A model generated the notes under the pieces. That model was given only the letters and a program-made list of their open reading frames with translations, was not told the origin of the DNA and did not search any database. A DNA stretch of 42,581 bases from positions 1 to 42,581 of the IMG/VR virus record IMGVR_UViG_3300022750_000005. One strand, written 5' to 3'. Positions 1-42,581 of the stretch are shown one piece after another. Numbering within the stretch: the first letter of the stretch is position 1; every line of letters begins with the position of its first letter. A program made the translations under genes and the position numbers. The DNA is from a virus.

Positions 1-127
1 AAATAATATCAAATTGTGTATGTAAACTTTCTAAAGGCTCTCCGTAAATGTCTTGATAAATATAACCAATTTCATCTAAATATTCTAACAGCTCTTTTCG
101 GCTTGTTCCGCACTGAATCAAAGCATG
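1..127. repeat. left copy of 127-bp exact terminal repeat
   Basis: Bases 1-127 are identical to 42455-42581. The FkbM gene reads straight through the junction when the two copies are merged, so the contig is circular or circularly permuted with unit length 42,454 bp. The length of 127 equals a common assembler k-mer size, so this is more likely an assembly overlap than a packaging repeat. Confidence 0.95.
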
Positions 128-646
128 CTCATTTACCTCAAGAACTAGTACGGGCTTATGTTTTTTGATAGTTTCAACACCGCCTTTAAGTATCTTTAAT
201 TCATATCCTTCCGCATCTATTTTACAGAAATTGGGAATAACTCCGTAATCCTGACAATAAATATCAATGGTAGTTGTCATTCGTTTACCTTCTGTCAATT
301 GAGCCATTCCTATATTCCCTTCCGGCGCTTGCATATCGAATCCATGCACGGAGTCAGAAAATGCTATATAATGACATACGGCATTCTTACCTTTCATATT
401 GCATTCTAAGCATTCGAAGGCCTCCCTATTAGGCTCAAAAGCATGTACAAATCCTTTGCGCTGATATGCTTCTGTATGATCTCCAACGAAAGATCCCACA
501 TCAAAAATAATATCCCCCTTTTTTATATGGGGAAGTATACGAGGCAAAGCATTACAATCATGATCTAAACGACCCTCTTCTTCAATCCATTTGCAAATGC
601 AGTGATCATTTTCAAGTATAGCAATACCCTTATCAGTTATTTTCAT
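1..646 (-). CDS. FkbM family SAM-dependent methyltransferase (3' end lies across the contig junction)
   Basis: The minus-strand frame starts with ATG at 644-646 and runs off base 1. Merged through the terminal repeat it ends with TAA at 42438-42440, giving 220 residues, a normal length for FkbM methyltransferases. The SAM-binding motif I is visible as FDVGSFVGDHT near residues 50-60, and the FkbM-typical KIDAEGYELKILKGG lies near 150. The family O-methylates sugars or small molecules, so in this setting it probably caps or modifies glycans made by the three glycosyltransferase-like genes upstream. The start overlaps the previous gene's TGA in an ATGA junction, and the 3' end overlaps the portal start by about 19 bases. 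Family assignment is firm from motifs; the substrate is inference. Confidence 0.88.
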   Translation of the reverse strand, partial: MKITDKGIAILENDHCICKWIEEEGRLDHDCNALPRILPHIKKGDIIFDVGSFVGDHTEAYQRKGFVHAFEPNREAFECLECNMKGKNAVCHYIAFSDSVHGFDMQAPEGNIGMAQLTEGKRMTTTIDIYCQDYGVIPNFCKIDAEGYELKILKGGVETIKKHKPVLVLEVNEHALIQCGTSRKELLEYLDEIGYIYQDIYGEPLESLHTQFDII

Positions 647-945
647 TTGTAAATAGCCGTTTCGTCTGATTGCCTTAAAAGTTTTGCAAACACATCAACA
701 AACTTTTCGTTCGAATTTAAATCTCTTTCGTTCATTGCCATAAGTATTGAATGCACTTTTTCATGGTAAAAAGTATCCATTATTTTCTCTTTTGACAGTT
801 GCTCAACTCCGTTTGTAGTTGATAATGAAATTTGCTGTTTCGAATAATCAAACTCGCCATAACGCTCTGTTTTGTTCATTAAAACATTATCCCAGACGAT
901 ATTTACAGTTCCGGCAAACAACTTAAAAGACTTTGGTATTTTCAT
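643..945 (-). CDS. small HExxH metallopeptidase-like protein
   Basis: This gene encodes 100 residues starting at ATG 943-945 (MKIPKSFKLF). I prefer that start to an upstream one because it forms an ATGA overlap with the preceding glycosyltransferase gene, the spacing used throughout this operon. Residues near 65-70 read FYHEKVHSIL, an HExxH zinc-peptidase signature, preceded by a strand-rich segment. This layout resembles the short SprT/ImmA-like 'putative metallopeptidase' proteins found in many phages. A third zinc ligand is not obvious. It sits between glycosyltransferase-like genes and the FkbM methyltransferase, so it may process or accompany a modified virion protein, but that is conjecture. 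Catalytic activity is not assured. Confidence 0.7.
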   Translation of the reverse strand: MKIPKSFKLFAGTVNIVWDNVLMNKTERYGEFDYSKQQISLSTTNGVEQLSKEKIMDTFYHEKVHSILMAMNERDLNSNEKFVDVFAKLLRQSDETAIYK

Positions 946-1649
946 ATTTGATCTAACTCTTTTTGTATTTCTTCTGTTATTTGTCCCCAGGACCAATATT
1001 GTTTTGATTTATTTTCTGGCAATCCCTCAGCCTGATTATCATGTGATCCGGTTGTGAATTTACCCTCAATGAAAACGTAATTTTCTTGTTCGTGTTTCCA
1101 TGCGAAAAAGCCTATAATATTAAATTCTGAAAACTGCCTATGAGGTTGTCTCATTGCATAATTTTCAATATCAGGAAAATTAAGAGCAAAATTTTCCAGG
1201 GTTGACTTATGGAATAATTGTGGCGCACGACGCATAAACTCGAACGCAACATTTTCCTTAAACAACTTTTCGACTATTGGCTTCCAACAAATCGCTTCGC
1301 CCACATTATCATATTTATCATATAGGATAACAGGCTTATTATCCTGAAAATAATCCCTTGCATCTGCATCAGGATAAAAAACCACATCAGAGTCCACGAA
1401 TAATATATAGTCTCCCTTGCAGTGCTTATGCGCCTCTAATTTGCTTATCTGTTGGCCTACATAATCCTCTTTGTAAGTTTTGCAAACAACCACCTTTTCA
1501 GCAGTCAAATGATTTAATAAATGTTCCTGTCCGGTAGGAATGCAGATAACAATTTCGTCCCATCCCTTAAGGTTTTTATGGATGGATTTAAGGCAGTAAT
1601 TCAGCCATTTAATATCTGCGTGGTATGTTCTAATAAAAATTGAAATCAT
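942..1649 (-). CDS. glycosyltransferase-like protein (GT-A fold, DxD) A
   Basis: This gene encodes 235 residues. The N-terminus (MISIFIRTYHADIKWL) matches the first strand of GT-A glycosyltransferases. The segment YILFVDSDVVF at about 81-91 supplies the DxD metal/nucleotide-sugar motif (D86-S87-D88) after a conserved basic and Leu/Ala-rich helix. The C-terminal half is less recognisable and carries several aromatic residues. It is the third of three consecutive GT-like genes, with ATGA overlaps at both ends (1646-1649 and 942-945), so all are translationally coupled. The likely role is transfer of a sugar onto a virion protein or a host surface glycan; acceptor and donor cannot be read from the sequence. 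Fold assignment is fairly secure; the exact family is not. Confidence 0.72.
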   Translation of the reverse strand: MISIFIRTYHADIKWLNYCLKSIHKNLKGWDEIVICIPTGQEHLLNHLTAEKVVVCKTYKEDYVGQQISKLEAHKHCKGDYILFVDSDVVFYPDADARDYFQDNKPVILYDKYDNVGEAICWKPIVEKLFKENVAFEFMRRAPQLFHKSTLENFALNFPDIENYAMRQPHRQFSEFNIIGFFAWKHEQENYVFIEGKFTTGSHDNQAEGLPENKSKQYWSWGQITEEIQKELDQI

Positions 1650-2302
1650 ATATCTGTTATGTGAGAGTTGATAATATTAAATGCTTTTGAGCTTACCGAT
1701 TGAGCAGAGCCACGCATTCCGGTTTCTTCCATAAATATCCGTGCTGTCATTTTCCAAAAAGCTTCCGAATACTGCAATGAATGTCTTTTATGGAATATGT
1801 GCGCTTTGCTAGGTCGGTGTAATTTGAAACCTTTATTGATTAAACTAATGGGCAACCAGTAATCCCAATGGCATTGACCTAGGCAAAGATACGTTTCTTT
1901 TAAATTACAATGTTCTTCTGTCAAAAAGAATGCATCAAACCCTGATTTAAACATGGTTGCGCTTTCCATTGAGTCGTTAAAATCATACCTGTTAAATATC
2001 ATTGGATTGCTCCCAAATATAGGGAGATCCTTTATGATAATATCAGAGTTTACGATTATTCCAGCGCCCTGTTTCTTTATCTCTTTGATTAATTCAGATA
2101 CAGGCACATAAGGCTTACCAAATAGCGTTTCGCCCGTTCTTTTAGGCTCTATAAATTCAATGTCGTATTCTTTTTCTAAAATCCTTATCTCTGAAATATG
2201 ATTAACAGAAACAATTTTATTATCCAGTTTCTTCCAGCTTTCAATTGCTTTGAGCTGGTTTTCTTTATTCTTATGCGTAGGAGCTAGGCTAGTAATGATC
2301 AT
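1646..2302 (-). CDS. glycosyltransferase-like protein B
   Basis: This gene encodes 218 residues beginning MIITSLAPTHKNKENQ, a typical first beta strand of a nucleotide-diphospho-sugar transferase. GIIVNSDIII at about 81-90 stands where a DxD motif is expected but reads N-S-D, so one acidic residue is missing. The rest resembles phage and Bacteroidota proteins that recur in glycan clusters. The gene overlaps both neighbours by four bases (ATGA at 2299-2302 and 1646-1649). It probably works with the flanking genes in one glycan-modifying pathway. The altered DxD could mean a different metal dependence or a non-catalytic partner. I cannot exclude a non-enzymatic role. Confidence 0.6.
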   Translation of the reverse strand: MIITSLAPTHKNKENQLKAIESWKKLDNKIVSVNHISEIRILEKEYDIEFIEPKRTGETLFGKPYVPVSELIKEIKKQGAGIIVNSDIIIKDLPIFGSNPMIFNRYDFNDSMESATMFKSGFDAFFLTEEHCNLKETYLCLGQCHWDYWLPISLINKGFKLHRPSKAHIFHKRHSLQYSEAFWKMTARIFMEETGMRGSAQSVSSKAFNIINSHITDI

Positions 2303-3054
2303 CTTCCTACAAATTTATGCTTATATAGCGATTGAATCGGATAGTAATTATCATTGCATGACTTCATTACTTCATTATAAATACTTTTGGCTATAGGCTT
2401 TGCTATCCCGAAACCATACATGGAAAGAAAATATGTACTCATATCTAGCCCATCATGATCGCAATAATGAACTGGCTTAGTTGATTCTATAGGAGACTGA
2501 AGTACGCACGAATGTAAAACTTCATCAGGTATTAATCTTTTTTTACCCCAACAATTCTTAAGGTCTTTTTTATTTAACGTCCTGTAAAGAGAATTTAATC
2601 TATCAAAATATTCTTTGGATTCATACTTATGAAATGCCATTATTGAAGAATTCACATCATTAAAGATAGACTGACATCCATATTTTTTCATCTTATCGGA
2701 ATGCATCCACCAGTTTTCGTTTGTTTGTCTCAGGCAGTCTATCCAAAATGCTTCCTGTGAAATGTTGTCAAAAAGAGCAGAAGGATTTTTAAGACAAATC
2801 ATGTCTACATCTAAAAAAATAGTCCTGTTATAAGGGGAAATTTTGTGAAGATTAATCTTAATCAAACACGGGTCATTATCATATTCATTCGGATTGAAAC
2901 GGATAATGCTGTCAATTTTACTCATATCATACCCCTCATGGCATCCGTCAGAAGCTAGAGTGATATTTACGTCTACAAACTTTTTAATAGAATAGGCAAG
3001 GTTAGAAGCGAATCTAGCGTATGCACTATTGCCATAAGCAATGAGTAATATCAT
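2299..3054 (-). CDS. glycosyltransferase-like protein C (GT8-like)
   Basis: This gene encodes 251 residues and is the first of the glycosyltransferase-like run. RTIFLDVDMICLKNPSALF at about 77-95 carries the DxD motif (D82-V83-D84) in the context 'YLDxDmixxxxl', characteristic of family 8 and related retaining transferases. The N-terminus (MILLIAYGNSAYARFASNLA) fits the donor-binding strand and helix. Near 220-230, THYCDHDG-like aromatic/His residues (reading VHYCDHDGLD) resemble the conserved C-terminal His of GT8 enzymes. The start lies 52 bases after the probable major virion gene, behind two hairpins that may reduce read-through. Substrate unknown. Confidence 0.7.
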   Translation of the reverse strand: MILLIAYGNSAYARFASNLAYSIKKFVDVNITLASDGCHEGYDMSKIDSIIRFNPNEYDNDPCLIKINLHKISPYNRTIFLDVDMICLKNPSALFDNISQEAFWIDCLRQTNENWWMHSDKMKKYGCQSIFNDVNSSIMAFHKYESKEYFDRLNSLYRTLNKKDLKNCWGKKRLIPDEVLHSCVLQSPIESTKPVHYCDHDGLDMSTYFLSMYGFGIAKPIAKSIYNEVMKSCNDNYYPIQSLYKHKFVGR

Positions 3055-3067
3055 AATTTATAAATAA

Positions 3068-3104
3068 GGGAGCGCACCTAGTACGCCCCCTGTTCTCACA
3101 GAAC
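3068..3104 (-). terminator. double hairpin after the 3107-3646 gene, attenuator-like
   Basis: In the minus-strand transcript a 5-bp hairpin (GTTCT, loop GTG, AGAAC; 3104-3092) is followed at once by a GC-rich 7-bp hairpin (GGGGGCG with CGCTCCC, one G-U pair; 3090-3068) and then an AT-rich stretch. There is no clean U tract, so this looks like a partial terminator between an abundant virion gene and the glycosyltransferase genes. Confidence 0.5.
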
Positions 3105-3106
3105 AA

Positions 3107-3646
3107 CTAGAAGATGCCTACAGGGGCATCATATAGTACTGGGAAAGGATCGGCAACATCTTGACTCCATTTTGCGGTAATCAAATATGATTGCTTTTCC
3201 TTATTAGATTCAGGAATAACTAAACGGGCATTGAAAGAAACGCCTTTCTCGATAACACGTACCGCAACTTGCTCACATAAGTACATACCAAATCCGCTGA
3301 ATTGAGATTGATTTAGCTTTCTGTAAAACTCGTCGTTTCCTTCGTTAACGTTAAAGTCTTTAATTTCTGCCGTATAGTCGTAGCCATCCACGATAGTATC
3401 AGAACCACATGCAATAGGGTTTTCCCCCTCTACCGGAGAAGGCTCAGGAAGATTGGCTTTAAGCCCTCCCATAATTACCATTGTTCCGGCTGTGATAGCT
3501 GCGTTAACTTGGGTGGCGTTTGAGAAATCGGTGATATTATGGCCTTCCTTTAGTACGAATGTTTTTGATATACCGCCTTTTGGGTAGTAACACAAATTCG
3601 CTTCGTATTCACCAAGGTCTTCAGGTATGCAATTTACATAAGACAT
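3107..3646 (-). CDS. probable major virion protein (tail tube candidate)
   Basis: This gene encodes 179 residues starting MSYVNCIPEDLGEYEANLC. No motif identifies it with certainty. It is predicted strand-rich and has four or more cysteines. Context suggests a highly expressed structural protein: a long dedicated leader, a hairpin terminator just after the stop, and the same ACTATGTCTTAT sequence around the start codon as the major capsid gene at 37879. Since no other tail tube candidate is obvious and this gene closes the tail module, tail tube is my best guess. A decoration or minor tail protein is also possible. The HNH gene upstream has probably inserted into its leader. Confidence 0.45.
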   Translation of the reverse strand: MSYVNCIPEDLGEYEANLCYYPKGGISKTFVLKEGHNITDFSNATQVNAAITAGTMVIMGGLKANLPEPSPVEGENPIACGSDTIVDGYDYTAEIKDFNVNEGNDEFYRKLNQSQFSGFGMYLCEQVAVRVIEKGVSFNARLVIPESNKEKQSYLITAKWSQDVADPFPVLYDAPVGIF

Positions 3647-3783
3647 AGTTTTGGTATTTTAATTTAAATAGTCATTTAATGCTAGACTATATCCGCAACT
3701 ATCCTTTTAAAGAGTATGAATGCTCTACTGTAACCACGTTATGTAAAAATATAAAAAAAATAACCAAATAACTATAATATCAT

Positions 3784-4281
3784 TTATTTAAGTTTCCAAA
3801 TAAAACCTCCTGCAATTTTCCTCTTGCCGTTGCATGCCATTGATATTTTAGAATTATGAATACCAGTTTTTATTTGTGCCTTAGCCATGCTTTCATATTC
3901 AGAAATAACATTCATATTCAAGTCAAATTGTATAACTGGCTTGTTTGTTTTTTTATTTGCCCTACCCAAAAAGTCATATGCATGCTTTAGATTTTCACTC
4001 GCGGTGCACCACTCTAAGTTATCTACATGATTGTTTGTTTTGTTTCCATCTTTATGGTTAACCTGTGGCTTATTTTCTGGATTTGCAATAAATGCTTCGG
4101 CAACCAATCTGTGAATCATCTTATTAATTAACTTTGTACCGTTAGATATAAAAACAGTTAAATACCCTTTGTGCTGAATTCTTTTTGCTAAACATTTTCT
4201 AAATCCCCTCTTGTATGATATTACATCTCCATTTAATGTTACGAAATAAGTATCATAGCCTACTATTGCTTTTGGTTCCAT
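3784..4281 (-). CDS. HNH homing endonuclease with NUMOD4- and NUMOD1-like domains
   Basis: This gene encodes 165 residues. The N-terminus (about 5-30) resembles a NUMOD4 DNA-binding motif. HRLVAEAFIANP followed by QVNHKDGNKTNNHVDNLEWC (about 60-95) is the HNH core with the catalytic His in NHKDGN and the conserved NLEW. The C-terminal 45 residues (VIQFDLNMNVISEYESMAKA, then GGFIWK) match a NUMOD1-type DNA-recognition module. Such genes are selfish homing elements that cut cognate DNA lacking the insertion. This one sits in a 750-base gap between two virion genes and is flanked by strongly structured RNA segments, so it could be intron-borne. A related endonuclease lies at 39141-39665. Confidence 0.9.
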   Translation of the reverse strand: MEPKAIVGYDTYFVTLNGDVISYKRGFRKCLAKRIQHKGYLTVFISNGTKLINKMIHRLVAEAFIANPENKPQVNHKDGNKTNNHVDNLEWCTASENLKHAYDFLGRANKKTNKPVIQFDLNMNVISEYESMAKAQIKTGIHNSKISMACNGKRKIAGGFIWKLK

Positions 4282-4292
4282 AAAACAAGATA

Positions 4293-4423
4293 GCCCTTCT
4301 AAATACTAGCCGAGTTCTCACGTTCGGGGTTCTTTAAAAGGGCATGCTTTTAATGTCTGTGGCTATATTGTGAGAACGCCTATGCGAATATAGGAAATTA
4401 TTTACAATTCCTATTTATAAGGC
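4293..4423 (-). other. densely structured RNA segment upstream of the HNH gene
   Basis: In the transcript, ATAGGAA pairs with TTCCTAT around the stop of the 4398-5273 gene, and CCTAT/ATAGG offers a competing hairpin. Then GTTCTCAC (4370-4377 on plus) can pair with GTGAGAAC (plus 4314-4321), while CCCTTTTAAA pairs with the segment near 4293-4303. The last two stems interleave, which is a pseudoknot arrangement. It may be the 5' half of a degenerate group I intron or a cis-regulatory leader. Confidence 0.4.
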
Positions 4424-5273
4424 TTTCTCTTTTTTTGCGAACTACCATATTAACTGGGGTCGTTTCGCTCGAATTTCTCCAACTCGTTTCTATGTTTTCA
4501 GGAACTATGTACTCCGTTCCTTCAATTGTAAACTTATCATGAGCCGTACCGATTCCTAGCGCTTCAACAAGATACCCAGGGAGCGCCTTAATAGTTAGAT
4601 CCCGATTCATTTTAGTGCTGGCGTATATTATTTTTTCTTCCCCGTTAGAGAACTCAAATATCGTTTTTTCTGTATCGGGTTTAGGCTTCCAGTTTTTAGC
4701 CAACACTCTAAGTTTATTAACCTGTGCAAGGTTCTCATAATCAATACCATAACCGTTATCCGTATTCGTCCATGTCAGCAAAAGGGTGCATGAATGATTC
4801 CCCACTGCAAAACATTCAGATTTATAATCCAAATTTTCGTCTGTGACTTGAACGTAATATGTTGAGTCGGGCAAATCCCAAGGTATTATTACCTGAATAT
4901 TAGCCTTATAAACAGTCATTGAATTAGTTGGTACTGTGTAAACTAATTGTTCAGAGCATGAATTATATACTTCAATTAAAGGCACACGAACGATATACAC
5001 GAACTTTAAGCACCCATCAAAAGAGCCTGATCCATAATCTAAGGCCGTCAAGGAAAGGTCTGGGATAAGCGCTATTCCGCTTAATTGATAAACCCCATTT
5101 TCTATGAATGTCTCTGAATATCCAAAGGAGTCAAATCGTACCTTGCCCTTAGTTCTTCCTGAAACCTCAATAGAAACCAAATATTCCTTTCCTACGTCTA
5201 ATATTCCGGTTTGCCCTATAGCTTCGCCACTATCCCCAGAATAACAAGCTCCGCTGTCTGATATAGCCCACAT
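4398..5273 (-). CDS. tail-module protein, function unknown
   Basis: This gene encodes 291 residues beginning MWAISDSGACYSGDSGEAIG. The sequence is rich in beta-strand-forming Val, Ile, Tyr and Thr and has no signal peptide or membrane segment. It looks like a multidomain beta protein of the tail tip. The start codon overlaps the preceding gene's stop by one base (TAATG at 5273), so the two are translationally coupled. It is the last protein of the tape-measure-led tail block before the HNH insertion. A host-binding or tail-tip structural role is likely from position alone. The last codons lie in a hairpin-forming sequence. Confidence 0.55.
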   Translation of the reverse strand: MWAISDSGACYSGDSGEAIGQTGILDVGKEYLVSIEVSGRTKGKVRFDSFGYSETFIENGVYQLSGIALIPDLSLTALDYGSGSFDGCLKFVYIVRVPLIEVYNSCSEQLVYTVPTNSMTVYKANIQVIIPWDLPDSTYYVQVTDENLDYKSECFAVGNHSCTLLLTWTNTDNGYGIDYENLAQVNKLRVLAKNWKPKPDTEKTIFEFSNGEEKIIYASTKMNRDLTIKALPGYLVEALGIGTAHDKFTIEGTEYIVPENIETSWRNSSETTPVNMVVRKKRESLINRNCK

Positions 5274-5797
5274 TATACTTTATGTGTTATTTTAATCCAC
5301 CCACGGGAAAGTGCCGTGCCGTCATAGTTCCCACTATCAAAGGATGCGCCTGATTTTCTTGAGAGCGTTATGTTTGTTCCGTCTGCCGTCCATGAGCCAT
5401 CTACATCATCAGCATCCACAGAAGTAATGCTTGATATTAAAGTTGCTGCATCATTGCCAATAATCACCTCAACACCTAATATGTTTGCCAAAGAAAGGCC
5501 GTGAACTACGTTTATACTCGCTACAGAGGCCATATTCCACGTAGGAAGGGCAATTATTTTAATCCTGAAATCAGTTGTCCCATCTGTCAGTCTATCCGCT
5601 TCAGTTGCATGATCTACGTTTTGAGGGTTAAAGAATTCAAAATCGAAATCTCCTGTTGAAGCTTTTCTAATTGACAATCCAGAAGCGCCACCGCCTAAAA
5701 TATCATTGATTGTCTGTATTGCTTCATTAATCTTGTCGTACATTTCGGGGAACTTATCTGCCCCTGGTGCTGAATCTAATTCTTCAAGTAGTGCCAT
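5273..5797 (-). CDS. tail-tip or short fibre protein, function unknown
   Basis: This gene encodes 174 residues. The first 50 residues (MALLEELDSAPGADKFPEMY then INEAIQTINDILGG) form a short amphipathic helix resembling the trimerising N-terminal part of small phage fibre or spike proteins. The remainder is strand-rich and ends GWIKITHKV. It lies directly downstream of the SprB-like protein gene with no gap and is coupled to the next gene by TAATG. Position and composition point to an adhesion or tail-tip component. No catalytic motif is visible. Function is inferred from location only. Confidence 0.55.
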   Translation of the reverse strand: MALLEELDSAPGADKFPEMYDKINEAIQTINDILGGGASGLSIRKASTGDFDFEFFNPQNVDHATEADRLTDGTTDFRIKIIALPTWNMASVASINVVHGLSLANILGVEVIIGNDAATLISSITSVDADDVDGSWTADGTNITLSRKSGASFDSGNYDGTALSRGWIKITHKV

Positions 5798-6316
5798 TTA
5801 TAGTGCATCGTTTAGATAACAATTATTTAATTCATTTAAATATATATCTGTCATTTCAGATAATTCTTTCCCTGCCAAATCAGCGCAGTTGTAATAACCC
5901 CCAATTTGAACAAATCCAGTGGCATAATGATCATCCGAATCTTTTGCAATAATCAAATAAGACCCTTCGCATAATCCAGTAAATACATTAGTGCCAGAAT
6001 AAGCCCCTCCGTTGAAAGAGTACTGATACCCTGAACCTGATCCTAAACTTGCGGTTATCGTTGCCGTACCATCACATAAACCTACGCCTGTAATGTTTGA
6101 TTCTTCGATATTAATTTCTAATGCCGTCCATGTTTCCCATCCTATGTAAGAGTTTCCAAAAGCAGGGTCTGCATTCGCTATATCTCCTTTTATTTGGAAT
6201 TGAGTTTCATCAGATATTCTTACAGGCTGACAATAAGGCTGTCCTTTACAACCGCATGAATCAGTTTCCCCGCCTAGGTTAAATGCAATTGTCTGATTAT
6301 CTATAAATTCAATCAT
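5798..6316 (-). CDS. tail-tip protein with an SprB-like repeat
   Basis: This gene encodes 172 residues. The N-terminus contains a cysteine cluster (DSCGCKGQPYC, about 19-29). The middle, roughly residues 80-130, reads LCDGTATITASLGSGSGYQY, then FNGGAYSG, then FTGLCEGSYLIIAKDSD. This follows the SprB repeat pattern of Bacteroidota gliding adhesins (Cys-G-x-V/I-T, Y-x-Y-S-x-x-G-G, F-x-x-L-x-x-G-x-Y-x-V/I-x-x-x-D). Only one repeat is present. The gene overlaps the upstream large tail gene by eight bases. A host-surface contact or stabilising Ig-like role in the tail tip is plausible. The repeat assignment is pattern-based. Confidence 0.6.
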   Translation of the reverse strand: MIEFIDNQTIAFNLGGETDSCGCKGQPYCQPVRISDETQFQIKGDIANADPAFGNSYIGWETWTALEINIEESNITGVGLCDGTATITASLGSGSGYQYSFNGGAYSGTNVFTGLCEGSYLIIAKDSDDHYATGFVQIGGYYNCADLAGKELSEMTDIYLNELNNCYLNDAL

Positions 6317-8597
6317 ACTTTCTAATCAATTTAAACGTAGATAAACCATCTAATTGCCTGTAATTTAATTCCATCAGAAACCCCTTATATGTTTCCGTTT
6401 CATTTGATATAGTAATATACCCATTATGAACAGCAGATGTAGGATTGTCAAATGCATCCTTGATGGATAAATACTCTTCTCTTGAAATAGGGTATTTAAA
6501 ATCCAAATATTCTGCAACAAATAGCGGATCTTCGCCCGATTCAGAAAGTAATATGTCCTGATTTCCTGCAAGCCTTTCGCCAGCAAATGAAGACGGGCAA
6601 TCTACTTCGTCCTGAGTAACGATAAACTTGTTACCCTCTCCATATACGAATTTAACACTTCTATTCGGATATTTTGTAACAATAGGGTAAATGCTGGGAA
6701 TGTTTCTTAGTAAATTTTTAGATACAGTATACCTTAAATTATATGCCGTTTCAGGAGAAAGAACATTTTCAACCGCTGCGAAGTTTTCATCCTTTTCCGC
6801 AACATCTAACATGTTTGGCGCACCATCATATCCTATACTTCTGTTTAGGGCAATAATGAAATTATCGTTATCGTAATCAGTATCGGTGGTGGCCGTCTCA
6901 TCATATGGCATCCTTCTAATTTCTTCCAATATGTAAGCAGAACCAATATACGGGGAAAGCTTCTCTAATGTCTGATCAATACTTTTCATCCCTAAAGTAT
7001 ACTGAGACTTTGAACAGTATTCCCCAAGCCCGTTAAGAGATGTTGTTTGCCACTTTTCAAACCCGATCAAAATATCATTATAAGCATATTCTTGAGCAAT
7101 ACTCCTTCTTATATCCGGCACATGCTCTAACTTCATTATTTCCTTATTCTGATAAAAGAAGTTTTTTCGCTCCCATCTTAATTTATAGGATGACCCCCAC
7201 TTTTCAAATCCAATGCCGATATTATCTATCGAATCTAGTGTATCAAATAATTCATTGCACGTTGACTGAATGCCATATGTTTTATCTCCTATAGTGGGAT
7301 ATTGCCTGATCATTACGCCACTGGTTATAGCAGCAAAAGAGCCACACCCATTTTCATCTTCGGAGTATGGGGTAGCGTCTATTCGTCCATAATAAGAGGA
7401 ACGAACCGGATCAGGGACATCTAGTATACCTTCGCACACCCTTGCAATAGTTTCAAATAAGCCTTGAGCCTTAGATATTGATGGGTCTGCAATGTTAATT
7501 GTAGATATTTGAATTTCAGAAGTTGTAAATATGGCATTGTCTACCTTCCTAATTCCATCCCCAACGACTAACCCGGGCGGGAAATGTCTTATAGCAATCC
7601 ATATCTTTTGTCCAGGAGGAAGTATTATTTGAGTTTTTAAATATCCGTTATATAGGTATGTTGATTCTGCAGAGAAATATACAACTGTTCTATCCGGTAC
7701 TAAATTAATATATGTCGCCCCGTCTGCAAAAACAGGCGTATTTCCATATATAAGAGCAAACGTTTCGGTATATTCAAAGTCTGCAACAATTAAATCAGAT
7801 TCCCAACCTATAATCCCTTTAACATTAATTAGTATGTCAACTGTTTGATTTTCTCCTGTTGAATTCTGATAGAAAAATGGTAAATCTCCTGCATTATTTC
7901 CGCTATATAATAGCTGGGGCGTGTCTGTTGGAGAAAAGAACCCATCTCCTTCAGAGGACTCTTTAAATCCTGGTAAAGAAAAGTATGAAAATTGATCATC
8001 AAAGCTAACCTCGGCACTTTGATCTGATACGTCTATTAATCCATAGTTGCCAACTGCCGCCAATGCTTTGCTATGTAGGTGCAAATCATAAGGTAGATCA
8101 ATATCTGAAATAGTTAATCCATCCAATGTATTATTTGAAAACAATTCAATTTTAGTATCAGCCCTGGATTTAAATTTCTGGTTTAGCCCCTGCTCAATTA
8201 AAGGCACGTTGGTTTCTTCGTCTCCTATGCTTATTTCCTTTAGATCTAAAATACCAGTGAATATTTCATCAAAATCACATAGTGTGGAATTACCCCCTTT
8301 TTCATAATCATCTGAATAATCACTATTGTAAGATGAACTAGTTTGCAATACATCGCACTCGCACGATTCCTCGATAAGTATTTTTATCTCTTCGTCTAGC
8401 CCGTAATTGTTATAAATATTATCAATAAATTCTTTTCCTGCACCGCAAATAAACGCAAGGGAAAGTATTTGAGAATAGTTTACACCGTGGTATTTAGGCG
8501 AACGGGTAATTCCAAATTGTGCATCCTTCCAGCCCTTAGGATCGCTAGGCAATACATAAACGCCTTCTACATTATGAGTTAAAGTATATCTAAACAA
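6309..8597 (-). CDS. large tail protein (distal tail or baseplate hub type)
   Basis: This gene encodes 762 residues. It follows the tape measure gene, overlapping it by eight bases, which is the usual place of distal tail and tail-associated hub proteins. The N-terminus (MFRYTLTHNVEGVYVLPSDP) and the 'GWKDAQFGITRSPKYHG' stretch at about 22-38 match a family that recurs at this position in Bacteroidota siphophages. Two Cys residues near 78-80 (CECD) and a pair near 400-430 are noticeable. The protein is mainly beta with scattered aromatic-rich segments and has no visible hydrolase motif. It probably forms the tail tip platform that holds the three smaller downstream proteins. Confidence 0.65.
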   Translation of the reverse strand: MFRYTLTHNVEGVYVLPSDPKGWKDAQFGITRSPKYHGVNYSQILSLAFICGAGKEFIDNIYNNYGLDEEIKILIEESCECDVLQTSSSYNSDYSDDYEKGGNSTLCDFDEIFTGILDLKEISIGDEETNVPLIEQGLNQKFKSRADTKIELFSNNTLDGLTISDIDLPYDLHLHSKALAAVGNYGLIDVSDQSAEVSFDDQFSYFSLPGFKESSEGDGFFSPTDTPQLLYSGNNAGDLPFFYQNSTGENQTVDILINVKGIIGWESDLIVADFEYTETFALIYGNTPVFADGATYINLVPDRTVVYFSAESTYLYNGYLKTQIILPPGQKIWIAIRHFPPGLVVGDGIRKVDNAIFTTSEIQISTINIADPSISKAQGLFETIARVCEGILDVPDPVRSSYYGRIDATPYSEDENGCGSFAAITSGVMIRQYPTIGDKTYGIQSTCNELFDTLDSIDNIGIGFEKWGSSYKLRWERKNFFYQNKEIMKLEHVPDIRRSIAQEYAYNDILIGFEKWQTTSLNGLGEYCSKSQYTLGMKSIDQTLEKLSPYIGSAYILEEIRRMPYDETATTDTDYDNDNFIIALNRSIGYDGAPNMLDVAEKDENFAAVENVLSPETAYNLRYTVSKNLLRNIPSIYPIVTKYPNRSVKFVYGEGNKFIVTQDEVDCPSSFAGERLAGNQDILLSESGEDPLFVAEYLDFKYPISREEYLSIKDAFDNPTSAVHNGYITISNETETYKGFLMELNYRQLDGLSTFKLIRKYD

Positions 8598-11067
8598 AAT
8601 TACGCCCTCCCTGCTTTGGCATTTCGTGCCAGTTGCTGATTTTTACTGAACCATTTCTTTTTACCGCTCTTTCCAAATCCGAAGTATCAAATTCTGTTTT
8701 TTTTCCGACCTTCTTCATCATTTTATTATAGCGCTGTTCTTTTTGCCTTTTTACTTCATCAGCTTTATTAAGCGCAGGTAGCACCCATGCACGGTTAATA
8801 TAATCTTCCAGTTTATTATTTCTTACTGCCCATAAAAGGCCTAGATTATCGCTCGTTTCTTTAGCAGTCATTACTGATTCGCCTTTAGATAACTTGGCAT
8901 CTATCGAATCACTCGTACCCGTTCCCTTGCCTTGTAAATCAATTACCCCATCTTTGTATTTAGGTATAGGCCGTGCGCTTACAATAGCCAATTGAGCAGC
9001 ACCAGCAATAGCGGCAAATGCCATTAATGGAATTACAGGAGCGGCCTTTGCAATAGCCGCAGCCGTGCTTATTATAATATTGAATATTGCAGTATCCTTA
9101 TCTGCTTTGGCTTGTTTGGCCTTAACTTGTCTTTCGTATGCTACCTGTCTTTGCTGAATCTGTTTTAATTGTGCGTTATATTTAGCCTCTGAGATTATTC
9201 CAGATTCTAATTGCTGTTTTAAAACCTCCTGTTTAGCCTGACTTACTTTTTGAGAATCTGATATTTCAGCCTGTGATCTTGCCTGTTGATTCTGAGCCAG
9301 CCCATTATAAATGGCCTCTGTTTGAGAGAATCCAAAATCAAGTGCTTGCATAAGAAAGGCTTTTTTCTTCGCCTGAGCCTCTGAATATGCTTTCACGTCC
9401 TGATCATACAAGGCTTTTTTCTTCGCCTGTATTTCTAATTCAATATCTAAAGTAGACTTTCCGGCCTCTTGGTTAAGTATCTTCTTATTCTCTAAGGCTC
9501 CTAGTTCAAGTTTTAATTCATCATTTCTTATCTGATCAATAGACTTATTCTGATCTCTGATATGAAGCAATTGATTCTTTGCATTCTCATCAATATCCTG
9601 AATGGATTTATTGTAATTATCTTCTGCAAGCTTCCTTTCAGCCTCGGAACGTGCTTTATCAGAAGCCAACCGTTTAGCGTTTGCATCCGCTTGAGCCTTT
9701 ACTAAATCATCTAAATATTTTTTATTAAGGGTGGCAATCTCTAAATCAATCTGAGAAGTATCTTTCCCATACTGTTTTAATAGCGCTCTTTGTGCCTCAA
9801 GTGAATTAATCTTAATAGACAGAACCTCTTTAGATAATTCTTGCTCTACTTTTATATTCGTAATTGCGGCCGCCTCTCTAGTTCTTTCAACAGCTTTAAT
9901 AGCTTCGGTACGTTCTGCAATATCCTTTTCAATCAATTGAGATTGAATAGCGGCGTACTTCTCAGAAAGAATCTCTGATCTACCAGCCAATTCAATGATC
10001 TTTTGTAAGGCATCTACTTGTTTTTGTGCCTGATCATCCGAGATAGACAACAATCCTTCCTGAGCCTTAATTTGCTCACGATATAAATTTAAAAGCTGTT
10101 CTGCTGTTTGAGCCTGAGATATCTGAGCCGTAATAGCCTTTAATGTGTCTACCTGAGCAGACTTATTTGTGTTTCTATTGGCTACTGCAAGGATATTTTG
10201 TTGTGTTAAGTTGTCGTAATACCTTTTTTGCAGTTCAAAATTAGCCTTTAGATTATTGTTTTCTGTTTCTTGCGCTTCGTTAACAATGGCTAATCGTGTC
10301 GTAACATCTATAGCCCTGTTTCTGGTTTGTTTTAATAAAGCCCCGATAATTAAATCCGCCTGCTTCGATTCCACGCCTAGTAAACGCATTTCATCCTGAA
10401 TAGCATCTAATTCAATAGAAAGATTATACGCCTGATCATACGCTTCGCCCATTGATTTAGCAAGTCCCGTATTACCTATTGCCTGTGCCGCTAATCCAGC
10501 ACCCGGGATAATAGCATTAAGAGCAATGATAAGACCGCCTTTTAATCCCTCTGATAATGATTCTGATTCAGTAAAAAAATCACTTATTGCACTTCCTGTA
10601 GATGCCAGTTTCCCTGTTAATACATCTGTGGCAGCGCCAACCCCTGCAAACGTAGCTTCTAGCTTTGCAGCTCCTTCGTCCGTTGATTTAATAAAGGCCA
10701 TTACCGAAGCAAAAGCACCTATAACAAGCGTAAGCGCACCTAATAACCCTACTCCTATTAATCCGGTTAATGCTTTTACCCCTCCACCCGCTTTAGTTGC
10801 GCTCGCACCTATTGAAGAAACGCCATCACCAACACTGCGGGCAGACAATGCAGCACTCTCCAAATCATTTATAAAATTTCCGAAAGGAAGGTTTTGTAAT
10901 ACCCCTTTTACTGTACTACCTAATTTATTAAATGATGTTTCGGTATTTTTTGCAGCAACTTTTCCTTTATTCTCTAAACTGGAAAAAGACGACTCGGCAA
11001 TCTTGAGTTGTTTTTTCAAGTCTGATAAATCGCCTTCAAATTTTATTACCTCTACTTCGGTTGCCAT
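8590..11067 (-). CDS. tail tape measure protein
   Basis: This gene encodes 825 residues, mostly helical, and is the longest gene in the window. Hydrophobic segments occur near 97-130 (GLIGVGLLGALTLVIGAFAS), near 175-200, and near 655-690 (IIISTAAAIAKAAPVIPLMA). Long Gln/Ala/Lys/Glu-rich coiled coils lie between about 210 and 640. This is the classic tape measure layout, which fixes tail length and enters the host envelope during injection. Its ATG overlaps the stop of the chaperone extension by one base (TAATG at 11067). It directly follows the predicted frameshifted chaperone pair, the standard order in siphoviruses. The call is secure from length, composition and synteny. Confidence 0.93.
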   Translation of the reverse strand: MATEVEVIKFEGDLSDLKKQLKIAESSFSSLENKGKVAAKNTETSFNKLGSTVKGVLQNLPFGNFINDLESAALSARSVGDGVSSIGASATKAGGGVKALTGLIGVGLLGALTLVIGAFASVMAFIKSTDEGAAKLEATFAGVGAATDVLTGKLASTGSAISDFFTESESLSEGLKGGLIIALNAIIPGAGLAAQAIGNTGLAKSMGEAYDQAYNLSIELDAIQDEMRLLGVESKQADLIIGALLKQTRNRAIDVTTRLAIVNEAQETENNNLKANFELQKRYYDNLTQQNILAVANRNTNKSAQVDTLKAITAQISQAQTAEQLLNLYREQIKAQEGLLSISDDQAQKQVDALQKIIELAGRSEILSEKYAAIQSQLIEKDIAERTEAIKAVERTREAAAITNIKVEQELSKEVLSIKINSLEAQRALLKQYGKDTSQIDLEIATLNKKYLDDLVKAQADANAKRLASDKARSEAERKLAEDNYNKSIQDIDENAKNQLLHIRDQNKSIDQIRNDELKLELGALENKKILNQEAGKSTLDIELEIQAKKKALYDQDVKAYSEAQAKKKAFLMQALDFGFSQTEAIYNGLAQNQQARSQAEISDSQKVSQAKQEVLKQQLESGIISEAKYNAQLKQIQQRQVAYERQVKAKQAKADKDTAIFNIIISTAAAIAKAAPVIPLMAFAAIAGAAQLAIVSARPIPKYKDGVIDLQGKGTGTSDSIDAKLSKGESVMTAKETSDNLGLLWAVRNNKLEDYINRAWVLPALNKADEVKRQKEQRYNKMMKKVGKKTEFDTSDLERAVKRNGSVKISNWHEMPKQGGRNFV

Positions 11068-11312
11068 TATACAGGTGTTTTTACTGTCTCTCGATTATTT
11101 TTATCTACAATGAATTTAAGTAATTGCAAATACTCCCCGATTGACCGCTGTTCTATCTTTTCTTTCTCACTTATACTGCCCCCTGCAAGGCGCATAAGTT
11201 CTTCTTGGTATTGCTCTTCGATCTTAATTATATCTACTTTATGAGATAGGCTTCGTACATCTTCTCTCTCGCTTTCAGTGTCGCTATCGAATTGTCCATA
11301 TATACGTCCCAA
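11067..11312 (-). CDS. tail assembly chaperone, -1 frame extension (gpT-like)
   Basis: This open frame lies in the -1 frame relative to the upstream chaperone gene and overlaps its 3' end by 79 bases. The only independent start is a poor TTG, and there is no ATG. The -1 frame stays open upstream past two perfect slippery heptamers, so the natural product is probably a fusion of about 258 residues made by ribosomal slippage. The extension is charged and helical (EEQYQEELMRLAGG), as expected for the part that binds the tape measure. It ends at the tape measure start codon. This matches the lambda G/GT arrangement. Confidence 0.75.
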   Translation of the reverse strand: MGRIYGQFDSDTESEREDVRSLSHKVDIIKIEEQYQEELMRLAGGSISEKEKIEQRSIGEYLQLLKFIVDKNNRETVKTPV

Positions 11313-11842
11313 TCGCTTTCCAATTTTTGTAAAAATGGAATAGATTTCATTAATCCCATTTTGTAAAAAAAATCGTACAAGCCCCCCTGGCTGTCTTTTC
11401 TGAATTGAGCAACCTTTTCTAAATGAATGGTCATATCAACAACATAAGGTTTTTCATCTTCACGAATATACTTTAAAGCCAGTACATCAAACCACAATTC
11501 CTCATGAATCCATATGTCCTTTCTTGTCTCCATCTCAGCGACTGCGAAACCAATCATTCCCAAGTCTGGATTCTTACCACTATTCAATGCTTTCTTAATA
11601 ACTGCAAAACAACGATCTAATTCTGTATCTGATAATCCTGAATCAATACGTTTCAATCTCTTATGTATTTCTTTTATCCTGTTTACCGGATAGTCAAAAT
11701 CATTATTAGGAACGTAGTATATTTTAGCATTTGAATCCACAAAAGCCTTTTGCATGTTCTCAAAGCCTGATTTCTTGGACTGAGAGTTAAAGTAAACTTT
11801 CAAAACAGCCTTTCCAAATAGCCAGTATAGTAATTTGTTCAT
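11234..11842 (-). CDS. tail assembly chaperone (gpG-like)
   Basis: This gene encodes 202 residues and is helical. It lies immediately before the tape measure gene, where siphoviruses encode the tail assembly chaperone. No sequence motif is diagnostic; the family is known to diverge beyond recognition. The call rests on position and on the overlapping -1 frame (see 11067-11312). In-frame heptamers G GGG GGC (plus 11381-11387) and T TTT TTT (plus 11366-11372) precede the stop at 11234-11236. The start overlaps the stop of the upstream 50-residue membrane gene (ATGA, 11839-11842). Confidence 0.72.
   Translation of the reverse strand: MNKLLYWLFGKAVLKVYFNSQSKKSGFENMQKAFVDSNAKIYYVPNNDFDYPVNRIKEIHKRLKRIDSGLSDTELDRCFAVIKKALNSGKNPDLGMIGFAVAEMETRKDIWIHEELWFDVLALKYIREDEKPYVVDMTIHLEKVAQFRKDSQGGLYDFFYKMGLMKSIPFLQKLESDWDVYMDNSIATLKAREKMYEAYLIK
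11366..11387 (-). promoter_or_regulatory. candidate -1 programmed frameshift region (two slippery heptamers)
   Basis: Codon boundaries counted back from the stop at 11234 give CAG GGG GGC and, three codons later, GAT TTT TTT TAC. Both contain a perfect X XXY YYZ heptamer (G GGG GGC and T TTT TTT). The -1 frame is open from before these sites through to the tape measure start. Slippage at T TTT TTT would join residues 1-159 to a 99-residue extension. Confidence 0.72.
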
Positions 11843-11991
11843 CTTTTAATGAATGAAAGGGTGTTAAAACAAATAATCGAAGCAAACAAAGATGCGTTTA
11901 CCCATTGCATATATATAAGAGAATAAACAACCCCGATAACCGTAATAAGCTGAACTAATCCCTGATACATGTGGCTTAATTTACTCGACAT
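11839..11991 (-). CDS. small membrane protein (50 aa)
   Basis: This short gene encodes MSSKLSHMYQGLVQLITVIG and 30 further residues, with two predicted membrane segments (about 13-28 and 33-46). It overlaps the upstream gene's stop by eleven bases. Its TGA overlaps the chaperone start (ATGA). These junctions support real coding despite its size. It lies with the 93-residue membrane protein between terminase and tail genes. Function is not recognisable; a minor virion or host-membrane role is possible. Confidence 0.6.
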   Translation of the reverse strand: MSSKLSHMYQGLVQLITVIGVVYSLIYMQWVNASLFASIICFNTLSFIKR

Positions 11992-12262
11992 AATGATATA
12001 ATGCTTTGTTGAACACTGAAGCTATTAGAACGCATACAAGCCATTCTTTCCAGTCATTGTGATAAATGATAAGGTAGAACACCGTACCCCAAACAGAGGC
12101 CATGCAAGGAGGGCATTCAAAGAAAGGTTTTCTTGCTGATTTATTCGTTATAATTGAATTAAACCAATTGCGAACAATATTAAATGCCATTCCTTCCCGT
12201 GTAATAACGAATATGGATAGACATAACAGTGAAAGCACGAAGGATATTTCTACGTAATTCAT
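11981..12262 (-). CDS. membrane protein with CPPCxxS motif (DUF1360-like)
   Basis: This gene encodes 93 residues with membrane segments near 5-22, 55-70 and 74-90. The segment KPFFECPPCMASVWGTVFYL (about 45-64) carries a CxxC pair followed by Ser/Val-Trp-Gly. That pattern is reminiscent of DUF1360-type small membrane proteins found in phages and bacteria. It overlaps the upstream 125-residue gene by four bases. No function is known for that family. Membrane location is clear from hydrophobicity; the family name is tentative. Confidence 0.6.
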   Translation of the reverse strand: MNYVEISFVLSLLCLSIFVITREGMAFNIVRNWFNSIITNKSARKPFFECPPCMASVWGTVFYLIIYHNDWKEWLVCVLIASVFNKALYHYVE

Positions 12263-12636
12263 ACTTTTATACTTGTTTCTGTGAGTTTATTAATTGAATC
12301 GTCTGTATGCAGCTTCTGGAATATAACTGTAAGGCAATCGTATTCTATTGTATCTATCGTAAAAGGAATAATATCATTCCCATCCTCTTCTTCTGCAATC
12401 CACAATTTAAAATAGAAATTAGGGGAATAAAAGTCTGGATAAGGCTCATTCATATCAATAGAAACCGTCTTATCGTATAGGCTTGGGATAGCTGACTGAA
12501 CAGACACATATCCAGTTGCAATGTTCTCAATGAAAACATACACTTCATCGGACGTTTCAACCGTTCCAATGATTAAATCTCCTGTACATACAGGTACTGG
12601 TTTCGCTTCAATGCAATTCGTGCAGTTCATAACCAA
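12259..12636 (-). CDS. conserved virion-module protein, unknown
   Basis: This gene encodes 125 residues, with an internal Met at codon 3 that is equally plausible as a start. The N-terminus has a cysteine cluster (MNCTNCIEAKPVPVC) and the rest is strand-rich and acidic (SIDMNEPYPDFYSPNFYFKL). It follows the large terminase by six bases. The cysteine-rich start recalls other virion-module proteins here (5798-6316 and 35760-36752), which may share metal binding or disulphide-stabilised folds. Function cannot be assigned. Confidence 0.55.
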   Translation of the reverse strand: MVMNCTNCIEAKPVPVCTGDLIIGTVETSDEVYVFIENIATGYVSVQSAIPSLYDKTVSIDMNEPYPDFYSPNFYFKLWIAEEEDGNDIIPFTIDTIEYDCLTVIFQKLHTDDSINKLTETSIKV

Positions 12637-12642
12637 ATATAA

Positions 12643-13947
12643 TTATTTAATTCGTGTTTTCATTATCCACTCCTTTAAAAAGGTATTAATTAGATATCTA
12701 AGGCAATCAGCATGATCTGCGAGTTGATTCACGTCTTTACGATCCCTTTTAATAATTGACCCAAAAGCATCACATTGAACGCCTGACATATCCCGTTTTA
12801 AATTTACGCATGTTTTAGGGTTTATCTTAAAGTCTGGGAAATTATGTAAGAAAAAGTTTGAATCAGCCCTTGAGTTTTCATGTGTAGGATTTGATTTAAC
12901 CTTAATTTGAGCAGAAGCAAGATTCAGACCTCTCTGTAGCTGTAAGTAAAGGCTTGCATTATCCCTTTGGCCTATTTCACCTCTATTACCCATTGCATCC
13001 CCCGTAATTAGCATTGTCCTGGTATTGGCGCCATACTTAGATTGTATTCGCTCAATCATAGTGTGAATAGAACCATTAGGGATACTGAATTCATCAAAAA
13101 CATGTACATGTTGCCCTCCCTTATCCGCCCACATATGGAAGAAAATGCACCCAAATGGGTTTAAATTGAAATCTATTGCTAAATATAATTGCTTTGCCGG
13201 ATCATATTGCGCCTTTTCTGAGCAGTGTTTTGATTCTGAATAAGCATAGAAGAACGGGTTTATAGCCTTAGGGTCTATGAACTTACCGTATATCTCCTGA
13301 TCAACCATTTCAGGGGACATATCGCCTATTTCTTTTTCAAGCGCTGCAATATCGTCAGGGTGTAATAGTGGATTGTCATAACTACTGAATTCATATATTT
13401 TATATGCCGGATCATCCGTTTTCTTGCATATCGTGTAAAAAGGGTGTTCGCTTCCATCCTTCAGCATTTTACCTTTGGGAACTCCTGCGGCTATAAGTCT
13501 GGAATTAGGGAAATCCATAAGCATCGGTAGAACAGCATTTGTGTATAGGTATCTATCCTTTAGAATAATTCCTGCCTCATTCAGAAAGATTATCATATAA
13601 CCAAATCCTTCCCAATTCTGAGGATTGTCTGCGCTCCTAAAGTCAATAAAAGAGTTGCCTATGGTCATTTTCTTAGCAACCTTGTCGAATGTATGCGGGA
13701 TGTCGTTTTTCTTTAATTCAGGGAGGAAATAGCGCTCATAGTAACGATCTATGTTGCCATTGATGGTGTCGCCCCATAAAATGGGGGAAATGCCCTCTAA
13801 AGCCCATTCTATGATTGCATTTGCAGCGCCTTTAGTTGCTCCGAACCTTCTTCCTTTTGGCACGCCTTTAAACCTGACCCCTTCAGGCCAATCAAAAAAT
13901 ATATCTAATTGCGGATCTGAATAAGAAAGTTCAATTTCCTTTATCAT
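12643..13947 (-). CDS. terL: large terminase subunit
   Basis: This gene encodes 434 residues. The ATPase half shows a variant Walker A, GVPKGRRFGATKGA (about 28-41), and Walker B YMIIFLNEAG (about 115-124). The nuclease half shows the RuvC-like acidic motifs LAIDFNLNPFG (about 250-260), LITGDAMGNRGE (about 310-321) and, near the C-terminus, QLADHADCLRYLI. This is the motor that packages and cuts phage DNA. Length and motif order fit the family. It overlaps the small terminase gene by 17 bases. Unusually, the portal gene is not adjacent: it lies about 12 kb downstream across the contig junction. Confidence 0.95.
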   Translation of the reverse strand: MIKEIELSYSDPQLDIFFDWPEGVRFKGVPKGRRFGATKGAANAIIEWALEGISPILWGDTINGNIDRYYERYFLPELKKNDIPHTFDKVAKKMTIGNSFIDFRSADNPQNWEGFGYMIIFLNEAGIILKDRYLYTNAVLPMLMDFPNSRLIAAGVPKGKMLKDGSEHPFYTICKKTDDPAYKIYEFSSYDNPLLHPDDIAALEKEIGDMSPEMVDQEIYGKFIDPKAINPFFYAYSESKHCSEKAQYDPAKQLYLAIDFNLNPFGCIFFHMWADKGGQHVHVFDEFSIPNGSIHTMIERIQSKYGANTRTMLITGDAMGNRGEIGQRDNASLYLQLQRGLNLASAQIKVKSNPTHENSRADSNFFLHNFPDFKINPKTCVNLKRDMSGVQCDAFGSIIKRDRKDVNQLADHADCLRYLINTFLKEWIMKTRIK

Positions 13948-14425
13948 CCTTGCTATTGAGAACTCTACGTGTAATTCTTATCTCATTAACTGTAATGTCT
14001 GTATTCATTTTTTCAGCTAACCCCTGCTTTCTTGCAATGATATTAGCGTTTAGAAGATCTGAAGCGGCACCTGAAAATTGCTGTTCAGTTATAGTATCTT
14101 CGATTAATGCTATGATAGTATTATAATCGTGGGAATTTTCTCTAAGACTTCCTTTAAAAATCCTAAAATAAGCTTCATTACACCCTAAATAAAGGCATAA
14201 TCCACCCATTGTATAGGCTCTCATCTTAGGAACGACAGCCAAGCTAATCTCTCCTTGGTATGCAAAAGGCTTGCTTTCTAGGTGTGGATTTTCATCACAC
14301 CATTTAAAATACTCACACGCAGCCTCCCAAAGAAGTTCAGGAGATGCAAATAGCTTATCTTTGCCATGCTTGCTCCTTTGCTTCCAGAATTGGTTTCCCT
14401 TTTCAAAGGGTTTGCCTCCTGCCAT
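13931..14425 (-). CDS. terS: small terminase / DNA-packaging protein
   Basis: This gene encodes 164 residues. The N-terminus (MAGGKPFEKGNQFWKQRSKH) with its KGNxFW pattern, and the middle part with YTMGGLCLYLGCNEAYFRIF (about 72-91), match the DNA-packaging proteins typical of Bacteroidota phages. The conserved GLAEKM and TDITVN stretches near the C-terminus also fit. It probably recognises the packaging site and recruits the large terminase encoded just downstream. The start overlaps the preceding small gene's stop by one base. Assignment relies on both motifs and synteny. Confidence 0.85.
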   Translation of the reverse strand: MAGGKPFEKGNQFWKQRSKHGKDKLFASPELLWEAACEYFKWCDENPHLESKPFAYQGEISLAVVPKMRAYTMGGLCLYLGCNEAYFRIFKGSLRENSHDYNTIIALIEDTITEQQFSGAASDLLNANIIARKQGLAEKMNTDITVNEIRITRRVLNSKDDKGN

Positions 14426-14628
14426 TAGTTTATTAGTCCGTTATAAGTATGAAATGCCTGTTTATCCATTCTTATCTCCCACTCTATGAATTCTCTTTGT
14501 TTTTCCGTTAAGTCGTATGATCTTAGCTTGTATTCATTTATAAGAATGTTTGTTCTAACATTAGCATTATGCGCCAATACTTTCAACATGAAGTCGATTC
14601 TCCTTTGAGCCAAGTCTAGTGATGCCAT
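14425..14628 (-). CDS. small unknown protein (67 aa)
   Basis: This gene encodes 67 residues (MASLDLAQRRIDFMLKVLAH...), helical and charged, ending TYNGLIN. It is coupled to the small terminase by a one-base overlap and follows the previous gene by one base. It is possibly an accessory packaging or regulatory protein, but nothing in the sequence identifies it. Confidence 0.55.
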   Translation of the reverse strand: MASLDLAQRRIDFMLKVLAHNANVRTNILINEYKLRSYDLTEKQREFIEWEIRMDKQAFHTYNGLIN

Positions 14629-14629
14629 G

Positions 14630-14839
14630 TTATCTTGAATGGTTAAATAAGACTGTGTTTTTATCTACTATTCTCCATCTGTGTTTGGCTTCACGGCAGC
14701 ACACAGGGGCTAATTTAAAATTGAACTCTGTAATTTCTTCAATAAAATACCTTTGGCACTCATAAGTAACTATATCGCCTACTTTATGACCTCTTTTAGG
14801 TTCTGGCTTTTCAAACCAAGATTTTATAAATCTGAACAT
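14630..14839 (-). CDS. small unknown protein (69 aa)
   Basis: This gene encodes 69 residues beginning MFRFIKSWFEKPEPKRGHKV. An amphipathic N-terminal helix precedes a compact strand-rich part (VGDIVTYECQRYFIEEITEF) that looks SH3-like. Two adjacent cysteines occur near 47-48 (CCREAKHRW). It overlaps the upstream gene by 16 bases. Function unknown. Confidence 0.55.
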   Translation of the reverse strand: MFRFIKSWFEKPEPKRGHKVGDIVTYECQRYFIEEITEFNFKLAPVCCREAKHRWRIVDKNTVLFNHSR

Positions 14840-15117
14840 GGGCTATTGAATAGTTGATAATCAATTACGCACGAAAATACGTGATCTGTACCTTCTTTTC
14901 TAATATAAACATCAAATAATACGCCTGTTGCTGGATCTCTCATTACTCCACTCTTACCGAAACGGAGATAGTCGCACATTTCAGCTATATTATCATTAGC
15001 TTCTTTGGCTCTCTGATTGATTAGTTTTTTAACTTCTAAACCCGCAATGAATATATTAAAGTCAATACGTTCTTCGATGCTCATGTTTGGGAATTCCAAT
15101 ATCTCAATATTACTCAT
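14824..15117 (-). CDS. unknown protein (97 aa)
   Basis: This gene encodes 97 residues (MSNIEILEFPNMSIEERIDF...). The C-terminal half (DPATGVLFDVYIRKEGTDHV) appears strand-rich. There are no membrane segments. It starts two bases after the stop of the frameshifted small zinc-type gene, so it is part of the same operon. No family recognised. Confidence 0.5.
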   Translation of the reverse strand: MSNIEILEFPNMSIEERIDFNIFIAGLEVKKLINQRAKEANDNIAEMCDYLRFGKSGVMRDPATGVLFDVYIRKEGTDHVFSCVIDYQLFNSPCSDL

Positions 15118-15119
15118 CC

Positions 15120-15306
15120 TTATTTCTGTTCAAAGTGTATGCATCCGAAGTTTTCTCCGACTTCTATCATATATTCTAATATTACTCCCTTACTTTCATT
15201 AACTAATTGTTCTGAGTGTACAATTTTACATAACCCCCTCTTTCTCAATCTTATCCCCAAATTGTCAAGGGTCGTAATTCTTGCAGTTCTTACAGGTGTT
15301 ATCCAT
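15120..15306 (-). CDS. small Cys-rich protein split by an apparent +1 frameshift
   Basis: An ATG at 15304-15306 begins MDNTCKNCKNYDP and stops at TGA (15265-15267). The +1 frame is open across that stop and continues DNLGIRLRKRGLCKIVHSEQ to a TAA at 15120-15122, two bases before the next gene's ATG. That frame has no start codon of its own apart from weak TTGs. Joined at CCT TGA C, the product is about 61 residues with a C-x2-C...C-x3-H pattern suggesting a zinc fold. The junction has the weak-stop UGAC context known from the bacterial RF2 (prfB) +1 shift. Programmed shift, recent mutation and sequencing error are all possible. Confidence 0.55.
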
Positions 15307-15325
15307 AATGCTAATTTACAAAGTT

Positions 15326-15640
15326 TTACCTTATTTTATAAATAAATTGATGTCTTTTATTCCAAACAATCAACTCTTCCCCTTTTATGTACGAAAATGT
15401 AATAGCGGAACCAAAATACATTCTTAGATCATTTCTGAAGTAGTTGTAGGCTGCCTGCTTTACATTACAGTAGTGTTTTCCTCTCATGTAAATACGAGCT
15501 TGGCAGACGTTTGTTATGGTGTCGACTCTTATCCATATCTCCCTGGAATCAATTTCATAGCCGTAAAGGGTTTTTGTGTGGGTTTGTGAGTTTCCTAATA
15601 CCGGAATAATCAGGATAAGTAAGGATATAATGGTTTTCAT
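15326..15640 (-). CDS. exported protein of unknown function
   Basis: This gene encodes 104 residues. The N-terminus MKTIISLLILIIPVLGNSQT is a clear Sec signal peptide, with probable cleavage after GNSQ or SQT. The mature part is strand-rich and basic, with two cysteines (VCQARIYMRGKHYCNV). It is likely secreted to the periplasm or cell surface of the infected host, where it could alter receptors or block other phages; that is inference. The start overlaps the upstream gene's stop (ATGA at 15637-15640). Confidence 0.6.
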   Translation of the reverse strand: MKTIISLLILIIPVLGNSQTHTKTLYGYEIDSREIWIRVDTITNVCQARIYMRGKHYCNVKQAAYNYFRNDLRMYFGSAITFSYIKGEELIVWNKRHQFIYKIR

Positions 15641-15894
15641 GAATTGAATTTTTCATTAATTATTTCACACATTCTACTGAAAGATATTTCTTCCCTGTGG
15701 TGCTGGTTCATGAGATCGTATAGTTCAGCCTCTTTCAATTTAAATTCTGGCTTGCCGATCCTTTCATTATAATACCCTCGGAAAGATTGTTTTAGCCAGA
15801 ATCGGTATGCTCCACTACCTTTTAGCTGCGGAATCCTTGCCGATAGCCAATCTATCCAGTTGTCAAGTGAATTTTCATCTTCTGGTTTGCTCAT
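15637..15894 (-). CDS. unknown protein (85 aa) next to TnpB
   Basis: This gene encodes 85 residues (MSKPEDENSLDNWIDWLSAR...), helical and acidic at the N-terminus, with a KLKEAELYDLMNQHHREE stretch. It begins six bases after the TnpB stop, leaving no room for a transposon right end between them. No family recognised. Confidence 0.5.
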   Translation of the reverse strand: MSKPEDENSLDNWIDWLSARIPQLKGSGAYRFWLKQSFRGYYNERIGKPEFKLKEAELYDLMNQHHREEISFSRMCEIINEKFNS

Positions 15895-15899
15895 TTGTT

Positions 15900-17000
15900 C
15901 TATTCTTTTACTTCAGTAATTGAAACTTGTGTGTTGGTTCTATAGTAGGGTGATTGACATCCTTCCTTTACAGGAATTCCCTTAATTGGCGTATCATGCC
16001 CGATACGGAGAATGTTTTTAGCTGCGTTCACATCCCGATCATGGGAAGCTCCGCAACTACATTGCCATTCTCTTACAGATAAGCCACTTAGTCCACTAGG
16101 CCCGCTTCTTTCGAGGCAAGCCGAGCAAGTTCTGCTTGTCCAACTTTCATTGACTACTTTCATTTCTTTGCCAAACCTAATGGTTTTGTACGCAAGCAAA
16201 GTCTTGTATGCGCCCCACGAAACATCTTGTACGCTTTTCGCCATTCGTGTTTTAATTAGTCCTTTTGAAGAAACGTTCCCAACCACAATTAGATCATATT
16301 CTTTTACCAGGCGAAGGGTTTCTTTGTGTAAAGAATCCTTTCTGGTATTGGCAATCTTTGCATGAATTACCTTTGTGCGCTTCTTTTTGCCAGCTCTCTG
16401 AGCCATAGCAAGGCGATCTTCATACTCCTTTGTAGATTTACTACCGACAAATGAAGTGCCGTCTGAATACGTTGCAGTGGCCTTTAACCCAAGATCAACC
16501 CCTATACTTTTCCCTGTTTTGGCGTAATGGTACGGATCAACCTCGCAAACAAGATTCACATACCACCTCCCCCGTGAATCCTGGTTAAAAGATCCGCACT
16601 TGATAGTTCCGACAAATTGAGTTTCCCAGAATTGGAATAATGTTTTATTGTACTTTACCTTTCCTTCTCCAAGATACTTTATAGACTGTTTTTTAAATGG
16701 TATCCATCCAAGGGATTTTTTGCCCCGCCAAGAAAGTTTCTTCTTTTTAAATTTCCTTCTCTTAATTACATACTCATCTGCAACCCCTTGTACTGTCTCT
16801 GATACTAACCCTAAATCAGATGCAACTCCGGAGGTTAATTTGTGTAGATCAAAATTAGATAGCCATTTCTGATTATAATCAACCGACTTGATATTTGCCT
16901 CATTGCAGTAGTTCCAGACACGATTTACAGAATGAGAGATCTTACTAAGCTTTGCAGCCGAAGAAGAGTCCTTTATTCTGTATTTTCGTGTTAGAATCAT
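15900..17000 (-). CDS. tnpB: TnpB-like RNA-guided nuclease (IS200/IS605 OrfB family), embedded in the phage operon
   Basis: This gene encodes 366 residues, the usual TnpB size. The RuvC-I motif is SIGVDLGLKA (D169). The RuvC-II segment reads DLIVVGNVSSKGL (236-248), with G-N where most TnpBs have the catalytic Glu. A Glu at 285 in VVNESWTSRTC may substitute, as in TnpB lineages with a rearranged active site. The zinc finger uses C292, C295, C314 and C316, and RuvC-III is DRDVNAAKNI (D321/D323). No TnpA is nearby. The ATG overlaps the preceding stop (ATGA) and the next gene starts six bases after the TAA, so insertion-sequence ends are absent. It may be an exapted nuclease or RNA-guided regulator. 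Family certain; role open. Confidence 0.9.
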   Translation of the reverse strand: MILTRKYRIKDSSSAAKLSKISHSVNRVWNYCNEANIKSVDYNQKWLSNFDLHKLTSGVASDLGLVSETVQGVADEYVIKRRKFKKKKLSWRGKKSLGWIPFKKQSIKYLGEGKVKYNKTLFQFWETQFVGTIKCGSFNQDSRGRWYVNLVCEVDPYHYAKTGKSIGVDLGLKATATYSDGTSFVGSKSTKEYEDRLAMAQRAGKKKRTKVIHAKIANTRKDSLHKETLRLVKEYDLIVVGNVSSKGLIKTRMAKSVQDVSWGAYKTLLAYKTIRFGKEMKVVNESWTSRTCSACLERSGPSGLSGLSVREWQCSCGASHDRDVNAAKNILRIGHDTPIKGIPVKEGCQSPYYRTNTQVSITEVKE

Positions 17001-17791
17001 TGGTTTAGTTTGTTTAATTCCTCTTCCAGTATTTCATCGAAATCTCTATACAGGTTTTCATCGCTATGATACATGTGATGGCACTTTTTAGCCAATATCT
17101 TAGCCTCGGACAACTTAATCATCTTATTGTCCCGAATAGGCTCTTGAACTTCTTTTACTAGCTCGTATAAAACAGCTCTTTCTATATTGCCGATACAAGC
17201 ATCTCCTATTTTAGCTCCTTCAGGCGCATATTGTCCTGTATCTTGTTTGACCAGAACTGTACCATAAGGCCATTTCAAAAACACCACATCCACTTTATAC
17301 TTTTTCTCTTTGATACTTAATTCTTTTGATTCCATGATTGCACTAGTAATAGTATGTATTTCTTTTGTAAATATTTCCGGACGCTTCTTCAGTACCCATC
17401 TATCGAACTGTTCGTCTGTTATAATGGTGTAGTTTTTCTGTAGTTCATGAGTTGTTCTGTATCCAATATCAGATGGATAATTCAAATAATGTTTATTTAA
17501 ACAACATTTAAGATTAGTATTTTCAGAAAACCATTTGTTTACTCGCTCTGCATTTTCTTCTGTTCGTAGAATAGCCCATCTTTCTGGCAGTGATTCCCAC
17601 TCTTTGAACTCTGTAGGGCTTTCTTCGGAGACAATAGAACAGTCGGATTTCAGGATATAAAGATCAGTACCCTTAATTTTATAATAAAGTTCGTCGCCAA
17701 TCCAATCTGTAACATTTATAAAAGATTCAAGTTGGCTCTTATACCAATTCGTTTCTTCTGCGGTCTCAATTTTTACTCTTATAGTACTCAT
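16997..17791 (-). CDS. unknown protein (264 aa)
   Basis: This gene encodes 264 residues with no recognisable domain. It is soluble and mixed alpha/beta, with an acidic C-terminal helix (YRDFDEILEEELNKLNQ). The stretch YTIITDEQFDRWVLKK (about 125-140) resembles repeats seen in unannotated phage proteins. It is translationally coupled to the downstream TnpB by ATGA, so the two may be expressed at a fixed ratio. No function is claimed. Confidence 0.5.
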   Translation of the reverse strand: MSTIRVKIETAEETNWYKSQLESFINVTDWIGDELYYKIKGTDLYILKSDCSIVSEESPTEFKEWESLPERWAILRTEENAERVNKWFSENTNLKCCLNKHYLNYPSDIGYRTTHELQKNYTIITDEQFDRWVLKKRPEIFTKEIHTITSAIMESKELSIKEKKYKVDVVFLKWPYGTVLVKQDTGQYAPEGAKIGDACIGNIERAVLYELVKEVQEPIRDNKMIKLSEAKILAKKCHHMYHSDENLYRDFDEILEEELNKLNQ

Positions 17792-17797
17792 AGTGCT

Positions 17798-17926
17798 TTA
17801 TTTTGAATGGATTAATGCCAATTTTAAAATGACGTTCTCAATGAAGTCTAAGGTAGTACCGTACCATAGTCCGATACATAGTCCGATCAATAACGCCTGT
17901 AGATTATTTTTGATGTATTCAATCAT
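17798..17926 (-). CDS. small membrane protein (42 aa)
   Basis: This short gene begins MIEYIKNNLQALLIGLCIGL with one membrane segment (about 9-24) and a basic C-terminus ending ALIHSK. It lies seven bases before the next start and 22 bases after the preceding stop. Position and a clean hydrophobic segment support it; function unknown. Confidence 0.5.
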   Translation of the reverse strand: MIEYIKNNLQALLIGLCIGLWYGTTLDFIENVILKLALIHSK

Positions 17927-17948
17927 AATGCTTTTGTTTGTTCTCCCA

Positions 17949-18368
17949 CTACTTAATTAATTTACCGTGCTTAATCACAAAGTATAGTTTCCCTGGCTCT
18001 GCGCCCCAATCCGGATTACCTTCTCGTATCTCAATGCCTGCGTGCTCGTACTTCAGTATGCGATCGGTATCCGTTGATTTGGGATAGCCTAAGGTCATAG
18101 TATTTGCCTCGAATGGTTTGAATCCGTATTTTTTAAGTACATAATCAATTGTCGTCTGACCACTAAAGCCGTAATATCGAAACTGTCTTTCCCCATCAAA
18201 ACCAGTGCGGCCTAAAAAACCTTTCCAGAACGCTACCGACATATCAGGATTGCATTTATTAAAAAGCCGATTAGCCCAATACGGATTAATTTCCCTGTAG
18301 TCCTCAGTCTTTACACCGGACTTAGTCATTTCAAACCACTGCGTTTTTAATGATAATTGAAGGTTCAT
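17949..18368 (-). CDS. ASCH domain protein
   Basis: This gene encodes 139 residues. The pattern LSLKTQWFEMTKSGVKTEDY at 5-24, followed by REINPYW, and the later FSGQTTIDYV match phage ASCH-type proteins (a PUA-like beta barrel thought to bind RNA). The conserved 'K.....G.Kt.EYR' core is readable. ASCH proteins are proposed to act as RNA-binding regulators or nucleases in phages. It sits just upstream of small genes of unknown function. The domain is quite certain; the role is not. Confidence 0.8.
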   Translation of the reverse strand: MNLQLSLKTQWFEMTKSGVKTEDYREINPYWANRLFNKCNPDMSVAFWKGFLGRTGFDGERQFRYYGFSGQTTIDYVLKKYGFKPFEANTMTLGYPKSTDTDRILKYEHAGIEIREGNPDWGAEPGKLYFVIKHGKLIK

Positions 18369-18371
18369 AAT

Positions 18372-18596
18372 CTATTTCTTTTTTACTGCTACACTTGTAG
18401 GAGAGGTGATGAAGAACTGATATGATTCTGTAAAGTCTGGGTTTGATTTTGATAACTGCCACATATCCTCAAGCTTATATTGTTCAATATTCATTATCTC
18501 GTCTAAAGCTTTACTCCTCTGATCTACATTCAAGTCAGAATATTTTGACTCCGTATGCATAATTCCAAACTTCACTTTAGGACCTCTCTTTGCCAT
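18372..18596 (-). CDS. small unknown protein (74 aa)
   Basis: This gene encodes 74 residues beginning MAKRGPKVKFGIMHTESKYS, basic at the N-terminus and Lys-rich at the C-terminus (SVAVKKK). It is possibly nucleic-acid binding by charge only. It follows the tRNA-like region by about 170 bases and is three bases from the ASCH gene. Confidence 0.5.
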   Translation of the reverse strand: MAKRGPKVKFGIMHTESKYSDLNVDQRSKALDEIMNIEQYKLEDMWQLSKSNPDFTESYQFFITSPTSVAVKKK

Positions 18597-18768
18597 GACT
18601 TTTATTTTAATTGTTAACCCTTATTTACACTAGATAAAATGACCGTCTTTCCGGTCTGCCAAAGAACCTATTCTTCCTGAGTCATCCCCATTCCGTTGAT
18701 TGAATACGAGTTGTACTATGGTTACAACTACCTCCTGTGCTTTATTTTCATCCTGTCACGTGGGATCG

Positions 18769-18872
18769 TGAAGCTGGCAGGATTCGAACCTGCACGATTA
18801 AAGCCTATGATAGGGGCAATAACCTACACTTAGCCTATCCACCTGTTGCGTCTTCCATTTCGCCACAGCTTC
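18769..18872 (-). tRNA. tRNA-like RNA 1 (Leu-type arms, no assignable anticodon)
   Basis: The acceptor stem GAAGCTG/CAGCTTC is perfect (18866-18872 with 18770-18776). A Leu-type D arm (GCG, AAATGGAAGA, CGC; 18848-18863) and T arm GCAGG-TTCGAAT-CCTGC are intact. Between the D and T arms lie 54 bases (18794-18847) where about 31 are normal, and no 5-bp anticodon stem with a U33 loop can be drawn. A GCC...CTAT/ATAGGC hairpin sits where a variable arm would be. There is no encoded CCA. It is either a degenerate tRNA or an RNA that mimics tRNA-Leu. Confidence 0.6.
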
Positions 18873-18939
18873 CAATTTGCAGGTCTATTCCCTGCGGTCA
18901 TGTAAGCCTCTATTCTTACAGTCATTAGATCAATCTAAG

Positions 18940-19142
18940 CGGATCGGGCAGGACTTGAACCTGCACAGGTATATTGCTACTCATTTTGCTCTTTTTATCT
19001 ACGGAATCACCACCGTTTCCTCCTGTTATGTGTTTTATTATTGGCTTTTTCACCTGCCAATCCCGCCTATCATTTCCTATAGGCCTGAGGTTAGAGCATT
19101 ACCTTACTGCTTAATAGCGTCTTCCAATTCCGCCACCGATCC
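18940..19142 (-). tRNA. tRNA-like RNA 2 (203 nt, 152-nt central insertion)
   Basis: The acceptor stem GGATCGG/CCGATCC is perfect (19136-19142 with 18941-18947). The D arm has GCG/CGC around GAATTGGAAGA, and the T arm is GCAGG-TTCAAGT-CCTGC. The central 152 bases (18965-19116) contain two perfect 6-bp hairpins (GCCTAT/ATAGGC and ATTGGC/GCCAAT), an AGGAGG sequence, and only a doubtful anticodon-like stem (TATTA/TAATG with a 10-base loop). Splicing motifs of a group I intron were not found. No encoded CCA. Confidence 0.6.
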
Positions 19143-19177
19143 ATTTTGCCCGCTATCTTTCAAGGGGCGGGGAGAAA

Positions 19178-19477
19178 CTAAACCAGCTTTGACTGATCAA
19201 AATTATCCCAAGTTAAAATAGCATTTCCTGGCTGATGCTTCCCATTTTGGAAATATTCAATTTCAATATCCTCACCTTCCTCTCCGACTCTTTTTATCTC
19301 GAAAATTACTAAAGGATAATTCCTTGAGTATTCTATTAAATGTTGCTTCCAATCATACCACTTGCATTCCCCTTTGAAGCAGTCAGGATTTCCTGCAAAA
19401 GAAGAAATTTCTTCTTCGTGATCTACGTCTGAATAATCGTCATGCGTAGTAAGTATATATTCTGAATAGTAGCCCAT
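19178..19477 (-). CDS. unknown acidic protein (99 aa)
   Basis: This gene encodes 99 residues beginning MGYYSEYILTTHDDYSDVDH. It is acidic with a Trp/Cys patch (CFKGECKWYDWKQHL). No known domain. Its leader carries a perfect 7-bp GC-rich hairpin. Confidence 0.5.
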   Translation of the reverse strand: MGYYSEYILTTHDDYSDVDHEEEISSFAGNPDCFKGECKWYDWKQHLIEYSRNYPLVIFEIKRVGEEGEDIEIEYFQNGKHQPGNAILTWDNFDQSKLV

Positions 19478-19497
19478 ATTTTAAAGGTTTAAAGTGT

Positions 19498-19519
19498 GCC
19501 GGAGAACTACCGCTCCGGC
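19498..19519 (-). promoter_or_regulatory. GC-rich leader hairpin before the 99-aa gene
   Basis: GCCGGAG and CTCCGGC pair perfectly around an 8-base loop, about 20 bases before the ATG, in otherwise AT-rich DNA. Similar CGGAG-containing leaders occur before the next genes upstream. Confidence 0.5.
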
Positions 19520-19559
19520 TTCGGCTCCACGCTTACTTCTGGTTTCGATTAAGCATAAA

Positions 19560-19832
19560 CTAAATAAATAGTCCTATTGAATCGTATTCGATCCAGCAAT
19601 TGCAATCAGCAAGAACCTTAATATCTTGCTCGTCGATATACTTTGAAGCGATTTCGACACTACAAATAAATATTTTATCGTGTTCAGCTGCACCAATAAT
19701 GTTTTTACACTCTTCGTAAGGTATTTTACTTCTAAGTAGGCTTATAGCTTTAAAAGTATGATCTACATCCCTTTCGGAATAAGGATTTTTATCATCACTC
19801 AAAGCCTCTTCAATCTGTTCTACAGTTACCAT
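19560..19832 (-). CDS. unknown protein (90 aa)
   Basis: This gene encodes 90 residues (MVTVEQIEEALSDDKNPYSE...), acidic and helical, with DCNCWIEYDSIGLFI at the C-terminus. No family recognised. A 6-bp CTCTCC/GGAGAG hairpin lies in its leader at 19860-19882. Confidence 0.5.
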   Translation of the reverse strand: MVTVEQIEEALSDDKNPYSERDVDHTFKAISLLRSKIPYEECKNIIGAAEHDKIFICSVEIASKYIDEQDIKVLADCNCWIEYDSIGLFI

Positions 19833-19891
19833 ATAATTATCTATTTTGGTTTATGTTTACTCTCCGGTATTGCTCAGGAGAGGGTGAGAAC

Positions 19892-20083
19892 TTAAGAAAT
19901 AGGCTTTATTATTTTTGCCTCATATTTCACATGCTTGGATTCAAACAGAAAGGAAATCTCTTGCTTTATATCGTCCAAAGTATCTTTTATAAGATCCTTT
20001 TCTGTCAGATCAATAGTTTCCTGCCAATCAGTAGCATCTAATAATATCTTTACCTCAATAAAAACTTTCTGCTTCTTTGCCAT
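19892..20083 (-). CDS. small unknown protein (63 aa)
   Basis: This gene encodes 63 residues beginning MAKKQKVFIEVKILLDATDW, basic at the N-terminus. The leader contains CTC-TACG-GAG, a hairpin with a UNCG-type tetraloop, about 15 bases before the start. Function unknown. Confidence 0.5.
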   Translation of the reverse strand: MAKKQKVFIEVKILLDATDWQETIDLTEKDLIKDTLDDIKQEISFLFESKHVKYEAKIIKPIS

Positions 20084-20122
20084 AGTCTTGTTGTTTACTC
20101 CGTAGAGATTATTTAAAAAGTG

Positions 20123-20323
20123 CTAGTTGCACATTTTTAAAGATTCGTAACATTGAAGCATACGTATTGTATCTCCACTTGCTATTGAAGCCTCTGCATT
20201 CTTTATTTCAGCCTTCAGCATGATTGTTCCGAAAACTCCAGCTGGGCCTATTTCTTCGTATTCTTTAAGAAGCTCACGAACCCGATTCATTTGTTCCTGT
20301 AGGCCTTCAATTAAATTTGCCAT
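20123..20323 (-). CDS. small coiled-coil protein (66 aa)
   Basis: I place the start at ATG 20321-20323 (MANLIEGLQEQMNRVRELLK) rather than upstream inside the methyltransferase gene, because the coiled-coil domain begins there and a leader hairpin precedes it at 20349-20370. The product is helical. Function unknown. Confidence 0.55.
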   Translation of the reverse strand: MANLIEGLQEQMNRVRELLKEYEEIGPAGVFGTIMLKAEIKNAEASIASGDTIRMLQCYESLKMCN

Positions 20324-20358
20324 ATTTCTGTTTGGTTTATTGTCTACCTCTCCGGCTA

Positions 20359-21015
20359 TTACACAGGAGAAAATTGAGTGATTAAATATTTGCTCCATTG
20401 GTCGGCCATTGCGTTTGCTATGCCAGGGAATGTTTTACTTCTAAGCTTTGCACTCTTGTTATCAGAATACCACTTTGGAAGTTTTTTCCCTGAAGGGGTA
20501 GTAACAAATTCGCCTTTATCGACAATGCATGTGTGTGTTAGCTTTGGCAATCCTTTTAACCATAGGCATGTTGTTTTTTGGAATGGGTCACCAAATTGCC
20601 ATGGTTGTATGATTTGATCGGGCTTTCTGATTGCGGAAGAAATAACAGATACCGGATTTTCCAACGCCCAATATTTAATGTTACACTGCATTAACTTTGA
20701 GACGAAATCAAGTGCTTTTTTCTGCCTGCCGTCTGCTATTTTAATGGCAAAGTGTTTAGCACCACTTACCGCAAGATCGGTGCAGGGAGGGTTTAAAATA
20801 GCCATATCCCACTCTTTAATAAAAACCTTTTCACCTGATTCTGTTTCTAACTCTCCGGCCTCAATAGCTTTGAAAACATCCATCTTTAAATGCCAATCTG
20901 AATGACCGCCGGAACTATCCTGGGTGTCGTTACTAAAGGCTTCGTGACCTAATTGTCTGAATGCTTTAGCAATTGTTTGGCTTTCTTCACACCCTACCAG
21001 AATTTTCAATACCAT
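20359..21015 (-). CDS. C5-cytosine-methyltransferase-like protein
   Basis: This gene encodes 218 residues. KILVGCEESQTIAKAFRQLG at 4-23 fits SAM motif I of C5 methyltransferases (FSGxG-like, here VGCEES). The segment ILNPPCTDLAVSG (about 74-86) carries the catalytic P-C pair (motif IV), and YWALENPVSVISS (about 115-127) corresponds to motif VI (ENV, here ENP). Short proteins of this type are common in phages and lack a full target-recognition domain. The likely role is modifying phage DNA against host restriction, but activity and target are unproven. The leader holds the CTATACGGGTGTAAC variant of the recurrent motif. Confidence 0.78.
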   Translation of the reverse strand: MVLKILVGCEESQTIAKAFRQLGHEAFSNDTQDSSGGHSDWHLKMDVFKAIEAGELETESGEKVFIKEWDMAILNPPCTDLAVSGAKHFAIKIADGRQKKALDFVSKLMQCNIKYWALENPVSVISSAIRKPDQIIQPWQFGDPFQKTTCLWLKGLPKLTHTCIVDKGEFVTTPSGKKLPKWYSDNKSAKLRSKTFPGIANAMADQWSKYLITQFSPV

Positions 21016-21056
21016 AGTCGTACTTTAATTGGTTGTTACACCCGTATAGATTAAAA

Positions 21057-21278
21057 TTATTTTACTAATATTTTGTAAGTAGAATCTATGAATGATCGGA
21101 TATTACCAACCTCACAAGAATCATCTGATGCGCTCAATCCTTCCAGAAAAGCCTTCATAACATTTAGTTTCGCTATGTAGTCTGTATTTTCATTCTCCAA
21201 TTGAATCAATGCATCATACTTTCTCTTTGGAGTATCTCCCTGTAATCTATCAAGTGTTAATCTTTCGTAATTTTCCAT
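21057..21278 (-). CDS. small unknown protein (73 aa)
   Basis: This gene encodes 73 residues (MENYERLTLDRLQGDTPKRK...), helical. It is preceded by the leader motif CTATACGGAGTAACC. No family recognised. Confidence 0.5.
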   Translation of the reverse strand: MENYERLTLDRLQGDTPKRKYDALIQLENENTDYIAKLNVMKAFLEGLSASDDSCEVGNIRSFIDSTYKILVK

Positions 21279-21312
21279 ATTATTTTAGGTTACTCCGTAT
21301 AGGGGGATTGAG

Positions 21313-21486
21313 TTATGCAAATGGGAATATTATTTTTTCTTTATAAACTATTTTCAAAACCTGATCTTCTTCATAATGCTTACTATGCATTAATTTATCC
21401 TCTGTAAAAACTAGAATTTTATTATTGAAGAAGTCTATTCGGTCTAGCTTTTCAACTAGACCACTCTTTAAATAAACTTCGCCCAT
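21313..21486 (-). CDS. small unknown protein (57 aa)
   Basis: I chose ATG 21484-21486 (MGEVYLKSGLVEKLDRIDFF) because it overlaps the preceding gene's TAA in a TAATG junction; a longer frame exists upstream but would overlap that gene entirely. Strand-rich, basic, ending KEKIIFPFA. Function unknown. Confidence 0.5.
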   Translation of the reverse strand: MGEVYLKSGLVEKLDRIDFFNNKILVFTEDKLMHSKHYEEDQVLKIVYKEKIIFPFA

Positions 21487-21626
21487 TATATACCAGCCTC
21501 TTTTTCTAATTTTTCCAATTTTTCTGCCCACATGATAGCCGATTTTTCATTTCCAGACTTTATAAAAGCAGTCATGTTTTTTGTTGCTTCCTGCATTTCT
21601 TTTTGAATTAGTTTAAGAGTTCTCAT
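21486..21626 (-). CDS. small helical protein (46 aa)
   Basis: This short gene reads MRTLKLIQKEMQEATKNMTA and 26 more residues, a charged coiled coil ending EKLEKEAGI. The stop is shared with the next start (TAATG). That coupling supports real coding. Confidence 0.5.
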   Translation of the reverse strand: MRTLKLIQKEMQEATKNMTAFIKSGNEKSAIMWAEKLEKLEKEAGI

Positions 21627-21685
21627 ATCTGTAAGTGTTTAGAGTTGTTTTCCTTATTGCTGAAACAAAGTACGGCATTTATAAT

Positions 21686-21706
21686 TTATAAAACAACACA
21701 TTTTAC
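21686..21706. repeat. operator-like site, left arm of a 21-bp inverted pair
   Basis: TTATAAAACAACACATTTTAC is the reverse complement, with one mismatch, of 21893-21913. Each copy is itself a rough dyad (GTAAAA, 7 bases, TTTTAT). The pair brackets a 49-residue gene. Confidence 0.6.
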
Positions 21707-21709
21707 AAT

Positions 21710-21859
21710 TTATTTTACAACATTCTTTATCTTTTTGAATGCCTTCAATAATTCTTCCCTAACTACCTCAGCACCACCCTTTTTGTCTATTTCAATTTGT
21801 GGCGCATAAATGCAGATTTGTACTTTTTTCTCAATTGTTTCAATCTTTTTTCGTCCCAT
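21710..21859 (-). CDS. small protein (49 aa), possible DNA-binding regulator
   Basis: This gene begins MGRKKIETIEKKVQICIYAP and continues with IDKKGGAEVVREELLKAFKK, a basic strand then a helix-Gly-Gly-helix pattern that could be a minimal ribbon-helix-helix protein. Operator-like inverted 21-bp sites lie just before its start and just after its stop, suggesting autoregulation. Function inferred only. Confidence 0.5.
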   Translation of the reverse strand: MGRKKIETIEKKVQICIYAPQIEIDKKGGAEVVREELLKAFKKIKNVVK

Positions 21860-21892
21860 TTTAGTAAAGTTTTAGTATGGGAGTAAAGATAT

Positions 21893-21913
21893 GTAAAATA
21901 TGTTGTTTTATAA
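21893..21913. repeat. operator-like site, right arm of a 21-bp inverted pair
   Basis: GTAAAATATGTTGTTTTATA(A) is the inverted partner of 21686-21706 with 20 of 21 bases matching. It lies between NinG and the 49-residue gene. Confidence 0.6.
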
Positions 21914-21920
21914 CACGCAA

Positions 21921-22577
21921 TTATATAAAGTCAGCCATTTTGTATTTAGCGATTAATTTCAGTTGCGCTTTGCTGGGCTCGTAATTAAGCCTATCGCATT
22001 CTGACAGGAATAAATCAATGTACTTATCCATCATTACCGTATACTCAAATACTCCGTTTCCGCTTTTCTTTTGCCCTCTCTGCTCCAATAATGCTACTGC
22101 TTCCACTCCGTACTTTTTATTCATCCATGGAATGTATGACGCCCGGTTCCCCTCTTTAAAGCCATTACAGGGAACACAACTCGGATGCGTATTCATTCTA
22201 TCATGAATGATCGATGGTGCTGTTGAGCGGGGTATAAAGTGGCTGTTATTAGCATTCGTCCAGTGAAGGAATTGACCGCAATAACATTGTACTATCCCTT
22301 CGCTATTTGCTGGCTCCATTTTTACAACGAGTGAATAGATCACATCAAAGTCTTTTTTCAGGATTTGGAAAGGATTTTTTCGCTTCTTTGGCTTATCCGC
22401 CTTTTCTTTCCGATTCCTGGATTTGACTTCTTTGTTCATCTGCTGGTATTCCGCAACGGTGTAAACCTTCTTTTCATCTTCCTTTGTTCGCTTAACTGAT
22501 TTCTTATGGATGGGCTTCTTAGGTTTCGGGTCGGTCTTTTCCGGCTTCGGTTGCGGATTAAATGCTGGGTAGTTCAT
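21921..22577 (-). CDS. ninG: NinG-like recombination protein (Rap family)
   Basis: This gene encodes 218 residues. The first 70 are basic and Pro/Lys-rich. The core carries CYCGQFLHWTNANNSHFIPR (about 112-131), then PSCVPCNGFKEGNRASYI (about 147-164), the zinc-binding and HNH-like residues of lambda NinG/Rap. That family cuts branched DNA during phage recombination, which fits the ERF annealing gene upstream. The gene is coupled to the upstream methyltransferase by ATGA (22574-22577). Family assignment is strong. Confidence 0.88.
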   Translation of the reverse strand: MNYPAFNPQPKPEKTDPKPKKPIHKKSVKRTKEDEKKVYTVAEYQQMNKEVKSRNRKEKADKPKKRKNPFQILKKDFDVIYSLVVKMEPANSEGIVQCYCGQFLHWTNANNSHFIPRSTAPSIIHDRMNTHPSCVPCNGFKEGNRASYIPWMNKKYGVEAVALLEQRGQKKSGNGVFEYTVMMDKYIDLFLSECDRLNYEPSKAQLKLIAKYKMADFI

Positions 22578-23539
22578 GCGAATAGGCCTGGTGTTGACAA
22601 ATGCTTTTGAATTCTTTTATTCGACATGTCTGCGTATTTTTTTGCAATGTCATCCCCGACAACTTTACGGCCTTCCTTCACGGCCATAGCGCACTCCGTG
22701 CCAGATCCAGAAAAAGGGACTATAACTAGATCATTCTCACGTGAGCAAGTTGTTATTAATATCCTTGTTAACTTTTCGGGTTTAATAGTATCATGTTCGT
22801 AGCTTCTTGTTTCATAGTTTGGCAATCTTATTACATCCCCTAAATGCAAAGAGTTATTAAATGGACGCCTAAGTTCTTCGTATTCCTTCCTAAGTTCTTC
22901 GTATTCCTTTGTTAAGTATGGAGCACACCACTCTTTCAATTTTTGGTACATCTCTTGTGTTATCATTGTAGGCTCTGCCTTATCTAAACTAAGACATGCA
23001 GAAGCAACCCCGCCGCCATTTGTAGCCGCTCCTAACGCCTCATTAACTTCTTTTAATACTATTTTGCCTTTCGCTTTTGTTATTTCCTCTCTTATGTAAT
23101 CTCGTATATGATAAACACATTGTGTTAAGTTATAATGTTCATTACTATACATTAAGATCCTTTCAGTGAGTGGTGCGAATGTCCGTAGCTGCTCATTAAA
23201 TCTTATTTGTTGCTTATGATCGTTGGTATTCTCCCATACTATGCTGTTAAGTAGTTTGAAATGCTTGTCAAATATTATTTGAGCATAGGCAATATTTTTA
23301 GCATCTCCATACCATAGCAACGTTCCATCTGCTGCTAAAAGTCTTTTGCATTCTATAGCCCATTTTTCAACATATTTCAAGTAGTCTTCGAAGCTTTCCC
23401 AGACAAAATCGAATTCCCCTTTAACCTCAAAATATGGAGGATCGGCAATGATTAATTTTGCGCAACCGGCAGGCAACTGGTTATTAAGGAAGTCTTCATT
23501 ATAAACAGTATTAATGTCTATTTTAGCAATTGTATCCAT
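22574..23539 (-). CDS. DNA methyltransferase, beta-class N4/N6 type
   Basis: This gene encodes 321 residues. LIIADPPYFEVKGEFD (about 29-44) is motif IV (DPPY), and VIVPFSGSGTECAMAVKEGR (about 271-290) is the SAM-binding motif I. Motif IV before motif I defines the beta group of amino-methyltransferases. It probably methylates adenine or cytosine in phage DNA. A tandem 21-bp duplication (22868-22888 and 22889-22909) encodes KEYEELR twice, adding one heptad to a coiled coil in the target-recognition region. ATGA coupling links it to NinG; the HTH gene upstream ends two bases before. Confidence 0.9.
   Translation of the reverse strand: MDTIAKIDINTVYNEDFLNNQLPAGCAKLIIADPPYFEVKGEFDFVWESFEDYLKYVEKWAIECKRLLAADGTLLWYGDAKNIAYAQIIFDKHFKLLNSIVWENTNDHKQQIRFNEQLRTFAPLTERILMYSNEHYNLTQCVYHIRDYIREEITKAKGKIVLKEVNEALGAATNGGGVASACLSLDKAEPTMITQEMYQKLKEWCAPYLTKEYEELRKEYEELRRPFNNSLHLGDVIRLPNYETRSYEHDTIKPEKLTRILITTCSRENDLVIVPFSGSGTECAMAVKEGRKVVGDDIAKKYADMSNKRIQKHLSTPGLFA
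22868..22909 (-). repeat. 21-bp perfect tandem duplication inside the methyltransferase gene
   Basis: The unit CCTAAGTTCTTCGTATTCCT(T) on plus occurs twice in tandem, in frame, and adds seven residues (one coiled-coil heptad). The exact identity suggests recent slippage. Confidence 0.85.
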
Positions 23540-23541
23540 AT

Positions 23542-23781
23542 CTAAAATCCGTTTACCTCGTTCATCCTTTTCAGGTAATAATTAAATGATGCAGTAAGAA
23601 GGGAGAGCTCTTCCATTGTAACCTCAGGGCTATGACCTCGCTCGATCTGATACACCCTGCGCTCTGTTAATCCGCTTCGTTTGGAGAGCCACTGAACAGA
23701 GAGTTTTAAATGTAGCCTGTCATCCTTTAGGAATTGAGGCCAGCCCTGGCGGACGTTAATTGTTGTCTTCTTTTCGCTCAT
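23542..23781 (-). CDS. XRE-type helix-turn-helix protein (79 aa)
   Basis: This gene encodes 79 residues. LSVQWLSKRSGLTERRVYQI (about 27-46), followed by ERGHSPEVTMEELSLL, is a complete Xre-family HTH with the typical 'iErG' turn. It lies between the 230-residue gene (26-base overlap) and the methyltransferase. It may regulate the middle genes or act in replication. Not certain to be a lysogeny repressor because no integrase is present. Confidence 0.78.
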   Translation of the reverse strand: MSEKKTTINVRQGWPQFLKDDRLHLKLSVQWLSKRSGLTERRVYQIERGHSPEVTMEELSLLTASFNYYLKRMNEVNGF

Positions 23782-24448
23782 CAGTCTTTAAATGTTCTTT
23801 TTTCATAACCTCTATCATGTACTGTTTTTTGTACTCTTGATAATCCTGCTCCTCTTTTTCTCGATTCAGAACAATCTTATCGTAATCCTCGCCGATGGAT
23901 GAAATGATTTCTTTGATCTTATTCTTATCGACAACTATCTGAAGCAATGAAACATTTTCTTCAGCTTCCTTTTGTTCCTGAACAAATCTGTTGTGGTTTC
24001 TTCGCTCGACTACTGAAAGGCGTTCACCGGTATCGTACTTTTCAAACCACTCCATCAGCACCGGAAGGTCTATCCGATCGTAAATCTTTCCGTACTCCCC
24101 TGCTGCACCCATTCGCAAAACATATGCGTACTCTTCAATGGTCAGGTAGTAATATTTTTTGAAGATGGCAGCTTGAACTAATGGCATCATATTCGGATCA
24201 AAAGTCTTTCCAACAGAAACAATCATGAACAGACTGGATAGTATTACCTCTGTTACTGTCTCAAGTGCCTCAGGGGCAAACTTTCTTGTCAGTGCGATAG
24301 AATTACCCTCAATTGCTTTTGCGCATGTCAGAGAGGCTATAAATCGAAAATGATTCTTTTCGCTAAAAGCCTTCAAAATTCCTGTTTCCTGAATGCTTGT
24401 TGCTGAGATACTCTGCGAACTTGTTTCCGCTAGTTTGTTTTGTGCCAT
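23756..24448 (-). CDS. unknown protein (230 aa) linked to the replisome organiser
   Basis: This gene encodes 230 residues. The middle (VEVIL-type hydrophobic helix, then FDPNMMPLVQAAIFKKYYYL) and the C-terminal charged coiled coil (about 165-230) are readable. Its start overlaps the replication protein gene by 86 bases. Proteins of this layout commonly accompany DnaT-like genes in Bacteroidota phages, so it may help load the helicase, but no ATPase motif is seen. That role is inference. Confidence 0.55.
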   Translation of the reverse strand: MAQNKLAETSSQSISATSIQETGILKAFSEKNHFRFIASLTCAKAIEGNSIALTRKFAPEALETVTEVILSSLFMIVSVGKTFDPNMMPLVQAAIFKKYYYLTIEEYAYVLRMGAAGEYGKIYDRIDLPVLMEWFEKYDTGERLSVVERRNHNRFVQEQKEAEENVSLLQIVVDKNKIKEIISSIGEDYDKIVLNREKEEQDYQEYKKQYMIEVMKKEHLKTDERKEDNN

Positions 24449-25133
24449 TTTTGTTCTGTCGGATTATAATTTCGTCGTTCCAATGCTTGCCGTTCAGATA
24501 TGTTTCTGGATTCATCCGGTACTGAACATCCGGAGTTGATTGAACATATTTGGGAACATGGTCTAAAATTTTTTCTTTTTCGGCCGGCGGAACCTTCTTC
24601 CATTTTTTTTCGCAATCAGCACGGCCTTTCTTTTTTTCATAAAGATTCCAGAACTCTTCAAATTGAACATCCAATATTTCAAAGTCAGAAAATCCTTCTT
24701 TCTCTTTTTCTCCTTCTCCTTCTATTTCTTTCTCTCTTTCTCTTTCTTCTTCTATATTGCTTTGATTCGCTTTGATCTCGCTTTGCGGTCGCTTAGATTC
24801 GCTTACCGTTCGCTTTACTTTTTGTTTTCCACCTAATGAACCGTTCTTGCTGTTAGTTTCAGAAAGTTTCTGTCTTTCAGATAGTTGATCGTCTAGAAAG
24901 TCGATTGAAATAAAGCCATCGCTTAGCGAATAAAAGCGACCGCTTAAGGCAGATATTATACTTTTTTTCTTGAATCTAACCTCTATTTCTTTTTCGGATA
25001 AAACTCCCAGGTTTTTCCAATAAAGCGCACAGATGTTTATGAAAAGTCCTTGAACTTCTAGTGATTCATAGACTATATTTCCGGTCATCCATTCGGTTGC
25101 ATGGAACTTAAAATATGGTAACTCCTTTGCCAT
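24363..25133 (-). CDS. replisome organiser / DnaT-like replication protein
   Basis: This gene encodes 256 residues. The N-terminal 100 (LPYFKFHATEWMTGNIVYES) match the winged-helix initiator module of phage replisome organisers. A low-complexity Glu/Lys/Gly/Arg linker (EEEREREKEIEGEGEKEKEG, about 128-147) leads to a C-terminal domain (FEEFWNLYEKKKGRADCEKK, then YLNGKHWNDEI) typical of DnaT/helicase-loading regions. It likely binds the origin and recruits the host helicase, since the phage has no polymerase or helicase. The linker is encoded by TTTCTC-type repeats on plus. Confidence 0.8.
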   Translation of the reverse strand: MAKELPYFKFHATEWMTGNIVYESLEVQGLFINICALYWKNLGVLSEKEIEVRFKKKSIISALSGRFYSLSDGFISIDFLDDQLSERQKLSETNSKNGSLGGKQKVKRTVSESKRPQSEIKANQSNIEEEREREKEIEGEGEKEKEGFSDFEILDVQFEEFWNLYEKKKGRADCEKKWKKVPPAEKEKILDHVPKYVQSTPDVQYRMNPETYLNGKHWNDEIIIRQNKNGTKQTSGNKFAEYLSNKHSGNRNFEGF

Positions 25134-25136
25134 TTT

Positions 25137-25343
25137 TCAATTTGAATAAGTATAAACCCCGTATTCTTTACCTGTTAATTCGTCCGTTTTCATAACCGTC
25201 TGGATGGTCATTCCTTCGTCTCTGAGCCTTCGGATGTACTCAGATAATCGGTATATCCGCAGCTTAGTAAAGGCAATTGCACCAGTTATCTGACCTTCAC
25301 AGAGCAGGTATTCTTTTACTCGGTCTTTGTCTGTTTTTGCCAT
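25137..25343 (-). CDS. small winged-helix protein (68 aa)
   Basis: I place the start at ATG 25341-25343 (MAKTDKDRVKEYLLCEGQIT), one base after the preceding TAA. The sequence AIAFTKLRIYRLSEYIRRLR plus DEGMTIQTV forms a typical winged-helix fold with an S-x-x-I-x-x-L-R recognition helix. Such proteins occur beside replication genes in Bacteroidota phages. It may regulate or assist replication. Confidence 0.65.
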   Translation of the reverse strand: MAKTDKDRVKEYLLCEGQITGAIAFTKLRIYRLSEYIRRLRDEGMTIQTVMKTDELTGKEYGVYTYSN

Positions 25344-25344
25344 G

Positions 25345-25545
25345 TTATGCGTTGGTAAACTCCTGAACTGTTTCAATTTTCTTGATGTACTTCCAGTGCG
25401 CTTCTGAACACATGATCAGCCACGGATCAATATTATGTTTTCGGAGAGCTGCGCCGATCTCTTCCATATATGCAGAGCGTTCGTGAGCATCCTTTAAATG
25501 ATACTCTGATCGCATGTGTTCGATTGTCTTTATGTGCTGTGTCAT
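25345..25545 (-). CDS. small unknown protein (66 aa)
   Basis: This gene encodes 66 residues (MTQHIKTIEHMRSEYHLKDA...), helical. The ATG overlaps the stop of the upstream small membrane frame (ATGA). No family recognised. Confidence 0.5.
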   Translation of the reverse strand: MTQHIKTIEHMRSEYHLKDAHERSAYMEEIGAALRKHNIDPWLIMCSEAHWKYIKKIETVQEFTNA

Positions 25546-25649
25546 TTGTTTCTGTTGGTGTATAAGTTCCCTGCTGCTATTGTGGCAGCGATCAATATTC
25601 CGATAATGGTATAGGCTTCGATGGTGTGTATTCTTAGGTACTATTCCAT
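25542..25649 (-). pseudogene. small membrane peptide frame interrupted by an early TAG
   Basis: ATG at 25647-25649 reads M-E, then TAG (25641-25643), and the same frame continues as YLRIHTIEAYTIIGILIAAT and IAAGNLYTNRNK to TGA at 25542-25544. It overlaps the next gene in an ATGA junction, and the ATG lies one base after the YopX stop. Both junctions fit a real coupled gene with a membrane segment. The TAG may be a mutation, an error, or a readthrough codon. Confidence 0.45.
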
Positions 25650-25650
25650 G

Positions 25651-26199
25651 TTAGGCTGATTGGAAAACATTTCCTACTACTTCAAAGTCGTTCGTGTAAT
25701 GATGCTGTTTCCATCTATTGAGAGACATATGATTTTCTCCCCATGTATCCTTTGATGCAATGCTGCCATATTTTTTGTTAACATAATCAACGCATAGAAT
25801 ACCTCCTTCAAATGACATTGTTTGACTGATCGGGTAGCTATTGTCAGCACTGTCCGGATCTTGATTGGTAAGTTTTAGGAAACTCAAGCCAATCCCTGAA
25901 AAACTCATTTCTGAAACTTTATATATTGCATCGAATTTATACTGTCCATCTTCGCCCATAACTCCTTTTACTCTCAGATGGTCTGACTCGTATATTTCCT
26001 TTCCGTTCTTGTCAACAAGTCCTGTGAATTGCATGATGTGATAACCATTAGCCAAAGGGGTTACTGTAATTTCTCCGTCCTCTCCTTTTCCTTTTTCGTG
26101 GTGGAATTCAAGTATTGTCGGATGGTAACCAACACTATAATACATTTCTTCTGATCCTGGGCGGTCAAACCACGCACGGAATTTTATTGTTCTTGGCAT
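25651..26199 (-). CDS. YopX family protein
   Basis: This gene encodes 182 residues starting at ATG 26197-26199 (MPRTIKFRAWFDRPGSEEMY). The RTIKFRAW start, the central MQFTGLVDKNGKEIYESDHL (about 75-95) and C-terminal VVGNVFQSA match the YopX family, found in many phages. The 'Q-[FY]-T-G-L-x-D-x-x-G-x-x-I-Y-x-G/S-D' motif is diagnostic. Function of YopX is unknown. A longer upstream frame was rejected because the family begins at MPRTIKFRAW. Confidence 0.9.
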   Translation of the reverse strand: MPRTIKFRAWFDRPGSEEMYYSVGYHPTILEFHHEKGKGEDGEITVTPLANGYHIMQFTGLVDKNGKEIYESDHLRVKGVMGEDGQYKFDAIYKVSEMSFSGIGLSFLKLTNQDPDSADNSYPISQTMSFEGGILCVDYVNKKYGSIASKDTWGENHMSLNRWKQHHYTNDFEVVGNVFQSA

Positions 26200-26210
26200 A
26201 ATTGTAAATG

Positions 26211-26435
26211 TTAAAGTGTTCTGAATATTCTGTAACCTTCTGATGTGCGGAATCCATGAAACTCTTTTCCTGCAAGCCATGTGCGAATCCTTCCAAGTGT
26301 AGCCTTAGCACATTTATAACTGAAATTACTCTTGTAGTTATATGCAAGAAAGTGTTCATTGAGTAGTAGTGAATCACACTTTTCTCTTACCTCTTTTTCT
26401 GTTGCTACTATGTAAGGCTTGCAATCTGTTATCAT
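26211..26435 (-). CDS. small unknown protein (74 aa)
   Basis: This gene encodes 74 residues (MITDCKPYIVATEKEVREKC...), basic, ending TSEGYRIFRTL. Possible winged-helix by pattern, but not assigned. It ends 12 bases before the YopX start. Confidence 0.5.
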   Translation of the reverse strand: MITDCKPYIVATEKEVREKCDSLLLNEHFLAYNYKSNFSYKCAKATLGRIRTWLAGKEFHGFRTSEGYRIFRTL

Positions 26436-26437
26436 GG

Positions 26438-26788
26438 CTATAATCGGGTTCTGATTAGCATGATTAGCTTTTCCATCCTGTCAGCATAGAATTGTTTGAA
26501 GTCTGTATATCCGTCCGGATGCTGCTGGAACAAAACATAAAGGACATTGCGAAGCCTTTCGGATTTACTCTTACTTTCAATTTCTGCATCGATCGTTTCA
26601 ATCTCTTTTATCTCCCGCGCTGATAGCGACTCCTTCCTGTGGAAAGCAACGACACCAACACTATTACGAAGCACATGCAATGCCGCAACGTCCGGACCGC
26701 TTACTTCTCCCGTTTCAAATACAAGAGAAACAGAGCCATCCTTTCGGGTAGTATACCGGTCAAATACCGCAGCTTTTAGTATATCCAT
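26438..26788 (-). CDS. unknown protein (116 aa) downstream of ERF
   Basis: This gene encodes 116 residues beginning MDILKAAVFDRYTTRKDGSV. The N-terminal half is strand-rich and the C-terminal half helical. Its ATG overlaps the ERF stop (TAATG). It may act with the annealing protein, but no motif supports this. Confidence 0.5.
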   Translation of the reverse strand: MDILKAAVFDRYTTRKDGSVSLVFETGEVSGPDVAALHVLRNSVGVVAFHRKESLSAREIKEIETIDAEIESKSKSERLRNVLYVLFQQHPDGYTDFKQFYADRMEKLIMLIRTRL

Positions 26789-27348
26789 TACTTAGCGGCC
26801 TCAGCGATTAGTAATTCTTGGTTGGTCTTTGATATTTTAAAAACCTTCTTTGCATCCTCAAGAGTCTTTCCGCCCTTTAAGGATTGTATTGCACCATTCC
26901 ATTCTTTTGTATTTGGATTCAACCACGGAAGCTCCGGTTCTGCATTTGATGCTTTTTTCTTTGGTTCTACACTAGCTGCATTGCCGTCGTCGTCTTCATC
27001 AATGTTAAGACCAAGTATCGCACCTAATGCATACCGTCTTTGATATGTAATAGCAGATCCTAATCCTTGCGGATCGTTCTTTGTTGGCTTCATTGTGTAG
27101 GTGGATGAAATATATTCACCGGACGTATGCATGAGAATAGTTGTAAGCTGATTCTCTCCTTCCGGAAGCTGAACAAACGATAATTCGTTTTCTTTTAGCG
27201 GCTCTCTGATAACATCTAAAATATCTGCAAGGGATGCGTACTTTGATTTAAAGAAAGGATTGTCTGAGGTCTTCTTTATTTTTGATACTGATCCTTGAAA
27301 ATTACATAGGGCTTTAGCAAGCTCTTTTATTGATTCTGTCTTTTCCAT
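26788..27348 (-). CDS. erf: ERF-family single-strand annealing protein
   Basis: This gene encodes 186 residues. NPFFKSKYASLADILDVIRE (about 29-48), GSAITYQRRYALGAILGLNI (about 100-119) and EDDDGNAA (about 121-128) are the signature blocks of the ERF superfamily of phage recombinases, which anneal complementary single strands. The C-terminal 50 residues form a variable linker and helix. It works naturally with NinG encoded further down. Strong assignment. Confidence 0.92.
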   Translation of the reverse strand: MEKTESIKELAKALCNFQGSVSKIKKTSDNPFFKSKYASLADILDVIREPLKENELSFVQLPEGENQLTTILMHTSGEYISSTYTMKPTKNDPQGLGSAITYQRRYALGAILGLNIDEDDDGNAASVEPKKKASNAEPELPWLNPNTKEWNGAIQSLKGGKTLEDAKKVFKISKTNQELLIAEAAK

Positions 27349-27350
27349 AA

Positions 27351-27800
27351 CTACCTGTTGTTATCGTGAAAATCTTTGTACTCTTTTTTGAGAAGGGATA
27401 GCTTCAAAGCGTTATCCTGTTCTATCATTCTATGAAGGCATTCACTCAGTCGAATTGTGAAGCACTGATTGTATAGTGATTCATCAATCGTATTGGAGTA
27501 ATGCCCGCCCTCTCCCTCTCCGTGTTCTCCGCAGATCCACGGATGCAGATGCAAGTCCCTGGCGTTTGCTTTCAGAAAAGCTTTGTACTTATAAAGAGGG
27601 ATTGACTTGATAGCGAATACCATTTTATCAGCTCTTCCAAGTGGTTTTCTTTGGCTCTCATCATAACAAAAGGTTATCGTGTCGTCCTGAATGAAAGCGT
27701 TGTGAGGGTAGACCGCAGACTTTAATTTGTCTTTGCGTTCCAGCTTTTCAACCTGAGCTCTCAGGGATTTGACAAGCTCGTCTTTTTCGGTGTCGCTCAT
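27351..27800 (-). CDS. unknown protein (149 aa)
   Basis: I use ATG 27798-27800 (MSDTEKDELVKSLRAQVEKL), which forms an ATGA overlap with the preceding stop; an ATG two codons upstream is an alternative. An N-terminal coiled coil is followed by a strand-rich part with HPWICGEHGEGEGGHYSN, rich in His/Cys/Gly. No family recognised. Confidence 0.5.
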   Translation of the reverse strand: MSDTEKDELVKSLRAQVEKLERKDKLKSAVYPHNAFIQDDTITFCYDESQRKPLGRADKMVFAIKSIPLYKYKAFLKANARDLHLHPWICGEHGEGEGGHYSNTIDESLYNQCFTIRLSECLHRMIEQDNALKLSLLKKEYKDFHDNNR

Positions 27801-27979
27801 CTCCATTCACGTTTATTGTTCTTTCTCCTCTCTTCCAGTTCGTCAAAAGACTTCAGAGAATCTTCGATAGTATCGCAAGTCTTTACTTCTGTGAAGAACC
27901 CAAGTATCCTTACATCTTTCTGTGTAGTGCTGCTTGGAGATGGCAACATGATTACACGCTTCTTATATAGTGGTGTCAT
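27797..27979 (-). CDS. small unknown protein (60 aa)
   Basis: This gene encodes 60 residues (MTPLYKKRVIMLPSPSSTTQ...) with a basic C-terminus (RRKNNKREWR). ATGA overlaps at both ends indicate tight coupling. Function unknown. Confidence 0.5.
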   Translation of the reverse strand: MTPLYKKRVIMLPSPSSTTQKDVRILGFFTEVKTCDTIEDSLKSFDELEERRKNNKREWR

Positions 27980-28218
27980 ATAATCCCTTGGCTAACTCGT
28001 TCGTTAAACTGATCTACTCCTAATCTCAGGCTGTCAATGTCGATACCTGCTTTACCTGCTTCATAGAAAGCCCATGTAAGCATTTCTGAACGCTTAGGAT
28101 CTCTGTGTGAGTTAGCCTCTACACAGTGTTCGCGGCACATTTTTGCGATTGCCACACGGTGTGAGAATATCGCAACGTCTTTTTCTTCGTCTGTTAATTG
28201 AAAATCAGTGTTTGACAT
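27976..28218 (-). CDS. small helical protein (80 aa)
   Basis: I chose ATG 28216-28218 (MSNTDFQLTDEEKDVAIFSH), just after the preceding small membrane gene stop, over an upstream start. Acidic helices with CREHCVEANSHRD near 30-42. Function unknown. Confidence 0.5.
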   Translation of the reverse strand: MSNTDFQLTDEEKDVAIFSHRVAIAKMCREHCVEANSHRDPKRSEMLTWAFYEAGKAGIDIDSLRLGVDQFNERVSQGII

Positions 28219-28222
28219 AGCT

Positions 28223-28330
28223 TTAAAAGTTTTCGTTATCTGAATCGATTCTCTGTGCGATGCTGTCTGTTTCAATAAAGAACCAAAACGCCAATGTCAG
28301 TATCGAAAAACACACTCCTATAAATTCCAT
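28223..28330 (-). CDS. small membrane protein (35 aa)
   Basis: This short gene begins MEFIGVCFSILTLAFWFFIE with a single membrane segment and a polar C-terminus ending DNENF. It overlaps the HTH gene's end by 13 bases and ends five bases before the next start. Probably real, small early host-membrane protein. Confidence 0.45.
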   Translation of the reverse strand: MEFIGVCFSILTLAFWFFIETDSIAQRIDSDNENF

Positions 28331-28533
28331 ATCTTTTGCTTTAAAAGTTTTTCAATTAATTTTCTGTCATCCGCTGAAACTTTTTGCTCTCCCTGCTCTA
28401 CAAGGTATACCCATGTTTCACTTTTTTCTAATGACTTTGCAAAGTCTTTTTTCTTAATACCCAACTCTTTGCGCCTGTTTTTTATCTGAATCGCTATTGA
28501 ATATTGTCTGCTTTCTATTTGTTGTTCGTTCAT
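28318..28533 (-). CDS. XRE-type HTH regulator, first gene of the leftward operon
   Basis: This gene encodes 71 residues. IAIQIKNRRKELGIKKKDFA then SLEKSETWVYLVEQGEQKVS forms a full Xre/Cro-like HTH. It is the first gene after the large intergenic region, the classical place of an early regulator. A candidate promoter box ends only about 5 bases before the ATG, so its mRNA may be leaderless. It may control early transcription and possibly the divergent plus-strand RNA. Confidence 0.78.
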   Translation of the reverse strand: MNEQQIESRQYSIAIQIKNRRKELGIKKKDFAKSLEKSETWVYLVEQGEQKVSADDRKLIEKLLKQKIWNL

Positions 28534-28537
28534 GTTG

Positions 28538-28568
28538 TAAAGGTAATAAAAGTAGTTAATAAAGCAAT
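28538..28568 (-). promoter_or_regulatory. candidate Bacteroidota promoter for the leftward early operon
   Basis: In the minus strand, ATTG (28565-28568) is followed by exactly 19 bases and TACCTTTA (28538-28545), close to TTTG-N19-TAnnTTTG. The expected start site falls at the HTH gene's ATG. Confidence 0.5.
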
Positions 28569-28627
28569 AGTATTTAGTAAATAAACCGTAAGTATTTCGT
28601 TATGTATTGATAATCAGACAGAATAAT

Positions 28628-28658
28628 TTTGAATATTGGAATGATTGTTTTACTTTTG
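28628..28658 (+). promoter_or_regulatory. consensus Bacteroidota promoter driving the plus-strand RNA
   Basis: TTTG (28628-28631), 19 bases, and TACTTTTG (28651-28658) match the Bacteroidota housekeeping promoter TTTG-N19-TAnnTTTG exactly. The start site expected about 5-7 bases downstream coincides with the 5' end of the tRNA-like RNA at 28665. Confidence 0.8.
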
Positions 28659-28664
28659 GGTTAT

Positions 28665-28816
28665 AGTAATGTGGTGGAATTGGCAAACACACCCTCCTTG
28701 TCTCGGGGGCGCTGAATCTAAATAAAGACGTTGTACAGTCGAAAGACGGGGATTGACCACCAAAACCTTGCAATGTTCCTAATTACAGCTTACAGGTTCG
28801 ATGCCTGTCTTTACTG
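28665..28816 (+). tRNA. tRNA-like RNA 3 (101-nt central insertion)
   Basis: The acceptor stem AGTAATG/CTTTACT pairs at six of seven positions. The D arm is GTG-GAATTGGCAAA-CAC (28674-28690), and the T arm is ACAGG-TTCGATG-CCTGT (28792-28808). The region between is 101 bases (28691-28791). CCTCC-TTGTCTC-GGGGG resembles an anticodon arm (GTC) but has an extra base before it and no purine at position 37. The rest holds a GTC-GAAA-GAC hairpin. It is the body of an independently transcribed RNA. Confidence 0.6.
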
Positions 28817-28831
28817 CAACTAAATAAATTC

Positions 28832-28913
28832 GATCTCGTACATCGAAAAGAAAGACTTAAATAGCATGACCAGATGTTATCTGTTCATTTAAAGCCCGAT
28901 GATGTACGAGATC
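28832..28913 (+). repeat. 13-bp inverted repeat forming an alternative to the terminator
   Basis: GATCTCGTACATC (28832-28844) is perfectly complementary to GATGTACGAGATC (28901-28913). The second copy lies inside the terminator hairpin, so both structures cannot form at once. Between them ATGAcCAGAT-gtt-ATCTGtTCAT forms another hairpin. Confidence 0.8.
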
Positions 28914-28932
28914 ATTGGGCTTTTGCTTTTTG
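28891..28932 (+). terminator. intrinsic terminator of the plus-strand RNA
   Basis: AAAGCCCGATGA (28891-28902) pairs with TCATTGGGCTTT (28912-28923), 12 bp with one G-U, followed by TTTTGCTTTTT. Confidence 0.85.
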
Positions 28933-29312
28933 GGCCGTAACCAAAAGAAATCCATGCGGACTGAATCATAGATTCTTTTTCGGGACTTCAGATAGCATAC
29001 CTTTCGTGAAAGCAAGGGGAAGCAAGCCAATTAAATGATACAACATACAGATGAAACATTTTCGGGTATCAGCCAAAACGATGACGAACTCATTAACTCA
29101 GGGTTAGGATATGCTTCTCTCTATTAGGGGGTAGGGGGAAACATTTTCTCAAACCTACAATTCTGAATCTTTTAATCTAGGGTTAGGATTGACTTTGACA
29201 ACATAAAACACCCTAAAACGATAGACAAACAATCTTGTTAATTAAAAATAGAGGTCAAATATTAACTAACTAGCGACTTAGTTAATATTCAGGCTTAAAT
29301 GTTAACTAAATT
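28933..29312. other. non-coding region with direct and inverted repeats, origin or operator candidate
   Basis: No convincing gene on either strand. AGGGTTAGGAT occurs twice (29100-29110 and 29179-29189) within an 18-base similar context. A perfect 12-bp inverted repeat with 8-base spacer lies at 29258-29289, and a further GTTAACTAA half site at about 29301. AT-rich runs follow. It separates the end of late transcription from the early promoter. Confidence 0.5.
29258..29289. repeat. 12-bp perfect inverted repeat
   Basis: AATATTAACTAA, 8 bases (CTAGCGAC), TTAGTTAATATT. Likely a protein-binding dyad; it has no U tract. Confidence 0.8.
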
Positions 29313-29343
29313 AAAAAATCCCGCTCAAATAAATGAGACGGGA
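29313..29343 (-). terminator. intrinsic terminator of the late transcript
   Basis: In the minus strand TCCCGTCTC and GAGCGGGA pair (one bulged A) around ATTTATTT and are followed by TTTTTT. It lies 21 bases after the u-spanin stop. Confidence 0.8.
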
Positions 29344-29364
29344 CAACCAAACGGCTGAAAGGTT

Positions 29365-29805
29365 TTATTTCAGGATTCGCCAAATAAACATTAATATAAT
29401 GAGTGCCAATAACCCTAGCCACAAAGGCCATAATGCTTTTATATGATCTGTAAAGGAATATTCGCTTACCTTCACTGTAGTTCGTTGTACCTCTCTTACA
29501 ATAACTGTATCGTGATTATTTACTACTGTCTTTAAGTAGTGATGGTGCGTTGTTGTGTCATTATAAAAGAACGTGGTAAAATTATCATCCTTTAATATAA
29601 TGGTGTCTTTTGAATACAAGAAAGACGTGTCTTTTGACGATCCGTAGAAATGAACCGTATCAATCAGTTTTATTTTAGATGTGTCAATCCATCCCTTACG
29701 AAATCCTTTATCAGACCACCTTTTTTGAGGAGAACAGGAAATCAACATCATTAATGCAATCCATATAAAGCAGAATGATAAGGTGTATATCAGGTTTTTA
29801 TTCAT
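29365..29805 (-). CDS. candidate unimolecular spanin (lipoprotein with C-terminal membrane anchor)
   Basis: This gene encodes 146 residues from ATG 29803-29805 (MNKNLIYTLSFCFIWIAL), which forms an ATGA overlap with the holin stop. LMMLISC (about 18-24) is a lipobox with the acylated Cys at 24. A periplasmic strand-rich region (KDTSFLYSKDTIILKDD, HDTVIVREVQRTTVKV) leads to a C-terminal membrane helix (LWPLWLGLLALIILMFIWRI). An N-terminal lipoprotein signal plus C-terminal membrane anchor is the design of u-spanins, which fuse inner and outer membranes at lysis. Position after endopeptidase and holin agrees. Confidence 0.75.
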   Translation of the reverse strand: MNKNLIYTLSFCFIWIALMMLISCSPQKRWSDKGFRKGWIDTSKIKLIDTVHFYGSSKDTSFLYSKDTIILKDDNFTTFFYNDTTTHHHYLKTVVNNHDTVIVREVQRTTVKVSEYSFTDHIKALWPLWLGLLALIILMFIWRILK

Positions 29806-30071
29806 TTCGGGTCGCAATCGTTTGGCTTATGAAGGTCTTCAGGTTTTTCTACTGCAAACTGTGCGATAAATGTAGAAACCGCCCCGATAACAATGCCGTA
29901 TTCTAGAATCTTTTCCATCCAAGGGATAACAACACTATTTGCAGAAATATATAGCTGAGTGGCTATACAAGCACCAGCGATTGATAACCCTATGCGAGAA
30001 ACTCTCTTAAAGAAAGAGGGCGTTTCCATGCACAGCCGTTTCCACAATACGGATAGGTATACTTTTTTCAT
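29802..30071 (-). CDS. holin candidate
   Basis: This gene encodes 89 residues with two membrane segments (about 28-46 and 55-72; IGLSIAGACIATQLYISANS). A charged C-terminus (VEKPEDLHKPNDCDPK) follows. It lies between the M15 endopeptidase and the spanin-like gene with overlaps on both sides. Size, topology and position fit a class II holin that releases the endolysin. Confidence 0.7.
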   Translation of the reverse strand: MKKVYLSVLWKRLCMETPSFFKRVSRIGLSIAGACIATQLYISANSVVIPWMEKILEYGIVIGAVSTFIAQFAVEKPEDLHKPNDCDPK

Positions 30072-30514
30072 TATCTGTAAGGTTCGTAAACTGTTTTACC
30101 GTTAACTTTTTTTGCTCTTAATATTTGTTTTCTGTTTCCGGTTGGTTTGTAAGAGACATGCACCCAATCCGGCGCTGAATCATTGCCAAATTCAAAAATC
30201 AACTGATCATATTCAAGCGTTTTAACGAACTCGAATATAGCCTTGTTGTAAACAGTCGAATCAATATCAACGGCTTCGCCTTTGGCATGCTGAGACCCTT
30301 TTGCACCCCCAATTTTAGCATTTAGCTTTTCGCTTCTGAAAAAAGAACTTACAAATGCTTCTGGAAACTTATCCTTTACCGGATCAAATATTTTCTGAAC
30401 AACTAAAGCAATAGATCGCATCTGTTCAGGCGTTGGAGTATTGTCAATTCCTGCACGGATAGCTGTTTGGCTTTTAGTTATATCGTCAATGGTTAGATAC
30501 TTACCTATTTTCAT
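30071..30514 (-). CDS. peptidase M15 endolysin (L-alanyl-D-glutamate or D-Ala-D-Ala type)
   Basis: This gene encodes 147 residues. SSFFRSEKLNAKIGG (56-70), SQHAKGEAVDID (74-85, zinc ligands H76 and D83) and DWVHVSYK (116-123, H119) are the three M15A motifs. It has no signal peptide, so a holin is needed for release. It cleaves peptide cross-links of peptidoglycan at lysis. Very secure family call. Confidence 0.93.
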   Translation of the reverse strand: MKIGKYLTIDDITKSQTAIRAGIDNTPTPEQMRSIALVVQKIFDPVKDKFPEAFVSSFFRSEKLNAKIGGAKGSQHAKGEAVDIDSTVYNKAIFEFVKTLEYDQLIFEFGNDSAPDWVHVSYKPTGNRKQILRAKKVNGKTVYEPYR

Positions 30515-30589
30515 AACGGCCTATTTAAAGTCATTGATTTACCCTTACGATAGTAAACGTAAAGAGATTTAAGAAAGACTATGAATCGT

Positions 30590-30865
30590 TTAAGTTTCAC
30601 TTTTCTTCTTAAATAAGTTTGGAAAGAATCGATCACAAAACTTTCGCATCACAAAGGCAAAGAATCCGGTAACTATTGCACCGAAAGCGGCCAGTATGAT
30701 ACAATCCATGATCATAAAGAAGAATTGCTTAAATCCCCCGCTATGAATCATATAATCAGTTACTAGCTTATTTATGAACATCCATAACGCTCCTAATGCG
30801 CTAATCAATTTTTCATACCAAGTAAGCCCGTGATGGTTATTTGAATATTCCATTCTATGTTTCAT
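30590..30865 (-). CDS. membrane protein, possible second holin or antiholin
   Basis: This gene encodes 91 residues starting ATGAAACAT (30863-30865), eight bases after GGAGG, with membrane segments near 17-35 and 50-72 (IMDCIILAAFGAIVTGFFAF) and a basic C-terminus (NLFKKKSET). It precedes the endolysin gene by 75 bases. The SD sequence lies within a hairpin stem (30869-30896), suggesting translational control. Its role in lysis timing is inferred. Confidence 0.6.
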   Translation of the reverse strand: MKHRMEYSNNHHGLTWYEKLISALGALWMFINKLVTDYMIHSGGFKQFFFMIMDCIILAAFGAIVTGFFAFVMRKFCDRFFPNLFKKKSET

Positions 30866-30868
30866 AAA

Positions 30869-30896
30869 TAGCCCCTCCTTTTTATGGGAAGGGCTA
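30869..30896 (-). promoter_or_regulatory. hairpin that sequesters a Shine-Dalgarno sequence
   Basis: TAGCCCTTCC pairs with GGAGGGGCTA (10 bp, one G-U) around CATAAAAA. The 3' strand contains AAGGAGG, eight bases before the 30865 start codon. It may also weakly terminate the upstream gene. Confidence 0.6.
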
Positions 30897-30901
30897 AATA
30901 A

Positions 30902-31186
30902 TTATTCCGTTGGCTTTTTTGTAAGGATTAATGCTTTATTATCCGCATCAAATGTTTTTAAAACATGATCCGCAGCAGCATATCCGGCAGTCTCTGAAAT
31001 AACCGTTAAATGGTTAATGGCTTCCTGATTTGCTTTTTCAGCCTCATGCTTATGAAAATTTTGCTTTTGAAAAGCCGCAGAAACGATTCCAAAAGAGGCG
31101 TCTGTTAATTGTATTGTAATATCCTCATTTAATGGCTTCATTTGAATTGTTTTTGCTGGCTTTGCCTTTGAGTTTTTAATAGACAT
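30902..31186 (-). CDS. unknown protein (94 aa)
   Basis: This gene encodes 94 residues beginning MSIKNSKAKPAKTIQMKPLN, basic at the N-terminus and helical after. No known domain. It lies between the truncated peptidase-like gene and the membrane protein. Confidence 0.5.
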   Translation of the reverse strand: MSIKNSKAKPAKTIQMKPLNEDITIQLTDASFGIVSAAFQKQNFHKHEAEKANQEAINHLTVISETAGYAAADHVLKTFDADNKALILTKKPTE

Positions 31187-31219
31187 TATCGTTTGGTTTT
31201 GGTTCCCTAAATATAGGGA

Positions 31220-31456
31220 CTATTGACGAATTATTTTACTTGCAGGGTCAAAATATAGATCCCCTCTCTCCCACACAAATATCCCTGCATGATTAATAGG
31301 GCATCGATCAGGTGACGTTCTGAATACCCAGCGCATAAAGTACTGGTAATTTATTAGAAACCTGATAATAGCAGAAAGATATGTGCTTATATTATTCCAC
31401 TTAAAAGGAACAAATACCAACGCCAAATCTCCGCTTTTAATATCTGTTAAAATCAT
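31220..31456 (-). CDS. truncated NlpC/P60- or YiiX-like fragment
   Basis: This gene encodes 78 residues. GDLALVFVPFKWNNIS (9-24) and NHAGIFVWERGDLYFDP (about 56-72) resemble the start and the His motif of permuted NlpC/YiiX-type peptidases, where 'GD-hh-F' is followed by 'sHhGih'. The gene stops just after, before the catalytic Cys region expected. It may be a remnant or a non-catalytic small protein. ATGA coupling with the upstream gene. Confidence 0.45.
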   Translation of the reverse strand: MILTDIKSGDLALVFVPFKWNNISTYLSAIIRFLINYQYFMRWVFRTSPDRCPINHAGIFVWERGDLYFDPASKIIRQ

Positions 31457-31848
31457 GGTCTATTAATCTTACCTAATGCATCAGCTTGCAGAACCTTAGA
31501 ATACAATATTGGGTATAGCGAAATGTTCCCGCTAGCATATCCGGTGAAAAATGTATATTCTCCTACAAGTCCGGTCTGATCTTCTATATCTGCCGCATGA
31601 CCTACATATTCACCTGTTTCTGCATTAACCAATTCGGCATCCGATGCGTATGTTATTTTTTCATAAGGAGGAATTTCACCCTTTTCTCCCATAACATCCC
31701 CATTAAGGTCTTTTGTGTAAACGGTCATGTAGAATTCGATTTTATTATTTTTAAAATCGGGCCAAAAACCATCTACAGTGACTATTCTTTCAAGATTAGT
31801 ATGCGGGCTGTTTGAAACAGGTATATTTGATAGTTCAGATAGATTCAT
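31453..31848 (-). CDS. virion-module protein, unknown (131 aa)
   Basis: This gene encodes 131 residues (MNLSELSNIPVSNSPHTNLE...), strand-rich and acidic, without signal or membrane segment. It lies one base after the secreted protein's stop and downstream of the tail fibre. A fibre accessory role is possible from position. Confidence 0.5.
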   Translation of the reverse strand: MNLSELSNIPVSNSPHTNLERIVTVDGFWPDFKNNKIEFYMTVYTKDLNGDVMGEKGEIPPYEKITYASDAELVNAETGEYVGHAADIEDQTGLVGEYTFFTGYASGNISLYPILYSKVLQADALGKINRP

Positions 31849-31849
31849 A

Positions 31850-32545
31850 TTAGTATAGTATTTCTGTTCCTCTTACATACGTTATTGTGGTCGTTCCGGT
31901 AGTTGTGGGAACTAGTCTTAGTTGAGCATTTGCCTGGAATTCCCCCGAAACAGATACTGTCTGCACATTTACGGAGTTCAAAACAATAGCCAGTGTTACC
32001 GTATTGCTATTCCCGATCTCATTTACCGTCACCCAAGAACTCCCATTATAGTACTGTAATTCTACTTTGCCACTTGCATTACTACCAATGCTTGCTGTAC
32101 ATGAAATTGTAACGTTATAGGTTACTCTATATGATTTTGTAGATGACGGCGTAAAAGATGAGCTATTGATAGTTCTTGATACTCCGTAGTTATAGGTAGG
32201 CGCAACCGGTATGTTCACGCCAAGCATGGCTAAAGCTGTATCTTTGTTTACTGAATAGCTTTGACCAGTATTTTTATCGGCAACAACGAAAACTTTATTT
32301 AATTTTGAAGTAGCCGTTGCTGGAGTTTTCCACGACCGGACAAAGAATCTGGCTGTAAGAATTTTCTTGTAAGAAGATGTGCTGTTTGTTGCTTTTGTTA
32401 ATTCAAGCGTATCTAAATAATTCCATGTTCCAACAATTATACATGCTGAATCTGGGACGGTTGTAAATTCACATCCATTGTATTGGGCGTTTGATGAAAA
32501 TACAATGGATAAAATTGATACTAATAAAAGAGATAATTTTTTCAT
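31850..32545 (-). CDS. exported beta-rich protein (231 aa)
   Basis: This gene encodes 231 residues. MKKLSLLLVSILSIVFSSNA is a clear Sec signal peptide with cleavage expected at SNA-QY. The mature part is Ser/Thr/Val-rich and looks like a beta sandwich (YRVTYNVTISCTASIGSNAS), resembling secreted Bacteroidota surface proteins. A signal peptide on a late gene beside the tail fibre is unusual. It may reach the host surface to block superinfection, or the leader may be an acquired relic. No family recognised. Confidence 0.6.
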   Translation of the reverse strand: MKKLSLLLVSILSIVFSSNAQYNGCEFTTVPDSACIIVGTWNYLDTLELTKATNSTSSYKKILTARFFVRSWKTPATATSKLNKVFVVADKNTGQSYSVNKDTALAMLGVNIPVAPTYNYGVSRTINSSSFTPSSTKSYRVTYNVTISCTASIGSNASGKVELQYYNGSSWVTVNEIGNSNTVTLAIVLNSVNVQTVSVSGEFQANAQLRLVPTTTGTTTITYVRGTEILY

Positions 32546-32565
32546 TTTGATTATTCAGTTTAGTT

Positions 32566-34692
32566 TTAAATTTGTTCGAAAATAACCCATTTAACAGTTC
32601 GTGTGTCAGCAACATTTGCTGATGTTATTGTAAAGCCAACGCCAGCATTATAGGTAACCGCTAATGCAAAAGGAGTTCCTGAATGAGTAGCGGTTACGAT
32701 AATATGACTATTTGCGGTTATACTAGTGTTTGCCACAGTAACCGTACCGGATGCTAATGTGCTTGATCCGACTCTGGCGTTGGTTCCTGTTTTAAACTCT
32801 AATCCTGATCCAACAAAAGGGAGTACAATACTGCCAGACATCTTCATTTTCTGCCCAAAAGACCATTGATATACGCCACTTGCATTTACTGCGGTAGGCT
32901 CTGTATTTGCGTTGCCCCAAAGAGCGGTTAGTATTCCGGCACTCGTTGCCTGCAATGTTTCAGTAAAGAACTGAACGTTTCCCCCTGCTGCACCTGTCGG
33001 AGTTCCCGGAGTCAAGCATATATTGCCTGCAACCCCTACAGCACCTGTGTTAGTGGCAGTCCTAATATATGTATGTGGAGTGGCCGCCCCAGGAAGGGAG
33101 ACGCTTGTTACATAGGCTCCAGATATAAAATTACCTCCCAGTAACAGATTATTTCCCCCGCCTGGAGAGTTCGCTGTAATTTTCATATCAGTACCATTCA
33201 CTGAACGATACATACTGAACGTCATAATAGAACTTGACGAGGTAGTAGAGAAGTTGCCGGCTATTGTGGTTTGTCCAGAGGCAATGTTAGTAGTGCCAAA
33301 ACCAGTTCCAACAATTAACGAAGTGGTTGCACCGTATCGCATTGCTTCCCTATAACTTCCTAGTCCAGTATCAAAGATGTAGATACCGGCTGCACTGAAG
33401 TTCTGCTGTACTGTGAATGGATTGATAGAGTTTCTATAGGCCAACACATCTGCACCTCCTGCATCGGGCGTAGGAAATGTGATAGAAGTATTCGCATCGG
33501 GCCACTGCATTTCACGATAGATATCAGAAGATAGGGCGACGTTTTTTCTGATCCATCCCATGCCACCGCCTGAAGTTGTATATATAATGTTATTACCACT
33601 TACTGCCGTAGGTCTTGAGGATTGAACTGGAAGCTGTAAATAACCTGACCCTGCCGTTCCATTAACAACGTAAGATGGTGCAATCAGTTGTCCTGTCATT
33701 GTGTCGCCAGCCTTAGCAACGAAAGATCCTGATAAACCAGTTACATCTGAAAGGTAAGCCATTGTTCCATCCGAATTCTGCATTTGAACAACACGCTGAT
33801 TTGTCACATTATCTGTCTTGAATCTTACTATACCAGGAGATGCTAGATCGCCGGAAAAGAACGCAAAACCGGTAGTATCAATTTGCTGAAACCACTTAGT
33901 GGTAGCATCAAATCCAAATATATTTGATCCAGATGGACTATGTTCATTAATGGTTGTCTGCGTGCTGTTGGCAACTGTAAATTTTATATTGTTCTCCATT
34001 TCAATTAATGAAGAAAATACGCCATTAACAGTTTGAAAATTTAAAATGCTTGCTCCCGTTAATAAAAATTGAAACCCTGAAGCACTAACATCTGTATTCG
34101 CAGTAAGAATGCTTGTTCCTGCTGTCTTTATGTAAGAACCAACTATATCGGATAAATCAGCTACGCCTGTATAATCTTTGTTTTGAAATTTAACATTCCG
34201 GTTACCGCTCATTGCGGAAAAATCTAGTTCTCCGTATGCGGTTCCTGCTGCATTGTGATACTGATATAGTGAGTTCTTAGAAAAGAATCTCATTGGTTGC
34301 TGCATGGAAGAAATATCCATATTACCGGCCGACTGAGCTTTTAAATAAACGTCAGTGTTCCATGTTAAGCCAAGGTTATTCCCTATTGATATGTTCCCTG
34401 TAGTGGGAGAACTTGACCCATCCAGACTTATTTTACCTGAAATATCAATTGATCCGGCCGTATCGTCTACATATTTTTTTGTAGCGAATGAATAATCAGA
34501 TCCCGGTGTAATGGGGGAGGCATAACCTGTTTCTGATTCAATCAGAAGGCCACCATCAGTTAAATTCAGGAACGAATCAATGAAATCAGTTCTTAACGCA
34601 TTATCCTTTATGGCCGTTATTTCTTCATTCTCATTTTTCTTTATTACTGTATCTGTGAGGTTTTTTAGTTGAACTAAGCTTCTTTTTGACAT
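32566..34692 (-). CDS. tail fibre protein
   Basis: This gene encodes 708 residues. The N-terminus (MSKRSLVQLKNLTDTVIKKN) forms a helix, then SFATKKYVDDTAGSIDISGK (about 68-87) is the ATKKYVD fibre motif common in phage tail fibres. The body is Gly/Ser/Thr/Asn-rich with repetitive beta patterns. The C-terminal domain (ANSHIIVTATHSGTPFALAV, then WVIFEQI) is a conserved fibre tip. Likely host-range determinant. It overlaps the upstream gene by 19 bases. Confidence 0.85.
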   Translation of the reverse strand: MSKRSLVQLKNLTDTVIKKNENEEITAIKDNALRTDFIDSFLNLTDGGLLIESETGYASPITPGSDYSFATKKYVDDTAGSIDISGKISLDGSSSPTTGNISIGNNLGLTWNTDVYLKAQSAGNMDISSMQQPMRFFSKNSLYQYHNAAGTAYGELDFSAMSGNRNVKFQNKDYTGVADLSDIVGSYIKTAGTSILTANTDVSASGFQFLLTGASILNFQTVNGVFSSLIEMENNIKFTVANSTQTTINEHSPSGSNIFGFDATTKWFQQIDTTGFAFFSGDLASPGIVRFKTDNVTNQRVVQMQNSDGTMAYLSDVTGLSGSFVAKAGDTMTGQLIAPSYVVNGTAGSGYLQLPVQSSRPTAVSGNNIIYTTSGGGMGWIRKNVALSSDIYREMQWPDANTSITFPTPDAGGADVLAYRNSINPFTVQQNFSAAGIYIFDTGLGSYREAMRYGATTSLIVGTGFGTTNIASGQTTIAGNFSTTSSSSIMTFSMYRSVNGTDMKITANSPGGGNNLLLGGNFISGAYVTSVSLPGAATPHTYIRTATNTGAVGVAGNICLTPGTPTGAAGGNVQFFTETLQATSAGILTALWGNANTEPTAVNASGVYQWSFGQKMKMSGSIVLPFVGSGLEFKTGTNARVGSSTLASGTVTVANTSITANSHIIVTATHSGTPFALAVTYNAGVGFTITSANVADTRTVKWVIFEQI

Positions 34693-35234
34693 AAGTTTTT
34701 AAAGCATGAGTTTGCTCCGGTTACAGTAATTGTATAGTCTACATAAATAAATATGTAGTCTAATGGTATTATATCTAAATCAAATTCTTCTCCAAAAGCA
34801 TTGGTTACATTTGACTCTATTTCACTAGGCTTAACTTGGATAGTATCTGCCCGTAATGAAATACAAAGAACTTTATTGTTTAGTATGTGAATAGCATTAG
34901 CCAGGTCTTCGCCTACGCTTTGAGCGTCGAAAATACTATTATTGAATTCTGATTTTTTCTTGCAAAAAACCAACCTCATGGGATAATCCTTTTGGCTCCA
35001 CGCTTCGCAAGATGTCTGCTGCTCCTCGTCCAGTTCTTCTACTGAAATAGTACCTACGATTCTGTGATAAATAAAAGATTCTTCTATACTCAAAGCCTGC
35101 CATTCTCCATTACAAAAAGTAGACGGTATTTCGTTTTCTCCAATAGTATATTTTTCTACCAATCCTTTAGAATCGGGCATATATCCTATTTCAGATAATA
35201 AAGAATCTAAATATGTAATTATTTCACTTAGCAT
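34674..35234 (-). CDS. tail completion/terminator-like protein (186 aa)
   Basis: This gene encodes 186 residues (MLSEIITYLDSLLSEIGYMP...). It lies directly after a gp10-like protein and before the fibre, matching the order connector, gp10-like, tail terminator in many siphophages. The middle (YPMRLVFCKKKSEFN and AIHILNN) fits the alpha/beta shape of tail completion proteins. No decisive motif, so the role is inferred by order. Confidence 0.5.
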   Translation of the reverse strand: MLSEIITYLDSLLSEIGYMPDSKGLVEKYTIGENEIPSTFCNGEWQALSIEESFIYHRIVGTISVEELDEEQQTSCEAWSQKDYPMRLVFCKKKSEFNNSIFDAQSVGEDLANAIHILNNKVLCISLRADTIQVKPSEIESNVTNAFGEEFDLDIIPLDYIFIYVDYTITVTGANSCFKNLCQKEA

Positions 35235-35763
35235 ATTTGTTCATTTGATCAACTACCAGTTCAGCGTACAGTTGTTTTTCTTTTTCGGATAGTGCGAATA
35301 TTTTTTTATCGTACTTTTCTTCTGCTCCTAACCTCTTATTATTGTTTTCTTCCGAAAGAGTAATGACCGCCGACCCATTTACCAATTTCGGGCCTTTTAC
35401 AAAATCACTTTCTAGTCTTCCAAATAATGAAAGAATAACCTTTCCTACTTTACGTCCTACCTTTTTTCTAAATGCTGTATAGGATTCGAAGTATCCTGTT
35501 TTATGATTTTTACCATCAGAGAATTTAACACTTCCATCTTTACCTTTTGCCGGAAACTTCTTTGGCGCATTTAAAGGGTTTACGTATAATGGAGTTTCAG
35601 TATCGTATGTTCCTATTTCTTTACCTTCTGAATCTAATCCTTTTTGAAATATTCTTTCTCCTACTTCCGAATTAACAGTAATAGCCGCTGACAATACCGC
35701 TTTATTTAAATGCTCCTGCGTGTATTGCTTCTGCTTTTTTTCAAAGTATTCAGATCCTTTCAT
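35224..35763 (-). CDS. HK97 gp10-like tail-joining protein
   Basis: This gene encodes 179 residues. The start (MKGSEYFEKKQKQYTQEHLN), the basic 'AKGKDGSVKFSDGKNHKTGY' region (about 77-96) and later SLFGRLESDF resemble gp10-like neck or tail-joining proteins of Bacteroidota phages. It overlaps genes on both sides (ATGA at 35760-35763). It probably links head completion and tail terminator proteins. Confidence 0.6.
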   Translation of the reverse strand: MKGSEYFEKKQKQYTQEHLNKAVLSAAITVNSEVGERIFQKGLDSEGKEIGTYDTETPLYVNPLNAPKKFPAKGKDGSVKFSDGKNHKTGYFESYTAFRKKVGRKVGKVILSLFGRLESDFVKGPKLVNGSAVITLSEENNNKRLGAEEKYDKKIFALSEKEKQLYAELVVDQMNKYAK

Positions 35764-36752
35764 GGTGCTATTGCTACCGTTTTAATAGAAGAATTACAAT
35801 GAAAACATATGTCATTAGGCGTTTTCATATTATTGAAAATAGCTCCTAAACTTGATTGGTACTCCATTTCATATTTATTCATCAAATCTTCATGCGTCTC
35901 CTTATAAATTGTTATTATAGAATTCTGCCTTTTAGAAACAGATAATTCTTCCATAATCAAAGAAGCCGATTTGTATAGTATTGGCATTCCCAATGTCCCT
36001 GCCATTGAACATATAAAAGGGTCAATAGAACATTCTAAGGAATAAGAGAACGATATTCCACCAGTAGATGTGCCGCCTTGTAGGTTCGCTGTAATGATCT
36101 CTGATGAACTCGTTTCTGAATATGTAAGATACGTATAAGCGTTCGCATGTGTATTCGTGCACCCGTTACAATGGCCCTTTGAAAGAATGGCCTGATTAAA
36201 AGAAATGTCCGAATCAGTGCAAATGAATAGTTCTATTGTTTTTGATTCAACGCCGTATTTTTTGTTTACAATAATAGAAGAAACCTCCCCGCTTGTCGTT
36301 ACTAAAGAGAACGTGTCTAAAAGTTTGCCAGTAACTAAATCATAAATAAATATATTTATCGTTTTGGTCTCGTGTGCGTAAAATGAAATTGAGCTGATTA
36401 AAACAGAAAAATAAGGATAGTTTTTTAGCTTTAGCTGAATGCCCTTTAACTTACCGGATACTGCCGGAATGATTTCTTTTTGTGTAAAAATGCCACATAT
36501 TCCATTTTCAATAGTGGAATAGGCTAAAAGTTTTGTTGCTCCTGATCTTAAATGATTAATGACTAATGCTGTCGCAAGATTTATCTTTGATTTTATCATT
36601 CTAAGACCGGATGCATACTCATCTGAAATAGCAGCGTCAGCATCTTTTATAGTAAGGCCTGCCAAATCATTAAGATAAAGCCCTGAAATGGGTTCTGTAG
36701 TATCGCAAGTTCTTTTAACCCCGATTATGTTATCAAAGCAATTCATCGGCAT
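35760..36752 (-). CDS. head-tail or virion structural protein (330 aa)
   Basis: This gene encodes 330 residues. The N-terminus (MPMNCFDNIIGVKRTCDTTE) and the middle (KGHCNGCTNTHANAYTYLTY) have cysteine pairs resembling a metal- or disulphide-stabilised beta protein. It follows the MCP terminator by 19 bases. Position suggests connector, minor capsid or tail protein, but no family motif was recognised. Confidence 0.5.
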   Translation of the reverse strand: MPMNCFDNIIGVKRTCDTTEPISGLYLNDLAGLTIKDADAAISDEYASGLRMIKSKINLATALVINHLRSGATKLLAYSTIENGICGIFTQKEIIPAVSGKLKGIQLKLKNYPYFSVLISSISFYAHETKTINIFIYDLVTGKLLDTFSLVTTSGEVSSIIVNKKYGVESKTIELFICTDSDISFNQAILSKGHCNGCTNTHANAYTYLTYSETSSSEIITANLQGGTSTGGISFSYSLECSIDPFICSMAGTLGMPILYKSASLIMEELSVSKRQNSIITIYKETHEDLMNKYEMEYQSSLGAIFNNMKTPNDICFHCNSSIKTVAIAP

Positions 36753-36771
36753 AAATGGTGTCTTATTTTTA

Positions 36772-36805
36772 AATTAAAGCCCTCACGTTTGCAAGGGCTT
36801 TAATT
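36772..36805 (-). terminator. strong intrinsic terminator after the major capsid gene
   Basis: AATTAAAGCCCT and AGGGCTTTAATT form a perfect 12-bp stem around a 10-base loop, ending in TAAAAATAAG in the minus-strand transcript. The symmetric AT flanks make it usable in both directions. Confidence 0.85.
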
Positions 36806-36808
36806 AAT

Positions 36809-37879
36809 TTAAGCAGGATTAGTGATTTTGAATTCATTCACTCCTGTAGTGCCGTAGAAACGGTCTCCAATGAAGAATTCATCAGTCGGAACGCCAACCG
36901 CTTTAAATGCTACAGACAATCTAAAGTGCCAGAATCCGCAATCAAATTTAACCTGTAAATCGTAAGGAATGCCGGTACGCGGATCGACAACTACTTTTTG
37001 CATAAATGTTGGTTGGTCTATTTCTAGTCCATAACCTTGGAATGCGTTGTAAGTCAATACCTGTACTGCACCTGGATCAAGCGTTAAGAAGTCGCCATTA
37101 GCCCCTAATACGGGCTTAACGTTTGAATCCGGAATGAATGAACCATATACACCTACCGCTTGGGCAAGAAGGGCTACGTTCATACCATTGTCAGCACAAC
37201 AAGCAGCCTGTAATTTTGTGAAAGACTTGTAAATTTCACCAAATCCGAAGATAAATGGTTTATCACAATATCCAGCATTCATTGTTGCGTAGTCGATTTC
37301 TGTAATGAAATCATCTGACAGGCCACCACCTAATACGGTAGATCTACGAGTCACAACAGTTTTTATGTCATTTGTGCCATTGACATTTTCTTCGTCTTTA
37401 CCGAATTTACCTCTTAGCAAGAACACTTGAGCCGCTAAAATAGCATCCATTCTACGAGTAAGCGCACTCATTGAACGAAGCATTTCTTGGTTAAAGTAGT
37501 CCTGATTGTCTTGGCAGTGCTGCTTTAAATCTTCGGCTCTGATCTTCCATTCAATTTCCACCCCTGTATTTGTATCAAGTGTGTAATTTTTTGAAAGTTC
37601 CCCTCTTGGAGTAACAGACACGCAAGATTCACGGTTAATAGACGTAGAAACATCACCAACCGGAATACGCGGTGAATAGATCAAGTCAACACTTCTCAGT
37701 TTACCATTTCCTGGTGCAACTACTTGGCGAAGTTTGTTATTTGTGTTGATTGGGGAGAAAAGGAATTGGGCCAATCCTGTTTCGTGAACAGCTAACATTG
37801 TTGCTTTGTCGCAACCAAAGTATCCGTTTAGTCTATCCTGAAGGTCAGGACATAAAATTAAGTCTGAAATATAAGACAT
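36809..37879 (-). CDS. major capsid protein
   Basis: This gene encodes 356 residues beginning MSYISDLILCPDLQDRLNGY. It follows the scaffold gene, has a long private leader and a strong terminator, and has the size of HK97-fold capsid proteins. Sequence patterns such as GTNDIKTVVTRRSTVLGGGL (mid-region) and KVVDPRTGIPYDLQVKFDC (near 310) match capsid proteins of Bacteroidota phages. Fifteen or so cysteines and glycines in the middle (AACCADNGMNV) are notable. Very likely the main shell protein. Confidence 0.8.
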   Translation of the reverse strand: MSYISDLILCPDLQDRLNGYFGCDKATMLAVHETGLAQFLFSPINTNNKLRQVVAPGNGKLRSVDLIYSPRIPVGDVSTSINRESCVSVTPRGELSKNYTLDTNTGVEIEWKIRAEDLKQHCQDNQDYFNQEMLRSMSALTRRMDAILAAQVFLLRGKFGKDEENVNGTNDIKTVVTRRSTVLGGGLSDDFITEIDYATMNAGYCDKPFIFGFGEIYKSFTKLQAACCADNGMNVALLAQAVGVYGSFIPDSNVKPVLGANGDFLTLDPGAVQVLTYNAFQGYGLEIDQPTFMQKVVVDPRTGIPYDLQVKFDCGFWHFRLSVAFKAVGVPTDEFFIGDRFYGTTGVNEFKITNPA

Positions 37880-37967
37880 AGTTGTCGTGTTTAATTTGTG
37901 AATTAAATTCCTCTTTTGTTAAGCTTTGGATTTCGCTTTAATGCTACGGCATCACGACTGAAACCCT

Positions 37968-38011
37968 CTGTTAATGTCGGAGGCGACAACTATGCATTAC
38001 GTGGTTAACAG
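37968..38011 (-). promoter_or_regulatory. nested hairpin in the capsid gene leader
   Basis: In the transcript CTGTTAA (38005-38011) pairs with TTAACAG (37968-37974), enclosing a 5-bp TGTCG-CCTC-CGACA hairpin (37975-37988). It lies about 90 bases before the capsid start. Confidence 0.55.
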
Positions 38012-38021
38012 GTATTAGTCC

Positions 38022-38813
38022 TTAGCGTTTTATTGCGTTTGGATGAACAGCCCGTTCAGTATTTTGTTGCTGACCAGCAGCTGAATTTTGATTTCCTGTA
38101 AATATAGGCTTTCTTTCGCCTGCATCATTCTTTTTGATAAAGTTTTTTTGCTGCGCTATTGATTCAATAACAGCATCGGCAGAAAGAAATGCGCCAGCCT
38201 TATTGGGGTCAGTCCATCTTTTGCCCTCTTTATTCAAAACAATTGGTTGGTCAGTTTCGTCAAAATCGATGATAACATTCTCCTTCACCAAGTTATTAAG
38301 GTAAAATTGTTCTGCTTCTGAAAGAGTTGCAAGTTTAGGCTGCACTTTCAAGAATGAATCTTTAAATACGCTATCAGCCTTGAATGTTTTAAATTTACCT
38401 GCGAATTCACCACGCTCTTTTTCAAGTGCTTCTTGAGCTAGTTGAGCAGCCGATTTATATTCATCCTTAGACTTATTCAGCTTTTCCAGCTTATCATTTA
38501 ATTCTTTTAATGCACCATCGTTTGTTTTTAATGATAGTTCTTTCAAAGCCTCAATTTCTGAAGTAGATTTTTTAGCAGCCAAATCAAGTACTTCTTCCCA
38601 AGGTTTCCCTTTTATTTCTTCAGGGTCTAAACCGAAAAGAGATTTTACCTTAGTTTGCATTGCTCCTGTAATCCTTCCAGTAATAGAAGATCGCTCTTTT
38701 TCAATGTCTGGAACTTCTGCCTTTATAACGAATTTAGCAGAAAACTTTTCTTTGAAATCTTCTAAACTTGTTGCTTCAATACCTGTGTACCCTGTAATGT
38801 CTTTTAATTCCAT
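38022..38813 (-). CDS. capsid scaffold protein
   Basis: This gene encodes 263 residues. The centre (about 90-150; ELSLKTNDGALKELNDKLEK) is a long coiled coil, and the C-terminus is Gln/Asn/Lys-rich (AAGQQQNTERAVHPNAIKR), as in phage scaffolds located just before the capsid gene. The N-terminus (YTGIEATSLEDFKEKFSAKF) is a short folded part. It has no protease signature. Assembly role is inferred from position and structure. Confidence 0.75.
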   Translation of the reverse strand: MELKDITGYTGIEATSLEDFKEKFSAKFVIKAEVPDIEKERSSITGRITGAMQTKVKSLFGLDPEEIKGKPWEEVLDLAAKKSTSEIEALKELSLKTNDGALKELNDKLEKLNKSKDEYKSAAQLAQEALEKERGEFAGKFKTFKADSVFKDSFLKVQPKLATLSEAEQFYLNNLVKENVIIDFDETDQPIVLNKEGKRWTDPNKAGAFLSADAVIESIAQQKNFIKKNDAGERKPIFTGNQNSAAGQQQNTERAVHPNAIKR

Positions 38814-38825
38814 GTGAGATTATTT
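38809..38825 (-). repeat. 17-bp start-region repeat, copy 1
   Basis: AAATAATCTCACATGGA spans the scaffold start codon and recurs at 39088-39104. Confidence 0.85.
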
Positions 38826-39092
38826 GTTTTTATTATATGTTCTTTTAGGCTTTACTGAATTTTCAGACTCAATATTTTCTAGGTGCTTATTCTCATCAGA
38901 CCCCTCCGATACTTCGCCTGTTGGTTCTTCAAGAGGCGGTAAACCCAAAGCGGGCTCTTCCTCTTCTTCCAACTCCTGAAGCATAAATCCATACTCTAAT
39001 AGCATTTTAGGATCTGAAGCGATCAAAGCAGACACTTCTGATACTTCGCCTGTTGCTATTTTTACTACTCGGTGCATTTTATCTTTATCCAT
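38820..39092 (-). CDS. small acidic protein (90 aa), head module
   Basis: This gene encodes 90 residues, very acidic (QELEEEEEPALGLPPLEEPT) with a basic C-terminus ending KPKRTYNKNK. TGEVSE occurs twice. It lies before the scaffold, perhaps an accessory to capsid assembly. Unknown function. Confidence 0.5.
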   Translation of the reverse strand: MDKDKMHRVVKIATGEVSEVSALIASDPKMLLEYGFMLQELEEEEEPALGLPPLEEPTGEVSEGSDENKHLENIESENSVKPKRTYNKNK

Positions 39093-39104
39093 GTGAGATT
39101 ATTT
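39088..39104 (-). repeat. 17-bp start-region repeat, copy 2
   Basis: Identical to 38809-38825 and likewise centred on a start codon (gene 38820-39092). Confidence 0.85.
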
Positions 39105-39140
39105 TAATACAATTTAATCATTTTTTGTAATATCCCAAAT

Positions 39141-39665
39141 TTATTGAACTCCTACCCATGTTTTGCCTAGGCGAACATCAGAAATAGTTCTTCTGTGAAC
39201 ATTATATTCTTTGCCTATTTTAGTATCAGAAATTCCTTTTTCTATAAGAATACGTATTTCCTTAATCTTCAATTCAGACAATTTAGAATTATGATGAATA
39301 TCTCCTATAGCCTTTCTTAAGATATGTCTACCATGTAAAACATTTTCGCTACATGTAACCCACTCAAGATTTTCTACTGAATTATTTAATTTATTTCCAT
39401 CCTTGTGATTTATTTGCTTCGACCCTAAAGGATTTGCAATAAAATATTTGCCAATGAGCCTATGAACATATTGCTTTACATTTACCTTATTGCCATGCCT
39501 AAAACACACACACCAATACCCATTTGAATTAATATGAGGCTTTAGCATTCTTTGAGGCTCGCTCTTAATATTATTTTCAGGGCCCATTGATTTAAAAGAC
39601 CTAACATTTCCATAATTAGATATCTGATATCCATTATGATCTAATATATCTTGCCAAATTTCCAT
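39141..39665 (-). CDS. HNH homing endonuclease (NUMOD4, HNH, C-terminal HTH)
   Basis: This gene encodes 174 residues from ATG 39663-39665 (MEIWQDILDHNGYQISNYGN), the natural NUMOD4 start; an upstream ATG gives an 11-residue extension. HRLIGKYFIANP with QINHKDGNKLNNSVENLEWV is the HNH core. The C-terminus (KIKEIRILIEKGISDTKIGK, then RRTISDVRLGKTW) is a helix-turn-helix. It is related to the enzyme at 3784-4281 but differs in its C-terminal module. It lies between the morphogenesis and acidic protein genes, likely a mobile insertion. Confidence 0.9.
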   Translation of the reverse strand: MEIWQDILDHNGYQISNYGNVRSFKSMGPENNIKSEPQRMLKPHINSNGYWCVCFRHGNKVNVKQYVHRLIGKYFIANPLGSKQINHKDGNKLNNSVENLEWVTCSENVLHGRHILRKAIGDIHHNSKLSELKIKEIRILIEKGISDTKIGKEYNVHRRTISDVRLGKTWVGVQ

Positions 39666-39701
39666 ATACAAATATAGAAAATTTGGCGGATTGTACACAC
39701 T

Positions 39702-40601
39702 CTATTTTTTATAATAACCTAGCCTAATAGCCCTGCTTATCCACTCTTCAGGAACTCTACTGGTAATTACTGGTATCAAATTATGTAAGCATCGATATCC
39801 CCCTACAAATGAGAATATTGTATCAGAATTTGTATTTGCATTCATGCCTTGCCAAGGATATCCACAAGATCCCACATTTTTACCACGCCCCCACGCCTGT
39901 ATTTCTTTTTTATGATACCAGTTTCCATGTCTTTCTTCACAGAAACATCGGGTATCAGCAACTTCACCACCTTGATATTTATAGAATTCTAATCCTAAAT
40001 CTTCGCTGATAACTTTTGTATATTGCCTGTCAGCCACCGCAAATCCATCATAAGCCACTCTTTTAACGTATCGTGTTAATAGTCCGTCAGAAGCTTCCGT
40101 ATTAGTGGCAACCTCCCGAATGGCTTTCATTGCATCGTTAAATGTTCCTCCATTTGTAACAGCAGAAAGCAAAGAGTTTTTAATAGGCGAAATGATCTGA
40201 GCTGTTACTGCATCCTGAGAAAGCAATTCTATTGCGTTCTGTTGTGCTATTTTTAATGTAGACTGGTAAACGCTTTGAGGCTCAAATGTATCAATTATTT
40301 TATAGAAGTAATTATTATTAATAGTCGCTTGCGTATTAAATTCCTTCGCAAATGAAGTAAGAGATTCAATATACGGTTCGTCCAAAATAACCCCTTCCAA
40401 TTGATTGGAAATAGCCTGTACCAACTGTATGTTTTTGTCATTAAAAACCATCTTGCCGTCAACTATATCCATTTGAGAAACCAGCTTTTCAGCTTCTATC
40501 AATAGATTTAATTGCGCACGGTCGGCAGCCGTAACCATCCTGTCCGGCACGCTTGTAAGGCGCTCCATTTTAGATTTAATTATATCGTCAAGCGTTGGCA
40601 T
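39702..40601 (-). CDS. phage head morphogenesis protein (MuF-like)
   Basis: This gene encodes 299 residues. Long helical N-terminus, then a C-terminal part with AVADRQYTKVISEDLGLEFY (about 190-209), VADTRCFCEERHG (about 215-227) and YRCLHNLIPV (about 272-281), matching the MuF-type head morphogenesis domain (R-x-x-C...H-G, then RC-H-x-x-P). It follows the portal gene with 14 bases overlap, as usual. Probably a minor capsid protein at the portal vertex. Confidence 0.78.
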   Translation of the reverse strand: MPTLDDIIKSKMERLTSVPDRMVTAADRAQLNLLIEAEKLVSQMDIVDGKMVFNDKNIQLVQAISNQLEGVILDEPYIESLTSFAKEFNTQATINNNYFYKIIDTFEPQSVYQSTLKIAQQNAIELLSQDAVTAQIISPIKNSLLSAVTNGGTFNDAMKAIREVATNTEASDGLLTRYVKRVAYDGFAVADRQYTKVISEDLGLEFYKYQGGEVADTRCFCEERHGNWYHKKEIQAWGRGKNVGSCGYPWQGMNANTNSDTIFSFVGGYRCLHNLIPVITSRVPEEWISRAIRLGYYKK

Positions 40602-42456
40602 TCGCTAATACATTGTCTACGTTTGCCCGAACAGGGTTAATTTCTAAATCCTTTGCTTTAGCCATTGTAATTAACGCATCTCTTTGAGTCTTTTTGTCCT
40701 GATCCAAAAACGTTTCTGAAGATTCAATCTGTTCTTCAATGAACATTTCAATAGAAGTATGTAGAATATCTTCCCATTTAGCTACTGTTCCGAGGGTTAT
40801 TTTCTTTAAAACATCATCATTAGAAAGCCCCAATAAGCGGTCTGAGTAGAAAATAATATCAATGATTTTCTGCCCTTCTGGATCTGTGCCAAAACGAGTT
40901 TCGAAGTATTCCTTCATCAGCTTTTTCATAGCTGCATCAGGCAGACTAGCCTCCTTAGCTTCTGAAATCTCAGTTGTTAAATCAGAATCGTTTCTTAAAG
41001 CAAACGTTCTCGGATAAGTAATCGCTGGTACTACTGAATCTTTACCGTATCTGACTATAATTAAATTCTGTGCAAAGAATTCAAATATCTGAAATACCTG
41101 ATCAGAGATTCTTTTAATGAAAGAAAACTGCTCTTCCCTGTCAATCTGTTTTCCTAAGGCCGTTTCGCTTCCTTTGACTTCTGAATTAGAAATGTCAATA
41201 TTAAGAATTGAAGCACCTTTATTTATTGATCGGTCTACCTGATCGGAAAGAAGCTGAATAATTTCAGTTGTCGGCCCGTAAAATCCACCCGGGGGCGTAG
41301 GAATATTTGACCCCATACCTGTCATTTCAGATATTTTAATCTGCTTGACTCCAAGTATTCCTGGTCTTTGCTTTCCTGTTCCTGCGCATGAAGGGCATTT
41401 ATGCACACCCTCATTGCCTTGTACCATTCCAGCTATACACCTATTGCCATCCTCGTTCTGGTAATCACATTCTGAGCTATATTCCCATTCTTTAGGATAT
41501 GCACACTTTGCTTTAATAGCAGATAAATAAGAATCATCTAGTATGGCAGAATCCAAAGAATTAACAGCAGGAATAAATGAAGAGCGATAAAATACGTCTT
41601 CGCCTATTTGCTCTGCTTTGCCGTTTAGCTTTTTAACTGGTAGTACGCCTAAATCGTGTTTGAAATATTCAATTAGTTCAAATTGCCAATCTGATTTTTT
41701 GCCCTTCTGGTATATGCGATAAATAAACGTATTATCGTAAATATCAATTACAATACCTTCTAGTGATGTTTTATTGCCAGTAATCACAGGGCTTTTTTCA
41801 TCTGTAATCACTACTGCATAAACCCCATCCTGAAAGCCTATAACCTTTTCACAGGAAAAGTAATGAGCCATTGGCGAAAGTTGCTCCCGATCGCTAATAG
41901 AGGGAAACACTTCTTTTCCATCAACGATAGAAGGAAGGTATGGTAAATCTAATACCAAACCGATAACGCCATTATTATCCAGCTCCTTTACAGTTGTTAC
42001 AACATCTTTAAAGTATGCCTCTAAAGAACCGTAAGTTGGGTAATCTACTTCTAAATATTGTTTTGCATTATCATTACCTTTATAGTCAATCTTCCAGTTC
42101 TGATCTCCCCAAATTCTGGAAAGTCCGGATTGAAATTTCTCCCATACAACTGTAGTACAAGCTCTGAAATTTGCTTCAAGATATTTGAATTCTACATCTG
42201 TCTGGTTAGGCGCACGAGCTACAAATAATGCTTCTGGGAACTTATCCCCATCGGCATGAACGCAAATGCGATCTCTTTGCACGATAGATTTTTCGTACAC
42301 ATCAGTATATTGAGTGATCTTTTTAGAATCTCTCTTTTTGATCTGCTCCGTTTTTTCTGTGAAAATGCGCTGTAATTCGTCTTTTGTCAGCATACTAGCA
42401 GTTGCATCCTTTGCCTGTTTTTGGGCGAGGAAGTTGTTTAATTTTTGCCATAACAA
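40588..42456 (-). CDS. portal protein with zinc-ribbon-like insertion
   Basis: This gene encodes 622 residues when started at TTG 42454-42456; ATG at 42391-42393 (residue 22) is the alternative. Size and its place before MuF-like, scaffold and capsid genes identify a portal. Mid-region C318, C330, C340, H352, C354 and C357 (HKCPSCAGTGK) form a DnaJ-like zinc knuckle, a feature seen in portals of some Bacteroidota phages. C-terminal half is helical (YFETRFGTDPEGQKIIDIIF). The start overlaps the FkbM gene's end. Confidence 0.85.
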   Translation of the reverse strand: MLWQKLNNFLAQKQAKDATASMLTKDELQRIFTEKTEQIKKRDSKKITQYTDVYEKSIVQRDRICVHADGDKFPEALFVARAPNQTDVEFKYLEANFRACTTVVWEKFQSGLSRIWGDQNWKIDYKGNDNAKQYLEVDYPTYGSLEAYFKDVVTTVKELDNNGVIGLVLDLPYLPSIVDGKEVFPSISDREQLSPMAHYFSCEKVIGFQDGVYAVVITDEKSPVITGNKTSLEGIVIDIYDNTFIYRIYQKGKKSDWQFELIEYFKHDLGVLPVKKLNGKAEQIGEDVFYRSSFIPAVNSLDSAILDDSYLSAIKAKCAYPKEWEYSSECDYQNEDGNRCIAGMVQGNEGVHKCPSCAGTGKQRPGILGVKQIKISEMTGMGSNIPTPPGGFYGPTTEIIQLLSDQVDRSINKGASILNIDISNSEVKGSETALGKQIDREEQFSFIKRISDQVFQIFEFFAQNLIIVRYGKDSVVPAITYPRTFALRNDSDLTTEISEAKEASLPDAAMKKLMKEYFETRFGTDPEGQKIIDIIFYSDRLLGLSNDDVLKKITLGTVAKWEDILHTSIEMFIEEQIESSETFLDQDKKTQRDALITMAKAKDLEINPVRANVDNVLANANA

Positions 42457-42581
42457 ATAATATCAAATTGTGTATGTAAACTTTCTAAAGGCTCTCCGTA
42501 AATGTCTTGATAAATATAACCAATTTCATCTAAATATTCTAACAGCTCTTTTCGGCTTGTTCCGCACTGAATCAAAGCATG
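42438..42581 (-). CDS. 3' end of the FkbM methyltransferase gene (second copy of junction)
   Basis: Frame of the gene starting at 646 continues here after the terminal repeat and ends at TAA 42438-42440, in the sequence FDIICYGKN-stop. Only bases 42438-42454 are new; the rest repeats 1-127. Confidence 0.9.
   Translation of the reverse strand, partial: HALIQCGTSRKELLEYLDEIGYIYQDIYGEPLESLHTQFDIICYGKN
42455..42581. repeat. right copy of 127-bp exact terminal repeat
   Basis: Identical to 1-127. Confidence 0.95.

Follow-up and report, generated by a model that had tools for sequence, protein, structure and literature searches.

A divergent pair of genes, asnC and asnA, is found in E. coli. In Deinococcus, Thermus and Bdellovibrio, asparagine biosynthesis is tRNA-dependent, with AspRS and GatCAB acting on tRNA-Asn (PMC4206432). 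The determinants of AspRS are G73, G34, U35, C36 and C38, and the pair G1-C72 is said to help the bacterial enzyme place the acceptor end (PMC9976931); amidation by GatCAB is promoted by U1-A72 and prevented by G1-C72 and by U20a (PMC9976931, PMC4206432).

The window analyzed in this study is the whole 42,581-nt stretch of viral DNA recorded in IMG/VR as IMGVR_UViG_3300022750_000005. Its element at 28628-28932 of the plus strand is a real RNA gene, beyond what chance would produce, and is best read from sequence comparisons as a phage copy of a tRNA-like RNA encoded in Bacteroidota chromosomes. On balance, we lean towards the view that this RNA is a tRNA-like cofactor that does not decode and is dedicated to making asparagine by the tRNA-dependent route, and that phages captured it as an RNA metabolic gene.

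The RNA gene in the phage window

Every substantial gene of the window lies on the minus strand, including the gene nearest to the element, which encodes a Cro/CI-like HTH protein (28318-28533, minus strand). Direct reading of the plus strand confirmed the independent RNA with its own promoter that an earlier note on this DNA had described: the Bacteroidota-type promoter (28628-28658) consists of TTTG at 28628-28631, a 19-nt spacer and TACTTTTG at 28651-28658. The tRNA-like body (28665-28817, plus strand) has the class II form, and its acceptor stem (AGTAATG/CTTTACT) opens with A1-U72, forms six of seven pairs with one mismatch, and is followed by G73 at 28816 and C74 at 28817. The D arm is Leu-type. 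The anticodon arm (CCTCC-TTGTCTC-GGGGG, 28693-28709, plus strand) has its loop at 28698-28704, with G34 U35 C36 at 28700-28702 followed by U37 and C38, and the T arm (ACAGG-TTCGATG-CCTGT, 28792-28808, plus strand) forms five of five pairs in a helix that is 100% paired throughout the family.

A structured variable domain of approximately 80 nt (28711-28789, plus strand) was delimited with alignment A1 and pair counts. Its helices P1 (GCTG/CAGC, 28711-28714/28786-28789) and P2 (TAA/TTA, 28719-28721/28783-28785) are paired in the window and carry two-sided changes in the family; alignment A1 also places an internal loop (AUAAA, 28722-28726; CUAA, 28779-28782) and, at 28748-28761, the apical motif GGGGATTGACCACC, which corresponds to an apical GGNTTGACCAC motif common to the other long copies, phage and chromosomal. 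By eye only, it was also noticed that the apical ACCAC could pair with GUGGU of the D arm.

Assignment of the body rests on two covariance models: R1, built from 31 phage and chromosomal copies, scores the window copy at 95.8 bits, and R2, built from chromosomal sequences only (its alignment having been made with R1, which included phage copies), finds the body at full length with 83.4 bits and E=1.4e-21. These scores uphold the tRNA-like fold proposed previously, with the 3' limit refined to 28816/28817. In the R1 alignment, 95.1% of cells are paired and 24 of 27 pairs changed on both sides, far more than in shuffled and slid controls, so that the compensatory changes the earlier note had named as a test are plentiful in the body. 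All seven pairs of P1 and P2 show two-sided changes, i.e., helices within the variable domain covary. The plain energy fold of the element is unremarkable (z -1.8, weak evidence on its own). We considered and rejected a group I intron remnant: the additional sequence lies in the variable region, where it covaries as a separate domain, and it does not resemble the true group I-like inserts of tRNA-Leu at L071 and similar loci.

The closest phage relative, IMG/VR 3300023103_000009 (L057/L002), retains 28606-28818 with 97% identity across 213 bases and diverges outside; nearly all of the 45 bases immediately 5' of the RNA are identical between the two phages, with divergence farther upstream. Beyond the body, a trailer hairpin (TTCGAT-CTCGTAC-ATCGAA, 28829-28847, plus strand) precedes the strong intrinsic terminator that was expected to end the RNA, comprising a hairpin at 28891-28923 with loop GTACGAG (28904-28910) and a T-rich tail to 28932; L057 has a counterpart of other sequence. 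From a 13-base complementarity the earlier note had proposed a choice between terminator and antiterminator. The complementarity is exact in the window phage (28832-28844 is the reverse complement of 28901-28913) and would suit such a switch, but its core is only a loop-loop match of 7 nt (28835-28841 with 28904-28910), in which CTCGTAC faces its perfect complement GTACGAG and which the stems extend. The trailer of L057, the only relative with a comparable one, differs in sequence; its loops, GTACCAG and CTGGTAC, are again perfect 7-base complements, with five of seven positions changed from the window. In L057 the complementarity extends no further than the two loops, so a kissing contact between them can form with both hairpins intact, and the covariation of the loops appears to fit such a contact better than an antiterminator. 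The comparison with L057 revealed no conserved, mutually exclusive pairing able to unfold the terminator, loop-loop complementarity was absent downstream of the other phage copies inspected (being seen in the window phage and L057 only), and no gene lies downstream; an RNA switch is thus scarcely credible. Processing of the 3' end as in tRNA would remove the trailer. As GTAC occurs in each loop, intermolecular pairing is possible too.

Elsewhere in the window, two tandem tRNA-like RNAs (18939-19142 and 18768-18872, both minus strand) have intact acceptor, D and T arms, no recognizable anticodon arm, and inserts of very unequal length. ARAGORN misses both, the Rfam tRNA model matches only 18768-18872 (39.9 bits), and R2 finds the two at E values of 1e-10 and 1e-9, respectively. 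Similar RNAs with an abnormal or absent anticodon arm were observed in other phages: L192 (4516-4660, minus), L203 (12281-12379, plus) and L086 (8138-8277, minus), all three of which carry the main RNA family too, as well as L106 (3027-3137 and 3149-3259, plus) and L124 (3383-3502, 3523-3714, 4259-4367 and 4374-4480, minus). Possibly these constitute a second tRNA-like family. The window also holds an IS605/TnpB-type transposase gene (15900-17000, minus strand; phrog_506, E 7.5e-66).

Distribution and conserved positions of the RNA family

Of the 296 Bacteroidota genomes sampled, R1 picked out 31 as carriers of the RNA; their copies score at least 83 bits, and no other genome hit, genuine tRNA-Leu included, exceeds 72 bits. 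When bacterial genomes were scanned by pattern, at least 120 stretches came up in Pedobacter and its relatives, mainly isolates, with a single copy or two in tandem. Pattern scans of IMG/VR showed that unrelated phage contigs carry the RNA too, always in class II form with the loop YUGUCUC or near it, G73 and C74; it is also present in the 636-kb phage genome LR756504.1 and in the 310-kb phage L086, and carrier phages span about 30 kb to 636 kb. The motif GGNUUGACCAC recurs in several phage copies that have the same long variable domain. A role in packaging or replication, as suggested in the earlier note, gains no support, because Pedobacter and other Bacteroidota encode this RNA in their chromosomes. 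The Bacteroidota promoter is not enriched directly upstream of host copies (3 of 110 vs. 1.4 in shuffles), which leaves an ancestral origin of the phage promoter unsupported.

Existing resources largely pass over the family. At the gathering score, Rfam recognizes neither the window element nor the copies of the eight loci that were searched. ARAGORN overlooks the window copy as well as all eight host loci on which it was run, and labels two short phage copies tRNA-Asp(gtc). At the DNA level, the window stretch matched none of the named phages, and with other family members LR756504.1 was the only match. The RNA is nowhere described in the open-access literature searched; a description elsewhere is possible.

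Position counts were made over 139 distinct copies, phage and chromosomal, all of which have the class II form. U35, C36, G73 and C74 are each present in 139 of 139, and G34 and C38 in 138 each; because the patterns used to retrieve phage copies fix most of the anticodon loop, the statement on the loop rests mainly on 49 distinct chromosomal copies, detected by covariance model rather than pattern, which keep GUC with a single exception at position 34. The pair 1-72 is U-A in 136 copies and A-U in three (the window, L057/L002 and L064). No copy has A at position 37, where U, C and G occur, and U33 is retained in 129 copies, the remaining ten having A, C or G; the same 49 chromosomal copies vary at both 33 and 37 (loops CAGTCTC, TCGTCTC, CGGTCTC, TTGTCCC and TTGTCGC). 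As judged from these alignments, the conserved set is that of the AspRS determinants together with the GatCAB amidation determinant U1-A72 (A1-U72 in the window phage), and the features of decoding are eroded.

Besides the family RNA, Pedobacter nanyangensis has a nearly full set of ordinary tRNAs and a canonical tRNA-Asp with G1-C72 and the loop CTGTCAC, and phage L086 carries both the family RNA and a normal tRNA-Asp. Therefore, the family RNA is an extra in these carriers, and a replacement tRNA-Asp was rejected for Pedobacter and L086. In a genome that has AsnA, a class I-like RNA of 77 nt (G073:C23:55337-55413, minus strand; L412) with U1-A72, G73 and the loop CTATCTC scores 71.7 bits and is possibly an intermediate form.

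Chromosomal neighborhood and co-occurrence with asparagine-related genes

A gene for an Lrp/AsnC-family regulator is divergent from the RNA in 131 of the 150 host loci listed, many of them from Pedobacter and hence non-independent, with 120-366 bp between starts. In a phylum-wide set the AsnC-family gene is divergent in 20 of 30 loci, and in the other ten it was absent from the 1.5-kb flanks examined. Pfam confirms the family of the regulator, and among NCBIfam models AsnC matches best, with E values of 7e-51 to 4e-55, although the matches stay below the strict cut-off of that model. The arrangement is a feature of the hosts only, with no divergent AsnC-type gene next to the window copy. No conserved adjoining transferase gene was observed in the five host loci inspected.

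A role in asparagine synthesis predicts that carriers have GatCAB and can do without a protein asparagine synthetase. Co-occurrence was counted across the 296 genomes as raw numbers in which shared ancestry is left in, with gatB as the one GatCAB subunit searched. On this basis, gatB was over the cut-off in 31 of 31 carriers and present at full length in 209 of 265 non-carriers. AsnRS was found in all 31 carriers and GlnRS in 27, whereas E. coli-type AsnB occurs in none of the carriers vs. 41 of the 265 others. Independently of the RNA, none of the 41 genomes with E. coli-type AsnB has a full-length gatB, which suggests that the two are alternative routes in Bacteroidota. AsnA is present in three of the 31 carriers, and AsnB-like proteins of 600-650 aa occur in most of them, with paralogues common among non-carriers too.

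A candidate RNA cofactor, its alternatives and known systems

Combined, the family constants, the AsnC-type neighborhood and the co-occurrence with gatB support a cofactor that would work as follows. The RNA would be transcribed from the Bacteroidota promoter and its ends processed as in tRNA, after which AspRS would load aspartate, as proposed because G34, U35, C36, C38 and G73 are kept. GatCAB would then amidate the RNA-bound Asp to Asn, the proposal here resting on the first pair of the family being U1-A72 (A1-U72 in the window copy) and not the G1-C72 of tRNA-Asp. The RNA would be kept out of translation, as the lost purine 37 (and, in a minority, U33) and the large variable domain suggest, and such exclusion would be needed because Asn would otherwise be misread into Asp codons. 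Finally, Asn would be released or passed on, the RNA thereby acting like asnA: in hosts it would stand under AsnC-type control in the place held by asnA in E. coli, and in the phage it would be an auxiliary metabolic gene that provides asparagine while the host is infected. The wider proposal, in which a non-coding RNA taken by phages from an AsnC-controlled host locus acts as an auxiliary metabolic gene, being aspartylated and amidated to make asparagine outside translation, appears to us evenly poised between right and wrong. Counted against the cofactor are the role of G1-C72 in AspRS, the AsnA of three carriers, the AsnB-like proteins, the 209 genomes with gatB and no detected RNA, the U33 that is mostly retained, the ten phylum-wide loci with no AsnC gene in their flanks, and the shared ancestry left in the genome counts. 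Amidation of the window copy itself is uncertain given A1-U72 and the acceptor mismatch; A1-U72, the chief doubt specific to this copy, may be a variant tolerated by GatCAB, or the phage copy may have a changed role.

The decoy or regulator mentioned in the earlier note survives in a narrower shape, as a mimic of AspRS/GatCAB substrates: the RNA would bind, and perhaps be charged by, AspRS and/or GatCAB and would sense or throttle Asp/Asn metabolism under the AsnC-type regulator, with the phage copy titrating the enzymes. The same identity elements and AsnC neighborhood would be expected of such a mimic, and the large variable domain, with its conserved internal loop and apical motif, suggests binding beyond charging; a pure binder, however, would have no need of the discriminator G, C74 and U1-A72, which are near-universal, and GatB, the catalytic partner, is retained in every carrier, so that we consider a regulatory mimic rather unlikely. 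Staphylococcal tRNA-Gly is used for peptidoglycan, and by analogy the charged RNA might donate Asp or Asn to a cell-wall, lipid or peptide acceptor. Elements for charging are indeed kept where decoding features are lost, but the conserved neighbor in the host is AsnC-type and no conserved transferase adjoins the RNA in the five loci, making a donor role improbable. We likewise give little credence to an unusual yet decoding tRNA-Asp, such as a phage tRNA with a loop altered against anticodon nucleases or one that supplements codons. The two ARAGORN calls, the neighboring tRNA genes of several phage copies and the prevalence of U33 would agree with decoding, whereas the complete lack of A37, the chromosomal copies with A, C or G at 33, and the normal tRNA-Asp of hosts and one phage speak against it, and decoding would leave both the conservation of U1-A72 and the AsnC link unexplained.

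If the RNA is a cofactor for asparagine synthesis, the synthesis of an amino acid would depend not on a synthetase but on an RNA cofactor dedicated to it, and phages could raise host metabolism by means of an RNA gene, which would be a new role for phage RNA. A simple answer would also be at hand for the retention of GatCAB despite AsnRS and, mostly, GlnRS, as GatCAB may act on the family RNA. The analysis additionally reveals a conserved RNA gene family that is absent from Rfam, mostly missed by ARAGORN, and present in about one tenth of the sampled Bacteroidota genomes as well as in phages.

Among known RNAs, the family resembles canonical tRNA-Asp(GUC) in G34 U35 C36, C38 and G73, and differs from it in the class II form, the variable domain, the Leu-type D arm, U1-A72 in place of G1-C72, and the lack of A37 and U20a; the window copy likewise departs from G1-C72, a purine at 37 and class I form, having A1-U72, U37 and a variable region of about 80 nt. 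With tRNA-Leu, also class II, it shares the D-arm sequence GTGRAATTGGYARACAC and the long variable arm, but it has G73 instead of A73, the loop GUC and another acceptor. The Bacillus cereus pseudo-tRNA tRNAOther is similarly tRNA-shaped and reported to be non-functional in translation (PMC3399842), a likeness by description; it belongs to another host phylum, and no asparagine role is reported for it. Like asnA in E. coli, the RNA is divergent from an AsnC-type gene, although the partner here is an RNA gene and not AsnA. The closest parallel to the proposed cofactor is the tRNA-Asn route, with the same proposed enzymes, the same U1-A72 signal, and carriers that have AsnRS, GatCAB and usually GlnRS and lack E. 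coli-type AsnB. That route employs an ordinary decoding tRNA-Asn (GUU) and needs a non-discriminating AspRS, whereas the family is a separate RNA with the Asp anticodon GUC and eroded decoding, for which a discriminating AspRS would suffice. Overall, tRNA-dependent asparagine synthesis on tRNA-Asn is known, and what is new within the literature searched is a separate, GUC-bearing and apparently non-decoding RNA that is found in phages as well.
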